NCBI RefSeq assembly: GCF_000150955.2
Contig: NC_011683.1
Coordinates: 682,001-746,000, forward strand
Reading direction: 5' to 3'
From: Phaeodactylum tricornutum CCAP 1055/1
Lineage: Eukaryota; Bacillariophyta; Bacillariophyceae; Surirellales; Neidiaceae
DNA: 64,000 bases
Both the position numbers and the translations under genes were made by a program. Below are positions 1-64,000 of this stretch, piece by piece; the stretch's first letter is position 1; every line of letters begins with the position of its first letter. The notes below the pieces were generated by a model. The model saw nothing but the letters and a program-made list of their open reading frames with translations. It was not told the origin of the DNA and did not search any database.

Positions 1-3000
1 TTGCCGAACAACCTCGTTCCGTGAGGGCATTGCTAGTGCCTCCCGACGGATTTTCCGCCGAGACCAAAGTGGGAGGTCCCGAGGGACTTGTACTAGTTGG
101 TGTACCTGCCGGAGCCGCAGTGGGTATATCCGTTGATGTATCGGAGGGCGGTGAGGTTGGAGTCTGAATCCCGGTAGGAACAAAACTCGGTCCCGTTGAC
201 AGTATGGTCGGTACAGTTGTCGATGCCATCGTTGGACCAGCGCTAGCGGAAGTTGTGACCGGTACATCGGAAGGTATTGCCGAGGGGTCGCCGCCTGCTA
301 CGTTAAAAGTTGGTGCAGGTGTGGGCACCATTGTTGGACTGCGGCTGATAGCCACTATTGGTGAAACTGTGGGCAATAGTGTCGGAGAATTGCTGGCAGG
401 GATAGGAATATTGGGGGCATTGGTTGGCTGGGGAGTGGGTGTCGTAATTGGACTTTCCGTGGACAGCGCACTCCTGGGAACGGGCTTGAGATCACAAACC
501 AGCCTGGCTCCATTCACGCTGGATACCTGGAGCGGCTTCATTAAATTCAGCTCCGATAGGGCGAGGTTTGCTGAACTGGTGGGACGGAGAAAGCTACTTG
601 CTGTGGAAGCTGATGCGTATTTGGCGCCGGTGAAGGATGACGGTGATACAGTATCCGCACATGTTTTATTGTCAGGAAACTCTTTCCAAGTGCAAACTGG
701 ACCGCCTCGTTCCGCAGCACGAGGAAGGTCCAAAACATCACTAGTAACTTCGCTTGGCAGATTCACCCCGCGCGTTCGAACCACCAATGCTTCAGTTGCG
801 GGTGTCGCTGCCCCGGTACTCTCTAGACTCCGAAAAGAGTGCGTTATGAGTAAAAGGCCCAACGCATCGTTTCCATCGGGTGTACGCCCTGTCCCCGAAA
901 CGGAAAGGCTTCGACGACCTTTTCCCGGGCCAACGTCAAAAGACGCCGTGGACAAGGCTGGCTGCGGAAAGGAAATAGAAATCCACGGAGTACTATCAGT
1001 TTGCTCGCTGGATGGACGAGTTACGGAGCTGATGCCGACACGGTACGTTCCGCTTGTAGCCATACCAAGATCATTGGAGCAGGCACGTAGAATTGTTGTA
1101 GCCGTATTTGTACTATGGTCAATTTGGAAACCGGTGCACCCAACTTCTTGATTTACAGGATCAAATATCCGGCTCTCGGGGAATTGGGCGCCGAATGCAA
1201 GTGGGCCATCGTTCACTAAAGTCAAGTCGGCGACTTCGTCTCCGTTAGTGTCGATATCAACCAAGTGTACCGTGTCAATTGGGTGCCGAGAGATTTCCCA
1301 TGTATGAATAGCAAATTCGACGAGGTAGGCGCAATTCGCCTCCATTACTGGAAGAGTGCGGTAGCCAATGTACCGAAAGTCCGATGGTGGTGAACGCTGC
1401 CCGCGTGGGCGCTCGGCATCGTCTTCGCTAATGTAAATCAGCTCAAACGCATCCACTTGTGCAGGCCCAGCTCCGCTGTTCATCAGGTTAACATCGACCA
1501 CTGTCGGGTTGGAGTCCTGTCTGGGTAGAACATCATTTCCTATGCTTAGGTTTGATACTTTCCGCAAAATCGAATGAAAAGGAACGCTGATATCTTTCTT
1601 CGTGCCTTGATTTTGCGTAGAGAGAACGATCCACCCGTCAAATTCATTGCGATCCAAGCGTAGCGGATTCATCGCCTCGGGACCACCCATGGTCATAACG
1701 TTGAAGGGGGTGTTTGCCGCTGATATTCGAAAAACGACTTCGACCGTGACCGAGCTTCCGCACGTCGCCGATAGCCTCAATGAGGAAGGTTCAAAGCTAA
1801 TTTCCATCGCTCCGGAACGAGCATCATTGGAATCGCGAAAAACGGCTTCAAGGTTGACCGTTTGAGCCTTATTTAACAAATTGCTCACGCGCAACGTTTT
1901 ACGAATTTCAGTGTCCGAGACAACATTGATCAGTCCTAAACTCAAGCTCGGCTGTGCATCGTCGTCGCAGTACGCCCACATGTCGGCATTTATCATTTTA
2001 CCGATTTGAAGCTCTCCGCTGCCCACCAGAGAAATTGGCGCGAGAGAAGAATCGGAAAAGGAATATTCTGTTGTTCGCAGAGCGTTGTTCATCAAAATTG
2101 CCTTTATTGCAAGCGGCGAGCATTCGGGGCAATGCTCTTTGACTAATGCCGCAGCTCCAGCCAGTACGGGAGCAGAATACGATGTGCCGGCAGCAAGAAA
2201 GGTGCTCGATCCCGTTCCAGCCAGTGCCAATGGAAAGTAGCCGCCAGGCGCGACAATGTCGGGTTTAATCATATTGTTTACCCCCGGTCCTCGAGAGGAG
2301 AATGCTGCCACGGATCCAATATTGCCGGATGTTGCTGTGTTGAGTCGGCCTTCAATCTCGGAAGACCCAGTCGATCCCGCCGAGAAAGAATTTATTCCGG
2401 TGGCAAGTTCGCCCGCAATGTAAGGAACATTTTGAGAGTTTCCGGCGGAGACAATTGGCAGTATGCCCATATCAAACAGATCGTCCATCGCCTTGGCCAA
2501 TAAACCATAGTAGCCGGACGTGTAGTTTGTTCCCAACGACACTGTAAAGCACAACAAATCAATCCGGTCAGACAACTGAGTAGGCTGCATTCTCTGTAAA
2601 TATGCAAGCATATCTACTTACCGTTGACAATGTCGACCCTGTCATCTGTGTTTCCATCGCGATTGATGTCAAGAACGTACTCGAGTCCTTCCAAAATAGC
2701 GAAATCGGGGCATCCGCGTAATCCTTCGATTCCCGAAAAGCACACTTTGACGGCCACAAGTTCTACATTGGGCGCCACAGCAACGATTACACTCGACACT
2801 GACGTCCCGTGCCCACGGGGTCCATCAATCGGATCGTCGTCCATAACCCTGGTGTTCTCGTTCGCTTGGTTGACCGAATCTCCCAAAAAGTCATAGCCTT
2901 CCACCACCCGGAGTGTTGGAAACAAACCTTGCCGCTGCTGATTTGCGCTCGCCGTTGCCGAAGTTCCATAGGCGGCTATGTACGCCGAAGTTGTCCCGGT

Positions 3001-3713
3001 TCCATCCAGTGCCGCGTGGGTGTAGTCGATACCCGAATCAAGGACCGCAACTCGGACACCCGCGCCCGTGACGCAGAGAGTTTCCCGTAATGGAGACGAC
3101 GCTCCTTCCAAATAGGCCACCGTTTCGGCAAAATCGGGCTGATAATCGTGTGGTCCGTGCACGGCAGCAACACCAGGTAGGGTAGCTATCCAATCGTCCT
3201 CGTTGTCCGCATCGTTGCCAATCGTGTCAACAGGAAATAAGAGAAAAATTGCGTTCGCAAGTCTTTGTGTTTGAGAAACTACGCGCGCGCTGGGAAAGCG
3301 TTCAAGAATGTTGAAATGATACTCTCCTGTTCCGCAAGCAAATCTTCGAAGCAAGTTTCGCACTTATAGAACGGCTTTGTGAGTCCCTCGATCGTCACTC
3401 GTCTCTCCGAGGCGCTTTCGAGGAGACGGTATCGGGAACCGGTGAGTGTATCTGCTCGAGCGTCGTCCTCTAATTCGGACGTGGCGTCTGACTGAATACG
3501 TTCGCCGTGCGGTCGGACCAATTCTCGTCCCGATTGTTGGCGTTGGTACCGTTGCAGGTGATCGAACGCAGCGGAGCGGGAGCGACGTGGGGTACGGCTA
3601 GCTGTACTAGATTCGGAAGCAGCTTGTGCCGGAACAGAGCGACTTAAAACGGTAAATATAGAAACTGTAAGCAAGAACCACCTAGCGGGCCGCCAGGTCG
3701 ACGTGATCGCCAT
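1..3713 (-). CDS. Secreted subtilisin-like serine protease (S8), C-terminus off window
   Basis: Subtilase, an extracellular or endomembrane endopeptidase. The ATG at 3713 begins a signal peptide (WFLLTVSIFTVL... then AQA). A propeptide-like segment follows, then the catalytic Asp (VAVLDSGIDYTH, near 3035), His (GHGTSVSS, near 2805), oxyanion Asn (SAGN) and Ser (GTSYSAP, near 2180). An 80-nt intron (2621-2542, GTAAGT...TTTACAG) splits the catalytic domain; removing it gives DIVNVSLG, the family motif. Exon 2 stays open to base 1 and ends in a Pro/Thr/Ser-rich stalk-like stretch, so the C-terminus lies outside the window. Oddity: the reading frame changes at the alternating C/G tract 3282-3290, in the propeptide. 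One extra CG pair explains it, so it may be an assembly slip, an allelic variant or a recent lesion. Family certain; integrity uncertain. Confidence 0.85.
2542..2621 (-). other. Intron in the subtilase gene
   Basis: 80 nt, GTAAGT donor and TTTACAG acceptor. Splicing rejoins the VDIVN and SLGTNY blocks of the subtilase fold in frame; unspliced, a stop follows within three codons. Confidence 0.85.
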
Positions 3714-4364
3714 GGTGAGCCAACTCAGATCTGCACCAAAGGTATTTACTCTTCTGATAGTAAAGTAAGAGGTTTCCTTTCGGCTTTTTGCTTGGATGGA
3801 GGGAGGGGAGACGAAGTGAGCGCTCCCGTTGGTGCAACATACCAAACCTCTCGGAGAAGGAACCGTTGAACCTTGTCCTGGCAACTGGATATTATAGGGG
3901 ATTGAAAATTTTAGTACCAGCTTATTCCAATGTTCCTTTTTGGTATCTAGCATCTTGCAATAATTTTCCCCCTATTAACCTCTGCCTTTTCTTTATTTTT
4001 TTATCAATCGTGTATCGTATAATTCGTAAATTTCATTTGATTATGTGACGTATACATCTGTATTGTGCGGCTTGCGACATTCTCGTTAAATATGTTCCTG
4101 CTTTTTGTTCAGCTCGCAAGTTTCGGAAAACCGCGTACTCCGTTCGTACCGAACCGGAGAACACCGTGATTTTGAATCCAATCGCCTTCACAAAAAGATC
4201 GGTCTGGCTGTGAATCGACCGATTCGATTTCACAGTCAATGAATTCGTTCGAAAGGGCTCTCTTTCAGGACGAAAATTGTGTCATGCAGCTTGAGAGGCA
4301 TTGAAAGTGTGCGCATGGGCTGAGAATACGACCCTGCAAGCTCACCATTCTTTATACCGTCATC
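3714..4364. other. Intergenic, divergent promoter region
   Basis: Between the divergent subtilase and the gene at 4365. AT-rich near 3960-4030. Holds one TTCACAGTCAA element (4229-4239). No convincing gene. Confidence 0.6.
4229..4239 (+). promoter_or_regulatory. TTCACAGTCAA element
   Basis: One of at least ten near-identical copies in upstream regions of this window. It lies 126 bases before the ATG at 4365 in the same orientation. The role as a promoter element is inferred from recurrence only. Confidence 0.4.
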
Positions 4365-5204
4365 ATGACCAAATCTCCGACGGACCAAACGCCTACTACA
4401 ACAACCAGCACATCGTACCAACAAGTTCGCCTGCCACAACAACCGCCACACGGTCCGAACTTTCGAGAACGATCCGACGGCTTATCGCGAGTACGGCTCG
4501 CCTCTACGACAGGATTCTTGGCGTTGGGCCTTTGTATTTTGTGGGTGCTCCGCCCGACCGGACTGCCCAGCCGGGACACGGTACTTTTGGTGAAGCAGCC
4601 AGAAACGCACACTCAAGGCATTCGTCTGCCGCCAGTCAACAGATTTCAATACCCGTATCCCGAGACTGAATCAAGGACACAACACGCGACTGAAACGTGT
4701 GATCGAACTGTCGCGAAGCTCGTGACATTGTACAATCGCGCCGTCTCGTCACAAGACTACAACGTAATTGAAAAGTCATGTGAGGAATATGGTCACTTAT
4801 TTTCAATTGCCGCTGCTACGCATAACCCGGCCTGGACTACGCAGGATTATTGGCACGTATATCCGATCTGCCTTTCCGAGACGACGCCCTCGCCAAATCC
4901 ACAAATCCTGCAGCAAGTCCAGATCTCGGGGAGCAATTTTGTTGGGGTGCCAACACCGGATGGATTTTTGTACTGCGGGGGCTTGGTACGTCAGAAGTAC
5001 GACTTCTCAATAGCACATGACGAGGCTGAGACAAAGAACATTAGTCGCAGTACAGGTATGTCCTGTGGGTTTCACGTTGTACAGGCCCTTTCCCTAACAG
5101 TGGACAACAACGGTCAAGGAAAAATTCGTAGCTTCACCAATCTCTACGACACGTTGGCAGTGGAACACAGAACGCAAGCATGTGTCGCCAATTTGACCGG
5201 CTGA
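4365..5204 (+). CDS. Hypothetical type II membrane protein, 279 aa
   Basis: I do not recognise this protein. A Thr/Gln/Pro-rich N-terminal tail of about 45 residues precedes one hydrophobic segment (about 47-63, TGFLALGLCILWVL), with no cleavable signal, suggesting a signal anchor and a C-terminal domain in the lumen or outside. That domain has several Cys (CDRT, SCEEYG, YPICLS, LYCGG, MSCGF, QACVAN), fitting disulphides. The ATG at 4365 is the first in frame and single-exon coding is clean. The stop lies 85 bases from the PMS2 stop, tail to tail. No paralogue in the window. Confidence 0.7.
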   Translation: MTKSPTDQTPTTTTSTSYQQVRLPQQPPHGPNFRERSDGLSRVRLASTTGFLALGLCILWVLRPTGLPSRDTVLLVKQPETHTQGIRLPPVNRFQYPYPETESRTQHATETCDRTVAKLVTLYNRAVSSQDYNVIEKSCEEYGHLFSIAAATHNPAWTTQDYWHVYPICLSETTPSPNPQILQQVQISGSNFVGVPTPDGFLYCGGLVRQKYDFSIAHDEAETKNISRSTGMSCGFHVVQALSLTVDNNGQGKIRSFTNLYDTLAVEHRTQACVANLTG

Positions 5205-5289
5205 GTGAGAAAGTCTGCTTGTATTGCCATGAGCATAAAATGATTCGATCGATCGCTCAAAGTAAGATAAATAATGGACATCCTTCCGT

Positions 5290-8200
5290 TTAGCTTTCGG
5301 CGTCCGAAAATTCCTGTTGTTCTTGGCTCGCTACGGTCATCGTCGGTCCTGAAAAGTGCTCGGCCGCATGAGCCTCGTCTTCCATTAAAATACGATGCAG
5401 GCCCTTCGCGTGTTGCATAGTGGGACGGCCGTGTGGGCAATTCCAAGGATGCTCCACGTCCCCAAGTCGTTTCACCACGCGTTCCATTTCCTTTTGTGAC
5501 AGGGCCTTTCCAATCATAATACTTGTTCGACACGCTCGACTAGCAAACATGGCAATAGCTTTGGGGAGTCGCGCAAATACTGTACCGGCTGTGTCTCCTG
5601 ATCCCTTGCCTGCCCCCGCGTAGCGACGCACTGCGTTATTACCGTACAAGCCACTGCCGTCAGCCCCGGTCCCTCCGTCTATCTCGCACTCTTCTCCGTC
5701 GTCGCTTAAAATTGCGCATAGTGCGGAAACGTCGTCCTTGCCAAATTGTACCGCTTTTCGGCCTGCTTGAGCACCGCTGTGAGGGAGGGCAGTTAATGCG
5801 AGACGGTGCCGAGGTGGTTTCTCCGGATCGTATAAAAATCGAAAGCCGTTCTTCTCAAAAATCTCCAGATTGTCAACAACGCAACTTTCTTCTGCAGGAG
5901 AAAGCTCCAAAGGCATTGGTGCAATTAGTTTTTGCTCATGAATAATAGTCTCGGCACACAGTTTTTCAAAGTTGTACTTTTCGTCGCAAGCGTGCTGATC
6001 TAGAATCCAAAGGTGATGGTCCCGGCTCCGCGCCAAGATGAATCCCATATTGAACTGACCAATTACCGTCATACCAGCAAAGTCCTCTTTGAACAGACGC
6101 AACGTTTGGTTGGGGAGGGCAGAATTGTCATTATCTCTTTCAGATACAGAGGTAGTGTCTACAGGCAACTGCGATTGCTGAACGGCTTGGAGTTTTCGTT
6201 TCCGAGTAACCATATTAATACGTTCGTGAACCGCGGCTTGGGCTACCGATTGCGTACCGGCAAAGCTTTCCCACACGACTGTCTTCGCTTCACGCTTCTG
6301 TTGCGGAGAAGGCTCAGGAGATTCTAGCTCGAGGCCAGTTCGGACAAAATCTGAAGCCGTACCATCGCTAATCGTTCGTGAGCGCGTGCGTTTCGTCTCT
6401 AGGATTTTCTCATCTTCTAGCTTATCCGACTGACTGTGAGTCAGGCCCAAATCTACTATTTGTCGTCTACTACCATCGTGCGGTACGGACGCATCAGCAA
6501 TTTCCAGATGCTCCAGATATGGCTCCTCATGAGGTGTGCTCGTGGAGAGCGGTGTTGATATTTTCGTTGCCTGGAAGCCAAAGTGTTCAAGACTGTAGGA
6601 TTTGGCCTGTATTTGTTTTTCCGGTTCATTGATATCGTTCTCATCATTCATTCCGGTTGATATGTTTGGTTCGCGTACAGGAGCGTGGACTTCGTCGACA
6701 ATGAGGGCATGCTGCAACAATTGCTCTTCGCTTGAAGGCACTCCTGCATGATTAAACTGTCTTTGAGTGAGCATCCATCGCCTGCGTTCCGTCTCCGTTA
6801 GGCGCCTATGTGAATTATTATTGACTGCTAGAGGACTGCTAGTATCGACCGCATTTTGCTTCTCGGAAGTCGTTACAGTCTCGTCTTCCGCGGATGCACG
6901 CAATGGTAAAGGAGTGGTGGGAGGCGGTGTCACCGTCGGATGATCCGCAAGAGTTGATTCTTCTTCGTGCTGCGTGTCAATCCGCAGCGCTTTGTTGTGA
7001 ATCGACAGTGGTGTTGCAGTGGAGTCTGTGAAAGACTCTTGATCCCCACGGGTATCCTGTTCTTCCTCGTCGAGATTTGGCAACGGCGTTGTGTTTCGAA
7101 TCCGAATGCGTCGGCCATCGTCATATTCGTGTTGCATCCGGGCGTTGCTTGCGCTGTTGGTAAAGGCGTATCGCCGGTTGAATCGTATCGGCGACTCGTC
7201 CTCGTCGTACTCGTCTTCGGAGGCGGCTTCGTCCCGGCAACGTGGCGATTCGGGCGTTGTGTCGGGTTGACTGTGCGCACTCGTTACCAACGATTCGTTT
7301 GCTACTTTTGCGGTTGTTGAGAATACGGGTCCGACGGGATTGTCGTTGGGCACAAACTGACCTTCGGTTTGACTGGCCCAGAGTTCGACCACGGCGTCTC
7401 GAACCAGAGCGCATATTTGTGGTTCGTGCGTCAGCATGACGGTCCGTTTGTCGGGCGACAGGTTAATGTCGTATTCGTTGTTGGGGAGTGTGAATTGCAG
7501 TGCACAAAAGGGACGTTTTTTGCACCCCAACGCCCTCCAAGCCTCGTTCAAGACCCTGGACACTTGTTTCAACTCGACGGGGCGTCCGTTGATGGCAAAG
7601 TATTGAGAGTTCCGTGGTGATTGTGTCTTGGCTTTGGAAATGAGACCTTCCATTTTGCCAGAGAGTGTCGGTGTACGGAGTGGAGGATTGGATGACGTGG
7701 TTGCGGGGGACAAGTTCGGTACCGGTGCCTCTAGGACGGTCGACAAGTCGACCTGAATGGGACACAGAAAGGGCAAGACTTTGGGTCCCAGTGTCGCCGA
7801 CACGGTTTCTTCGATGGACGAGCTATTCTGCGGGGTCGCTAGTAAGAGCGATTCTCCTCCCCGTCCCGCATCCATCATGTCCATCAAACGAAAGCCGACT
7901 CCGGGAGAGAAGATGGCGTAGCCTTCCAGCATGCGTAGCATGGTCCGTCGTTGTGTCTGAATGCCTTTAATCAAATCGTGTCGACGAACCGGCAAGGCGT
8001 CCATCAAACCAACGACTGCAACGGTCGTCCCGACCTTTTTGAGTATACTCGTCACGGTGTCTGTCCGTAGCGATCCGTCCCGACGGAATTCGAGTTTCTG
8101 CGCCGTGGCTTCGTCGCGGGTGCGGGTGGCCACGATGAGGTTGGTGCTGAGGTTGGCGAGGCAAAAGAGCGCTTCGCCACGAAAGCCCAGAGTCGATGCC

Positions 8201-8608
8201 GTGGCGTAGATTTCGTCAAAGGCTCGTATTTTACTCGTTGCGTGCGGCGTGGCCAAGTATGGACGGGAGGCGAGTGGAACACCCATGCCATCGTCCGATA
8301 CTTCCAATATGTCAATGCCCAGATTGAACAGACGGACTGGAGCAGGGGCCGCAGTGTCGGAAAGTTACAAACAGAAAAAAGACGAACAAAAAGGCGGTGA
8401 GCGACGGACAAACGTACCGTCGACTTTCTCCTGACCGTGTGCGCGTGTGTGGAACCACCGTCCGACACTTACTGTTGATGGTGCGACTCTTGGCATCCAG
8501 AGCGTTGTCCACCAATTCCTTGAGGGCCGTGGACAGATCAAAGACCGCTTGTCCCGCAACAATCCTCTGGACCGACTCGGGATCGATCGGTCGTATCTCG
8601 GCAGACAT
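5290..8608 (-). CDS. PMS2: DNA mismatch repair endonuclease PMS2 (MutL homologue)
   Basis: MutL-alpha subunit that nicks DNA in mismatch repair as the MLH1 partner (called Pms1 in yeast and plants). Exon 1 is 8608-8473; a 136-nt intron (8472-8337) follows; exon 2 is 8336-5290, giving 1,060 residues. The GHKL ATPase motifs are present: ALKELVDNALDA near residue 30, DDGMG near 60 and GFRGEAL near 95. After a long acidic, low-complexity linker come VIGQFNMGFI and the metal-binding endonuclease motif DQHACDEKYNFE, which fits DQHA(X2)E(X4)E (near 828). SIMIG and CPHGRP (near 1012) complete the active site, so nuclease activity is expected. The splice gives TINIRLFNLGIDILEVSDDG, matching the family. 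Linker length is above average. Identity is very secure. Confidence 0.95.
8337..8472 (-). other. Intron in PMS2
   Basis: 136 nt, GTAAGT donor and CTCCAG acceptor, phase 1. It separates the first ATPase motif (exon 1) from the DxGxG motif. Confidence 0.85.
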
Positions 8609-9439
8609 GTGTATGTGTGTGAATGTTAACGTACACTGGAACGAAGATTGTCTCCAATGGACAGTAACAAGGTAACGCAACAATCGTACGGTAACCGAAC
8701 CAATGGAGAACGAGTGCAGGGGAGCGTGCGGAATAAACGACACGGCGTTTTGGGACCGTGACCTCCCAACATCCAAATCTATGCGACCGCCAGAGCCCCT
8801 ACTTGCAGTTGGGACCGAAATCCGACGCCGAATCGGATGTCCGGTACCAAAATACTTAGCCATAATGAGAAAATGTCTCGCTTTCCGAAACGCGAAAAGA
8901 CCAGCGGACGAACGCAAAATTGGAAATAAGTAGTAGAAATCACGAATCCAAACTTGCGTTTTAGACGAAAACATTTCATCTCTCGACAAAATTCGATTCC
9001 ATGTACGATAATTTTGACTGTTCAATTCCACCAATCAAATTAGATCTCTGTAGGAGAATGCCTAGTCAAACGTTGCGACTCCGACTTGCCGACCACGATT
9101 GTAGCGAAACCGTTCTTACAGAATTTTGTTCCCAGTTCGAAAGGAAAGAGACTGTGCGAGTGAAAAAATGTAAAGCCATAATACACTGGCAAAGTGTGAC
9201 TGTGAAAATAACAAGAAAACGTCCTCTCCCACGGAAGCTACCGGTAACACCACTTGTACGACAACTACCTTTCCAGCAGAGATAGACTACGTCCGCGGCC
9301 CAATCGAGCGACTACAAATTCCATGGTTGCCAATGGGAACGTGTTGTTGTTCTCTCGCTTGCTCTCGTTTGGATATCCCATACACGAGGAGAATATTCTC
9401 GAGAGCGCAGATCGTGCAGAGCTTGGCGGCCTTTCCCGT
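8609..9439. other. Intergenic region
   Basis: Upstream of PMS2 and downstream of the gene at 9440-10168. Short open frames on both strands have no signal peptide, motif or steady codon use. One GACTGTGAA copy of the recurring element (minus strand) lies at 9198-9206. Confidence 0.55.
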
Positions 9440-10168
9440 CTAGGGGAATTCCACAACACTATTCAAATCCTCTGGTAAAGGTCTACCCGGTTGCAGTTGC
9501 TTTTGTTGCTCCAGTCGAGAACTCCTGCGCAATTCTAGCTGGAAATCTCTCTTCTCCAACGTATCGACTCGAATCCAGCCATTGTCCTGTAGAACATACC
9601 CGTAACCACACACCTCCAGCAGAATACCAATTATTACAAACGCATACAAGGCAGCGTTGAGGGCCGCGCCGATTGTGTTGGGCAGCAAGAGCGTTTGCAT
9701 GGTTCTGCGACTTTTCTCCCGTTCTTTGCGGTCGAGCTCTTCCAATGTCAGAGACTTGGTCGTCTTTGGATTGCTATTGTTGTTGCTGTTTCTGTTGCCA
9801 CCGTCGAAGCGACCATTGACGAGATTATTGTCGGATTCGGTCGTTGTAGTCATGTTATTTTCTGACATCACCGCCGCATCATTGGTTGGCGTAGCCTCTT
9901 TGTGGTTTTCCTGTTGCTTGGAATCGTTGCCTTTTGCGTAAAAATTGAAAGACGGGGTAGAAAGCCTACGAAATCGCCGGTTCAATGAAACGCTGTTGCG
10001 GAACGATTTTTTGTGAGACGAACAGCAATTTTCAAAGGCGTCAGCGAATGATGAGCACAAAAGGCCGAGGAGCATCAGACTCGTTCGAAACCCTGTTGCC
10101 CTGTTGACTGTAAACATCGACAGATTCTTTCCAAGTTTCATTTTTGCTCCGGTCGTCAAGACTCCCAT
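9440..10168 (-). CDS. Hypothetical membrane protein, probably plastid-targeted, 242 aa
   Basis: Not recognised by family. The N-terminus has a hydrophobic signal (SLMLLGLLCSSFADA) followed by Phe, like the diatom two-part plastid signal in which an aromatic residue follows cleavage. A basic, Ser-rich transit-like segment comes next (SHKKSFRNSVSLNRRFRRLS). The middle is Asn/Thr-rich low complexity. A charged helix (LEELDRKEREKSRRTMQ) then leads into one membrane segment (about 168-190). Three in-frame ATGs are possible (residues 1, 10, 18), plus one just before the signal core. A TTTACAGTCAA copy overlaps the third, so the true start may lie further in. Plastid location is inference. Confidence 0.65.
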   Translation of the reverse strand: MGVLTTGAKMKLGKNLSMFTVNRATGFRTSLMLLGLLCSSFADAFENCCSSHKKSFRNSVSLNRRFRRLSTPSFNFYAKGNDSKQQENHKEATPTNDAAVMSENNMTTTTESDNNLVNGRFDGGNRNSNNNSNPKTTKSLTLEELDRKEREKSRRTMQTLLLPNTIGAALNAALYAFVIIGILLEVCGYGYVLQDNGWIRVDTLEKRDFQLELRRSSRLEQQKQLQPGRPLPEDLNSVVEFP

Positions 10169-10736
10169 ATCACCAACTTTTCGTCAACTAATATCGTCTA
10201 AGACAGGCTTCGTCTTGCTGTCATGGGAGGAGTGAATGCGTCTGCGTTGGTTGCGAGTGTGGACAAGCCGAGAATCGAATGAGATAAGGACAGTAGAGCA
10301 TGCTTTTGTTTACAGTCAACCGTAAGATTTCGCCCTGTCGATGACGCCGTCCTGTTTCGCCATGTTTTTCGTTTCATGTCACGTTAGGGTTCATGGTTTC
10401 AGGATCCTAGAACGAAGCCTTTTCGCACACTGTGACGTCCTATTCATTGACTAGATCAGTTATACAAGACTCCCATTGCTTTGCAAAATCGCGTAGAGAA
10501 AGACTCACCGACAAAGAGCAGCAACCAATTTTGGAAACGAAAAAAACAGAGCAAGAACCAGAAAAACATTGCCCAGATTTGACTGCCACTACGCGTTTCT
10601 TTTGGAACGCCTTTCTCTTGAAACCTCATTTACTGTTACCTATAACTGTGCCGTCCTGTTTGTCGAAAGATCTCTTGATAACGATAGCAATGTATACGAC
10701 AATTTGTCGACGCCGCGAATCCCCCGAAGGGTTAAC
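10169..10736. other. Intergenic, divergent promoter region
   Basis: Contains a TTTACAGTCAA copy at 10309-10319. Open frames across 10432-10902 overlap the next gene in other frames and look non-coding. Confidence 0.5.
10309..10319 (+). promoter_or_regulatory. TTTACAGTCAA element
   Basis: Copy of the recurring element, 141 bases upstream of the gene starting at 10168 and in opposite orientation to it. Confidence 0.35.
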
Positions 10737-11304
10737 ATGCCTGGTTACAATGGAAGATATCTCTACGGACCTGGGAAATTATGGTACGTGCTCTTTGGTG
10801 TCTTCTTCACAGAACGCTTTGTCAGTTTCACCGAAGGCTACTCACAGTCGATTGTCTGTCGTGTGGCGTCCTTGGATTCTTTTTTATCTCTGTACGAATT
10901 GAACCATAGTCGAGTACCAATCCTATCCCAGCATGAAATGGCAACCCGCGTTGTTTGAAAAAGAGGTCATTGAAAATTTGCTGGATACACAGTTTTATGA
11001 TTACGTCAAACGTGCGAGAACGACCGATTGTCAGGCAGAGCTGCGCCGATTGCTGGAGTCCGGTCCACCCCAATGGATTTCTGATCCACACGGTCTACCG
11101 CTGGCGGAGGAGACTGATACACACGTGTGCCAATTGTGGTACTCCAGTGATTACAGGCTGAAAGGGGCTAGATTGGACGGATCCTACGATGGGGAAGAAC
11201 GACAACAACTATGGGACGAATTGAAACAGTTCATTGTTGTGGAGGGAAAAGAAGAGGGTGACGATGACGAGAAAGCAAATGGTGATGCCACTAATAGTAA
11301 ATGA
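10737..11304 (+). CDS. Hypothetical small protein, two exons, 139 aa
   Basis: Not recognised. Exon 1 (10737-10783) encodes MPGYNGRYLYGPGKL; the intron is 10784-10931 (GTACGT...CCCAG, 148 nt); exon 2 (10932-11304) continues CMKWQPALFEKEV. The join is in frame and total length divides by three. The protein is soluble, has no signal, contains a Trp-rich middle (PPQWISDPHG, HVCQLWYSS) and ends in an acidic tail (EEGDDDEKANGD). A shorter reading from the ATG at 10933 is possible. It is convergent with the gene at 11518. Coding is likely, function unknown. Confidence 0.6.
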
Positions 11305-11517
11305 AGGGCTACGTTCGAGTTTACAGATGAGAAAATGGAACGAAATAGTGTAGAACGAATTAGATTAATACAAATTCATACGTAGATAAAAACTTGTAGC
11401 CAGCTCTGACGAGCCCACCCGTTCTTATAAAGCTGTTAAGGTAGGACCTTGTGTATAATACATTGGATAGAGAGGCATCGAGATACCAGGTATCCCGTGA
11501 CGTGCCTGGTTTGTCCA

Positions 11518-12477
11518 TCATGGATGGATGGAAAGAACTTGACTTCGAATGGTGTGAGCAGTACTGTCCAACACAGTCGCAATTGAAGCATATAAATGCT
11601 TTTGCACCGTCGTTTCCAGTATCTTTTGCGTTTTCTTCTGCATGGTCGTGAGCAAAAAGCTGTGGCCGTCTACTAGCCACCGCGGTCCATGCCAAGCATT
11701 GGACTCGGTCAATCCCGAATTTGTGGACGACTCCGATGAGCTTTGAAACACCGAATGGTCAAAGATGCAGGACAGCTGCTTGTACGTCACTTTCCAGAAA
11801 CGCCTCCAGAGTTCAGCCACGGCAATTTTTCGGAGCGTTGCAACGGTATTGGGCCAAACATGTTCTTTAATGTACAAGATGGTTTGAGGCTTGGCCACGA
11901 CATGTACGTACACTAGCAAATCGGCGAGTGGAAATGTCCGCGTGGTGGCAGCGGACGGTCGCATCCACATCATTGGTAGCCAGCTAAGACTCAACACTGT
12001 CGATAAAGAGCTTGAAAGATCTTGCCAAAAGGGCAACGCATTGTTTGCAACGAGTATGCCAGCAATGAGAATCAAGCCAGACGTCTGGAAAATGGTCCAA
12101 TCCAAGGACGGTGTCTGCACTTTCGTAACCAGAGTAATGGTTTCATTTTCCGCCGCCAGGAGCCTATCCAAAAACTCGTTCTCTTTGGATTCTTCGGCAA
12201 TGGCAGCGAGACGATCGGCCAACGCGATGTTACTGCCTGTACTGATCGAAAAGGAAACGTCACCGTTGGTGTCGTCCCAGCGGTCCGTCTCCGGACGAAC
12301 CATCGCAGCTCGCGTCGAAGAACGCGCTGTGTGTAGCGACGGTCTATGGGAAAAGGACGGAAGATCCGGATCGTCTGAGAAGCGACCATTGACAACTGAT
12401 TCCGTGGTACAAAGAAGGAACAGACTCGTTTGGAACAACGCGCGCTTCCGTGGGAATAGTTTTCCGCGGCGTGCCAT
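11518..12477 (-). CDS. Hypothetical membrane protein, 319 aa
   Basis: Not recognised. A basic N-terminus (MARRGKLFPRKR) and hydrophobic run (ALFQTSLFLLCTT) could be a signal or transit peptide; the next 90 residues are Ser/Asp-rich. A hydrophobic segment near 132-150 (SGLILIAGILVANNALPFW) is followed by a weaker second one (STVLSLSWLPMMWM). The C-terminal half is amphipathic and helical (WPNTVATLRKIAVAELWRRFWK). A single exon from the ATG at 12477 is used; the stop faces the previous gene. A mitochondrial or plastid membrane location is possible but unsupported. Confidence 0.6.
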   Translation of the reverse strand: MARRGKLFPRKRALFQTSLFLLCTTESVVNGRFSDDPDLPSFSHRPSLHTARSSTRAAMVRPETDRWDDTNGDVSFSISTGSNIALADRLAAIAEESKENEFLDRLLAAENETITLVTKVQTPSLDWTIFQTSGLILIAGILVANNALPFWQDLSSSLSTVLSLSWLPMMWMRPSAATTRTFPLADLLVYVHVVAKPQTILYIKEHVWPNTVATLRKIAVAELWRRFWKVTYKQLSCIFDHSVFQSSSESSTNSGLTESNAWHGPRWLVDGHSFLLTTMQKKTQKILETTVQKHLYASIATVLDSTAHTIRSQVLSIHP

Positions 12478-13220
12478 TTCTCCAATGCCGTGATAGTTAG
12501 GTTGAAAATTTCTTCTAGAGTGAAGTCAGACGGCCACTTTATACGCAAAGGTGATTTTACGTTAGAACTCACAGTCAGAGGTACACTATCTTGGTATGTT
12601 GGTTGCCCCAGTTCCTGTTGCTTTTTGTAGCGGGGTGCTTTGCCGTTGTCTGTGCGTAGATTAGACCAGTGGGAGTGACGCCGAAACGTGCGCTCTACTA
12701 CCGACAGACGACGAGAGCTTTCGAGGTCGGGATCCGAGTGGGACAGCCAGTACAGAATTTATTGTTGACGAGAGCACGAACCTTAAGCAGCCCGCCATTC
12801 AACGGTTTCTTTGCCTAATCTATTCCATAACTCACTGTGACTTTGTCGTACAAGACTACACACATCCAATGACAGTGAAATGGAAAAACCCTCCACACCT
12901 TGGTGACAATGGCTCTCGATTAGGTATTCTATTCCAGATGGAAATGATCCAACCAAGCATATTGATTCTAGATGATCTTTCATGGTAAATAAAATTTCGT
13001 AACTTATCAGATGTTGAAATGAAGACGGAAAATCCGGAGCTATCGATGAGCGAGTACATACGATTCGCTAGCCATACACGTACAATCCAACAGCTCAGAA
13101 TAAAATGGAACAATTAACTTCTTATAGTTGAACTCGGACCATTGAGATGTCTTTCCATTGTTGATGGACATGTCTTGCCTTGCAAAAGCTTTTTTGTTTG
13201 ACAAAAGCAAAGGTGAGAGT
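12478..13220. other. Intergenic region
   Basis: Short overlapping frames only. The minus-strand frame 12478-12572 reads smoothly but runs into the gene body in a different frame. Nothing I can support. Confidence 0.5.
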
Positions 13221-13995
13221 TTACGGGGGGCTTTCAGTTGTTGCAGAGGCCGAAGTCGACGTTGTGGCGCTTGATGTAGCCGAAGATCCTGTTCCTGTTG
13301 CTTGAATGCTTGTGGAGGTGGAAGATTCCTCGGCAATGTTGGTGTAACCACCCGCTCCATCGCCGGCAGAAAGGTCTGTTTTTGTTTCAGCTCTTCCGCC
13401 TGTCTCTCCGTTTCTGGCAGACGACGCGATGGCCGTATCCCCGGTCACCGTAGATTCGGATTTTCCGGTCTTGCTCACGTTAGAGTCCATTTCATCCGTT
13501 TCCTCTTCGGTCTCAATCGATGACGTTACGCTTGTTCCGGCACTTGAGTCCGTGTTGGAGTCGCCAACCACATCCGATTCAACCAATAAGTCCGATGATG
13601 TCTCCACATTACCTCCGAGTTCTCCGCTTGCGGAAGCGCTAAACTGTGCAGCACCCGCGCCCCCGCCCGATACAGATATGTCTGCTTCCTCGTCGACTAG
13701 AATCACTTCATTTGCTACCTTTGTAAGCGGAGATGACTTCGAGTGAGTATTTTCGGAGTGGCGGTTATCACGGTTGCGGCGCAGAGCACGGCGGATCCCT
13801 GCTCCCGTTTCAGCGTGATGCTGGGATCCTGTATCGGCGTTGATACTTGATACTAGCGTAGCAAGCGCCAGGAGAAGACAAAGAATCGTACGATGACTGC
13901 AAAACAAGAGATAACAAAAGACGTCCAGTGAGTGCTTGAACGGATGACATTCGAATGATCCATCACGAATGTTGAATTCCGACTTACATGGTCAT
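13221..13995 (-). CDS. Secreted Ser/Thr/Gly-rich protein with an 8-nt first exon, 227 aa
   Basis: Exon 1 is only 8 nt (13995-13988, Met-Thr plus two bases). A 91-nt intron follows (13987-13897, GTAAGT...TTTTGCAG), then exon 2 (13896-13221). The join gives MTIHRTILCLLLALATLVSS, a clean signal peptide ending before NADTG. The mature protein is low complexity: a dibasic patch (IRRALRRNRDNRH), then acidic Ser/Thr/Gly sequence with no Cys, ending in a Ser/Thr-rich tail fit for O-glycosylation. A wall or extracellular matrix role is possible. The alternative start inside exon 2 (MFCSHRT...) would use the acceptor site as coding sequence and is less likely. No family recognised. Confidence 0.65.
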
Positions 13996-14872
13996 TGCTG
14001 AGATACGCAGATACTTCTCAATGAGAGGTGGAAAGGACAAGCTGACAGTTAGTTCTACTCGGAATGGAGGAAAGAGGTTGGAACCGAGGTAAATGTGGCT
14101 GGGACTGGTATATCCAATCCTCGCAAAATATTGTGTTTTGTCGAGTGAAAGATAGACTCTGTCTTGGAAGAGTAATGTGTGATGCAAAATAGGCAATGTG
14201 AAAGAGCATCCCGTTTCGCAACTGATGCGTTTGGACGTTGCGAAAGGAGCTTTCAATTGCCAGATCATACTCATTTAAAGGACTTCACTTTCCATCCTAA
14301 TAATGATTCCTTATGGTAGCCTGATTTTATCTTATGTGACCTTCCATCCACATACATGATTTCCAAAGTCAGCAGGTGCTAGGATTGCTATTTCGAGGAC
14401 AATCCTTAACGGTAAAAGATATCAATTGCCCTTTTCACATACTGCACTTTTTTCAACGGATCAAGATTTATCAAGTGTTTTGGCCACTTGGTGAAATCCA
14501 GCCTGCGGAACTGCCGTAGAATCTCAGTGGGGTTTTTTTTGGCATGGAAATGTCACTGCTGGGTTAGCCTCGTGGGATAGGAGCAAAGTGCTCTAGAAGA
14601 CTATTTGTTTTTGGCGGCCATCTTTCTCCGTTACTTTGGTCCACGATTGATTCCTTGAGCGGTTAAAACCACTCCGCTTTCCGTATGACTTTTGATAGCT
14701 ACCGCGAAGGAGAAAGCCGACAAGGAAGAGCCAACCCCCGTTGCAACAGGACCAGAAGGAAAAGCATAGCGGTGAAGCAACACGCAACGTTGTCGTACAC
14801 ATAAGTGGCCATACTCGCAAGATCCGCATTTCAAACTAACGTTACTAGAGCGTCCTCAATTTTGAGCCCAAA
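13996..14872. other. Intergenic region
   Basis: Upstream of the minus-strand secreted-protein gene and the plus-strand SNARE gene. Minus-strand frames (14018-14274, 14593-14834) lack convincing protein features. Confidence 0.5.
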
Positions 14873-15277
14873 ATGAATTTTGGAAATAATACGGGCACGC
14901 CGGATTACAGTCAGCTGAACTTGGATGATTTCAGCGACGATAGCAGCGACAACGGCGGGGGAAGTGATTTCGCATCGAGCGGTATCAACCGGCAAAAGCA
15001 GCTATTTCAAGAACAAGATCATGGGCTTGAAATGCTGGGGCAGTCGGCCGAACGATTAGGCAAAATGAGTATGGCGATCAATGAAGAACTCGGCTTTCAA
15101 AATAGAATGCTGGACGAGATGGAAGAAGACTTGGACGAGGCCGCGGAAGATTTAAATTTGGTGACACGGAAAACCAAAGAATTTATCGAACGGGCTGGTG
15201 GGACCAAGAATTGTCTAATAATTGCGATCCTGTTGGCTTTGGTGATTTTGCTTCTTTTTCTTGTGCTGTACACCTAA
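14873..15277 (+). CDS. Qc-SNARE (syntaxin 8/6-like), tail-anchored, 134 aa
   Basis: Membrane-fusion SNARE. An acidic Ser/Asp-rich start (1-38) leads into one SNARE coiled-coil (about 42-105: QEQDHGLEMLGQSAERLG ... MLDEMEEDLDEAAEDL). The zero-layer glutamine is Q76 in GFQNRML. A C-terminal anchor (about 112-133, NCLIIAILLALVILLLFLVL) completes it. Heptad spacing and the FQNRMLD core match the Qc class (syntaxin 6, 8, 10; plant SYP5/6). It lacks the N-terminal helical domain of longer syntaxins, so regulation probably differs. It likely acts in Golgi-endosome fusion. Subclass assignment is inference; SNARE identity is firm. The neighbour at 15370 is convergent, 92 bases away. Confidence 0.88.
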   Translation: MNFGNNTGTPDYSQLNLDDFSDDSSDNGGGSDFASSGINRQKQLFQEQDHGLEMLGQSAERLGKMSMAINEELGFQNRMLDEMEEDLDEAAEDLNLVTRKTKEFIERAGGTKNCLIIAILLALVILLLFLVLYT

Positions 15278-15369
15278 GGTCCTCGTGACGAATGACATTT
15301 CCAGCAACCTGAGTTTTTCGTACGCTCACTCTGACGGAACTACATGGACTCGGAAATAATACCAATAAG

Positions 15370-16405
15370 TTATGAGTGCTTACGTTGTAGTTTTGGCTGG
15401 GGTTGTAGCGTCGTTCGCGGTGTTTGCTGGGAGCGGACTTGCCGCATTTCCACTTGGATTGCGTCTTTCATCGTTACGTCTTCCTGCCTTTCTTCCGCTG
15501 TAGCCTCTTGCTTATCGTGTTCCTCTTGTGCTGCCAATGCCGCCAGTCTGCGTAGATTGTGGTTGTCCGCCACTACGGGTCCTCCGATTCCGGAAGACGA
15601 TTGCAAAAAGAATCCTGGATCCAGCCCTTGTCGAGTACGCTGCTCCCACGCCTTTCGTATATGCTCAGGCAATAACGGTGCCGGCTCCGCAGACTCGTTC
15701 CCCTGAATAGTTTTCGCCGCACTCACGAGCCTTTGTGCGTATATTTTGGCCAGCGCACTGACAATCATGCCGATATCCGAGGCCTGGCCGGGAGATACCA
15801 AATCTTCCAACGGTCGCAGTTCGGCCAATCCGTACCGATTTGACAGGGTTGCGGCAACCCAAGCTTTCACAGCATCCTGCGAAAACGTAGCACGTTGGTA
15901 CGCTTCAAAGCGACTTTGCTCCAAATGCGAAAAAGTCGAAAGCATTTGCCACATCATTTGGCCTTCGGCGGTCGCCGTGCTAAGGAACAGGAAGTCAAAA
16001 CAAAGCAATGAGCAAGATGAAAAATCCTTGACATACAGAAGCGGACGTTTTCCACGCCGTACACACGTTGATGAACAATATCGTACATTAAAAATATACA
16101 CGTACCTTTCCATGGAGTTTGTGCTGGAGTGGTGATGGTGTTGACTCTTGTGTTTCTTGATCCCCGCGCCGGCGTTGTTCGTGGCGTCGTCGTCCCCATA
16201 CTCGCTGTTGATGCGGTTGCGCTTGCTCTTTTTGGTTTTCTTTTTCTTCGGCGGGGCATTCGAATCATCTGGCAAAATAAAGAAACGAGTCAGCTTCCAG
16301 TTTTGGACCAGTCCATGCTCGTAGTCGATTGTGTACGTGCGTACCGTTGCGTCCCCCTTTGGACGGTGTCGACGATCGAGGCCGTTTGATTGTCCGTGGA
16401 TCCAT
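15370..16405 (-). CDS. TAF11: TFIID subunit TAF11 (histone-fold)
   Basis: General transcription factor subunit that pairs with TAF13. Exons: 16405-16345, 16268-16106, 15979-15370 (277 residues); introns are 76 and 126 nt. The N-terminus is basic and disordered (MDPRTIKRPRSS, PPKKKKTKKSKRNR, His run). The TAFII28-like histone fold covers about residues 80-195: MLSTFSHLEQSRFEAYQRATF, SDIGMIVSALAKIYAQRLV and LPEHIRKAWEQR match the three family helices. A 12-residue insert (GLAELRPLEDLV) lengthens the first loop. The second intron has no stop and length divisible by three, so its retention would add 42 residues. The last codons contain a GTAAGC, so an extra 3' exon cannot be excluded. Confidence 0.9.
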
Positions 16406-16904
16406 TGGCTCTGTGTTGCTAGTTTTTTGCTACAATCGGTGCTTCCCAACGAGACTGCCCGTTGGTTTTCCAGTGCACCGAGTGCTGGTCGCCCGTGAGA
16501 TTGACACAATAGCACTCGCTCTCGCTCCCTCTTGAGAGTAGCAAGGCGTAAAGACAATCCACTGCTATGAAACAATAAAAACAAGCCGTGAAAAGGGCGA
16601 CTGTGAATCACGGGGATTCAGCAAACACGAATCGTTTTACAGAAGGGGTAGGGTAATGCACTTGCAGCACGGGAACACAACAATCATAACAAAAAGGCCC
16701 GGGGTCGTTCGTAGTCAGGGATCCGAATCGTTCGCATCTTGGATCGTGATGGCAAAGATCAACCCCCCTCGATTGCATGGTTGACTCCCGTTCAGGAATC
16801 TCTACTTCAAACCCCCTTTTGACACGAGAGCAGTTTCCCAACTCACAATTCAATACCTGTAAAACACGCACGTACCTTTCAACGCTGATTTTCACCCGCC
16901 GCCA
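16406..16904. other. Intergenic, divergent promoter region between TAF11 and the SDS22-like gene
   Basis: Shared upstream region. A TTCACAGTC copy on the minus strand at 16599-16607 lies 194 bases before the TAF11 start. No gene seen. Confidence 0.55.
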
Positions 16905-18325
16905 ATGTCCAATCCCGATCGAGAAGCGCAAGAAAACGTCCACGACGGCACCGAGGCTCATCCGGAGGATGCGGAAACCGCCGTCACGCCAAGCACCACC
17001 GTACGGGTTGCGCAAGTGCAAGGACCCACACTGCCGGTACAATGGACGCAAATGGGCAACATTCCTCCCACTGCACAATTGCGCTATCCCGGAGACGTCA
17101 TGGAACTCGACGTGAACGACACCGAAATTATTATTGTAGGAACGACGGGTCAAAAAATTACCAAAATCGGGGAGGATTTTTCCGCCTCGATGAATCCGAA
17201 TTTGTCCCAACTTGTCCTGCGCTCACAGTTGATTCGCGTCATGGAAGGTTTGGAGCATTTCGTTCAACTGGATTTGCTGGAGCTTTACGACAATCAAGTG
17301 GAAGAACTCGCCTGTTTGGGGGACGGAGAGGATGGTGCCCCGGGAAAGACGCTCCGTGTCCTCGACATGAGCTACAATGTGATTCGAGATATGCAACCGG
17401 TTATGTTTTGTCCAAATTTACAAGAGCTTTGTAAGTACACATATGTATGCATATAAATGGGGGATATACGTGTGTCCAGGGGCGCGTGTGGGAAGGTCCA
17501 GTGCTTTTTCCTCACGCTTCTTACTCAGGTGCAATTTCTAATAACCATCGCCTCTTTCCCACTACCATAGACCTGGCCAACAACAAGCTCAGAAACATGG
17601 CAGGGCTGGGGTCCTTGACCAAATTGCGCAAAATTGACTTGGGTGCCAACCGCATTCGCGAAATGGACGCGGCCGAGCTCGCTCCTCTCGTCCATTTGGA
17701 AGAACTGTGGTTGGGTAAGAACAAAATCGAACGCATCGAGGGACTGTCCACTCTGAAAAAGCTACGCCGACTCGATATTCAGTCAAACCGGTTAACGCAA
17801 GTCGAAAACTTGACGTCGCAGACGGAAACGTTGGAAGAATTGTACCTGGCGCACAACGGCATCGCGACGGAGGGCACCATCTTACCGTCGGGGCTGGGTC
17901 AAACCTTTGAGCTGTTGAACGTCCTGGACTTGAGTCGCAATCGTTTGACCCAAGTGAATCAACTTGGACATTTAAAATCGTTGGAAGAACTATGGCTGTC
18001 GGGCAACAAAATTGCAACGTTCGACGACGTCCAGAATTTATCCTCGTTGGGTGAAAGTCTGCAGACGGTTTATTTAGAATACAACCCACTCCAGGAAGAT
18101 CCGTTGTACCGCAAAAAGCTAGCCGAGCTGATTCCTAGTTTATCCCAGATTGACGCCACTCTGATTGGAGGTTTGGGTCGCGTGGGCGCCGCAAGTGGCG
18201 GAGGCGGGGGCGTCGTGGAATCGGAGGAAGCTCGAGTGCGTCGGCTCCAGGACATAGTCGTCGCCCGGGCACAAGCCGAGACGGACCAGAAAAAGGTAGA
18301 ATGGGAGGCAGAGGAAAACAAGTAG
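16905..18325 (+). CDS. SDS22-like leucine-rich-repeat protein (PP1 regulator PPP1R7 family)
   Basis: Cytosolic/nuclear LRR protein likely to bind protein phosphatase 1. Exon 1 is 16905-17430, the intron 17431-17570 (140 nt), exon 2 17571-18325; 426 residues. The splice restores the repeat QELYLANNKLRNMAGL. At least nine SDS22-type repeats of about 22 residues run from about 95 to 370 (LDLGANRIREMDAAEL, LWLGKNKIERIEGL, LDIQSNRLTQVENL, LYLAHNGIATEG, LWLSGNKIATFDDV). A cap motif follows (LEYNPLQEDPLYRKKLAELIPSLSQID), as in SDS22. The tail is Gly-rich then charged. The N-terminal 90 residues are a lineage-specific extension. Family assignment is good; PP1 binding is inferred. Confidence 0.88.
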
Positions 18326-18997
18326 CGCGGCAGATCGGTGAGGTCCCAACTTTGGCTCTACCAATAAATAGACTTGGAATCCATTCACATTAGATTTGCC
18401 TACTTGAGGACAGAGAACACTGTATGACACATAAACATGCTTTACAGTTAATGCTTGTATTTCCCATACGGACAGCTCTTTCGGTTTGGATGACCTCCAC
18501 GCAAGACAGTTTTTTGTCCATCTGACAAATGTAAAAAATGAGGCAACCCTACCGGTAAGCAAGATTCGTGCAGGAAGTCCTTAGAGTGAAGGTTGGCGGC
18601 ACCGACTGTGAGAAAGGAGGTATTCTTCGTCCCTACCCTAGTATAGTAGGTACTTTTTTCTTCTCCATTCCGTAGTCTGTAGTCTTCCGTCTGTCTGTCG
18701 TCCAACGACACTCTCGCGGCTGATAACCCGCGCTCCGTACCGCGGAAGCTTGGGACGACGAAAGAGGAGACGAGAAAAACTCTCCTGCTTACTACTACGG
18801 AACCGCGACTGTTACCGATACACCGATACCTTACCGTGTGCTCTGTCCGACAACGTTACCTACCTATCGCGGTGGTGTTGTCGACAAAGCTCTCTTTCTC
18901 TGCTTCCATCATCGGTCGGAACGTCTGCAATTCGTAGAGTCCTCGGGGCTTCTCTCTCTCTCGCTTTCTGTGTGTACAGTCAGATCGCTCGCACCGA
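18326..18997. other. Intergenic, upstream of TOM40
   Basis: Pyrimidine-rich leader with TC repeats near 18945-18970. A TACAGTCAG variant at 18975-18983 lies about 15 bases before the TOM40 ATG, where a transcription start could be. No gene. Confidence 0.5.
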
Positions 18998-20233
18998 ATG
19001 GGGACTTCACAATCGCGGGATGGGTCCGCCGTGCACGGTGGCACTCCGTGTGCGAGCCTTCCCTTCCGACGTGTACCACTCTCGACGCTGCTACTGCCGA
19101 GTACTTTGTCTGCGGTTGCTACTACGGCGTGCGAAGACCCCCCGCCTCCGCCGCCGCCCTTACCGGTGGATTCCGGGAGTAGCACCACCGGCAAGAGTAG
19201 TACGCAATCTCCGAGTAGCAGCAGTGCGCCTCCTCCGCCCCCGGCGTCGGGCGAGGAAGCCAAGAGTGATGACATTGCGTCCGCAGCTCAGGCCGCTTCC
19301 GCTTACGTCAACCCTGGACCTTTCGAACAAGCAATTGGGGAAGGCAAACGATTCTTCATGCTCGATACCTTTGACGGATTCCGTTGCGACATTAACAAAC
19401 AAGCCAGTCCCTTCATGCTAGTCCTGCACAATTTCTGGTTGGGAACCTCCATGCTTCCGGACGGACGCACTTCTACATATTCTTTCGTCACCCAGGTTGC
19501 GGACGAGGCCGGTTTCATGATGGCTCGTTGGGATCCCGGACAGGCTTCCGTCAATGGACGAGTTCATCGGGCACTCCTCGGAGGACTCGCCATGGGAAAA
19601 CTGCAAATCGGCGTCAGTGCTGAGGGCCAGAACGATACGCTTTTGGGCGAAGTGGACTTTGGTGGGCACTCCTGGATGGGTAATCTGCGGTACGGCAGTA
19701 TGGGCGGTGGCGTCGTGTTGGGATGCAATTACATGCAGGCGCTAACACCCGCCCTGCACATGGGTGGTGACGGCATGTACGTCGGTGCCAATGGCTCTTT
19801 TCAAACCAACTACGCCCTCAAATATACCATGCCGGCGTTGACGGGGGAAGAAGACTTGCCCACGACGACACCAGCCAAACCGGCGACGGGTATGGAAACG
19901 GCCGGATCCTCGACCCTGTGTGCCCAGTTCAAGCCTGGACAGGGTATGGCTTCGCTGGATTACAAACGCGTGGTTACACCCAATCGTGTAACGCTAGCCT
20001 CCAGTTTGGAATTTTCTCCGCTGTCGCTGGAATCTCAACTCCTCGTGGCGGCCGAGTTCAAACTCAGCCGATCGACGCTGAATCTGTGTGTGGACGGTTC
20101 CGGACATCTACAGTCCGTGCTGGAAGCCAAGCTCGGAATGGGACAAGGCAGTCCGACTATCAACTTTTCGGCGGATATGGATCATGCCAAGCAACAAATG
20201 AGGTTTGGATACGGAATTAAAATTGAAGGATAG
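18998..20233 (+). CDS. TOM40: Mitochondrial outer-membrane import channel TOM40
   Basis: Beta-barrel pore of the TOM complex for nuclear-encoded mitochondrial preproteins (Porin_3 family). 411 residues. The first about 100 are Pro/Ser low complexity (DPPPPPPPLP, SAPPPPPASG), longer than in animals. The barrel starts at VNPGPFEQAI, like the NPG motif of the family. It continues with alternating strands (FMLVLHNFWLG, YSFVTQVADEAGFMMARWD, LGEVDFGGHSWMGNLRYGSMG, QFKPGQGMASLDYKRVV). The C-terminal strand MRFGYGIKIEG is a typical beta-signal for SAM assembly. Single exon. The start at 18998 follows a TACAGTCAG element; no closer upstream ATG is in frame. Firm identity. Confidence 0.92.
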   Translation: MGTSQSRDGSAVHGGTPCASLPFRRVPLSTLLLPSTLSAVATTACEDPPPPPPPLPVDSGSSTTGKSSTQSPSSSSAPPPPPASGEEAKSDDIASAAQAASAYVNPGPFEQAIGEGKRFFMLDTFDGFRCDINKQASPFMLVLHNFWLGTSMLPDGRTSTYSFVTQVADEAGFMMARWDPGQASVNGRVHRALLGGLAMGKLQIGVSAEGQNDTLLGEVDFGGHSWMGNLRYGSMGGGVVLGCNYMQALTPALHMGGDGMYVGANGSFQTNYALKYTMPALTGEEDLPTTTPAKPATGMETAGSSTLCAQFKPGQGMASLDYKRVVTPNRVTLASSLEFSPLSLESQLLVAAEFKLSRSTLNLCVDGSGHLQSVLEAKLGMGQGSPTINFSADMDHAKQQMRFGYGIKIEG

Positions 20234-20813
20234 TCAATCCCCTGCACATTGCCCATTACCAAGTTTTAACTATTTCTAGACACTGCGTGGTACTAACTCA
20301 TTACTGTATGACTATACGCCGTGTGAGGACTACGATTGGATCCTTTCGAGACGAACTGCAATTCCCGTGGTAATGCCAAAAAGACTTGGTCGTGGTGTCC
20401 GAGAACCTGAGTACGGTTAGTTGTCGATGATAGTCCGGCCGGTCCGCGAGAAGACTGTCGGAACGGGGGGGACGAAGCCTGACGTGGCGTCTGTTGTTTG
20501 CCAGACACACCCATGGAAAGAAAATCTCGAATCGATCGGTAACACTAAATACATTCATTCAGATAGGCGAACACAAATGATTGACAAGTGTTCTTCAACT
20601 TGTGCATATCTAAAATCCAGTACAGCGTTCCGTGCAATTCTGTGACACCCAAAACGCTACTCAATCTATCCAGCGATGAGCGAGCGGGAGCCTCACAGCA
20701 AGACCAAACCAACACCAGTCTTTAAAGTTTCTACTTTCTGTTATCGTTGCCGTTGCGCGTTTCTACCCAAATCCTCTTGCACCGCAGATCTTATCCAAGC
20801 CTTCGTATAAGTC
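20234..20813. other. Intergenic region
   Basis: Between TOM40 and the repeat protein gene. Minus-strand frames at 20293-20558 lack features. Nothing supported. Confidence 0.5.
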
Positions 20814-21901
20814 ATGTCGCGATTCATCCTTGCCTTAACTCTGCTAGCTTACACAGCGAGCGCTTTTGCACCCGTCACGACATCGACTACGAAGGAATCC
20901 CGGATCCAATGTGAGATGTTGAACCGCCGCCAGGCGCTCGGTCTGGCGTTTGCCGGTCTCGTGGGGGGCTGCCTTCCTGAAGAAGCCAACGCTCTCGCCA
21001 ACCCAGCGCTGGAAACGTTCAAGGCTCGCAAAAATACCAAAGGTGCCTTTGTTCCGGGTAAGTTGCCGTGAGCGTGTTTTCTCTGAAGTCTTGTCGGAAA
21101 CCCAGGCTTTGAAAGAAAACCTCCAAAGTATGTGCGTGATTTCGTCAATAACAGAAGCCACACAGTCTAGCAAGCGTTTGCCTTTTCTGGTCCTGTCGTA
21201 GCTATTGAACGTTTTGTTTGAATCGCAATACGTCGGCCAGTGCCTTTTTTGTAGAGACAGTTCGTGGCGTGTGCTTTGTTTGGACTGCCTTCATTGACTT
21301 GTTCCATCCCTCCGTTCGATCATACTTAGGTAAGGGCTTGCGTCATCACGAATCCTTCGACAACATGGTGGCGGTAAATCCTGCATTGGAAACATTCAAG
21401 GCCCGTAAAAACACGAAAGGTACCTTTATTCCGAGCAAGGGTCTTCGAGAGCACGAATCCTTCGACAACATGGTGGCCGTAAATCCTGCATTGGAAACAT
21501 TCAAGGCCCGTAAAAACACGAAAGGTACCTTTATTCCGGGCAAGGGTCTTCGAGAGCACGAATCCTTTGACAGTTTGATGGCCGTCAATCCCGCCTTGGA
21601 GACGTTCAAGGCCCGTAAAAACACGAAAGGTACCTTTATTCCGGGCAAGGGTCTTCGAGAGCACGAATCCTTTGACAGTTTGATGGCCGTCAATCCCGCC
21701 TTGGAGACGTTCAAGGCCCGTAAAAACACGAAAGGTACCTTCATTCCAGGCAAGGGCCTTCGAGAGCACGAATCCTTTGACAGTTTGATGGCCGTCAATC
21801 CCGCCTTGGAGACGTTCAAGGCCCGTAAAAACACGAAAGGTACCTTTATTCCGGGCAAAGGTTTGCGTCTGAAGGAATCGTTGGAAAATTTGATGGGCTA
21901 A
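20814..21901 (+). CDS. Thylakoid-lumen repeat protein, six 35-residue repeats
   Basis: Exon 1 is 20814-21057, the intron 21058-21329 (272 nt), exon 2 21330-21901; 271 residues. The signal peptide ends in ASAFAP, the classic diatom plastid pre-sequence. A twin-arginine signal follows (NRRQALGLAFAGLVGG ... ANA), so passage into the thylakoid lumen by the Tat route is likely. The mature protein is almost wholly a repeat of NPALETFKARKNTKG, then (T/A)F(I/V)P(G/S)KGLR(E)HESFD(S/N)(L/M)(M/V)AV. There are six copies, the first in exon 1, and it ends in LKESLENLMG. The protein is basic, with no Cys and no known catalytic motif. I do not recognise the family; a role on lumenal photosystem surfaces is a guess. 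Confidence 0.8.
21345..21870 (+). repeat. 105-bp in-frame tandem repeat (five copies in exon 2)
   Basis: Period 105 bases, coding for 35 residues. The last three units are almost identical at the DNA level (for example 21541 onward against 21646 onward). Earlier units differ at scattered sites, including SKG for GKG and NMV for SLM. This fits recent expansion or gene conversion from the 3' side. Confidence 0.9.
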
Positions 21902-22008
21902 GTATGGCCGGAGTCTTTGCCCCGGAAGCTGCACTGTTGCGAAACACATTCACTGTAAGAACAGTCCGATCTGCGCCTTTGCGACAATTAATCTCGTGGC
22001 AGCTCTCT

Positions 22009-22019
22009 TTCACAGTCAA
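22009..22019 (+). promoter_or_regulatory. TTCACAGTCAA element
   Basis: First of two exact copies 278 bases apart between the repeat-protein gene and the kinase gene. Function inferred only from recurrence. Confidence 0.4.
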
Positions 22020-22296
22020 CGCACTGCTTTAGGATCTACCTACTACTTTGTACTTTTTTAATCTCCTCTAAAGAGTCTATAGAGAAGCAACACCGATTCG
22101 CGCTCCGCAAATGTAGTTCAATTAAATTGCTGGTCTATCTTCATCCTCGAACAAATGCCGTCTCTATCTTCATTCACCTTCAATTTCCGAGGATGATCTC
22201 TTGGATTGGCTCTTTCTCGGATGTTGCTCTGTACGAGTTGCGCTGGAGTGAATGATCGACAGACAGACACGACTACCCATGAATTTCCTTTTACAC

Positions 22297-22307
22297 TTCA
22301 CAGTCAA
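22297..22307 (+). promoter_or_regulatory. TTCACAGTCAA element
   Basis: Second exact copy, 185 bases before the kinase ATG and in the same orientation. Confidence 0.45.
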
Positions 22308-22491
22308 TCACAATCAGAGGTAGTGTCGCATGGAATTCTACGGGGCAATCTGTTTAATGAACCTGACATCTACTTTGTCTTTCTAATATAGTAAAATAAC
22401 GTTCAAACGGTTTTTTACAAACGGTCGTGCCGTGGCGGTCGGGGATACCATTCCGGTCGTGCACTCCACGATCACTATTTGATTGATCACC

Positions 22492-24450
22492 ATGGCGCCT
22501 TCTGTCACTCGTTCCGCGGAGGGAGTAGTCCTAGATGACAAGAAGAATTGGGTAGTAGGGAAGAAGATTGGATCCGGTGTCCAAGGAACCGTCCACGAAG
22601 TCTTGGCGAACGGAGCCGTCAGCGAGTTCGCCGTCAAGCTCGCCCCCGTGCCGACGGTCAAGACCAAAGGACGACAGCTGTCGCCCGCACAACAAAACGC
22701 GAACGCGATCTACCGCGAGTCCGTGGTATATCAAAATGCTTTGGGATCTCTAAAAGGGACCTTTATCCCCAAGGTCGCTTCCCCCCAAGCATTTAAGGAA
22801 GTCAGCGGTAAGTGTCCAAATTTTGCACCGTATTTTTCGATTTCTAGAAATTCCTACCGGGATGTACGTTCCCGCAATATTCTCAATCGCTGATTCATGT
22901 CGATTTACGCAGGGTTTAATTGCTTGTTTCTGGAGCGCATGGACTTGCCGCTCGAAAATATTGTTCCTCTGTTAGTAAAGCGGCCCAAAATTGACTTGGG
23001 ACCGGTTGCCCTCCAGCTCTTGAACATTTTGCAAGCGGTTCACGCTCAATGTCATTTCCTCACGGATGTCAAGCTCGAAAACTTCATGCTGGCCAGAGCC
23101 TCTAAAGTATCTTCTACACTAGAAGCCCGGATTCGCGTAATTGATCTCGCCATGGCCGAGCCCTCCAAGATGGTCGGCGGAAAGCTCCAGAACGTGACCA
23201 AGCCGGAAATGGCGGGGACTCCTTTGTACGCAAGTCTCCATGTGCACGCATTGCAAACGCACTCATTTCGGGATGACGTTGAGTCGGTTCTCTACGTTCT
23301 TGCGGAGCTAGTGATTCGTACCCAAGCCACACAGGAGGGCACCTTACGGCGATACGAGGCGACTCGCGGGACGGACGTTCCAACATTCTTACCGTGGAGC
23401 CACGGCGCTTCCACCGAGCAGATTGGTGAACTCAAAAAGCGCCTAGTGACGGACCCAAAGTCTGAATTTTACCAAAGGATGCCTCCGTCGATTGCTAAAT
23501 CCATTCGTGATGCCTTGCATATTGTATGGGAATGTGAATTTAACGAACATCCGGATTGGAGCGCGCTGGAACATGTTTTACACAAATTGGTCTTTCCTAA
23601 AACCGTGCCGAAATCGCAGGCCGCGGGAACAGCGAAAGCGCCACCCGTATCTAAATCTAAGAATAGCTTGAAAGTATCGCATCGGGATCAGCTTGAAGAC
23701 GCTCGTCGCAGGGCACGGGAGTATATGGGAGCTCCGGAGATCCAAAGTCAAGCATCAAAGGTTGTATCGCGTACTTCGGAACGAGCTCAGCGGGCTGCCA
23801 AACGCAGCTCATTGGAATCGCGGGCGTCTCCCAAGCATAGACCACCGAGCTCGCGCTACTTTTTGGACAGTAACAGTGATGAAGGATCGCCCGGAAGACT
23901 TTCACCGGCCGAGCCAGCCGTAGATGTCGACGGTGACGTAAGTATGGACGACGCGAAAGACTACGAGTCCGACGATGAGACATTCTACACAACTCATGAT
24001 CCCCTGAACTCGTCATTGGGATCCCCTGCCATGATGTCCGTCGCCTCGGTTCAAGAGGAAACGATGGAACTGGCATCGGACGAGAACCAGAAACCGGGTC
24101 TGTTGACAGTTTGGCTCAAGGTCACCGCTGGGCCTAGCCGTGGACGAAAGATATGCTTGACGGAAGGAAGTTCTGAGGTAATCACGATCGGATCCAAACC
24201 GAACACCAAGGGAGAATCTTTCCGGCTCGGCCCAGATGTGGAAGCCAACCATGCACGGTTTACTCTGCAAGTCCAGCGTAGTAAGCGTGCCGGAGTGTCC
24301 TTTAAAGTTCAAGTGGATGATCTCAAAACATCGAGTGGAGTCACAATATTGGAACATCGTATTTCGAAGGGAAAAAGTGGATGGGTTTTTGCGAACCAAT
24401 CTGTGCGTCTGGGGAAAGAGACAGTGCTTCGAGTCTGCCGCGCCGTTTAA
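22492..24450 (+). CDS. CK1/VRK-like protein kinase with C-terminal FHA domain
   Basis: Exon 1 is 22492-22807, the intron 22808-22912 (105 nt), exon 2 22913-24450; 617 residues. The kinase domain (about 15-330) has a Gly loop (IGSGVQGTV) and the ATP-binding Lys (FAVKLA). The catalytic loop is FLTDVKLENFML in place of HRDxKPxNFL, and VIDLAMAE stands for DFG-LA. The motif GTPLYASLHVHALQTHSFRDDVESVLYVL is diagnostic of the CK1/VRK group. Catalytic Asp residues are kept but HRD and DFG are degenerate, so activity may be weak. A Ser/Asp-rich linker leads to an FHA fold (about 505-617: VITIGSKPNTK, NHARFTLQV). There the usual Gly-Arg is replaced, so phosphothreonine binding is uncertain. It is convergent with the CHAT gene, 156 bases away. 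Confidence 0.85.
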
Positions 24451-24606
24451 AGGTGGGAGCCTTTCTCATTGTATAGTGCAGGAAGCATTGTGACAAGCAA
24501 TGTAAAGTATTTGTCAAGAACATTTGTGAATATTAAATACAGTCTGTATTGCCTGTCTAGAACTACAACTCCTCCACCGGAAATATACAATCTAAAAAAG
24601 GGGACG

Positions 24607-27600
24607 TTAAGGCACATTATCTTTGCGGCTTTCAGTGAATTTCGCTTTTGTGGTTTTTACGTCAATGTCATCGCTGGTGCCACGGATCTGCCCAACCCTA
24701 CCGCTCGACAGATCCCGAAAATTATCGGCGCTGATCGTATATGCAGCCTTTTCAATTTGTGAAGGGATTCCGTTGCCCGTAGCGGCAAAGATATGTCTTG
24801 TGGCTTCCCCCAAGGCCGAGTCGATTGGCAAGAGTTCCACTTCCGATTCGTTCGTTAGCAACCTTTCAATAAAAGTGCGTCGGTCCGAAGGAGTATATAG
24901 GTGGGGAGTTAGCTTAGAGAAGAGCCGTACCGAGTTTCCAAAATTCAAGGGCCCCAATCGGTAGTGGTGTTCTACCTGACCACCAAGCGACGGGATTCCC
25001 AGTGGCGCATTTGCAGTCAATAGCACGCGAACGTTTCTCGTTTCCCGAAATAGATTGCTCAGCAACACCGGAAACTCATTGGCTTCGTCTGCCTTCTCGA
25101 GAAGTTCCACATGATCAAAAATGATCAAAGCCTTTTCGCTTTTCAAAATCCTGCAAACCGCGTCGAATTGAGTTTCAGTATCATCTCCTGTAGACGGAAT
25201 ATCCATCTTTCTCCAGCCCGCCACTTTCTGTCCAAGTTCTTGGACCAAAGCTCTTACGCGGTTCCGTTTCTCTCCTTGTTTCGCCTTTATGTAGTAGATT
25301 CGATCAATGAACGTCATCGTGGATGCTCGTTCGTTGATGTAGTGAGCAAGCGCCAGAACCAAAGATGATCTACCGACCCCAATCTCACCTACGACACTGA
25401 CCAAGCGCTTGCCCAGTATTTCTCGTAAAATAAGATACATGTCAACCTCTCGTCCCATGAAGAAATGCGGAGGAGAGGGAGAAGGATCTTCCTGAATCAT
25501 GTTGCGGACGCTAAGCTCGCTCGTCTTTGTTCCACCGATGGCCTTTGTCTTACTACGGCTGCCTCTTCTATCTCTAGACGTAGATATTTTATTTCCTCTT
25601 CTCGGCCATTCCAGTACAGGCTTTGCGTCGAAAACTGGGACGTGATGATTCCCGTCTGCCGGAAGCAAAACAAATTTCTTCATCTCGGCGTCAGCATTCT
25701 TGAGATTGGGCGTTGCCATGACAGCTTTGCGTCCCTGCTCGAACGAGTATTTGACGGTATGACCAACGGCCAGTGCTAAATAGAACTGTCGAGTGAACGC
25801 ACGAGCAGCAGCATCTTTGAGCTCGAACTCTTGGTGACAACAAACTACATGTGGAACCCCCGCCGAAGCAAAAGTTTCGCCGGCCAGGCCGGAAAAACAT
25901 GCCGAGACAAATACAAAGCGAAACGGGGCACCACCTTCTCTCGAGGCTATCAACTCCTTGATCTGTTGGACCTGGAGCCAGTGCGGTCCACCACTTTCAT
26001 CTTCGAACGGAAGATATTGCTCGTGGCCGTGCCCAGAATAATGCAAGCATGTGCACTGCTTTGTCATTGCTGCTATCAGTCGTTTGCATGTTGCAGTGTC
26101 GAAAGAGAGCTGAATGTCACGGGAGGCTTCCTTCAAGCACTGCCACATGAGCTCGCGTTCCATATTGAAGTCGAGCTTTGGGAATGGATGGATCGTACCA
26201 TTGCCGTCTCGCCACGCTAAAGGGGCCGAAAAAAGCATTGCTATCATTCTATTCCCGGCTCCAACATCTTCAACAGCAACATTCGAGGGAGACACAGAGT
26301 GCGGATGCTCTCTTTGCTGACCTGTATCATCGTCCTCTTCACGTGCCTCCCTACCAACTAAGTCTCGACTACTCAAGTCTTCTCCATGCTCCCCGTGGAC
26401 CATTTCGGGGCTCGCTTGTTCATTGAGACATCTTTGCAGCAAGGCAGTCCGGGAATGCTCAGAGAATTCTCGAATCAACTTGGCTTGTTCCTCTGAAAGT
26501 TCTGGGGTGTTTTCGGCAAAGTCCAAAGAAGGTAGGCCGGAGTCGCCGGCAGCTTGCTTAAGTTGTTTCAGTACTTGATCCAGACTCTCCGCAGTGAAGG
26601 AATTTTGCGAAAGGTTCAGATGGCTGAGAGACGTGTTTTTCAATAGCGAAGAAACAACAACGTCGCAGTCATAATCGTTCTCGTCCAAAGATAGTCTGTT
26701 CGACGACAAGTCTAGTACCTTCAGGTCTAGGGCGTTGTTTTTCAACAATGAAATAATCTCAAGCCAGGCTTTCCCTATCTGGAGCCCGTTTGAAGCCAGG
26801 TGGAGTGTATGCAAGGTTGATTTCCATCTATGCCATCTGTGTTTAGCTGTCTTGCGCCCGGACATTTGTTCCCGTCGATGGTATAGCACGTATCCTTTTA
26901 GTGCTTTGACGACGCTGGTACCAACTCCAATCTCATTTCCGGAGAGGTCCAGGCGCTCCAAAACACAGCCTGAGTCCTTGTCATGGGCTAATTCGAGAAC
27001 CATTGCGCACAGCGAATCTCCTAGATTGTTGAAACTCAGATCCAGGGCTCGAAGCGCAGCCAGAGGGGATTTGGGTGGTGCCACGGGGATTGTCTGGCTC
27101 CGCCCAATAAGGCCAAAGAGAGAAAGCCAGACTTCCTCCGTCACTCCGGGAGAATGCGATACAGCGAAGAGCCAAAACTTTCCTTGTGCTTGCATTTCGG
27201 GTGACGAGTCCAAACCAGAAAGGGGCCCAATATCTGTTCGTTGCTTGGTACCGAGCGCCTGTCCAGAAGAGAGCTTTCCCATGGTTTCAAGTACCGCTAC
27301 AAGAGCTTGAACGTCAGAATCATGCAGGAGTCCATCGAACGAGAGACAAGATATCCAAGGAGGGAGAGACGCTGTAAGATTTGCCAGCAACGCAGCACCG
27401 TCTTCGTCGTCACTCGACTCAGTAGCCCTCCGTTCGGAATCTTTCGTAAAAGAAAGTGCTCGAATCATCGGGCACAGGTACAATACTTCGACAAGCGATT
27501 CCGAGAACTCTCCAGCGAATGAACTATTCGTGAACACCAAATTCCAATGGTCGCTGCTGGATTGCGTACTGCCAGCTTCGTTGGCACAAATGCGAGACAG

Positions 27601-30600
27601 GAGCTGGCCTTCACGACGAAACGAAAAGTAGCGGCGCCGAGGCATCATTAAAGAGCGGAAATCAAAGGAAGCACTTGGGCTGAACGTATTAATTGGGACT
27701 ATGAAGTCTCGCAGTAGTCGTGGAGGAATGCAATGACGCAAAAAGTCTGCAACGTGGCTTGAGAGCCCAACACATTTAGTCCCGATTTTCAACCTCGCCC
27801 GGTGCTCAAAGATCCACTCCGCTTCTGCCAAGGTTGAGCTCATGGGGAAAATCTGTCGTGACAGCTCGCTATTTTCGTCATCGCCTTCGAGTGGGAGATG
27901 CAGAGAGTTTCCGGGTCTATTGTACACATCACCATATTCGCGAAGAAGGGCTTCTCGAGACAAGGCCGTGTCCTCGTCATCTACCAAGCTCCCAAACAAG
28001 TTGGTTCCTGATGAGCTTGACACGCTTCTGGATGTATCCGATACATCGCGAATAAGCTCCGACATTTTCAGCGGAAGGTTCCATAGCGCTCGCACAGTTT
28101 GGGCAATTTCGACACGCGCCATCGCTTGCAAGAGAAGCGATCGTTTCAAGCAAAACCAATCAGCGAGTAAGCTGTAGTTGGTACCAGCGACTTGCACAGT
28201 CACCGTGTCTTCGTCAAAACCTAACGACTCAAACGCACGACTGGCAGCTTTAGTGATCTCCGAGCTTTTGCTCATAGTTTTGGCCTGGACGAGGAACAAA
28301 AGGATTTTGTCAACGATACGAATACGCAAGGGAGCACACTGTGCCAGGGCACCAATACCCTGAAGGACAGTAACATGCATGTCGAGGGAGTAGTCATCGC
28401 AGTCACTCTTCAATAAAACCAGTTCTTTCAGTAGTCGGTGGAGCGAAGTCAACACTTCACTTGCCCAAATCGACAAGCCTCTCGAAGCCGCCGACTTTGA
28501 AAGAAGAAGAGGAGCCAACGAGACAAGGGATCGACAAGCCTCCTTTAACAACAATGAACGTGAACTCTGTGCAGAGTTTGCTAAAGAGCCATCCAAAGGC
28601 AGCGTAACGATCCTGAGGAGCGACTCCAAACCCCCGCTCTGTACTGTCTGGAAACATCCTTCGATCAGCAATTTGGTACTGACATGCTCCTCGTTCGACG
28701 CACTCCGATGACAAGCCGAGCTCTGCAGCAGCCCTCCCTTAATGGGCCTAAGAACATTCGCCAACGTGCACAGGGTTTCATGAATGCCATCAAGGTCACT
28801 TGTCAAATTTCTATCAACTTGGCCACCCTCCCGAAGAGCATCAAAAAGCCTATCCACGTCCACTTTTAATGTCTTTCCCAAGGCCGCGGCTGCGCCGTCT
28901 TCACAAATTCGGAGCCTTGTCTGCCTGACAGGGCTTGTGTCTTCGCTAAGAACTCTGAGCACCCCTATTGCAATCCTTTTTAATCTCCCTTGTCGCTCAA
29001 GTACGATGGCGACAAGAGAAGCGACTGCTCCCCGTTGAACAATATCACTGCATCGGAAAAAGAAAATAATTTAGACCACTGTTTCACTGGACTGCGAGAT
29101 ATGCATAACTGTCATTACATGTAAACTTACTCGACAAGCTTATCGTGCTTGTCAGACGAAACTCCGCAAGAAAATTCGGTATCTTTGCCGTTAAAGACGC
29201 TTGCTCGGGTAACAGCACCGGCTGCTAGCTGCAAAAGAGCACCAGCCGCAAAAAGTACAACATCCAGAGAAGCAGGGTTTGAGTGGTCAAACAAGATGTC
29301 AATTAAAAAGTGGACGCAATCGGACTCAACAACTACTGCCCTGGTGTGAGGCGCGACGCAAAGAGATGCGAGGATCTGAGCTATAGCGAGCCTCACGTCC
29401 GGACCGAGAGAAAAATCTTGAGTCAAGGCAACAATGTCGGGAAGTGCTCCTTGATTGACAATCTGCGAATGGATCCACCCAGCCATATACTTGTCTTTGA
29501 TCGACGTCAGAGATCTCAACGAAGAAGTAGCGGGTCGTATTTTTTCTCTATCTCGACAACGTATCCAGCTAAGCAGGACACTCAAAATTCCTTCTCGAAC
29601 CGCAATCGGTATGGCGCTTTCAATCGCACAGATCTGTTCAACCAAAAGAACTAGATCACCTCCCCGAAACTCACAGTTCGCGTCTGCTTTTTTTGCAGTG
29701 CTCAAGATCAAGGAGACGGTTTCGTCCAAAAGCACTTGCAACTCAATCAATTCCTTGGGTTGATCGAATACACCAGCTGCTCCCAAACACCCCATGCGAA
29801 CCGAATCTGAAACGTTGTGGCCAAAGAAGGTGGACGGCGAGCCCAAGATTGTCATCTCTTGAGTGGTGAGTTTGGACGAGCCGTATTCTGCAGTGAACAT
29901 GGGCTCTAGTTGGTTGACCCAAAAAGTCGTCAAACCGAAAGCCGAAGAGGCAAAACTCTCTTCCCTGGTAATACTCTTATCGTTGGGTGTGACGGACCGT
30001 GCCGTGATGAGAAAGCGCAAACACTCCAAAATTTTCAGTCCCAAACTGGGTGTGACTTGGGATGACGCAACGGCAAAGGTAGGGACAACGTATGCCACTG
30101 CCAGGGCCGCTACCACTCGCAACTCGTAAATGGTGCCCTGCGTTCGGAACAACGCCAACAACGAATGCATACCCCCCAAACTACAGATCTCACTACGAAT
30201 GCGGTTGTCCTGCTCTTCGCCTTCGCACGTTTTCTGTGCCCGTGCAAAATCCAGTAGGGCGAGGGCCGCTTCCATACGAAAATCCTTTTGTGGCGAGCGC
30301 AGCATACATATCAAACTGAAGACGTCCTTGTTGGCGACCAACTCGTGCACGTCCAAATCGACGATCTTGGTAGAGACTGGGGCTCGCTTTTTGAAACTAT
30401 TGGCTGTGTCTTTTCCCGTCTCGATTGCGTTCAAGACAATACCGTTTAGTTCCAACAGGGTGTCGAGATCGACTTGTGCTTCGTCGAAATTTTGACTAAT
30501 CAGGGTTTCAATGTCTTTCAAATCGTTCTGACATTCTTGCAAGGCAAAATCCAGGACGCTCAAATCGACATCGTCCGACGCGCAGATGACGCGTACGGTA

Positions 30601-31610
30601 CGAGCGTTATCTTTCCAGGCCTCTATTTGGTCGTTGTCCACTGCGAATGGGGCAACATCGAGTGGCAGACGCGACGGTTCCGGGGTCTGCTGTGAGGCTT
30701 CCAGAGCGGCTCGTATCATGTCGTCTTCCGACATGTCTTTGGGATTCACGAGGGATGCATCGTAGGCCATGGCCTCCGCGCCGGGTGTCGACACGGAGGC
30801 GGATGGTTTGGGTACGGATCCCTCCCCGACCGAGGCAGGTACGTCTGTGGTTTGCTCGCCGCGATTCGTACCATTGCTGAGGATGGTATCCAAGCTGGGT
30901 ATGTGGCGAACTGGTCGGAAGGGTTGGTTGTCAACGCCCAACGACACGTCGCGGGCGATCCGTGACAAGGGTATGGACGGTGTCGTGGACGTCCGAGAGC
31001 TCAGCGGTCCCGATGATACTATCGACGACGACGGTGGGGATTTGCGTGCTTCGAGGGCAAACCATTGATCGGGGAGTGGGCCTACGTGTGTTTGTTTGTC
31101 GTCGTCGTCATCATCATCATCATCGTCTTCCAGAGATTGCGCGACGGGTCGTCGTCCAAACAATGGTGGTTGCCCGGGCCCGTGATCGTGTTCGGTGGTG
31201 GGCGGTGCAGAGGATGTACGGGAGTGGGTAGAGTCGAGTGAGGTCACGGCTAGAGTGGCGTGTGTCGGCAAATGATCTTGGCCATGGCTGGCCTCGTCTT
31301 CCAAACTGTCGGACGACTGGATGCCGTAGAGGATTCTGGGGGGCTGTTCCGGAGATGTGGAGGTCAATAGAGTGTGGGTGCTGTGAGTGTGACTGAGACT
31401 ACCCACGGTGCGACTGCTGGGAAGGTCGCGTATGCTGGGATAGACGCGACGGACGTTGGGACGAGGACGCAAATTGCAGTGGGATGACCCGGCGTGCCAA
31501 AGCAGGGCAGTGTCGTTGTTGTTGTGGTTGGTAGTGTGACTGTTGGTGAGGGTGCCGTCGTCCGTATCGGTCGGCACTGGCGTATCGTCCCGGAATTGAT
31601 TCGTCGTCAT
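24607..31610 (-). CDS. ARM-LRR-CHAT-STAND NTPase giant protein (NLR-like), 2,306 aa
   Basis: Exon 1 is 31610-29131, the intron 29130-29048 (83 nt, GTAAGT...GCAG), exon 2 29047-24607; the join (LVDDIVQRGAV) is in frame. Domain order: a disordered Ser/Thr/His-rich region with a ten-Asp run; a ubiquitin-interacting motif (EDDMIRAALEASQ, about 292-305); armadillo-like helical repeats (about 420-1050); about five RI-type LRRs (about 1490-1665: LRALDLSFNNLG, LERLDLSGNEIG, LKVLDLSSNRLS, LSHLNLSQNSF). Then a CHAT caspase-like protease (about 1755-1965) with the His motif LHYSGHG (near 1834) and Cys motif VFVSACFSG (near 1876). Last is a STAND/NB-ARC-like NTPase: FFMGRE, P-loop GEIGVGRSS (Arg for the usual Lys), Walker B LIIFDHVE and RVLLTAN. 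Role inferred: sensing-triggered proteolysis, as in NLR or HetF-type switches. The symbol is unknown. Confidence 0.85.
29048..29130 (-). other. Intron joining the two halves of the CHAT-NTPase gene
   Basis: 83 nt, phase 2 (GA then T gives Asp). Upstream frame ends 29131 and downstream frame resumes 29047. There is no ATG near the start of the second open frame, which supports one gene. Confidence 0.8.
31098..31127. repeat. Trinucleotide run coding for ten Asp
   Basis: GTC/ATC triplets on the plus strand give a ten-residue Asp run in the disordered N-terminus of the CHAT-NTPase protein. Prone to length change. Confidence 0.8.
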
Positions 31611-32388
31611 GCGGGAGACTACGCTGACAATGGTAGAGTATCTGTGGTTTGCCGAATACAATACGTTTGCCCAGTATCGTCGTTGCCTTCGGCACTACCC
31701 GTGTCGTCGATTGTGAGTGCTGTATTGTGTACGAATGTGTCTCGTGTGTTTTGGTTCGCGTCGTGTCGTTTCGTGTCCTGCCCTCCCTACCTTACCTTAC
31801 TGTTTGTTACTGTTACTCCTCTGCTCTGCTCCACCACACTACTTTGACAAAGGCAACTGTTACCTTGTCTAGTCAATTCCTGGCTTCGTTTTGCCTGTCA
31901 CCGGTTCCCACTTGTATAGGTAGTCAGTGATTTCGTTGAGGCCTGCCTCCCCGCTGGGTATTCCGTCCCAACCGTGCATTCGTGACTTGGTGTCGAAGCG
32001 GGGTTCCGGTCCCTAGTCGTGACTGGGAACGACACGGGACACCTTCCTCCGACGGTTGGCCAGGCGTTGGAGTCGAGGTCGAGGTCGACACCGTGAACAG
32101 CTGCTCGTCCTTCCGCCGCGTCGACGGCAGTCTAGTTGTTTTCCACAGACCGTGACCGACACACGCCGACCCACTAGCGAAGCAGACTCGACACCAACGG
32201 AAACGGAACCGTTCCAACACTCTTGCTACCTACCCATGTACCTACCCCATTCCAATCGAATCGAATCGATCCCATCGTCACAGATACCAACAGTAAGAGT
32301 GTCGTGTCGTGCCGCAACCCTGTTCCGATTCCCTCGTGATCCGCTGGGCTACCTGTAGTGCCGTGAATCCTTGGTTATTGTGATTGCC
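31611..32388. other. Intergenic, divergent promoter region
   Basis: Between the CHAT-NTPase gene (minus) and citramalate synthase (plus). C/T-rich, with TACCT repeats near 31785-31800 and AATCGAATCGAATCGA near 32255-32270. Frames at 32056-32358 look non-coding. Confidence 0.5.
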
Positions 32389-34725
32389 ATGACAAGATCG
32401 TATCGATCGGCACGATCCGCAACGGCCTTGGTGTCGTGGTGCTGTTGGTGGGTGCCAACGGTCTATTCCTGGACCACAATGCCGATCCATCGGCACGTCC
32501 GCGGTGTCCAATCTCTATCCGCTCAACCCGGACACACCCGGTGCTAACCTGGTGTTAACCTTGCCGACGTTGGTGTTTCCGCCACCACGCCCGACCACTC
32601 GACCCCCCACGGGAATTCCAACGAGGCCTGGATCCGGGACGGGGTCGAACAACAATCGATCACAACCTTGTTCCAATCCGCCGTCGTGGGACCCGCTCAG
32701 GTACTCGTCTACGATACGACGCTCCGAGGTAAGAGTATCGATACCCCCAACGTGTCACACGCAACGCGCACCACACACCTTACGGGTGTTGTTGGTAGCG
32801 ATCCTTCCGTGCTCACCCATGATCTAACCCCCATTTCACACTCATGTAATATTTCACTAACTTACTTGCACTTTCGTTAGACGGCACACAGGGTGAATCC
32901 GTTTCGGCTTCGGTCGACGACAAGTTGAAGATTACACGTCGACTGGTAGCCTTTGGGGTAGACTTTGTCGAAGCCGGTTGGCCCGGCAGCAATCCCAAAG
33001 ACGCCGCATTCTTTACCCGCGCCAAGACCGACTTGACGCACGCGGAACGCGACAAACTCGTCGCCTTTGGCTCCACCCGACGTAAACGAGTCCGCGCCAA
33101 CGAAGATCCCCAGGTACAAGCCTTGCTCGAATCACAGGCTCCCACCGTATGCATCGTCGCCAAGGCACACGCCTGGCAAGTTACCGAAATACTCCGAGCC
33201 ACACTCGACGAGAATCTGGACATGATACGGGACACGGTAGCCTGCTTGGTGGCACACGGTAGAGTCGTCATGGTCGATCTTGAACACGCCCTCGACGGAT
33301 ACGCCACCGATCCGGACTACGTCCACGCCTGTTGTCGAGCCGCCGTGGACGGCGGCGCCTCCGTACTCGTCGCCTGCGATACCAACGGTGGTACCATGCC
33401 CTGGCGGGTCGGCACCGTCGTTCGCGAACTGGTCGACACCTACGGGCCCCAGGGCGTCACCATTGGCATGCACGCTCACAACGATTGTGGCATGGCCGTC
33501 GCCAACTCCCTCACGGCCGCGCAATACGGAGCCGGATTGATCCAAGGAACCGTCAACGGAATTGGTGAACGCACCGGCAACGCCGATCTATGCGCCATTG
33601 TCCCCAGCCTCGCTCTGCACGTACAAGCACAGCTACACTGTCGAGCCTCACTCGCAACGCTCACTTCGCTCAGTCGATTCGTCGACGAAGTTTTGAACCA
33701 AACACCCAACCACGCCGCACCCTTTGTCGGATCTTCCGCCTTTGCACACAAGGGAGGCTTGCACGTGGCGGCCAGTAAGTCCATTTCAGTGTTTGACGGC
33801 TGGTGCTAGTGGTCGTCTTTGTCCAGCCGTGTGTACCGTGATCGTGTCTTTCGTTGCACTCACGCCGTAACTCTATTCCCTTCACTTGTTCTACCCAGTG
33901 GAACGATCTCCCTTATCGTATCAACACATTGAACCCGAATTGGTCGGCAACGAACAGCGTATACTGATTTCAGAACTATCCGGGCGGCAAAACATCCTCG
34001 GTAAGATGCAACAAGCCGGTGTCGATTTGGGGACTTCGGGGAGTGACCGCGCCGTTGCGATTCTCAATCGGGTCAAAACCCTCGAAGCGCAGGGGTACAC
34101 CTTTGAAGGGGCCGAAGCCAGTGTGCATTTGATGATTCTACACGCCACGAAAGGATACTGCCCACCCTTTCAGGTACTGGACTACTCTGCACAAGTGTAC
34201 GATGCCAATATTGACAGTGCGACCAGAGTATTGCGACACACGGAATCGCCGGATACCGATCCGACCGATTCGAAAAAGCCCCGCAAGGCTCCCGGGTTTG
34301 GTCCCACGGCACGCGCCACCGTCAACGTCCGAACGATGCGTCCAATCGAGGATGGTTTGGAATCGTACCTGGCCAACCTGTCGCCGTACCAGGACCGACT
34401 TGAAGTCAGTGACGGCAATGGCCCGGTCGATGCGCTCGCCAACGCACTGATGCGCGCACTCCAACCCGTCCATCCCATTCTTCAACACGTGGAGCTAGTC
34501 GATTACAAGGTCCGCATTTTGGACGCCGAGAACGCCACGGGTGCCACCACCCGGGTCATGATCGAATTTCGCAACAACTCCGACGGAGACCAGGAAACAT
34601 GGACTACCGTTTCCGTGGATACCAACGTGATCTCAGCCAGTCTCAACGCACTCGTGGACGGTTTTGAATATGCCCTGATTGAACACGGTGAAAGCTGCAT
34701 GCTGTGTCACTTGGACGATATGTAA
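32389..34725 (+). CDS. cimA: (R)-citramalate synthase, probably plastid-targeted; N-terminus unresolved
   Basis: Condenses pyruvate and acetyl-CoA to citramalate, the threonine-independent entry to isoleucine. Exons: up to 32728, 32881-33774, 33899-34725; introns 152 and 124 nt. VLVYDTTLRDGTQGESVS is the catalytic loop, split exactly by intron 1 at Arg-Asp. EAGWPGSNPKD, HAHNDCGMAVANSL, GTVNGIGERTGNADL and AFAHKGGLHVAA are the HMGL-like barrel motifs, and the EAGWPGSNP signature fits the CimA-type rather than LeuA. The C-terminal LeuA-type allosteric domain (VRILDAENATGATTRVMIEF) is complete. The ATG at 32389 opens a signal-like sequence (ALVSWCCWWVPTVYS then Trp) in the enzyme frame. A TAA at 32545 lies between them, so a further small intron or a sequence error is needed. 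Confidence 0.88.
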
Positions 34726-34786
34726 AAAAAAGATTTTCCACTTCTACCAGTGTTTCTAGGAGTCCTCCTTAGTTCGTTACGAATCA

Positions 34787-37700
34787 TTAGCTTGCCGCTT
34801 GCGGGCGTGAACGCGGGAGGGGGGGTTTCCGCCGCAAGTCTTCCCGGGAGCAGCAAGGCAGCTGCGCCATTTGATCCAAACACTGCTGTACCAACAAACT
34901 CTGACACTCTACCCGGCTTTTCTCCCGACCGTCGCTTTGTAACTGATGCGTAAGCGAATCGTCGAGCACGATGGATTCCACGTCCATCAAAATCGCGTCG
35001 ATTGCTGCTTCCAGTAGAAATTCCATTGGCTTTCGACAGCGCTTGTTGGATACCTGGGAAAGACCAGTGAACGCTCCTTCCCCGTCCGTTTGATGAATAT
35101 CGTAGGCGGCGGGAGACATGGACTGGTGGACGTGTTGGGCGACTGCCAGTACATCGAGCGCCGTTCCCGCGTGTACGCAAAGGGCCGGGCCCGGGAAGTG
35201 GTAGATCCAGTGCTTTGTACCAATGAGATTTTCTTGCTGTGGTACGATGCAAAACGGACATATGCACCGGTAAGGATCAGCAGAGAGAAGGCGCATCTCG
35301 CATTCTTGAGCCAGGGACGGGCACAGAAACTCTTCTGCCACGATCAGAAGTTCCAACAATTCGCTGCAGCAGACATTCAATTCCGGCGACAAGGCATCGC
35401 CGAGGGAATTATGGTACACATGCTGCAAAAATAGCCTGCAAGTAGCACTCTCTATTCCAACATCAACCGTCGGGATCCTGGATTCGGATTCTGACTCATA
35501 ATTAATCTCCCGCATAGTTGCAAAGCGTATCGCCGCCTCAAGCTTGGCACTTGCGTGTGAGAGTATCTTGCGGTGCACATGGAACTCGACTTTGTCATCC
35601 GTGACGAGTACAACATCAGGGGCGAGAGGATCTGTGATTCGCATGTCATCTTCCCTCCCGGACAAGAAATTGCAAGAGAAAGTCACCGTGTCGTCTGCAC
35701 GCGTCCAATGTGCATCGTCCCTTAAAACACGGCTCCAAAAAGTGAAAGGATCGTTTTCTCTGGTCAACTTGGGCCCATTAACGCAATGATAGGATGTTCT
35801 GTACACTCGTTCGCTGGTGGGGAACATATCGATGGGACTTCGGGATTCTAGTGAACGCAGTCCGATAGATGTTTTCAATCGTGAAAGGGACAAGGCATCA
35901 AGTCGAACACCTCGTCGATACAGGGCTAGACTGCACCTCCGGTAGTCAATGCTGGCTTTGACAGGGTCCAGCCAGCCACGAAACAGGGAGAGCACGAGCG
36001 CACTCCTTGTGGCTAATGTTTGCTCCGCTCGCTCTCTTGATTCCATTCCGGCAAAGAAGGACTCGGGTTGCTTGGACAGCACCGGATCCTTCCGTCGAGA
36101 GGTTTGTAATGCAGACAACCATTGGTTGTAAGAGTCCAAGCAAACGCTTAAAAGACTGACATCACGTTGCTCCACAGCTAGTTCGACCCCTGTCTCTTTG
36201 TGATCCTCGGTGTCAGCAAGACACGGATTCGCTCCAGACTCAATCAGAACTCTTGCCAATTCCACTCGAACTTCACGAGTACATTCCTTGTCCAGCTCGA
36301 TTGCCGCTCGTAAGGCCTCTGTTAGGTTGTAGCCAGAGCCTGCTGGGTCACTAAACTCTAAAAGGAGCAAGACCATTTCCACGTTTGCCGCCTCAACGGC
36401 CCAGCGCAGAGGGCAGGGCAGCGAATCATCTTGCGACAGTCGATTGTTGCCTCGCCACATCAGGAAACTCATGACAGCATCAATGCAACCGGAAGCAACG
36501 GCCGTCAACAAAGGCGTTTGATGAGAACGATCTTGCAGTACAAGATTCTTAGACAGTAGAGAAAAGCTGGCTGTGGACAAGATGTGTTCCACAAGATCTA
36601 CACGACCGTCATGGCAAGCAACGTGCAGGGCAGTCCGGCCGAATCGGTTTATTCCCAACAACACCTGGCGCAGGATTGACGAAGGCGTAACATCCCACAC
36701 AAGTTTGAACATTGAAAAGGGGGCGTCCTGGCGACAGCAAAAGTGCAGTAAATTGTTTCCCTCGGAATCCGTTGTCGTGAGGGGTATGATTCCCGACGCC
36801 ACTATTAGTTGGAGACACTCCTCGTGTGACAAGCTGGCAGCCAAAAGCAGGGGTGGCAAATGTGGACCCGGGCATTCTCTTGCATCCATTTCGTTGCTAC
36901 GGATTGATGCAAGCAAGATCCGCAATAGATGCGGACGATCCAGGAGTACCGCAAGTTGCACCACAGACAAGTTTTCCACCGCAGAAATCTCAGCGTTGGG
37001 AGACACACCTTTCAATGCTCTGTGCTGCTCTTGTATCAGTATTTTTAGGGATGCAGTATCGTCTTGTCGAATGGCATCATGAAGAGACAAATGACCTATC
37101 GAAAATGGCTCAGCATCAATTGAGATGGAAAGAGGTTGTTCACAGAGTGTCGGATGTTTAGATAGTTGCGGTCTTGGTAGTTCGATATGCTCCAAAAACG
37201 ACTCATCATCATTCGAGGATGAATGCTCCTCTTCCGAAGTTACGACGCGTTCTGCTTCTGAAATTTCTACCAACGGCCGATTCTTTAAAAGATCCCACCA
37301 ACGATCACGAAGCTTGGTGATCTGAAAGGAACGACACACTTGCGGCAAGATTTGTTTTTCAGGAATCAAACATTGGTCCTGGGTCTGTTGAAGAGGCACC
37401 ACCCCTTTATTCGCCTGTCCTTTCTTTGAATATGAGTTTAGAGGTGTTAACAGTAAGCTTGGCCGTTGCAAGTGGTCATCGTTGTGTTGTTGGAGTTCTG
37501 CAGACTGACAAGGGGCTTCCAGAAGACTGGTGCGCAGCTTTTCGGTTTGTGCCCAAACTGACGCTTGTAAAGGAGGGTCAGAACCATGGTTTTTGGCCAA
37601 TATACTTGGGAAGTTATTGTCGTTCAGCGAAGCGTCATCCAAGATAGGGCGAGTCAACGTATCATCAGAACCATCTCTCTGAATAGCCTCGTACGACTTG

Positions 37701-38116
37701 TCCGTTCGTGGAGATTGCATTTTCCGGCGACCGCGAGTACGCGTCCCACGTGGAGAAGCTCGTCTAGCTTTAGACGATTCGATGCCACTTGTTTGAGATG
37801 ACCGAATGGGAATATTTCGGGAAGGTGATGTACAGATTGCTCTTCTACGTTGTCTCGTGGACTCTTTGTGTGGTTTGGATCCATGCCGGGGTCGAGGATT
37901 TCTTCTTGTTTGCGGTTTCTTGGCAACGAAAGGAGCAGTAGTGCTACTATCGGGAAATACGGAGTCCCTACAATTTCCCTTTGATATATAGACAGGATGC
38001 GTTACTTTAGCGGGAGTATAGAAACTGGGCACAAAGGATGGAGCCGATGCGCGCAGCCCAACCAACGAGGCGGACGACGCATCCGTCGGTAGCTTGCTTC
38101 GTTCGTGAGATTCCAT
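34787..38116 (-). CDS. Ankyrin-repeat and BTB/POZ protein, 1,109 aa
   Basis: Single exon from the ATG at 38116. Residues 1-330 are basic, Ser-rich and disordered (KPQTRRNPRPRHGSKPHK). Ankyrin repeats span about 340-650 (LSLHDAIRQDDTASLKILI, GNNLLHFCCRQDA, FGRTALHVACHDGRVDLVEHIL, QTPLLTAVASGCIDAVMSFL, LARVLIESGANPCLAD). A BTB/POZ domain lies at about 830-945 (PDVVLVTDDKVEFHVHRKILSHAS), followed by a helical region and a Pro/Arg tail. BTB-ankyrin proteins often recruit CUL3 ubiquitin ligase; that role is inference. The stop lies 61 bases from the citramalate synthase stop, tail to tail. It resembles no named ortholog that I know. Confidence 0.82.
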   Translation of the reverse strand: MESHERSKLPTDASSASLVGLRASAPSFVPSFYTPAKVTHPVYISKGNCRDSVFPDSSTTAPFVAKKPQTRRNPRPRHGSKPHKESTRQRRRAICTSPSRNIPIRSSQTSGIESSKARRASPRGTRTRGRRKMQSPRTDKSYEAIQRDGSDDTLTRPILDDASLNDNNFPSILAKNHGSDPPLQASVWAQTEKLRTSLLEAPCQSAELQQHNDDHLQRPSLLLTPLNSYSKKGQANKGVVPLQQTQDQCLIPEKQILPQVCRSFQITKLRDRWWDLLKNRPLVEISEAERVVTSEEEHSSSNDDESFLEHIELPRPQLSKHPTLCEQPLSISIDAEPFSIGHLSLHDAIRQDDTASLKILIQEQHRALKGVSPNAEISAVENLSVVQLAVLLDRPHLLRILLASIRSNEMDARECPGPHLPPLLLAASLSHEECLQLIVASGIIPLTTTDSEGNNLLHFCCRQDAPFSMFKLVWDVTPSSILRQVLLGINRFGRTALHVACHDGRVDLVEHILSTASFSLLSKNLVLQDRSHQTPLLTAVASGCIDAVMSFLMWRGNNRLSQDDSLPCPLRWAVEAANVEMVLLLLEFSDPAGSGYNLTEALRAAIELDKECTREVRVELARVLIESGANPCLADTEDHKETGVELAVEQRDVSLLSVCLDSYNQWLSALQTSRRKDPVLSKQPESFFAGMESRERAEQTLATRSALVLSLFRGWLDPVKASIDYRRCSLALYRRGVRLDALSLSRLKTSIGLRSLESRSPIDMFPTSERVYRTSYHCVNGPKLTRENDPFTFWSRVLRDDAHWTRADDTVTFSCNFLSGREDDMRITDPLAPDVVLVTDDKVEFHVHRKILSHASAKLEAAIRFATMREINYESESESRIPTVDVGIESATCRLFLQHVYHNSLGDALSPELNVCCSELLELLIVAEEFLCPSLAQECEMRLLSADPYRCICPFCIVPQQENLIGTKHWIYHFPGPALCVHAGTALDVLAVAQHVHQSMSPAAYDIHQTDGEGAFTGLSQVSNKRCRKPMEFLLEAAIDAILMDVESIVLDDSLTHQLQSDGREKSRVECQSLLVQQCLDQMAQLPCCSREDLRRKPPLPRSRPQAAS

Positions 38117-38604
38117 TCCATCAAATCAAAGTAATTTGTAGAGCTGAATCACCTCTTTCATATACTCTAGCGGACACTCTTAAGAGATAACTGGAAGCGA
38201 GTTCGTCATCACATGGAGTGGAGGAGAACGCAAAATAAATCTCTACCACTCCAGAAAAAAGTGGCATGTTCAATTTTGTGAATGCCCTGTTTTTCATTGC
38301 CGTGATCGGTTCTCGTGGGGAAGAAAACGGCGATCATAGAATGGTGCATGTACTAACAGGATCAAATGCAAGGAACCAAGGCCAGGTATCGCTGATCGTG
38401 ATCCATGCCACTGCGTGGTTCACGATGGAGAAATTAATTGTAAGAGAGAACGTCACATCTATGCGATACCTATAAGTGGAACAAAATGGCAGGGAGACAA
38501 ACATCTTTGGGGGAGGTTCCACAACAGCAGCCGTCAAATATACAACAGTTCCGGCACAAGTATTGCGCGTTACTCCTTTGCGTGGGTTTCATTCCATCCG
38601 CGGG
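38117..38604. other. Intergenic, divergent region upstream of the beta2 subunit gene
   Basis: The beta2 frame stays open upstream to 38476 but has no ATG there. A small upstream exon is possible; none stands out. Confidence 0.45.
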
Positions 38605-39969
38605 ATGCATTCTGGAAGGTCGTATTCGCTTCGTTATCCCCTTTTGGGCGTGTTGTTGACAGTTAGCGTATGTGTCACCGTAGCCGAAATCCATTCTAGC
38701 GATGCTGCTCGCTTTCACGAGACACTGTTGTCCAGGACCATGGAACTACGATCTGCCACATCATTTTCGCTTGATCCGTCGCGGCAAAAATCGCGGAATC
38801 GTCGTTTTCTCATTCGTGAAGATGAGAGAGACGGGCTTGGTTGCCCAGACGAAGGACAAGGAGAGGATTGGAACAACTTCGATTTGCTACTACAACACAA
38901 CGACGACTGCCTGGATATTGCCACGCTAGGACTAAACAGTCGCACTCGACGAAGGCGAGCACGTACTAGACATTCTTTGCTCGCCAAAGCGCTCGAGCCC
39001 GCAATCGCGACCGAGAATTTTCCCAATGGCGAGGAAGGTTCCAATATTTCTCTTCTTCCCCCACGGTTTGCTCGCAATAGTGCAAACGGTATGCACCAAC
39101 GCTTATTGAAAACAGGTACTACCATTGCTGGCGTCTGTGGTGCAGATTTTTGCGTCCTCGGAGCCGATACCCGTGCCACGAACGATCGGTTGGTGGCTGA
39201 CAAGGCCTGTGCCAAAATTCACAAACTAGCAGCGAACGTATACGCCTGCGGAGCCGGGACGTCGGCCGATTTGGAACACGTAACCAGACAAGTCTACTAC
39301 ACGACTCTTTTGCAGTCTCGCCAAGACGAGGCAATAGGAAACGCAGCATCCGTCGATGGCGCGCTTGCGTCTTCTTCTAGTCACGTGGCGTCGGTCGCTT
39401 CCATCTGTCGGTTCCTGCAAGACATTTTGTACGACCAAGGTGGTTCTTGTCAAGCCACTTTAATTGTTGGTGGCGTGTACAAGTCAAAAGCAATGTTACG
39501 GGCTATACATCCGCACGGATCTCAGGATGCCCTCGCCTTCACGGCATTGGGAAGTGGAGGTATGGCGGCCATGGGAGTCCTCGAATCGTCCTACCGACAC
39601 GATTTAACTCTGGAGGAAGCAATTGAATTGGTGACTAGGGCGATTACGGCAGGAATTGTCAACGATCTTGGTAGTGGCTCACAAGTTGACCTATGCATCA
39701 TAACGGCCGAAGGCACAGACTATCGACGTTGTGCTGTCCCGGAAGAGCAACTGCAAAATTTCAATGGGGAAAGTTCATTCGTTGAGTCCCCGGCAAACAC
39801 AAGGAAACAAAACGACGAATCACTCAACGGCGTGAACGGGTTTGGGAACATGCCTTTTAATATAAAGTCCAGACGTATTGTTGCCGTTACACCGGAAGTG
39901 GAACGAGCTAGCAAGGAACAAGAATGGGCTGAAATACTGAGTTTGCCGCCCAGCACTGCAGCGTTGTAA
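38605..39969 (+). CDS. PSMB7: 20S proteasome subunit beta2 (PSMB7 type) with long signal-bearing propeptide
   Basis: Trypsin-like catalytic subunit. The N-terminal nucleophile Thr follows Gly at residue 172 (GTTIAGVCGADFCVLGADTRAT); VADKACAKIHKL supplies the catalytic Lys; GAGTSADLEHV and GSGSQVDLCII match beta2. From the first in-frame ATG the product is 454 residues. The 171-residue N-terminal extension is several times longer than usual beta2 propeptides. It begins MHSGRSYSLRYPLLGVLLTV with a 16-residue hydrophobic core like a signal peptide or anchor, then acidic and Arg-rich low complexity. A loop insert of about 15 residues (EAIGNAASVDGALASSSSH) is also present. Whether it enters the ER or the periplastid space, or whether the start is later, is unresolved. 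Family identity is firm. Confidence 0.88.
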   Translation: MHSGRSYSLRYPLLGVLLTVSVCVTVAEIHSSDAARFHETLLSRTMELRSATSFSLDPSRQKSRNRRFLIREDERDGLGCPDEGQGEDWNNFDLLLQHNDDCLDIATLGLNSRTRRRRARTRHSLLAKALEPAIATENFPNGEEGSNISLLPPRFARNSANGMHQRLLKTGTTIAGVCGADFCVLGADTRATNDRLVADKACAKIHKLAANVYACGAGTSADLEHVTRQVYYTTLLQSRQDEAIGNAASVDGALASSSSHVASVASICRFLQDILYDQGGSCQATLIVGGVYKSKAMLRAIHPHGSQDALAFTALGSGGMAAMGVLESSYRHDLTLEEAIELVTRAITAGIVNDLGSGSQVDLCIITAEGTDYRRCAVPEEQLQNFNGESSFVESPANTRKQNDESLNGVNGFGNMPFNIKSRRIVAVTPEVERASKEQEWAEILSLPPSTAAL

Positions 39970-40204
39970 CTACGGATGCTGATACAACAAATCAATTAGG
40001 AAATGCCAAAATATCGGATCGTCCTCAAAGGCTTGGCTCTCGAAATGGTTGCACTGGAAACGCATTCCTTTTTGAAGCTATCTGATCCTACGGTTCTCTA
40101 CTCAGACACACCCCCCTGAACATTCCGCTATATGAAGAAGCGAAAAAAATTGTGTGTAGCATAGGTTGGTAGTGACAAATTATTTTAGCCATCCCAAAGC
40201 TCGT
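39970..40204. other. Short convergent intergenic region
   Basis: 3' ends of the beta2 and V-ATPase proteolipid genes face each other. Nothing else seen. Confidence 0.5.
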
Positions 40205-41086
40205 TTACTCGCAGTAGTATTGGCTCGAGGAAGTGATAATGAGGGCTACAATAAGCCCATATAGTCCAATTGCTCCGGCAAAGGATAGAATCATTACTGA
40301 TCCAATGTACATTTTTCCAGCGTCACCTTCGTCCACAACTTGGGCGCCGCTTCCTCCGGTCAGAGCGCTGGTCTTGGCGTGATTCAGTTCTGCTCGCAGT
40401 CCAGTTGCCCGAATGCCGACTTCGCCGGCAACGCCTGTGGCACCCCCTGATGCTAGACAGGAGAGACCACAGCACAGACCGGCCGCTAAATGCGCCCAGC
40501 CGTTGTATTGAGAATATGTATTGATGCCGTTCTCGTTTGATGGTGCAGAAATGGCGCCAGCAATGATGATTGAAACAATCAAACCATAGATGCCGAGAAC
40601 GCCCGCCATGATGATTGCCACGAGATTCTTAATTACACCCTGGGGGTGGTTAACGGCCATTCCACAAAGGCCGAGTCCAGATTTCCATGTGCCCCAACTG
40701 AGAAAAGAGAAGAAGAAACGATTGCGTCGTGACATGTGAGTAAATGTAAAAAGGCGTACAACAACAGCTCTTGGTACTAGATCCTTCTCAATTGCACCAA
40801 GCGGAACCACGGAATGGAATCCACCCTTGCAATTGTTGCTTTGAACACCCGAGGCATTCCGAATAACCTTCCGCAAAAAAAAAACACGGTTCTGGCTAGA
40901 CGAAACCCTTCGGAGAATGCTGTTAAAAACTTACGCAGCACCCCAATTTGATAGTATTATACACGAAGCAGCACCGAAATAACCTCTGAGGTAAAAGAAA
41001 AATTGTAACATTGAGAAGGAAAGAACGATCAAACCACGTTGGCGGGAGAAAAAAAGACACCCGTCGCCGACGACGAATGAAAGCAT
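40205..41086 (-). CDS. V-type ATPase proteolipid-like subunit (c family) lacking the proton-binding Glu
   Basis: Four-helix membrane-rotor subunit of the V0 sector. Likely exons: 41086-41061, 40985-40935 and 40697-40205 (189 residues); introns 75 and 237 nt. The second splice gives SNWGAAWGTWKSGLGLCGM, matching the c-subunit G-rich helix; the first exon is less certain and an ATG further up in the same frame (about 41152) is possible. Helix 2 (NLVAIIMAGVLGIYGLIVSI) and helix 4 (VMILSFAGAIGLYGLIVALI) are clear. In subunit c the carboxylate is the Glu of FAEALALYG; here it is Gly. Helix 2 has Gly where subunit c'' has Glu. A 25-residue insert (LNHAKTSALTGG...) follows helix 3. Proton transport by this subunit looks impossible without another acidic residue. 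Confidence 0.78.
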
Positions 41087-41927
41087 CGAATAGACCGTTT
41101 TCCCTAGCTCCTGCAAAAGAGTCGATACCAGAAAGATACCAAACAGAACCATTGCACGTAAGCAAAGCGCTTCCTATGTTCTACGCTAACTCGGCCCAAT
41201 GATGGTAGTCGCGTCGTTCCTGCGCAGTGATAAGGAGGTCCTCCAGAATTTCTAGTTTATCTGTCCATGATCAGTGGAAACCCGTCCTTCGAAGGCCGCG
41301 TTGCGCGTTTTTTATTTCTCAATAACTTACAGTACCGGGGCCCAAGATGGGCAATCTTCGGTTCCTACCGTTACTTCTGTCATGGTCAAGGCTGCAATAG
41401 GCGAAATGGGTCGAGCGCCGATGTGCTCGCTAGGCGGAACCGGGCCAGTTTAAAGAGATAGGCGAGTCCGAAACAGGGGGCCTGTATGCAACCTTCGTGA
41501 ATAATGACAAATCGGCGAAAATGCTGAATTATTGTAAACAGGTTTGTAGAGTACATAAACATATTTCATACGCTAACGACTGTCATCAAGATACTTATAT
41601 CCTATGATAAACGCGTGGCGAGCACTCCGGTCTGGCATCACCCGTATGTATTTGCGAATAGCGAACGGTTGAACGAATCACCCCGGCGGTGGAAAATTTT
41701 ATATATCCTTGTGAGGTCCCTCTATGTATCTCTCTACCTATACTCGTTATTAGCAGTAATCTAACATAACTACTACTGTTCCCCGAAGAGTCCCGGTAAT
41801 GGGTCCACCGAATTGGCATGTGAAACCTGTTACTATTAGGCAGCTCAAGTTGCATCTTCCCCAACACAATGACAACCACTTTTTCTGGCTCCATTTGAAG
41901 GTTCAAAAAAGAAATATTCATACCCGT
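41087..41927. other. Intergenic region
   Basis: Upstream of the proteolipid gene and downstream of the OB-like gene. A minus-strand frame at 41595-41921 lies directly after the OB-gene stop region and is best read as 3' untranslated sequence. No supported gene. Confidence 0.5.
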
Positions 41928-43976
41928 CTACTTCACACCTTGTCTAATCCAAACCAGTCGTATATGGTCACCTTCTAGTCGCAGATTTTTGGAGCAAACG
42001 GTCGACAGGGTCGGTTTGCGACTGCCGGCACGCTGTAGCCAATCCTCCATTGTCGAAAGCCTGGCATATTTGTGAGAGGATAGCTCCGCACGTTGGGGGT
42101 CCGGGGTTTTGCGTGGCCGTTTCCGTAGCGACGCGCACAGTGGGCCAACCGGCTCCATCCTAGATGGTGGATCTACTATCCCCTCCGCAATTCGAACGAA
42201 CGGCTGGAAGACGTCCGGTTCGAGCGAAGTTTCGTTTCCTAGGAAGACCGAAACCCGTGGCGAAGTAGTGATTTGATCCGTTTCCTCTGGCTCGTTCGGT
42301 TGCTGCGTTGCGAACATACAAGGATCTGGTTGGGTTTCGAGATTCGTGTCATCCTCGGAGTCCGCTTCTGTGTGCTGTGGCTCCTCCAAAGGCATTTGTG
42401 TCGCAAAGACCTCCTCCTGCTGTGTTTCCAAATACTCATTGTCACTCTCGTTTTCTACCGCGGGTACTTCCTCCAGATGCGTTCGGAAGGATTCCAATGG
42501 TGGCATATCTATAGTGGGCACCGTTGTGCTCGTGGCGATTGTCTCGTCCCACTGCATCGTTGCAGTTTTCCCCACGGGTAAAGCCAGATCATTGCCAATC
42601 GGGGCAATTGACCTCATCGTATTGTGATTGTCCAGGGCCTCTTCTTCAGGCGACACGAGCATGTTGTCAATGCCCAAATCATCGTCCTCGTCCTCCGGTT
42701 CACTGTCGTCGCCCACCTCTGCCTCTGATTCTTCGATGCCGTCGTCGCTGGGGACCATGTTTGGTTCGGGCGTGTATTCGTCGGATCGCATCCCGGCACG
42801 AGCCGAGGCTTGCGCCTGAGCGGCAGCGTTGACGTTGGAGAACAAAGTCTGTAGTTGCGCCGGATTCAAGGCGGCGAGGCCCGATGCTGCAGTCCCGCAG
42901 TGCCCAGGGGCGCGATCCGTAGCGACCGCGGAATGCTGCGACGGGTGGTACTGTTCCGCGCGAGCATGATTGGGTGCACGGTAGTTGCTGAGTAACGGTA
43001 CGGGGTTGTTTGGAAGGGCAAAGAGCTTCGCCACATCTCCAATGGGTAGATCGCCGTCTACCGGAACGTTGGGGATAAAGGCAGACGCTAAAGGAAAGCG
43101 TTGCAACACTGGTGGATTTGATTGCGTTGTAGGGAGAGGTAGAGCAGTCACCGGAGCCGATTCCGTCGTAGCATGAGAAGAAAAATTGGTAGACGTAGTC
43201 GTCACGTCGGAGGCGGTAGTTCCGGCAAACAACAAGGCCACGTCTCCGATCGGCAAGTCCGAGCCGTCATCGGCGCCGTCCAAATGTTGGTCCTTACTCA
43301 CTGTCACGGGGTCCACTGATACCGTGATACCAGCGGCCCGGAGCAAATTTCGGTGCAGGATGCTCGACGGATCGTTGGATGAGGAGGAATGCTGTTGGTT
43401 GCGGGCAGTGGAGAGGGATTGCAAGGCCCGCCGAACGTCAATAGTGGCGTGTACGGGAATAGGCGTCCCCACGATTCCCATCCCAATTCCACCGAGAAAC
43501 TCGACACGCCCCGTGACGTATAAACAGAGCGCGTCCGGTGGTGTCCGGGTGCCGGGTGCGGGTATTTTGTGTTGTTGACGCAACAGGGCCGTCGACGAGA
43601 CGACCCAGGACGTAATGCGGACGACGCAACCGCGTGACAGTTGTGGATTGACCTGATTGTGGAGACTTTGCTTCTCTTGTGGTTGTTGTTGACGCGACTG
43701 GAAACTGTCGGGAAGAACGGCTTCGTCTCCCGGAACGACGAGAATGAGAGCGCTGCCGTCCGATGCGTCAAACCACAAACGACCGGAAGGTTGCTGTCGG
43801 TGCAGATTTCCGACTTGCACCAGTTTAGGCTTGGAGTGCGGTACTGGTGGAGTCTGTATCGGAGAAGCCTGATCCGGAGGTGGTCTCGGTGGGGTGCACT
43901 CTCCAAGAATGGCACGAGAGACGGTGTTGGTAATCCACGGCGAAATCGCGTTGTTACCCGCAAACAAGGAACTCAT
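41928..43976 (-). CDS. OB-fold-like protein with TQ cluster, possible TPP1/ACD-like telomere factor, 682 aa
   Basis: Start at the ATG 43976 (MSSLFAGNNAISPWI). Residues about 10-180 look like an OB fold: PWITNTVSRAILGE, then LVQVGNLHR, GRLWFDASDGSALILVVP, RGCVVRITSWVV and LCLYVTGRVEFLGG. The order PWI...ILG, LWxxDG and basic-VRI recalls the TPP1/ACD OB domain, but similarity is weak by eye. Two near-copies of DLPIGDVA(L/K)LFA follow. The middle is acidic and disordered. Residues about 500-590 hold repeated TQ sites (LETQQEE, FATQMPL, LETQPD, FATQQP), the pattern of ATM/ATR target clusters. The end is basic. A genome-maintenance role is inferred and function unproven. Divergent from AK-HSDH. 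Confidence 0.7.
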   Translation of the reverse strand: MSSLFAGNNAISPWITNTVSRAILGECTPPRPPPDQASPIQTPPVPHSKPKLVQVGNLHRQQPSGRLWFDASDGSALILVVPGDEAVLPDSFQSRQQQPQEKQSLHNQVNPQLSRGCVVRITSWVVSSTALLRQQHKIPAPGTRTPPDALCLYVTGRVEFLGGIGMGIVGTPIPVHATIDVRRALQSLSTARNQQHSSSSNDPSSILHRNLLRAAGITVSVDPVTVSKDQHLDGADDGSDLPIGDVALLFAGTTASDVTTTSTNFSSHATTESAPVTALPLPTTQSNPPVLQRFPLASAFIPNVPVDGDLPIGDVAKLFALPNNPVPLLSNYRAPNHARAEQYHPSQHSAVATDRAPGHCGTAASGLAALNPAQLQTLFSNVNAAAQAQASARAGMRSDEYTPEPNMVPSDDGIEESEAEVGDDSEPEDEDDDLGIDNMLVSPEEEALDNHNTMRSIAPIGNDLALPVGKTATMQWDETIATSTTVPTIDMPPLESFRTHLEEVPAVENESDNEYLETQQEEVFATQMPLEEPQHTEADSEDDTNLETQPDPCMFATQQPNEPEETDQITTSPRVSVFLGNETSLEPDVFQPFVRIAEGIVDPPSRMEPVGPLCASLRKRPRKTPDPQRAELSSHKYARLSTMEDWLQRAGSRKPTLSTVCSKNLRLEGDHIRLVWIRQGVK

Positions 43977-44543
43977 ACGGGCAATCACTATTTTTGTTGT
44001 TGAGGGTGCTGCTTCTGATACTTTTACTACTACTGGTTCTACCGGCAACGATAACACTGCTAACCATGCCGTACGAAACAGAATACCTATCGCCTTTCGA
44101 GAATACCTGGCTCTTGGGTAGCCAAAGAACCATGGTCGACTCCTTCGGACAACTCGATGTTTTTCGTCTCGGTACCGTAACCGTGTCACTGTCCAACGAT
44201 CGGTATTTACATAGCCTGATATGACAAACATTACTATATATGGAGACACTCTAGAGATATCTGAAAGTCGCTTTACAGTCTAAAACGAAATCGTCAGTCG
44301 ACTCACGACTGCTAAGTGAGTAAGAACCAAGTTCTCGTTCTCAGAACCCAGTTCGGTTTGGGGGCACCCGAACATACTTTGGTACATTGGTAGGTTGACT
44401 GCGACAACCAATCCAAAACCGATCGAGAGGTTCGACCACCTACACAATCGCTTACCTTCACACCATTCCACCCTGCAGTGATAGCGTCGTCACCCACGAC
44501 ACACGTATTACACACAGAACCCACACTCCCCGCTAGTATTCCC
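43977..44543. other. Intergenic, divergent promoter region
   Basis: Between the OB-like gene and AK-HSDH. TTTACAGTCTA at 44272-44282 is a variant of the recurring element. CCACCCTGCAG near 44476 resembles an acceptor, so a 5' exon of AK-HSDH cannot be excluded. Confidence 0.5.
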
Positions 44544-47516
44544 ATGACGCCGGCACCGACAATGGCGGCGACGACAACGCCCGGTGAAGGGGACTCTGAT
44601 GCGGTGCACACGGGATTTGCGGAGTTGCCCTGGCAGGTGCACAAGTTCGGGGGCACTTCCGTCGCGACGGCGGAATGTTTCCTCGCCGTCGCCCGTGTTC
44701 TGGAGCACGAGTTGGAGATTGACCCCGTACATTCTTGCATCGCTATTGTAGTCTCTGCCGTGGGGGGAAAGCCCAAGGTTACCGACTTGCTCCTGGACAC
44801 CGTCAAGGCGGCGGCGCAGCGGGATGCGCAGGGCGTCGACAGCCTCCTAGAGGTTGTTCTCCAAAAGCACCACGACTGCCTCGCCGCGCTCTTCGTCAAG
44901 GAACCTAGCGAACGCGATCGACTCATGGAGATCATTCAGGGAGATATTATTGACATTCGGGATATTCTCAAAACGGTCGCCCTCATGAAATGGCAAGCCG
45001 CCCGCATCTCCGAACTCGTTTCGGGATACGGCGAGCTCTGGTCGGCACAAATTCTTACCGCTTTGATGCGACTGCGTGTGCAAACGAACGTGGAAGCTCT
45101 ACGGAACTCATCCACACCGACTCTGGAAGACGACGGACTCGCCCATTCACATCGGAGAGAGTACGTCTACCTCGACGCGCGGAGGGTCATTACGGTTGAC
45201 GAAGAAGCCATCCACAACGGCGCCGTCGTTTGGGAACTCTCGCAAGAGAAACTGGACCGAGTCTATCGAGAGGAATTACAGAAACTCCCCCAAGCCGCGA
45301 TTTTGCATTTCGTTATTACTGGATACGTCGCCAGCAACACGGAAGGAGTCGCCACAACCTTACAACGTGACGGTTCCGATTACTCCGCCGCCATTATGGG
45401 ACGACTTCTGCAGGCACACAAAATCACCATTTGGACCGATGTGGACGGGGTACTCTCGGCCGATCCTCGACGTGTCCCCCTGGCGCAAATCCTGCCCGAA
45501 GTCTCCTACACCGAAGCCATGGAATTGGCCTACTTTGGCGCCAAGGTCATTCACCCCAAAACCATGCAGCCCGCTATTTCCAGCTCACCACAGATTCCTA
45601 TTTTCATTCGAAATACCTTCAATCCGAGTTTCCGAGGTACCCGCATTTACGCACCCGGTCTCAACAAGGACAAGGACAAGGTGGTGACGGGATTTAGCAG
45701 TGTCGAAGATATGGCGCTCCTCAACGTGGAAGGATCCGGACTCGTCGGTGTCTTGGGCGTCGATCGACGGCTCTTTGCCACACTCGAACGGATCGGCGTC
45801 AACGTCGTCCTTATTTCACAAGGCTCCTCCGAACACTCCGTCACCTTTGCCACCAAGGAGAGCCAAGCCAACAGCGCCAAACTCGCCATTGAAGAAGAAT
45901 TCCGCCGCGAATTGCTCCAGCACCGCATTTCTAAAATCGAAATCCAGGCGCCCTGCTCCATTCTTGCTGCCGTCGGTGACAACATGGCGCTCACGACAGG
46001 CGTAGCCGGCCGCTTCTTTTCTGCTCTCGGCGACGCTAAAATTAACATTCTCGCCATTGCCCAGGGTTCCTCGGAACGCAACATCTCCGCCGTCGTACTC
46101 ACTTCGGAATCGTCCCGGGCCCTGCGTGCCGTCCACGCGGCCTTTCGCCTCTCACATTCCACCGTACGTGTCGCCATTGTCGGTATGAATGAATTGGGAA
46201 TTTCGCTACTCAAGTTGCTGGAATCGCAAAGATCATCCCTTCGATCGACTTTCGATATCGATCTACAAGTGTGCACTATTTTGTCCGACAGCACCAGTCC
46301 GCAGCTTATCACATTGCTCAACGACCGCGATGGCGGCGCAGAATCTATCACGATGAACGGCTTCAACCGGGCCAGTGGTGGTTCCAATTCTCTATTGCTC
46401 GGGGCTCCGGCGACAAATGCTTCGCAGACGTCCTTTCGCGACGACGAAACGACTTTTCTGGAAGACGGCGGCCGGGACGTCCTGCTCAACCGCCTCATTC
46501 GCAACGAATGCCCGAGTCACGTGATTTTCGATTGTACCAACGACGAAGAATTGGGTCAGTCGCATGCCGCATGGTTGCGCGCCGGCGTCAACGTCGTGAC
46601 AGCCAACAACACGGGTATTTCGGGACCTGCGGCGCAGCGCGAAGAAATCGCGGAAGCCGAACGAGCCCAAGGAAAGAATGGCGCCAAGTACCTACGCGAA
46701 GTTACCGTTGGTGGCGGCTTGCCAGTTATTAATACGCTACGGTCACTACTCCATTCGGGAGACAAGATTCGTCGTATCGACGGTATCTTGTCCGTGAGTC
46801 TCTCGTTCATTATGTTTCGCATTTCTCCGGCGACTGATATTGCGAAATGCAGTGAATTTGACCAAATGTCGAGTAAGGGTGCCTTTCACGAGGACCGGTC
46901 CATGTCACCCACTGCAACTTTGACAAAAGCGTGCAGTTTTAGTCAAGCCGTGAAAGAAGCCATCGCGCTCGGATTGATGGAAGAAGACCCGACCAAGGAT
47001 TTGAACAACGAATACACGTCTCGTGTGCTCATGGTGCTGGCGAAAGAATTGAATATGGACAAAGGTGTGGAAGTGAGCGATATTCGCGATTCCAGCGACA
47101 AGCTTTTGGAATTGATTTGCGGCGAGACGGTGGATTACACCAAGTTTTCGCCCGCAGTGGATGAGCTAGTACAGGCACGGGTGGATGCCGCTAAATCTCG
47201 CGGTTGTGTGCTCCGTCACATTGCAAGCGTGGATGTCAAGGCCAAGGAGCTCTCCATTAAAGTTGTAGAAGTTCCGGAACACCATGTTCTAGCCGTGACA
47301 CCCCCGAGTTGCGAATGTGTGCGGTTCTTCACCCACCGTCACCAGCGCTACCCTCTAATTGTGCAAGGACCTAGTGCTGGTGCCGACTCGACCGCAAGTG
47401 CTCTCTTAGCCGAACTACTACAGCTTATGCGGGGACAATCGTCGCCACGGTCGGTGGCTCTGTCGCGGACTGGTTCGGGTGCGGTACTGAAACCAGATCA
47501 GGTGTCTACAAAGTGA
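44544..47516 (+). CDS. thrA: Bifunctional aspartokinase-homoserine dehydrogenase
   Basis: First and third steps of the aspartate route to Thr, Met and Ile. From the ATG at 44544 it has 990 residues; no intron seen. Aspartokinase: VHKFGGTSVAT (near 30), TDVDGVLSADPR and AKVIHPKTMQPA. Two ACT-type regulatory units (about 390-530: LNVEGSGLVGVLGVDRRLFATLERIGVNVVLISQ) imply end-product inhibition. The homoserine dehydrogenase part starts at VRVAIVGMNELG (541) and includes VTVGGGLPVINTL, DGILSVSLSFIM and EEDPTKDLNNEYTSRVLMVLA (near 813). In the last block the usual D-V-A-R-K catalytic stretch reads Y-T-S-R-V, so the catalytic Lys is absent by eye, and an insert of about 30 residues precedes it. Plastid location expected but no clear pre-sequence; an upstream exon is possible. 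Confidence 0.92.
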   Translation: MTPAPTMAATTTPGEGDSDAVHTGFAELPWQVHKFGGTSVATAECFLAVARVLEHELEIDPVHSCIAIVVSAVGGKPKVTDLLLDTVKAAAQRDAQGVDSLLEVVLQKHHDCLAALFVKEPSERDRLMEIIQGDIIDIRDILKTVALMKWQAARISELVSGYGELWSAQILTALMRLRVQTNVEALRNSSTPTLEDDGLAHSHRREYVYLDARRVITVDEEAIHNGAVVWELSQEKLDRVYREELQKLPQAAILHFVITGYVASNTEGVATTLQRDGSDYSAAIMGRLLQAHKITIWTDVDGVLSADPRRVPLAQILPEVSYTEAMELAYFGAKVIHPKTMQPAISSSPQIPIFIRNTFNPSFRGTRIYAPGLNKDKDKVVTGFSSVEDMALLNVEGSGLVGVLGVDRRLFATLERIGVNVVLISQGSSEHSVTFATKESQANSAKLAIEEEFRRELLQHRISKIEIQAPCSILAAVGDNMALTTGVAGRFFSALGDAKINILAIAQGSSERNISAVVLTSESSRALRAVHAAFRLSHSTVRVAIVGMNELGISLLKLLESQRSSLRSTFDIDLQVCTILSDSTSPQLITLLNDRDGGAESITMNGFNRASGGSNSLLLGAPATNASQTSFRDDETTFLEDGGRDVLLNRLIRNECPSHVIFDCTNDEELGQSHAAWLRAGVNVVTANNTGISGPAAQREEIAEAERAQGKNGAKYLREVTVGGGLPVINTLRSLLHSGDKIRRIDGILSVSLSFIMFRISPATDIAKCSEFDQMSSKGAFHEDRSMSPTATLTKACSFSQAVKEAIALGLMEEDPTKDLNNEYTSRVLMVLAKELNMDKGVEVSDIRDSSDKLLELICGETVDYTKFSPAVDELVQARVDAAKSRGCVLRHIASVDVKAKELSIKVVEVPEHHVLAVTPPSCECVRFFTHRHQRYPLIVQGPSAGADSTASALLAELLQLMRGQSSPRSVALSRTGSGAVLKPDQVSTK

Positions 47517-47757
47517 ACTTACAATTAAATGCTAGCAAGCAAATCGTTTTTGTTGAAAGTCGCCTTCACTGTCAGATTTTTCTTTCGAGATGAGTAGCTC
47601 CCTCTAGCCTCTCACGACGAGAACGATTTTTTTGGCGACCCGGACGAAAACGACCGCTCCGGTCGTACTTGTTGGTGCTGGCTGTGCAGAGCGTTCACAG
47701 AGAAACAGCACAATTTTAAAGAAAGAAGCAATGCAACTAAGCCTCGGATAGAGAACA
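47517..47757. other. Convergent intergenic region
   Basis: 3' ends of AK-HSDH and the next gene. Nothing else seen. Confidence 0.5.
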
Positions 47758-48606
47758 CTAGAGAGCATTGCAACCTCGATAAGTCTCGCAGTTCATGTTC
47801 AGTGGTTCCTCTTTGCATCGAGCTTCAGCCTTGAACGGCAAATAGCAGCAAAGGGCGGGACTGCAAATTTCGGTACACTCTATGATGTCACCCATATCGT
47901 CCAATGCACACACCTCGTCGACTTGAACTTGAAGCACTAGGTCAACCGAAGGGGAATATGTTGCACCTTGACCTGGATTAAGTTCGACGGATGACTGGGT
48001 AGGAGAAGTAGTTTCAGGATTGGCCGAAGGACTTTGGTCAACACTGTCTTCGTCCCCTGATACTCCCTGCCCAACCTCGTTTTTGGTCGGTTCCTCATCC
48101 AGTACAGAACAAGAGCTGAGATATTCCGTACAATATGCTTGGTTCGATGAAAGACAGGACAATGGCAGAGAACTTTGGAATCCACAGCAGTCAGCGGCTT
48201 CGCAAATCATTTCACAAGCGGTTCTCCCCAGAGCTGATGCAACACCTGCGACGCTGCATTTGGTATCGATGTCACTCGGTGGTGCAGGTAGCACGGTCTG
48301 CGAAGGATAGCTCCGCACGGAAGAGGAAGATTCATCGGATCGCTTATTCCCCAATCTCGCGGTCGCGGCAACTATCAAAACGGCTGCAAAGATCATTGGA
48401 ACCAAAATTTGATACCTCCGCCGTCGTTGGAAGTCTCTCTGTTCAGAATTTGGGTCGATAATTTCTTCCAAATAGTTTAATTCATCTTGTGCCTCAAGCG
48501 TTAAAGGATCAGTGATTGCTAAGGCGTCCGAAGATTGAGCGAAAGTTACTTCCTGTTCGATGGCTGGATCGTACACTGACCGCGATCGTCGAGATTTGCG
48601 TCCCAT
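47758..48606 (-). CDS. Type II membrane protein with two Cys-rich repeats, 282 aa
   Basis: Not a named family. A basic/acidic cytosolic head (1-62) ends in FQRRRRYQ, followed by one membrane helix (about 66-86, ILVPMIFAAVLIVAATA). The lumenal part has two related Cys blocks. The first is CSVAGVASALGRTACEMICEAADCCGFQ...CLSSNQAYCTEYLSSC. The second is CALDDMGDIIECTEICSPALCCYLPF...CKEEPLNMNCETYRGC. They are joined by a Ser/Thr/Pro linker. Both share C-x(12-15)-C-x(3)-C-x(4-5)-CC and C-x(6)-C-x(5)-C spacing, suggesting a duplicated disulphide module. Cell-surface or wall location is likely. Start ATG at 48606. Confidence 0.72.
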   Translation of the reverse strand: MGRKSRRSRSVYDPAIEQEVTFAQSSDALAITDPLTLEAQDELNYLEEIIDPNSEQRDFQRRRRYQILVPMIFAAVLIVAATARLGNKRSDESSSSVRSYPSQTVLPAPPSDIDTKCSVAGVASALGRTACEMICEAADCCGFQSSLPLSCLSSNQAYCTEYLSSCSVLDEEPTKNEVGQGVSGDEDSVDQSPSANPETTSPTQSSVELNPGQGATYSPSVDLVLQVQVDEVCALDDMGDIIECTEICSPALCCYLPFKAEARCKEEPLNMNCETYRGCNAL

Positions 48607-49100
48607 GTCGGGCTCGGGCTCAATTTATAGTGTCAGCCTAGCTGAATCTACGGAGCTACAGGAACCACACAAGGAAGCCTGAACAATCCCCAAGTATGTT
48701 GAAAGTAGGTTCATTCCAGAGTGGTGATTACAGTTTGAGATTCACAAATTTCCATCGTTCACTGACAATTACATCAATGCATCTAATGCGCGCGCCGAGA
48801 CTCTGGGACGGATGACTTTTGAAATATCTTTCGATGACCCAGATTAAGGACAGACCAGCTTTTACAGTGGAAAAGACATTTCACAAAGCAACATGATAAA
48901 GTACAGGCGCCCAATAATTTCCCCGTCTCGAGCCCACTTCCCATCCAATTCGCCGACCATGACAACTTGACAGGGGTTCGAACAGTACAGCAACAGCGCC
49001 ACACCTTTTGCACGTTGAACAGTCTGTGATAGTCTACGAGGATAGACTCAAATTTTACTCGTAAACTCACGAGTTTATAAACGGTCGACTTGATTCAATC
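48607..49100. other. Intergenic, divergent promoter region
   Basis: Between the Cys-rich membrane protein and TMEM208. ACTCGTAAACTCACGAGT near 49057-49074 is a short palindrome. No gene. Confidence 0.45.
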
Positions 49101-49686
49101 ATGGCCAAGGCTTCTTCCAAAAAAGCATCTGCAGGTGGGTAGCCCCGTTCCCATCATGATAGTCTGACTATATTTGAAAGAGTCTCAATTCCATTTTCCG
49201 GATGCAGCAAGCGCGGCCGCGGCGAAGCTTTACCGGCCGCTAATCATAGGGATTGACGTCATGTACTGTCTGATGCGATGGCAACGGAACGGATTTGATA
49301 TCTCGCTTTTGGAGGGAGTCTTTTTGTTCTGCATACTTGGTCTGCAATATTTTTCCTACGTTGGAATTATAGAGAACGCTGTGAATAGGTCATCATCTGA
49401 TAAGAGCTTGGTGGGAGGTTCGTCTCTGGATCTTTTAGGCGCAACTGTCGTGATTCAATTCGGCAGCTTCTTTTTCAGCAAAAGATTTTATTGGCTTTTG
49501 TTCGCAATCCCGCCTTGGGGGGCATGGTCCGTTTACAGAACTTTTACTGGTAGAAAGGAACCCGCTGGAGGTCAGGGAGGAGCCGCTGCGTCGGCTTCTC
49601 AATTGGGTACGGGTAATGCGACTATGAAAGCCGAATCTGACCGGCGGGAGAAACGTGCAGAGAGGCGTAGGCAAAAATGGTCATAG
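49101..49686 (+). CDS. TMEM208: TMEM208 / SND2-like ER targeting protein, 170 aa
   Basis: ER membrane protein of the SRP-independent (SND) route that targets proteins with internal membrane segments. Exon 1 is 49101-49134 (MAKASSKKASA), the intron 49135-49207 (73 nt), exon 2 49208-49686. KLYRPLIIGIDVMYCLMRW, FCILGLQYFSYVGI, GGSSLDLLGATVVIQF and RFYWLLFAIPPWGAWSVYRTF match the TMEM208 pattern (YR-II..N..Y, Q...Y, SDL, FWWLyL.IP.yA.Yk). The tail is Gly/Ala then basic (RREKRAERRRQKWS), as in the family. The short Lys-rich first exon also fits. Confident assignment. Confidence 0.88.
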
Positions 49687-50607
49687 GGAATGAGATCAGG
49701 GAAAGGTTATGTCGTGCGGACAGTGAACCCAATCAGAAACGTTTGGTACAAGATTGACGAACTTAACTGGAAACAAATCCAACTAGTAGAGACTTCAAGC
49801 CCTAAACAATACCCTTTCGAACATTAATACCAGGGGCATGATAAAATGCTATGTTTAACAATGATGTTGACTGCAACGACTGAACCGTTCCCAGCTCGCT
49901 GCCCGAACAACAACATTTGGTGGACCCCTGTTGGAGCCCCTTAGTCTTCATCATTGGCACGGGTAGGATGGCGTACTCTGTAAGTGGCTTCAATGCTAAT
50001 AGGGCGCGATAAAATCACAGGAAGCATCCTTTTGATATCTGTTCGTGAACTTTTCTGCTCTGTAGCTTAAATTAGTATAAGTAGTAATAATGGTTGGATG
50101 ATAATTTACTGAAACTTGTATTTATATAGAGTCTACTTTTATTTAATGAATTTTCTGAAACGAAGGGCTATAGTATATGATCGGTCATTCTGAATGTGAA
50201 GACTAAAGGTATTGCCTGTTCTTTGAATCTTCCTCGAATATCCAAACTTCTTCCAAAAGCGTCATAGAAAAGGACATAGTGAAAATGCGGCAATGCTTCG
50301 AATTTATTGGAGGACGCTGGCAGAGCCTTCTTGAATTTCCCAATGGGTTTCATTGCACCCAATCCCATTCTTTCTCTCATGTCCCTCTCTTCGTTGGCGC
50401 CTACGCAAAAGAGTGAAGATACAATACTCACGAGGCGTTTTCTCTCCTGGCACGATACATCAGACTGGCACGATACAACTGACTACTCAGCCACTACCAT
50501 ATAGCAATACTCCGTGTTACCGACAAAACGCTCAGCTTTCCAAATATTTTTCTTGTTCTCCACAAGCAGATCACCAAGGGATTTCCATTTATCATTGTGG
50601 GCCGACC
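49687..50607. other. Intergenic region upstream of the first TPR gene
   Basis: AT-rich (50040-50170). The TPR frame stays open upstream without ATG. Minus-strand frames lack features. Confidence 0.45.
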
Positions 50608-51540
50608 ATGTTACCCTTTTCGAGAGACAATATTGAACAGGATCAGGTATTCCTAAGCCGATGGTTGGTCTCAAGCCAGTCGAACCTCAACGAAATCGGG
50701 AAACGAGCATCGACGGACGCGTCCGTTGACACTAAGGGAAGTACTGCAGATACGAGCGAATGCTCTCAGTCCTTTGATGACACCATCTCTGAGGTGTCCT
50801 GCGAACTGGGGATTTGTTTCGCGTTGCAGTTGTCCGTGTCCGACTTTGCGGAAGCCGAATTTCACTCCAGCGCCACGATTGGCTCACCAGAGTCGCTGCA
50901 CGAACACCAAGCTTATTCCACCACTTGTTCTACAAATCACAAAAAGCAGGAAACAGAAGACCGCTCTACTTTCACATTCGAGCAGCAGCTTGCTCATGGC
51001 GTGGCAGCCATGCAAGCCAGTAAATTTCAATGTGCTGTGGCTTTTTTTGAACGAGCATCAGACGAGACCAACGGAGTTCCACGCGGTGAAAGAATACCAC
51101 TTCGCCGGGCCAGAGCGCTTCACCTCGTTTCCTTGGCAGCCTCACAATTAAAAAACCTCGATTTGGCTCATAACGCAGCCCAGGAATCTTACCTGATCCG
51201 TCTCCAATCCTACGGACCACTTCATATTGATACGATTGCCTCATTCAGTAACCTCGGCTACATCTATATTGAACTAAATGAAGTTGGAAAGGCCGCATGG
51301 TGCCTGGCTCAAGTGCTCAAGGCACTTCGCGCAGTATTTGGCTACGAGCACGAAAGTGTCGGAACCACGGCGACCACATTAGCCGCCATTTATTTGCGGC
51401 TAGAGCGACCCGAACAGGCCAAGCGCTGCTACCTATATGCTTTGGAAACGTACCGAGCGCTGGGCTGGGATAAAACACGTGACGGGCTCGAAGAGGAGCT
51501 CTATAAGTTGGGGTTGAGCGAAACTCGTGTGGATCTGTAG
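50608..51540 (+). CDS. TPR protein (kinesin-light-chain-like), paralogue A, 310 aa
   Basis: Single exon from the ATG at 50608. An acidic Ser/Thr-rich N-terminal third leads to tandem TPR-like helices from about 130: EQQLAHGVAAMQASKFQCAVAFFERASD, RARALHLVSLAASQLKNLDLAHNAAQESY, GPLHIDTIASFSNLGYIYIELNEVGKAAW, HESVGTTATTLAAIYLRLERPEQAKRCYLYALE. It ends EEELYKLGLSETRVDL. The gene at 54284 encodes a protein of exactly the same length with the same GPLHIDTI core and the same ending, so the two are duplicates. The 42-residue repeat pitch and GPLHIDT motif recall kinesin light chain. Partner unknown; the strictly kept SETRVDL end could be a docking motif. Confidence 0.75.
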   Translation: MLPFSRDNIEQDQVFLSRWLVSSQSNLNEIGKRASTDASVDTKGSTADTSECSQSFDDTISEVSCELGICFALQLSVSDFAEAEFHSSATIGSPESLHEHQAYSTTCSTNHKKQETEDRSTFTFEQQLAHGVAAMQASKFQCAVAFFERASDETNGVPRGERIPLRRARALHLVSLAASQLKNLDLAHNAAQESYLIRLQSYGPLHIDTIASFSNLGYIYIELNEVGKAAWCLAQVLKALRAVFGYEHESVGTTATTLAAIYLRLERPEQAKRCYLYALETYRALGWDKTRDGLEEELYKLGLSETRVDL

Positions 51541-52404
51541 TTGGGCATTAGGTTACCACAGACACTAACCTGTTTGGTATATTATTGCCAACATTTTTTG
51601 GAGCATGACTGACTGTGAATACTTCGATAAAATTGCACATTCCTAACTGTAAATGACAAAGTCGGCGTCCAAATCAATTGTTTCTCAAAATCTCGGAACG
51701 CGGGCCGTGCCAGATGGTATAGAGGAAAACCACATTTCCTCGAGCAACTGTTTTCGGTCGGAGTCATAAACAACTGTGCGTTGCGTCTCTATTGTAATTT
51801 GAAAGGGATCCTGAATCTAGTTATGTTCGGTGCTACTTCGATTGGCGCTGACAGGTGAATATAGGGAAGGAGTCAATATCGAGTCGTGTTTCCTGACAGT
51901 GGGAAAGGTAGTCGTATCAGGCCGTAGGGGGATGGACGCGGACAAGGAACACACCGCGGATACAGGCATCTTCTCCGGAAGAACAAAGTCAACGAGGCGC
52001 CGTTTCTGGAGTATTTCTAGCTAATGTCTAGAAACATGTAGCTTCGATGGAATTCCGTAGCTTCAAAGCCTGTCGCTAATTAGAGAAGTTGATCCCCGAG
52101 AGGTAGAAAAAGAGGCGGGACCGTCAACGGCTATTTTGGAACGACCAAAGACTTTTCAACGACAAGGAACATTATTTAGATACGAGCAAATCAAATACTG
52201 CCAGATAATGCGTTGGGACATTCTCACATCGGCGGGACATCGTGGCTTCCGGGAAAACAAACTCTTCAGCTTCCGTCAAAAGCGTCAAACTCACTGACTG
52301 CGACTGCACCTCTCGCATAGAAGCGGCTCTCACATTCTCTCGCTGCCTGTGCCCTAAACAGTCGAGTCCACAACTTACTATTAGCGTGTATTCTCGAGTT
52401 CATC
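51541..52404. other. Intergenic region
   Basis: A minus-strand TTCACAGTC copy (51611-51619) lies just after the TPR stop. A plus frame at 51830-52024 lacks features. No gene supported. Confidence 0.45.
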
Positions 52405-53889
52405 ATGCATCGTCCAAAGCTTGGCTTGGGCCTGCTGCTTCTCGTCGTCGGTAGTTCGGCCCAGCAACTGCGAGCGGTGGTTACCGATATCTCCTTGCAA
52501 CAGAAGGACTTGTTGTCGGTCGAACACTCGCGAGGGCAAGATCAGCATCGTGAATTGCAAAGTTCCGGTTCTATTGTGGACATTGCCCAGAATGATCCTT
52601 CCACCTTTTCCCTTCTCCTAGCGGCGCTCGATGTGGCTGGTCTGGATACACTACTGGACTGTGAATGGTTCTGCTTCTTCCGTCATTTCACAGTGTTTGC
52701 TCCGACAGATAACGCCTTCGGAAGGCTCCCGGAGGAAATTGTGAACAAACTAGTCACAAATATTGAGTATCGCTTTCACCTCATCTCTGTATTGTCCTAC
52801 CACGTGCTCGCTCGTCAGCTTGACGCTGCCGCCATTCAAAGCGCCGTCGGTGACAACGCCAACAACCAAGCGACGGTAAAGACACTCTTGGGTGTAGATA
52901 TCAACGCAACGCTCGGAACGGATGGAGGGGTCATATTGAACGGGAACACCAACGTCATTCAGGCGGATATCGAAGCAGACAACGGAGTTGTGCACGTGAT
53001 TGACAACGTGCTTTTGCCGACCTTCATGACGAACACAATTGCCCAAGTGGCAACTGACGCAGGTATTTTTACACAACTCATTGACGCGCTCGACAACGAG
53101 CTAGTGGAGACGCTATCGAACGATGCCGCCACGTTTACAGTCTTTGCCCCAACGGATGAAGCTTTCACCGCGTTCACCGATGCCTTCACCGGTGAACTTA
53201 CCACCGAGCTACTCAGGAATATCGTTCTATATCATGTGATTCCGGATCAAATATTATTTCTCGGGGAACTGCTTCCGGGAAGGACCATCACGACAGCTCA
53301 GGGGGAAGACATTGATCTCACTACTTCGGGCTTCTGGTGGCACCGCCAATTGCAATTGAATGGTGATGTCAGCATTGAGGCGGCCGATATTTTGGCCTCC
53401 AACGGTATCGTGCACGCCATAGACAAAGTTTTGTTGCCGCCGACCTTGCAACTGGCTGGACCGTCCATTGTCGACGTGGTGTCGGGCACTGCGGACTTTT
53501 CGACTTTAGTCAGGGCCATCGTGGCCGCCGATCTTGTTGATACGCTGTCGGCACCAGGAAACTTCACAGTTTTTGCCCCCACCAACGCAGCATTTGAGGC
53601 TTTGGGAACAACCTTGGACGACCTGATCAACAATGAGAACAAGGAACCCCTGCGGCAGATTCTCTTGTACCACGTTGTGCCAGCGAAAGCCCTTTTTAGC
53701 GATCTCGAAGACGACTCCACGCTCACAACCGCACAAGGATCAGCCATTGCGGTCGAACTCCGGTATTTTTTATGGTTTGTAACTGGCGCTCGCCTGAATG
53801 GAGATGCGCGTATTACGGACCGTAATATTGAAACCTCCAACGGAGTCATTCATGTTATTGACAAGGTATTGATTCCTCCCTCGGAGTAA
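52405..53889 (+). CDS. Secreted fasciclin (FAS1) protein with three domains, 494 aa
   Basis: Extracellular adhesion-type protein. Signal peptide 1-19 (KLGLGLLLLVVGSSAQQ). Three FAS1 domains at about 56-203, 209-347 and 353-494. Each has the H1 motif (FTVFAPTDNAFGRLP, FTVFAPTDEAFTAF, FTVFAPTNAAFEAL), a central YH (SYHVL, LYHVI, LYHVV) and the H2-like end (NGVVHVIDNVLLP, NGIVHAIDKVLLPP, NGVIHVIDKVLIPP). There is no membrane anchor or GPI signal after domain 3, so it is probably secreted into the matrix or mucilage. Domains 2 and 3 share an unusual Trp/Phe-rich insert (SGFWWHRQ, LRYFLWFVTG). Single exon. It sits between the two TPR duplicates. FAS1 assignment certain. Confidence 0.93.
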   Translation: MHRPKLGLGLLLLVVGSSAQQLRAVVTDISLQQKDLLSVEHSRGQDQHRELQSSGSIVDIAQNDPSTFSLLLAALDVAGLDTLLDCEWFCFFRHFTVFAPTDNAFGRLPEEIVNKLVTNIEYRFHLISVLSYHVLARQLDAAAIQSAVGDNANNQATVKTLLGVDINATLGTDGGVILNGNTNVIQADIEADNGVVHVIDNVLLPTFMTNTIAQVATDAGIFTQLIDALDNELVETLSNDAATFTVFAPTDEAFTAFTDAFTGELTTELLRNIVLYHVIPDQILFLGELLPGRTITTAQGEDIDLTTSGFWWHRQLQLNGDVSIEAADILASNGIVHAIDKVLLPPTLQLAGPSIVDVVSGTADFSTLVRAIVAADLVDTLSAPGNFTVFAPTNAAFEALGTTLDDLINNENKEPLRQILLYHVVPAKALFSDLEDDSTLTTAQGSAIAVELRYFLWFVTGARLNGDARITDRNIETSNGVIHVIDKVLIPPSE

Positions 53890-54283
53890 GTGACTTATTG
53901 AAATAACTGGCAAGTAGAATATATTCATCATGCAATATACTAAGCTCCGACTAGCAGATGTAGCCGATCCCAAAGCTAAAGTTGCCACATCGAATGGATG
54001 ATTAGATAGTTTAAGAACGTCGTAGCTTTGGGCCTATGAAAACGACCCAATCTAATTACCAAGGGCATGACTCGGAGAATATCCATGGGTACCGCATAAA
54101 AGTCATTTCGACGGGCGGGACTGTTTGTTTAACACCCTTGATGACCATCATCCGAATGTTTGGTTCTTCGCGGAAATCGGGTCGACAGATCACAGTTTGG
54201 AGGCCAAGACAGAGGACTGGGGCAGAATCCGTGTTGTTTGCATATACTAATGCTTGCCACAAGTGCTAACTCTCAAATCCTCA
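53890..54283. other. Intergenic region
   Basis: Upstream of TPR paralogue B. Nothing recognised. Confidence 0.45.
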
Positions 54284-55216
54284 ATGAACTACATTCCAGA
54301 CAGTATGATTCCTGCTGACCGAAAGGATCTATGTTCCGGTACTCTGTCAAAGAAGCCAGCCTTTGGTAGAACCCGTGGGCTAGAAGAGCAACCAATGAAA
54401 TCCGACCGATCCCTTGTCTCTAAGTTGACCTTCGCCTTCGCCTCAAAGAATTCACTGGACTCAACAGAAACCTTACTAACTCATATGGGAGAAGACACAT
54501 CGGATGTTTCGTTTTTGGAAGAAGAGGAATTCGACTTACGCACTGCGATCGGGCAGCCTAATGCGGGCGAACCGGCTACACGGAGGAAACAGGCCAAATT
54601 CTGGAGGAAAAAAACCCAGCTACACTTGGCACAATACGGAACAAAAAGCAGGAAACTGGCAATTAGTTTCATGAATCTTGGTCTGGCAGAGTTTGAGAGA
54701 GGAAACGCAGACGCCGCAGTCAATGCTCTGGCCACATCCGCTAGTATTTTTCAAAATCTTGCCACGGATACTCGTCTGGGCTACGCCATGAGCCTGCATT
54801 TTATCTCTCTTGCCGGCCTGGCTTGCGGCAAAATCAGCATTGCCAAAGATGCGATTGAAGAGTGCTACAAAATCAGACTCGTAGAGCTAGGGCCCCTTCA
54901 TATTGACACTATTGATTCATACTGCCAAATTGGGTACATCTACATCTATACACGGCAATTCACTCTTGCGATGTCAACGTTATCTGAAGGTTTCAAAGTT
55001 ATGCGAGCGGTCTTTGACGACAGTAATGAGAAGATTGTCGACATCGCGACAGAAATCGGCACGCTCTGCGTACAGCTGGGCGAAAAACCTCGCGCCCAAT
55101 GGTACTTCAACTTCGCTTTGCGGTCATGTCATTCATTGCACTTGTGGCAGAAAGCAGCCAGCCTCGAAGAGCAACTCTATAAATATGGGTTGAGCGAGAC
55201 GAGAGTGGATCTTTAG
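54284..55216 (+). CDS. TPR protein (kinesin-light-chain-like), paralogue B, 310 aa
   Basis: Duplicate of the gene at 50608, equal in length and in the same orientation. The N-terminal third is diverged. TPR-like helices start near 105 (THLAQYGTKSRKLAISFMNLGLAEFERGNADAAVNALATSAS by pattern; LGYAMSLHFISLAGLACGKISIAKDAIEECYKI). Then come the shared core GPLHIDTIDSYCQIGYIYIYTRQFTLAM and the shared end LEEQLYKYGLSETRVDL. Divergence in the middle is high while GPLHIDTI and SETRVDL are kept, so these carry the selected function. The start ATG at 54284 gives the length match to paralogue A. Role unknown. Confidence 0.75.
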   Translation: MNYIPDSMIPADRKDLCSGTLSKKPAFGRTRGLEEQPMKSDRSLVSKLTFAFASKNSLDSTETLLTHMGEDTSDVSFLEEEEFDLRTAIGQPNAGEPATRRKQAKFWRKKTQLHLAQYGTKSRKLAISFMNLGLAEFERGNADAAVNALATSASIFQNLATDTRLGYAMSLHFISLAGLACGKISIAKDAIEECYKIRLVELGPLHIDTIDSYCQIGYIYIYTRQFTLAMSTLSEGFKVMRAVFDDSNEKIVDIATEIGTLCVQLGEKPRAQWYFNFALRSCHSLHLWQKAASLEEQLYKYGLSETRVDL

Positions 55217-55392
55217 ATCAAACGACTTTCGGTATTTCCTGTGAAATTCGCCAATTTTTGCCAACCCCAAACGCTACCCCAATTCAACAGTTTATAGAGC
55301 CGTTTGTTGTATGATTCGTTAAACTTTTCCAGTTCGACCCAAAGACCGTTAGGCAGCAGAGACGCGTTCCGTCTCGTCTCGTGTTTCTTTTT

Positions 55393-55853
55393 CATATCAC
55401 TCACAGGCAGACAATACCATAAAGGCAATCACTTTATCAAATAAGGATTGTGTCTCGTTGACCAATTTGTCGGACTGCTCCATGAGCAGCTCTGGTCTGG
55501 CCTTGCCAATTCCCTCCATGGCCTCCGAGTTTTTTTTTCAGTTGTATTGCGTACAGTCTCGCCGTAAGACAATGTCCGATCCCGGAAGCCATACGTAGCA
55601 CTTCCATGCAAATTTCTCTTCGTCCGACTTTGCATGCTTTCCTCATTGCTACATCTCGTCCCTGACCCGTATTTCTCAGTCGACAATCGGGCGATAGTTG
55701 AACAGAGGTGATATCTATCTGTGAATCGTTAGCGCCGCAATTGAAACGGACCGCAATGTAAGTGAGGAAGAGTTTTTCCTGTGCCGCCGACGGGGGACTT
55801 CTGTCTGACTTATCGACTCTTCTCTGGGAATCGGATCCATCAAGATTGCCCAA
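55393..55853 (-). pseudogene. Possible broken gene or missed multi-exon gene
   Basis: A minus-strand open frame (55853-55437, no ATG at its start) reads like soluble protein (AAQEKLFLTYIAVRFNCG, GRREICMEVLRMASGIGH, LTARLYAIQL) up to a run of nine A's at about 55529-55537. After the run the coding-like signal moves to another frame (SEAMEGIGKARPELL, DKLVNETQSLFDK) ending near 55393. A length change in the run, or a short intron, would explain it. Upstream the frame hits a stop without a clear start. Family not recognised. Low confidence that it is functional. Confidence 0.3.
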
Positions 55854-56796
55854 AGCTTAGCCCAACTAGCCAAATCAGCAAAATGCTGTCAGCTGTACTC
55901 AATCGCTGGCCACCAAATTGGTTGGGTGTATTGGCATTGGCAATAACACCTATGATGATGCAGTCTTGATCAGATTTCCGTCGGCGAAGAAATTAAAAAG
56001 CGAGTGAAATACATCAGGGCAAGTCGTTTGATTCCGCTGTCGCGAAATGCCGTCAACGTCTCGAACAAAGCTGGCGTTGCTACAAGAGTGTATTTCGAGC
56101 CCGCTTTCTATAACGGCAACATCAGGATGCGGCCAGAGACGAATTGTTGCGGAATGTGACTTCCGTCATTCCTCCTAGTAGAATGGTGCATGGGGTTCTT
56201 ACTTGCCCTCCGTTCAAAGGCTGCGCTAATGTCCCTCTGCATGTTTTATTGTCTACATCTGACAGCTTTTGTAAAGCTCTGATGAAGTGTACCTCCAGTC
56301 GGGCAGTAGTTTCGTCCTATGGCTTGTTTCATGTTAGTCTACTGTAATCTCCGCTTATTAAGTGGTGTGTACTGTCGCGGCACCCAGCAAGGACGATGAC
56401 GCCCAAACCTCATGCAGCCGTACGATATTATTCGCACCAAAACGATACCCGCTTGGCGGTATGGAAGCTTGGAGCAACAATACTTGACCTACGCGGATCA
56501 ATTGCCATACCCCTAAAACTGCCACGTCTATTGCAATCAACTGTCGACAACAGCACCAGGTTTGTAACGGTATGAAAGCGGGAACAACATCAGATTATAG
56601 AGTAGCAGATGTGCTCCTAATATGCTACCCACGCTTTTCCGTGATCCTTTTATCCACAAAAATGCACTGGGTGCATATTTCCATATTTTATTGAATGCAA
56701 CGACTTGTTGCTACCCCGACAACTCCACGATTCTAGTGACTGTAAACGAGAAACCACGCATCTATTCAATATATAAGTTTATATAATTAAATTTAG
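55854..56796. other. Gene-poor interval
   Basis: Short frames on both strands only, no motif or signal peptide. AT-rich toward 56760-56820. A GACTGTAAA copy (minus strand) lies at 56738-56746, about 85 bases before the tRNA. Confidence 0.5.
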
Positions 56797-56822
56797 GCAA
56801 TTTTGTTAGCATCTGGTAAATT

Positions 56823-56907
56823 TCGAATGGTCACCCGTTCGATCCGGGTCTGGCGCTTCGCCGGCGAGCAGCGCTAGTAGCTCAGTGGTAGAGCGTTCGA
56901 TTGCAGA
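56823..56907 (+). tRNA. Circularly permuted tRNA-Cys (anticodon GCA)
   Basis: The 3' half comes first: anticodon-stem strand TCGAA (56823-56827), variable TGGTC, T-arm ACCCG-TTCGATC-CGGGT (56833-56849), acceptor strand CTGGCGC (56850-56856) and discriminator T (56857). A 13-nt spacer (56858-56870, containing the palindrome TCGCCGGCGA) follows. Then the 5' half: acceptor GCGCTAG (56871-56877), TA, D-arm GCTC-AGTGGTA-GAGC, G, and TTCGA with loop TTGCAGA (to 56907). Rejoined, it is a 72-nt cloverleaf with all stems paired (one G-U in the acceptor) and U73, the Cys identity base. The leader TAGCAT (56807-56812) is the exact complement of the trailer ATGCTA (56908-56913), and leader CTGGTAA can pair with the anticodon loop, as tRNA introns do. 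The join lies near 37/38. Confidence 0.9.
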
Positions 56908-56992
56908 ATGCTAGATTTTTGTTTTTGTCATCAGTCAGCAGAGAGCGTTCGATTGCAGAATGCTAGATTTTTGTTTTTGTCATCAGTCAGCA
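56891..56992 (+). repeat. 52-bp tandem duplication covering the end of the permuted tRNA gene
   Basis: Bases 56891-56940 recur exactly at 56943-56992 (period 52). The unit holds the 3' strand of the D-stem, the anticodon arm, the trailer complement and the T-run terminators. The second copy lacks an acceptor and D-arm start, so it is a non-functional fragment. Identity over 50 bases suggests a recent event. Confidence 0.92.
56916..56926 (+). terminator. RNA polymerase III terminator of the permuted tRNA
   Basis: TTTTTGTTTTT directly after the trailer helix, eight bases past the 5' half. This places the transcript end beyond the 5' half, as a permuted gene requires. Duplicated downstream with the 52-bp repeat. 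Confidence 0.7.
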
Positions 56993-57290
56993 GCATCTCC
57001 CTAAGGCTACTGCGAGTTTCGTCAATGTTAGGATAAGTGCCTAGCGCACAGTCAGAGATTGTGCCTACTTTTTGTGTGTCCCCACCCTCAAATTGGCCTG
57101 CCTACCAATGCTTAGGTAACATTACCCTAAACTGTTGCACAAAGAATGAGTCTGGGTATCTTCTATTACCAAGCGCATCCCTCTCTTTTCAAAAATTGTG
57201 TACAAACAGCGGTAATTGACTGACTATGAGGAGAAGCATCAACAAGCCTATCTAGCAGATTTCATTGTGTATATACAAGCACCGAGCTGT
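56993..57290. other. Intergenic region
   Basis: Between the tRNA duplication and the deaminase stop. Nothing recognised. Confidence 0.5.
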
Positions 57291-58574
57291 TCAGGAAGAA
57301 TGATGAATCTCTTTCATGATTTCACGCATCTTGGCGTTTATCTCTTGCCTGAGAGTCTCATTGCAAAACGCGTAGTTGACAGAATCAGCAACCTTTTCTG
57401 CCATTGCACAAGGATCCAAAGAAAAGGTATTGACCAGTAACACCAGTTCTTTAGTTGCGTTGGTATGGAAGACACCCGGGTCATCTGTACCAATAGACAA
57501 TGGATGATTGTTCTGGAGCCATTGTGCCAAACAGGGATGCTGGGATAGTCCGTGCACGAGATTCCCGTTCGAGGATCTGGCGAGTTCCAACGTCATGACA
57601 TTGCTTGTGGGGCAGGTTTCCACGGGGATCTTGGTGTCTTCCAGCACTTTTTGAAGCGAGGATGGGAGCAACAAGGCGTGTCCCAAACGGTCCGGTCGGA
57701 AAGCCAAAATGGCCACGGCTTCGTCCCGGGCTTTCCGTTTCGATTCGGTGGCAACGCGACGCTCGTGTTTGCTGTTATCATCTTCTGCACATGGGATTTC
57801 ACCACAATGGATCGTCACCTTGAGTCCGGCCTGTCTCGCCTTTTGAAAGAGGGTCTGAAAAGTCCGAAAATCATTTTTGGTCGGATTGCCCCCCAAGTCG
57901 ATTCCGACAATTGACGGCGAGAGATTGGAAGGCCGACTCTGCTGGCGTTGGAACATGTCGATTGCAATATGTACAGTATCCGTTGCTTCTTCCAGGGACT
58001 GCGATCGGTCGATAGCGACAATGAAGTTACACACGATAGGTAACCGAGACGATGACAATACTGGATCGTGACTGAAGCGTTCCTTTTCTTTGCTCTGGAA
58101 GTCGCGTATACCCTCCAACACTGTTTCAATGTACACCTGTTTGTCAACCTTTTGCGATTGATCATCTTGATGTGACCGCAGTAAGCGCTTCGGTGTAGAA
58201 CGCAATTCGAGATAGGCAACGTGATGTGCTGCGAAATCTTCCAGAGCTTCCTGCGTTATTCTTCGCAGTGCCGACAAGTCGTTAACGCAAGCCGGAATTT
58301 CGGCAAATATATCGAAGCAGTTCTGCAGAGATCGTGGCATGATATTGTACATGCTGTGGTGCTCGCCATTGTTTGGGGGTGAAGCGAGGTTCTCGTGGAG
58401 CGGTTCCGCAGAAAAGTGCCTGTTACTCAGCGTCGCGCCTCTCTCGTGAGCTAGATCCATCAAGGTTTCGTGCCGAATGCATCCGTTCAAATGCGCGTGT
58501 AGTTCGACTTTCGGGATCCGACGCAGATACTCCGATACAGAAACAGCTTTTCCAGGACAACCATGATCACTCAT
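57291..58574 (-). CDS. ADAL: N6-methyl-AMP deaminase (ADAL/MAPDA, adenosine deaminase-like), 427 aa
   Basis: Zinc hydrolase that removes the N6-methylamine from N6-methyl-AMP, clearing modified nucleotides. Start ATG at 58574. PKVELHAHLNGCI gives the two metal-binding His residues (H26, H28) and the LNG motif of ADAL proteins, where true adenosine deaminases have LDG. AYLELRSTPKR, GIDLGGNP, VTIHCGEIP (metal His and catalytic Glu), DRLGHALLL, ETCPTSNV and LSIGTDDPGVF (catalytic Asp) follow in family order. The chain is about 70 residues longer than human ADAL through loops at 55-75 and 130-160. Single exon, cytosolic. Divergent from cpFtsY. Confident. Confidence 0.92.
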   Translation of the reverse strand: MSDHGCPGKAVSVSEYLRRIPKVELHAHLNGCIRHETLMDLAHERGATLSNRHFSAEPLHENLASPPNNGEHHSMYNIMPRSLQNCFDIFAEIPACVNDLSALRRITQEALEDFAAHHVAYLELRSTPKRLLRSHQDDQSQKVDKQVYIETVLEGIRDFQSKEKERFSHDPVLSSSRLPIVCNFIVAIDRSQSLEEATDTVHIAIDMFQRQQSRPSNLSPSIVGIDLGGNPTKNDFRTFQTLFQKARQAGLKVTIHCGEIPCAEDDNSKHERRVATESKRKARDEAVAILAFRPDRLGHALLLPSSLQKVLEDTKIPVETCPTSNVMTLELARSSNGNLVHGLSQHPCLAQWLQNNHPLSIGTDDPGVFHTNATKELVLLVNTFSLDPCAMAEKVADSVNYAFCNETLRQEINAKMREIMKEIHHSS

Positions 58575-59099
58575 GAAAAAAAAACCTATTCGGCTTGCCA
58601 ATGGCACCGAACAGACGAAGTAGGCAGATGATGAAACTCTTGTCTTCACAGTCAGACGTTGCCAAAGAAGAACAAAACAATTTCTACCGAATCTTGGTAG
58701 AACCCATGTCTGCGACTCGTGACTCGAAGGAAATCAAACAAGACCGACGTGACGTACTTGACACGATGGGGAAGACGGAAGGTCTGTTCGTGTTGATGGT
58801 GATCGAGTGATCGATCCTCTCGGTTGCGAAAATGGCCGATAGTTTCCTCACAATCAGTGCGTCGGATTCACCGTCACCGCCCAACGATTGACTGTGTGGA
58901 GGAGGGCAATCGACACTTGGCTGACGAACGGCACCGCAGCCGAGCTATCTTCAATTCATCAAACTGCTTCACTTCGCGGTGATCTCTGTAAAGCTGATCG
59001 CTGCATCCGTATCCCCCAGCGACAATGTGCGGCCGTACGAACAATGTCGAAGCGATAGTAACCACACGCAGAAGACAAGCCCTTGGGCCAGTCTGTAAC
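58575..59099. other. Intergenic, divergent promoter region of ADAL and cpFtsY
   Basis: Holds TTCACAGTCAG at 58645-58655. The cpFtsY frame is open upstream to an earlier ATG at 59025. Confidence 0.5.
58645..58655 (+). promoter_or_regulatory. TTCACAGTCAG element
   Basis: Recurring element 71 bases upstream of the ADAL start and 455 before cpFtsY. Confidence 0.4.
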
Positions 59100-60628
59100 A
59101 TGTTCGTCGTTTACATCGTAGCTTTTCTATCCACACCCGTGCCGGTCCTTGCGTTTGTCCCCTCCCCGTATCGACCAAGGTTCACGCATTTCCGTACCAC
59201 GGCAGCAGCAGGAAGAACATCGACTACGGAGTTATCCATGGTCTTTGATTTTTTCAAAGAGCGTTCTAAAGAAGGGTTGGGCCAGCTGGAAAAGTTGAAG
59301 GAATCGGCCTCTCGTGGAGAGCTCGGCAAAGGATTGAAAGAGGCGGCGTCCTACACGAGCCAAACCAACCAAGCCTTTGCCACCGGTCTCGCCAAGAGTC
59401 GCAATCGCCTACTCCAAAACATTGAAGGACTCTTTACGGGGGTTTCGCCCGAACAAGTCCTGGATGATTTGCAAGATATTCTCTTACAAGCAGATCTCGG
59501 AACAAAAACTGCCGAAGACATTGTTGCCGAAGTCAAGAGTTTACGAGAGGATTCCACCAAAATGCTTTCCAAGGATGACTTGAAGAGTATTATGAGGGGT
59601 AAACTCATTGAAGCCCTCAATACGGAACTTTCCGGAGCCATCCAATTCAGTCCTCTGGTTGACAAAACACCAACAGTTTTATTTGTCATGGGGGCCAATG
59701 GAATGGGTAAAACTACAACAATCGGCAAACTCGCACATCGTCTCCGCAACGAAGGCAATCAGACCGTCCTTTTGGCTGCTTGTGATACCTTCCGGGCTGG
59801 TGCCGTCGAACAACTCCAACAATGGGCCGAACGGGCCCAGGTAGATATGGTTGGACCATCCACAAAAGTCACGACACCGAGTGCCGTCTTGTACGCAGCT
59901 CTCGACAAGGGTATTGCGGAAAAATACGACACAATTCTGGTCGATACGTCCGGAAGATTGAGCAATAACGATCAACTGACGGCCGAACTAAAGAAAATGA
60001 AAAAGGTAATCCAAAAACGTCTTTCACGAGAAAACGATGAGGAAGGTAAACCCTTACCCAACCTTCAAGTACCACACGAAACATTACTCGTTCTAGATGC
60101 AGCGCAAGGCCGTATGGCACTAGACTCGGCTAAAGTGTGGAACGAAGAAATTGGATTGTCGGGATTAATTCTGACAAAACTGGATGGCAGTGCACGGGGA
60201 GGCAGCGTGGTGGCAATTAGTCGCGATATACAACTTCCAGTGAAGCTGATTGGAGTTGGGGAAGGGATTGAAGATTTGCGAGATGTAAGTTGCCGTCGGA
60301 GCGAGACAAAGCTGAACATTGCGGCCTGGAGCTCACCCGTTGTCTACTTCGCTGGTGCTGACAACTTTAGTTTGAATCAGAACGCTTCGTTGACGGTCTC
60401 CTGGGTATCGGTGCGGCTGGTGGTGGATCGTCGACGAGCGAAGGAGCCAAGCTAGCGGCGCGGCTGAAGCAAATGCGTAAGGAACGGGACGCTCGCGCTA
60501 AACTCAAAAAGGAAGTCTCGCCGATAGGAAGCGCCACATCATCTGCGTCCGTGCCCAGCAATCCTAACCAATATCAAGCCCAGAAACCAAATCGGCCGAA
60601 AAATAAAAAGAAAAAAGGAAAAAAGTAA
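59100..60628 (+). CDS. cpFtsY: Plastid SRP receptor cpFtsY
   Basis: GTPase receptor for chloroplast SRP54 at the thylakoid, needed to insert light-harvesting proteins. Exon 1 ends 60284; an 86-nt intron (60285-60370) follows; exon 2 is 60371-60628. Using the ATG at 59100 the product is 480 residues and starts MFVVYIVAFLSTPVPVLAFVP: signal peptide then Phe, the diatom plastid pre-sequence. An upstream ATG at 59025 would bury the signal and is less likely. The NG domain is complete: helical N part, P-loop GANGMGKTT (near 198), DTFRAGAVEQL, DTSGR (near 281), TKLDGSARGG (near 358) and GVGEGIEDLRD then FESERFVDGLLG across the splice. A basic tail of about 70 residues (KNKKKKGKK end) is unusual for cpFtsY. 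Confidence 0.92.
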
Positions 60629-61222
60629 AGTAGACTATAGTGCCGACATGTTATCCTGCTTTCTGTCAATTACATTAATTGAAGTTTCAAGAAGTGAGAA
60701 CCGTGCATTCATTTATCACCTCTATACGAGACCTACAAAGCAATTACTTGTTCACTTAGAATACTGGTTCAGTCTGTATCGTGGCGATGGATTAGTTTGG
60801 GATTGGCTAGTCCTAAATCTCTACGTTACGGAGTGGTTGACGGCTTATTTTTAAAGTTGGTGTAAGGCATCAGGGTTTTTACGAAAAACAGGCATCTCCG
60901 AATTCACCAAAAAGCGTGTCGATTTCAACTATAGAAAAGATTCGTTGATACGGATTTCTTAAACACTCGAACGGAAGAAAAACGTCAAAATGCAGTAAGG
61001 CCTTCCTACTTATAGCGTTCCGGTTCTCAACGCACGATATGCCCACATTTTGCTTTTTCAGTTTTCCTGTGTTAGCGTTGAACAATAGACAGTCCACCAA
61101 GCACCGACTCACTCCATTCAATCTCGTTGACATCTAGAATTCATATCTCGGAAAAAGAAGAAGAAGTACATCTACTGTCCGAAGCAACTGAGATTCTGTT
61201 GTCGAAGTGGAGACGTCGAAAC
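60629..61222. other. Intergenic region
   Basis: Between cpFtsY and the next plus-strand gene. No supported gene. Confidence 0.5.
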
Positions 61223-62978
61223 ATGAGATCTATAGCAGCTTGCCTTCTGTCAATGACCATAACTAGTTTCCTTGAACGGAACGTTCGTGCAGGTCTGGTC
61301 CAAAAACTTCGGGGGGAGGCGAAGGGCACTCTTGGTCCTCACAGAAGGCGAACCCTGAGCCGTACGTTGTCCGTCGGGAAAACAGCGCTCTATTCCTTCA
61401 CTTTTCTCATTTTTTTCTTGCTTTATGACAGAAGGAAAAGCAGGAGGAAAACCTAGGGGGAAATCAGGAGGAACGTCAGGAGGCAAGCGGAATTCTTACA
61501 CCACGACCTCGAATTCCAGCTACCTAGGCTGCCTTGGGCTGAGCTCCTCTGCATTACAGGAAATTTGGATATTCCCGGGCGAAGCGCCAAAGTGCGAGTA
61601 TAGCCATCACGGTAGTCAGTCTGGAGTGAGTTCATCGTCTGGGGCAAGTTCTGGTGGACGCTCTTCATCAGAAGGAAGCTCCGACACTGAGTCTTCTGCA
61701 GATGGCGCTTCTTGTGGTTCCGGTGGCGACTCGTCTTCTGATGATTGTTCAGGCAACGATATTCAAGACAATGGAGGCGACCAGAACGGAACCGGCGGTA
61801 ACATAAATACCAGTGGAGGTATTGACGACTCGAATGGTTCTCATAACGGCAATGACAGCATCAACAACAACACCGAAGTTCAAACCAATACTACTGAGAG
61901 TGAAGGAGGTAGCTGGAACAGCAGCCACCAAAGTGGCAACTACAATACTGAAACAGGCAACAATAGCGAGATTGGAAGCAACGACAACGAGAATAACGGT
62001 AGTGAAGTAAACGACGGAAATGGTGGCAACAACCAGGAAAACGGAAACGATGACGGAACCGGCGGGGATAGCGTTGCAGCCGATGATGAGGTTGGAGACG
62101 ATACGGAAAATGTAGGGGCGGACGATGACAGCAATTTTGGCGACGATCAGATAGGTAATGGAAACAATATGAATGATGGGGAAAGCGAAGAAAACGACAA
62201 CAACGACGGTCAAGACGGGCAAAATAGTAAAGACGATGATTTCATTGCAGAAAATGCGGACGATTCAATTGTATCAAATGAAGACTTTGACAACGTTAAC
62301 GGAGACAATGGAGATGGACAATCAAGCGAGAACCAAAGCGACGACCGAGAAACGCAAGGCAATAATTCTGGGCAAGGAAGCGAATCTAATCCTTATGCCG
62401 ACTTTGATGTTTCTACTTGCGACACGTACGAGAATCTGTGGCTTTGGGATTTGTCGCTGACTTGTGAAAGTGAGAACAACCTCAAGACTTGTGAGTGCTC
62501 ATTCGCACAAGAGCTATTGAGGCTTGGTATCCTTTCTTGTCAAGACGCATCGTTGTGCCCAACCAGTTGCTCGATCTGCAGCACCTGCATGAGGATTTTG
62601 GGATGTATCACCGGGAATGCTGAATTGAATGTGGCTTCCGACTCCAGCAACATTTTTCTTATCCTAGCTGCAGTAGCAAGCGTTGTAGTGTTTGGAGTGG
62701 TATACTACGCAGTTCGCAAGCGTTCAAACCCTTCGCCCGAATTAAATGCTCATTTAATGGGAGCCGGTCCTTTTCCGATTGAAGCCGGGAGTCCGGAATT
62801 GCCAGAGTCGCAGATTTGGCTTGCTCCAATAGTAGCACCCGCACAATTTCAACCGAGCTATTTGGCTGCCGTTGCTTCCAATGATTCTTCATTTGCAGAG
62901 CCTGCAACGGTGGTTAACTCACGAAGCCTGTCGTCTGCTTCCAGTGACGACAATGTTTGGCTTGCTCCTGTGGTGTAG
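61223..62978 (+). CDS. Acidic Asn/Gly/Ser-rich type I membrane protein, 561 aa
   Basis: Exon 1 is 61223-61361, the intron 61362-61431 (70 nt, GTACGT...TGACAG), exon 2 61432-62978. The N-terminus MRSIAACLLSMTITSFLERNV resembles a signal peptide, then a basic Gly/Lys segment (GKAGGKPRGKSGG). A Ser/Gly stretch and about 270 residues of Asn/Asp/Gly/Glu repeats follow, very acidic. A Cys cluster (CDTYENLWLWDLSLTCE, CECSFAQELL, CQDASLCPTSCSICSTCMRILGC; about 375-440) precedes one membrane helix (about 451-474). The cytosolic tail of about 85 residues repeats IWLAPIVAP and VWLAPVV, the latter at the extreme end, perhaps a sorting signal. A wall or silica-vesicle surface role is a guess. Family unknown. 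Confidence 0.7.
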
Positions 62979-63802
62979 TCTGGCGTTACAAATGCAGGGT
63001 AGCTCTATTTCCTTTACAATAATATAATGTATACTGTGGATCCGTTTGGCGACCTGATCTGACCGGCCTGAGGTGACCGGATGGTTTGAAAGCCGACACA
63101 AACTCTGGCGTTCACTACCTATCCATATGTGCTGGCAAGAGGTATTTTTACGGCCAATGAGAATTCGGAGGAAACAAAACCCGAATCATGCAAACTTGAC
63201 ATGTGTGACATACAACGAAACACACAGGGAAAAGCTTGATATCAAAGAAGCGCAGGAGTAAGGCGATACCGTTGGAAGGGAAATGGTAGTAAACGCAGAA
63301 GAGAAGACAATTTGTACTTCGTAGTTTTGGACAGCACTAACAGAAAATCCCAAGCTGTAATCGAGTCGTGAAAGCACTGTTTGTAATTTCTCAAACTTCA
63401 AGCAGCTGAGTTTTTCCCCGCACTGGCATTCTACGATGCCTGGAGCGATAAGCAAACTTAAGTGAAGCGAAATTCAGTGGTTCTAAGGAATGTCTGATCC
63501 CAACTTTCAATTATTATTTTCTCGCCCGTTAGCATCATTCGGTTTTAGATATAAGCGAGCCGAACGGCTCAACCTCGCAGTACAACTAAGGTATTTCACA
63601 GTCAATATAGCGTTGTATTGTTAGAAAAGCATCAGCCAGAGGCGTGATTTCCCCCTTAAATTTGTCGTCGTACAACGAACACCCGAGCGGCAGACTCTGG
63701 AACACTTTGCGAAGAAGGCGGAAACCAAATTAGGGTCTCTATTTTTGGCTGTGACCTTCCATACTGGTTTCGAGATCCGTCACACGAGGAATAAGAGTAA
63801 TC
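62979..63802. other. Intergenic region
   Basis: TTCACAGTCAA at 63595-63605, 198 bases before the ATG at 63803 and in the same orientation. Otherwise nothing recognised. Confidence 0.5.
63595..63605 (+). promoter_or_regulatory. TTCACAGTCAA element
   Basis: Exact copy of the recurring element upstream of the gene that runs off the right edge. Confidence 0.45.
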
Positions 63803-64000
63803 ATGGGAGATGACGATAACGATAACATGCAAGAATTGTTCATGGACGATTACGATGCTATTTTCGACGAGGACGTTCCTGCGGAAGAGCTCCTGTATCA
63901 TGGCGAGCTCGCTGCGTTTCTGGGGTCATCGGCTTCGGAAGACAATCCTTCCGGCAACGACAGAAACAATTTCGGTGGCAGTGGACTCAGCGAGGAGCTC
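63803..64000 (+). CDS. N-terminus of an acidic protein, runs off the window
   Basis: Open from the ATG at 63803 to the last base (66 codons). MGDDDNDNMQELFMDDYDAIFDEDV is strongly acidic, followed by EELLYHGELAAFLGSSASEDNPSGND. No signal peptide and no recognisable domain yet. Acidic, Phe/Tyr-spaced segments like this can be activation or chaperone-binding regions, but the visible part is too short to assign. Confidence 0.5.
   Translation, partial: MGDDDNDNMQELFMDDYDAIFDEDVPAEELLYHGELAAFLGSSASEDNPSGNDRNNFGGSGLSEEL

Follow-up and report, generated by a model that had tools for sequence, protein, structure and literature searches.

Evidence for a circularly permuted tRNA-Cys(GCA) gene in the nuclear DNA of a probable plastid-bearing alga

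Thirty-four permuted tRNA genes, belonging to one red alga, four green algae, a green-derived nucleomorph and one archaeon, are tabulated in a 2014 review (PMC3978253), and Cys(GCA) is permuted in three of the four green algae of that table. The type II Cys(GCA) genes have spacers of 26 in Ostreococcus lucimarinus, 38 in O. tauri and 12 in Micromonas pusilla (Maruyama et al. 2010, as given in PMC3978253). Maturation of permuted tRNAs via a circular RNA was shown in Cyanidioschyzon merolae (Soma et al. 2007, as given in PMC3978253), and circular intermediates are described in both red and green algae (PMC3978253). Permuted tRNAs have also been found in two of four chlorarachniophyte nucleomorphs (PMC4494063) and, according to a 2025 paper, in the green alga Auxenochlorella. 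An earlier note on the present DNA had stated that the permuted order and the circular intermediate are known in C. merolae, some green algae and nucleomorphs. A search of the open-access literature, which leaves aside most subscription papers and the 2010 survey of photosynthetic eukaryotes, gave no report of a permuted tRNA in a diatom, and the word "diatom" is absent from the text of the review PMC3978253. Permuted tRNA genes are an already known class, and it is probably the lineage of the case described below that is new.

The window, that is, the whole stretch of 64,000 nucleotides that was analysed, contains at 56807-56926 a locus laid out as leader arm, 10 nt, 3' half of a tRNA, spacer, 5' half, trailer arm and two T-runs (Table 1). 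Inspection of the sequence confirmed the gene order that the earlier note had described, with a complete 3' half and, after it in the same orientation, a complete 5' half, and its coordinates and letters agreed with ours, as they did for the 13-nt spacer between the acceptor ends and for a T-run after the trailer. The leader TAGCAT (56807-56812) and the trailer ATGCTA (56908-56913), which had been given as exact complements, are indeed so. When the two halves were rejoined, they formed a tRNA of 72 nt whose acceptor, D, anticodon and T stems have seven, four, five and five pairs, respectively. All 21 cloverleaf pairs were standard, one of them being G-U, and 22 of the 22 conserved tRNA positions that were compared, U73 included, fitted. 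ARAGORN identified the rejoined halves as tRNA-Cys(gca) with a score of 122.0, which was the same with or without CCA and at either of the two possible junctions. The proposed 72-nt cloverleaf with its stems, GCA anticodon and U73 was upheld by pairing and by score. Two ordinary tRNAs of a locus from a viral contig (L001) scored 114.1 and 120.2 with the same program, below the rejoined halves.

Table 1. Coordinates of the features at the permuted tRNA-Cys(GCA) locus and in its flanks, numbered from the first letter of the window
Feature	Positions	Strand	Basis or remark
TATA-like stretch (TATATAAGTT at 56770, TATATAATTA at 56780)	56770-56789	+	17 to 36 nt upstream of leader helix
Leader arm of outer helix, UUAGCAU	56806-56812	+	pairs with 56908-56914, outermost pair U-G
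Leader segment pairing with anticodon-loop positions 32-37	56813-56819	+	constrained fold; G56816 bulged
3-nt bulge AUU adjoining anticodon stem, likely splice site	56820-56822	+	constrained fold
tRNA-Cys 3' half (positions 39-73), comprising T arm, 3' strand of acceptor stem and U73	56823-56857	+	
B-box-like T-loop sequence GTTCGATCC, 5' of A box	56837-56845	+	sequence; likeness to box consensus
13-nt intervening spacer TCGCCGGCGAGCA, closes acceptor stem	56858-56870	+	
tRNA-Cys 5' half, positions 1-37 plus A56907	56871-56907	+	
A-box-like sequence TAGCTCAGTGGT	56878-56889	+	sequence; likeness to box consensus
Anticodon GCA	56903-56905	+	
Trailer arm of outer helix, AUGCUAG	56908-56914	+	unconstrained and constrained folds
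T-runs TTTTTGTTTTT, likely pol III terminator	56916-56926	+	runs 56916-56920 and 56922-56926
Second exact copy of 56890-56941	56942-56993	+	D stem to anticodon loop, trailer, T-runs and 15 more bases

Compared by tabulated features, the locus shares with the genes of O. lucimarinus, O. tauri and M. pusilla the isoacceptor, the type II arrangement (37/38), the lack of a further intron and the short spacer; however, Ostreococcus and Micromonas are green algae, whereas the window looks like that of an alga with a red-derived plastid. The 13-nt spacer is a short intervening sequence as in type II permuted genes and lies within the reported range of 1-74. An A+T-rich upstream region, noted for some green-algal permuted genes (PMC3978253), is present here too. 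An extra 5' half lies downstream of the permuted tRNA-Cys of O. lucimarinus (PMC3978253), whereas the downstream repeat found here is a 52-bp tandem duplication. The likeness to C. merolae consists of the 3' half coming first, a TATA-like sequence upstream and a T-stretch downstream (Soma et al. 2007, as given in PMC3978253), but the junctions of that alga are at several positions and Cys is found in none of its 11 tabulated genes (PMC3978253). The tRNA-Ser genes of chlorarachniophyte nucleomorphs are of type II in B. natans, as here, but they differ in their green origin, in coding for tRNA-Ser and, in B. natans, in having 5-nt spacers (PMC3978253, PMC4494063).

ARAGORN found no ordinary tRNA in the window as it stands, nor any when introns of up to 3000 nt were allowed, showing that the ordinary or intron-bearing order, with the 5' half first, is absent, and Rfam gave no matches in the window at the gathering score. 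This was as expected from the claim that standard tRNA scans miss a gene of this kind. Each 200-base stretch of the window was then doubled, at a step of 40, so that a permuted gene would appear as an intron-bearing one, and ARAGORN was run on the doubled stretches. The scan detected one locus only, the present one, in three overlapping stretches and with a score of 111.8. As a chance control, the same doubled scan was applied to order-1 Markov sequences of 64 kb each, counting as a false match anything tRNA-like, permuted or not. There were no raw matches in 30 sequences; 300 sequences gave 61, with a top score of 104.2 among the 10 of the 61 listed; and 400 sequences (25.6 Mb in total) gave 50 raw matches at about 23 distinct loci, with a top score of 106.3. 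None of the matches in the 400 sequences reached 111.8 or had its break at 38, and one was named Cys. As a positive control, the Cys and Gln tRNAs of L001 were permuted by script at 37/38 and set in the window background. They were named correctly in 81 of 100 cases (43/50 for Cys and 38/50 for Gln), the other 19 receiving another name, and their scores ran from 106.6 to 111.7, all 100 being above 106.3. The margin between true and false scores is small for the weaker control tRNAs; the present locus scores above all the false matches and all the positive controls.

The B-box-like sequence of the locus lies upstream of the A-box-like sequence. This order has been argued to be unfit for an internal promoter, and in such genes a TATA-like sequence upstream and a T-stretch downstream are probably the promoter and the terminator (PMC3978253). 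Both signals, as looked for in a type II gene, were found on the flanks of the locus. The TATA-like stretch, judged by its letters and place, is likely to be an external pol III promoter; the 41-nt segment around it (56760-56800) is 85% A+T, a content reached by 0.016% of the 41-mers of the window, and has 2 of the 16 TATAWA motifs that the window's + strand contains. That strand also carries 91 T-runs of at least five bases, so one such run alone is common.

The unconstrained minimum-energy fold contained the leader/trailer helix with its seven pairs as well as pairing of the leader CUG with positions 35-37. The fold of 56800-56920 was matched by 4 of 200 shuffles (z -2.59). For 56795-56925 the unconstrained minimum was -45.7 kcal/mol, in which the leader/trailer helix was kept and the tRNA body was not a cloverleaf; when the cloverleaf and six leader/trailer pairs were enforced, the energy was -41.9 kcal/mol. 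This constrained fold pairs the leader CUG (56813-56815) with 56904-56906 and the leader UAA (56817-56819) with 56901-56903, bringing position 32 against A56819, and adds a bulged A56907, a bulged G56816 and the 3-nt bulge AUU. The minimum for the rejoined tRNA was also non-cloverleaf (-29.3 vs -24.0 for the cloverleaf), and 19 of 200 shuffles folded as well as the 85-nt circle body (z -1.33). The predicted energies, in short, favour no cloverleaf over other folds. An exact 6-bp Watson-Crick match occurred in 631 of 200000 random flank pairs, or in 6558 of 200000 if G-U was allowed, and an energy at least as good as that of the leader/trailer duplex was reached by 3611 of 20000 random pairs from the window and by 225 of 20000 shuffled flanks. 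The pairing of leader and trailer alone is modest evidence, only modestly better than chance, and the duplex energy was dropped as proof of a splice motif because it was unexceptional against random stretches of the window. No homologous locus was found in searches of viral and prokaryote contigs, collections not meant for eukaryotes, and hence there was no covariation.

A bulge-helix motif at the 37/38 junction, as looked for in a type II gene, was obtained with the cloverleaf enforced, but the whole motif is not the unconstrained minimum. The predicted motif places the likely cuts 3' of G56906 and 5' of U56822, which would put U at position 38; the motif resembles the bulge-helix used at 37/38 by the eukaryotic tRNA splicing endonuclease (PMC3978253). 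Junctions at 56907/56823 (A38) and at 56906/56822 (U38) both gave 72 nt and equal ARAGORN scores. A38 is the usual base in tRNA, and U38 would be unusual. The join at 56907/56823, which had been proposed previously, stands as one of two options of equal length, but the constrained fold favours 56906/56822, one base off, and this canonical 37/38 junction is in our model the most likely one. With the cut placed by the 37/38 rule, U56822 is likely to be position 38 of the mature tRNA; A56907, depending on the junction, is position 38 or the first trailer base to be removed.

We consider it highly probable that the locus represents a nuclear tRNA-Cys(GCA) gene in circularly permuted form, of type II (37/38), whose product would be matured via a circular intermediate. 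This reading is favoured by the ARAGORN score of 122.0, by the complete sets of standard pairs and conserved positions, by a doubled-scan score of 111.8 against 106.3, by the leader/trailer helix, by the flanking signals and by a sub-threshold Rfam match (YrlA) that has its arms in the same order; it is weakened by the non-cloverleaf minima, the modest pairing of leader and trailer, the unusual U38 and a possible ordinary tRNA-Cys gene elsewhere. The permuted tRNA-Cys(GCA) put forward in the earlier note is supported by the anatomy, the scores, the controls and the likeness to the tabulated type II genes. Transcription by RNA polymerase III, directed by the TATA-like stretch, would run through the leader, the 3' half, the spacer, the 5' half and the trailer and end at the T-runs. 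The transcript could fold into a tRNA with the acceptor end closed by the 13-nt spacer and the anticodon loop open, while the leader and the trailer may pair with each other and with anticodon bases to give the bulge-helix splice motif. Cleavage by the tRNA splicing endonuclease would follow, 3' of G37 (56906) and 5' of U38 (56822), and a tRNA ligase would seal the two ends to give a circle; the occurrence of Trl1-type ligase homologs in diatoms (PMC4090602) was counted in favour of this reading. By analogy with known cases, RNase P and tRNase Z would excise the spacer and CCA would be added afterwards. The product would be a normal 72-nt tRNA-Cys plus CCA, presumably used in translation.

In the region 56890-56993 a 52-bp unit occurs twice, head to tail and letter for letter the same; this feature, absent from the earlier note, may reflect a very recent duplication or an assembly slip. 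Since the exact unit starts within the D arm and includes the trailer and the T-runs, the duplication looks like a later local event and not like the relic of a duplication of the whole gene, and it bears on how permuted loci rearrange. The anticodon-stem sequence GTTCGATTGC, present at 56895-56904 and 56947-56956, resembles a B box, and the duplication puts the second of these B-box-like sequences 57 nt downstream of the A-box-like sequence. A distance of 57 nt is an ordinary spacing between A and B boxes.

An exact tandem duplication inside the locus suggests recent rearrangement, as might be seen in a dead permuted copy, where the arrangement is real, the tRNA is no longer made and the cell relies on an ordinary tRNA-Cys gene at another place. 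Decay should bring mismatches, however, and the stems, the conserved positions and the promoter-like and terminator-like signals are all intact, which makes such a copy improbable. An exact duplication abutting the 5' half is also a typical place for assembly slips, so that an ordinary tRNA-Cys, perhaps intron-bearing or tandem, could have been misjoined in a way that makes its halves look inverted. We regard this as very unlikely, because the leader and the trailer are complementary in the order found and the A+T-rich, TATA-like region and the T-runs lie on the proper outer sides; besides, three 15-base words taken from the halves occur once each in the window (both strands), and a 13-base word drawn from the end of the 5' half is found twice, its second copy lying in the duplicated piece.

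The sole Rfam match at E<=5 in 56700-57050 (cmscan) was to YrlA (RF02553), a bacterial Y RNA-like, non-coding tRNA mimic of permuted form that would act as a protein tether instead of a tRNA; it covers 56806-56917 with 37.0 bits and an E value of 9.9e-07, and its alignment places the T arm before the D arm, as at the locus, YrlA having a basal stem and a tRNA-like domain (PMC8394870). The shared arm order explains this match, and YrlA was rejected as the identity of the locus, being barely conceivable with a score far under the Rfam gathering score of 69 bits, with a whole tRNA present here that has a full anticodon arm, a Cys anticodon and U73, and with neighbouring genes that look eukaryotic whereas YrlA is described as bacterial (PMC8394870).

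A pattern search for similar permuted tRNA-Cys loci gave no match in viral contigs or in prokaryote genome contigs. In the viral contigs, an exact search with 30 nt of the 5' half was likewise empty, and the adenosine deaminase-like protein encoded nearby had no relative there. These misses carry little weight, because the collections were not meant to contain eukaryotes. A looser pattern search of the viral contigs gave one match, L001, which was rejected as a permuted gene because by ARAGORN the place has one tRNA-Cys and one tRNA-Gln, both ordinary; the match extends over this tRNA-Cys and the T-loop-like end of the tRNA-like stretch before it.

If a permuted tRNA gene is present in an alga whose complex plastid is red-derived, the known range of these genes becomes wider, and permutation would seem to have arisen more than once among eukaryotes that use external pol III promoters. 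The same isoacceptor would have been hit in distant lineages, and the tRNA counts of such genomes may be incomplete. A further proposal, that a working permuted tRNA-Cys(GCA) is the main or only cysteine tRNA gene of the nuclear genome of a stramenopile, a diatom or a relative, and arose independently of the green-algal cases, is offered tentatively, at somewhat under an even chance. If this proposal is true, tRNA-Cys is a repeated target of permutation, and ordinary annotation would miss an essential tRNA in the lineage.

The genomic setting was assessed by comparing 10 of the 60 listed open reading frames of the window with Pfam. Matches were obtained to adenosine deaminase, an SRP54-type GTPase, fasciclin, two TPR proteins and a proteasome subunit, and also to a fused aspartate kinase-homoserine dehydrogenase, an HMGL-like enzyme, MutL and a subtilase. 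The proteasome frame had its best matches to beta type-10 and type-7 chains. The SRP54-type GTPase frame, which we take to be cpFtsY-like, has a presequence with VLAFVPS. An ASAFAP motif marks plastid proteins in diatoms and in other algae whose plastids are red-derived, and VLAFVPS appears ASAFAP-like. This gene content and the presequence indicate that the window is a eukaryotic nuclear region, as had been claimed and as the proteasome and other Pfam matches bear out, and that it probably belongs to a plastid-bearing alga. A diatom, the source named in the earlier note, is a plausible candidate, in keeping with both the genes and the presequence. Elsewhere in the window, a coding tandem repeat of 105 bp at 21347-21862 (about 4.9 copies, 95% match) encodes the 35-residue protein repeat HESFDSLMAVNPALETFKARKNTKGTFIPGKGLRE. 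The TPR frames at 50335-51540 and 54251-55216, 2.7 kb apart and sharing the terminal residues GLSETRVDL, are apparently local paralogs with the fasciclin-domain frame between them.
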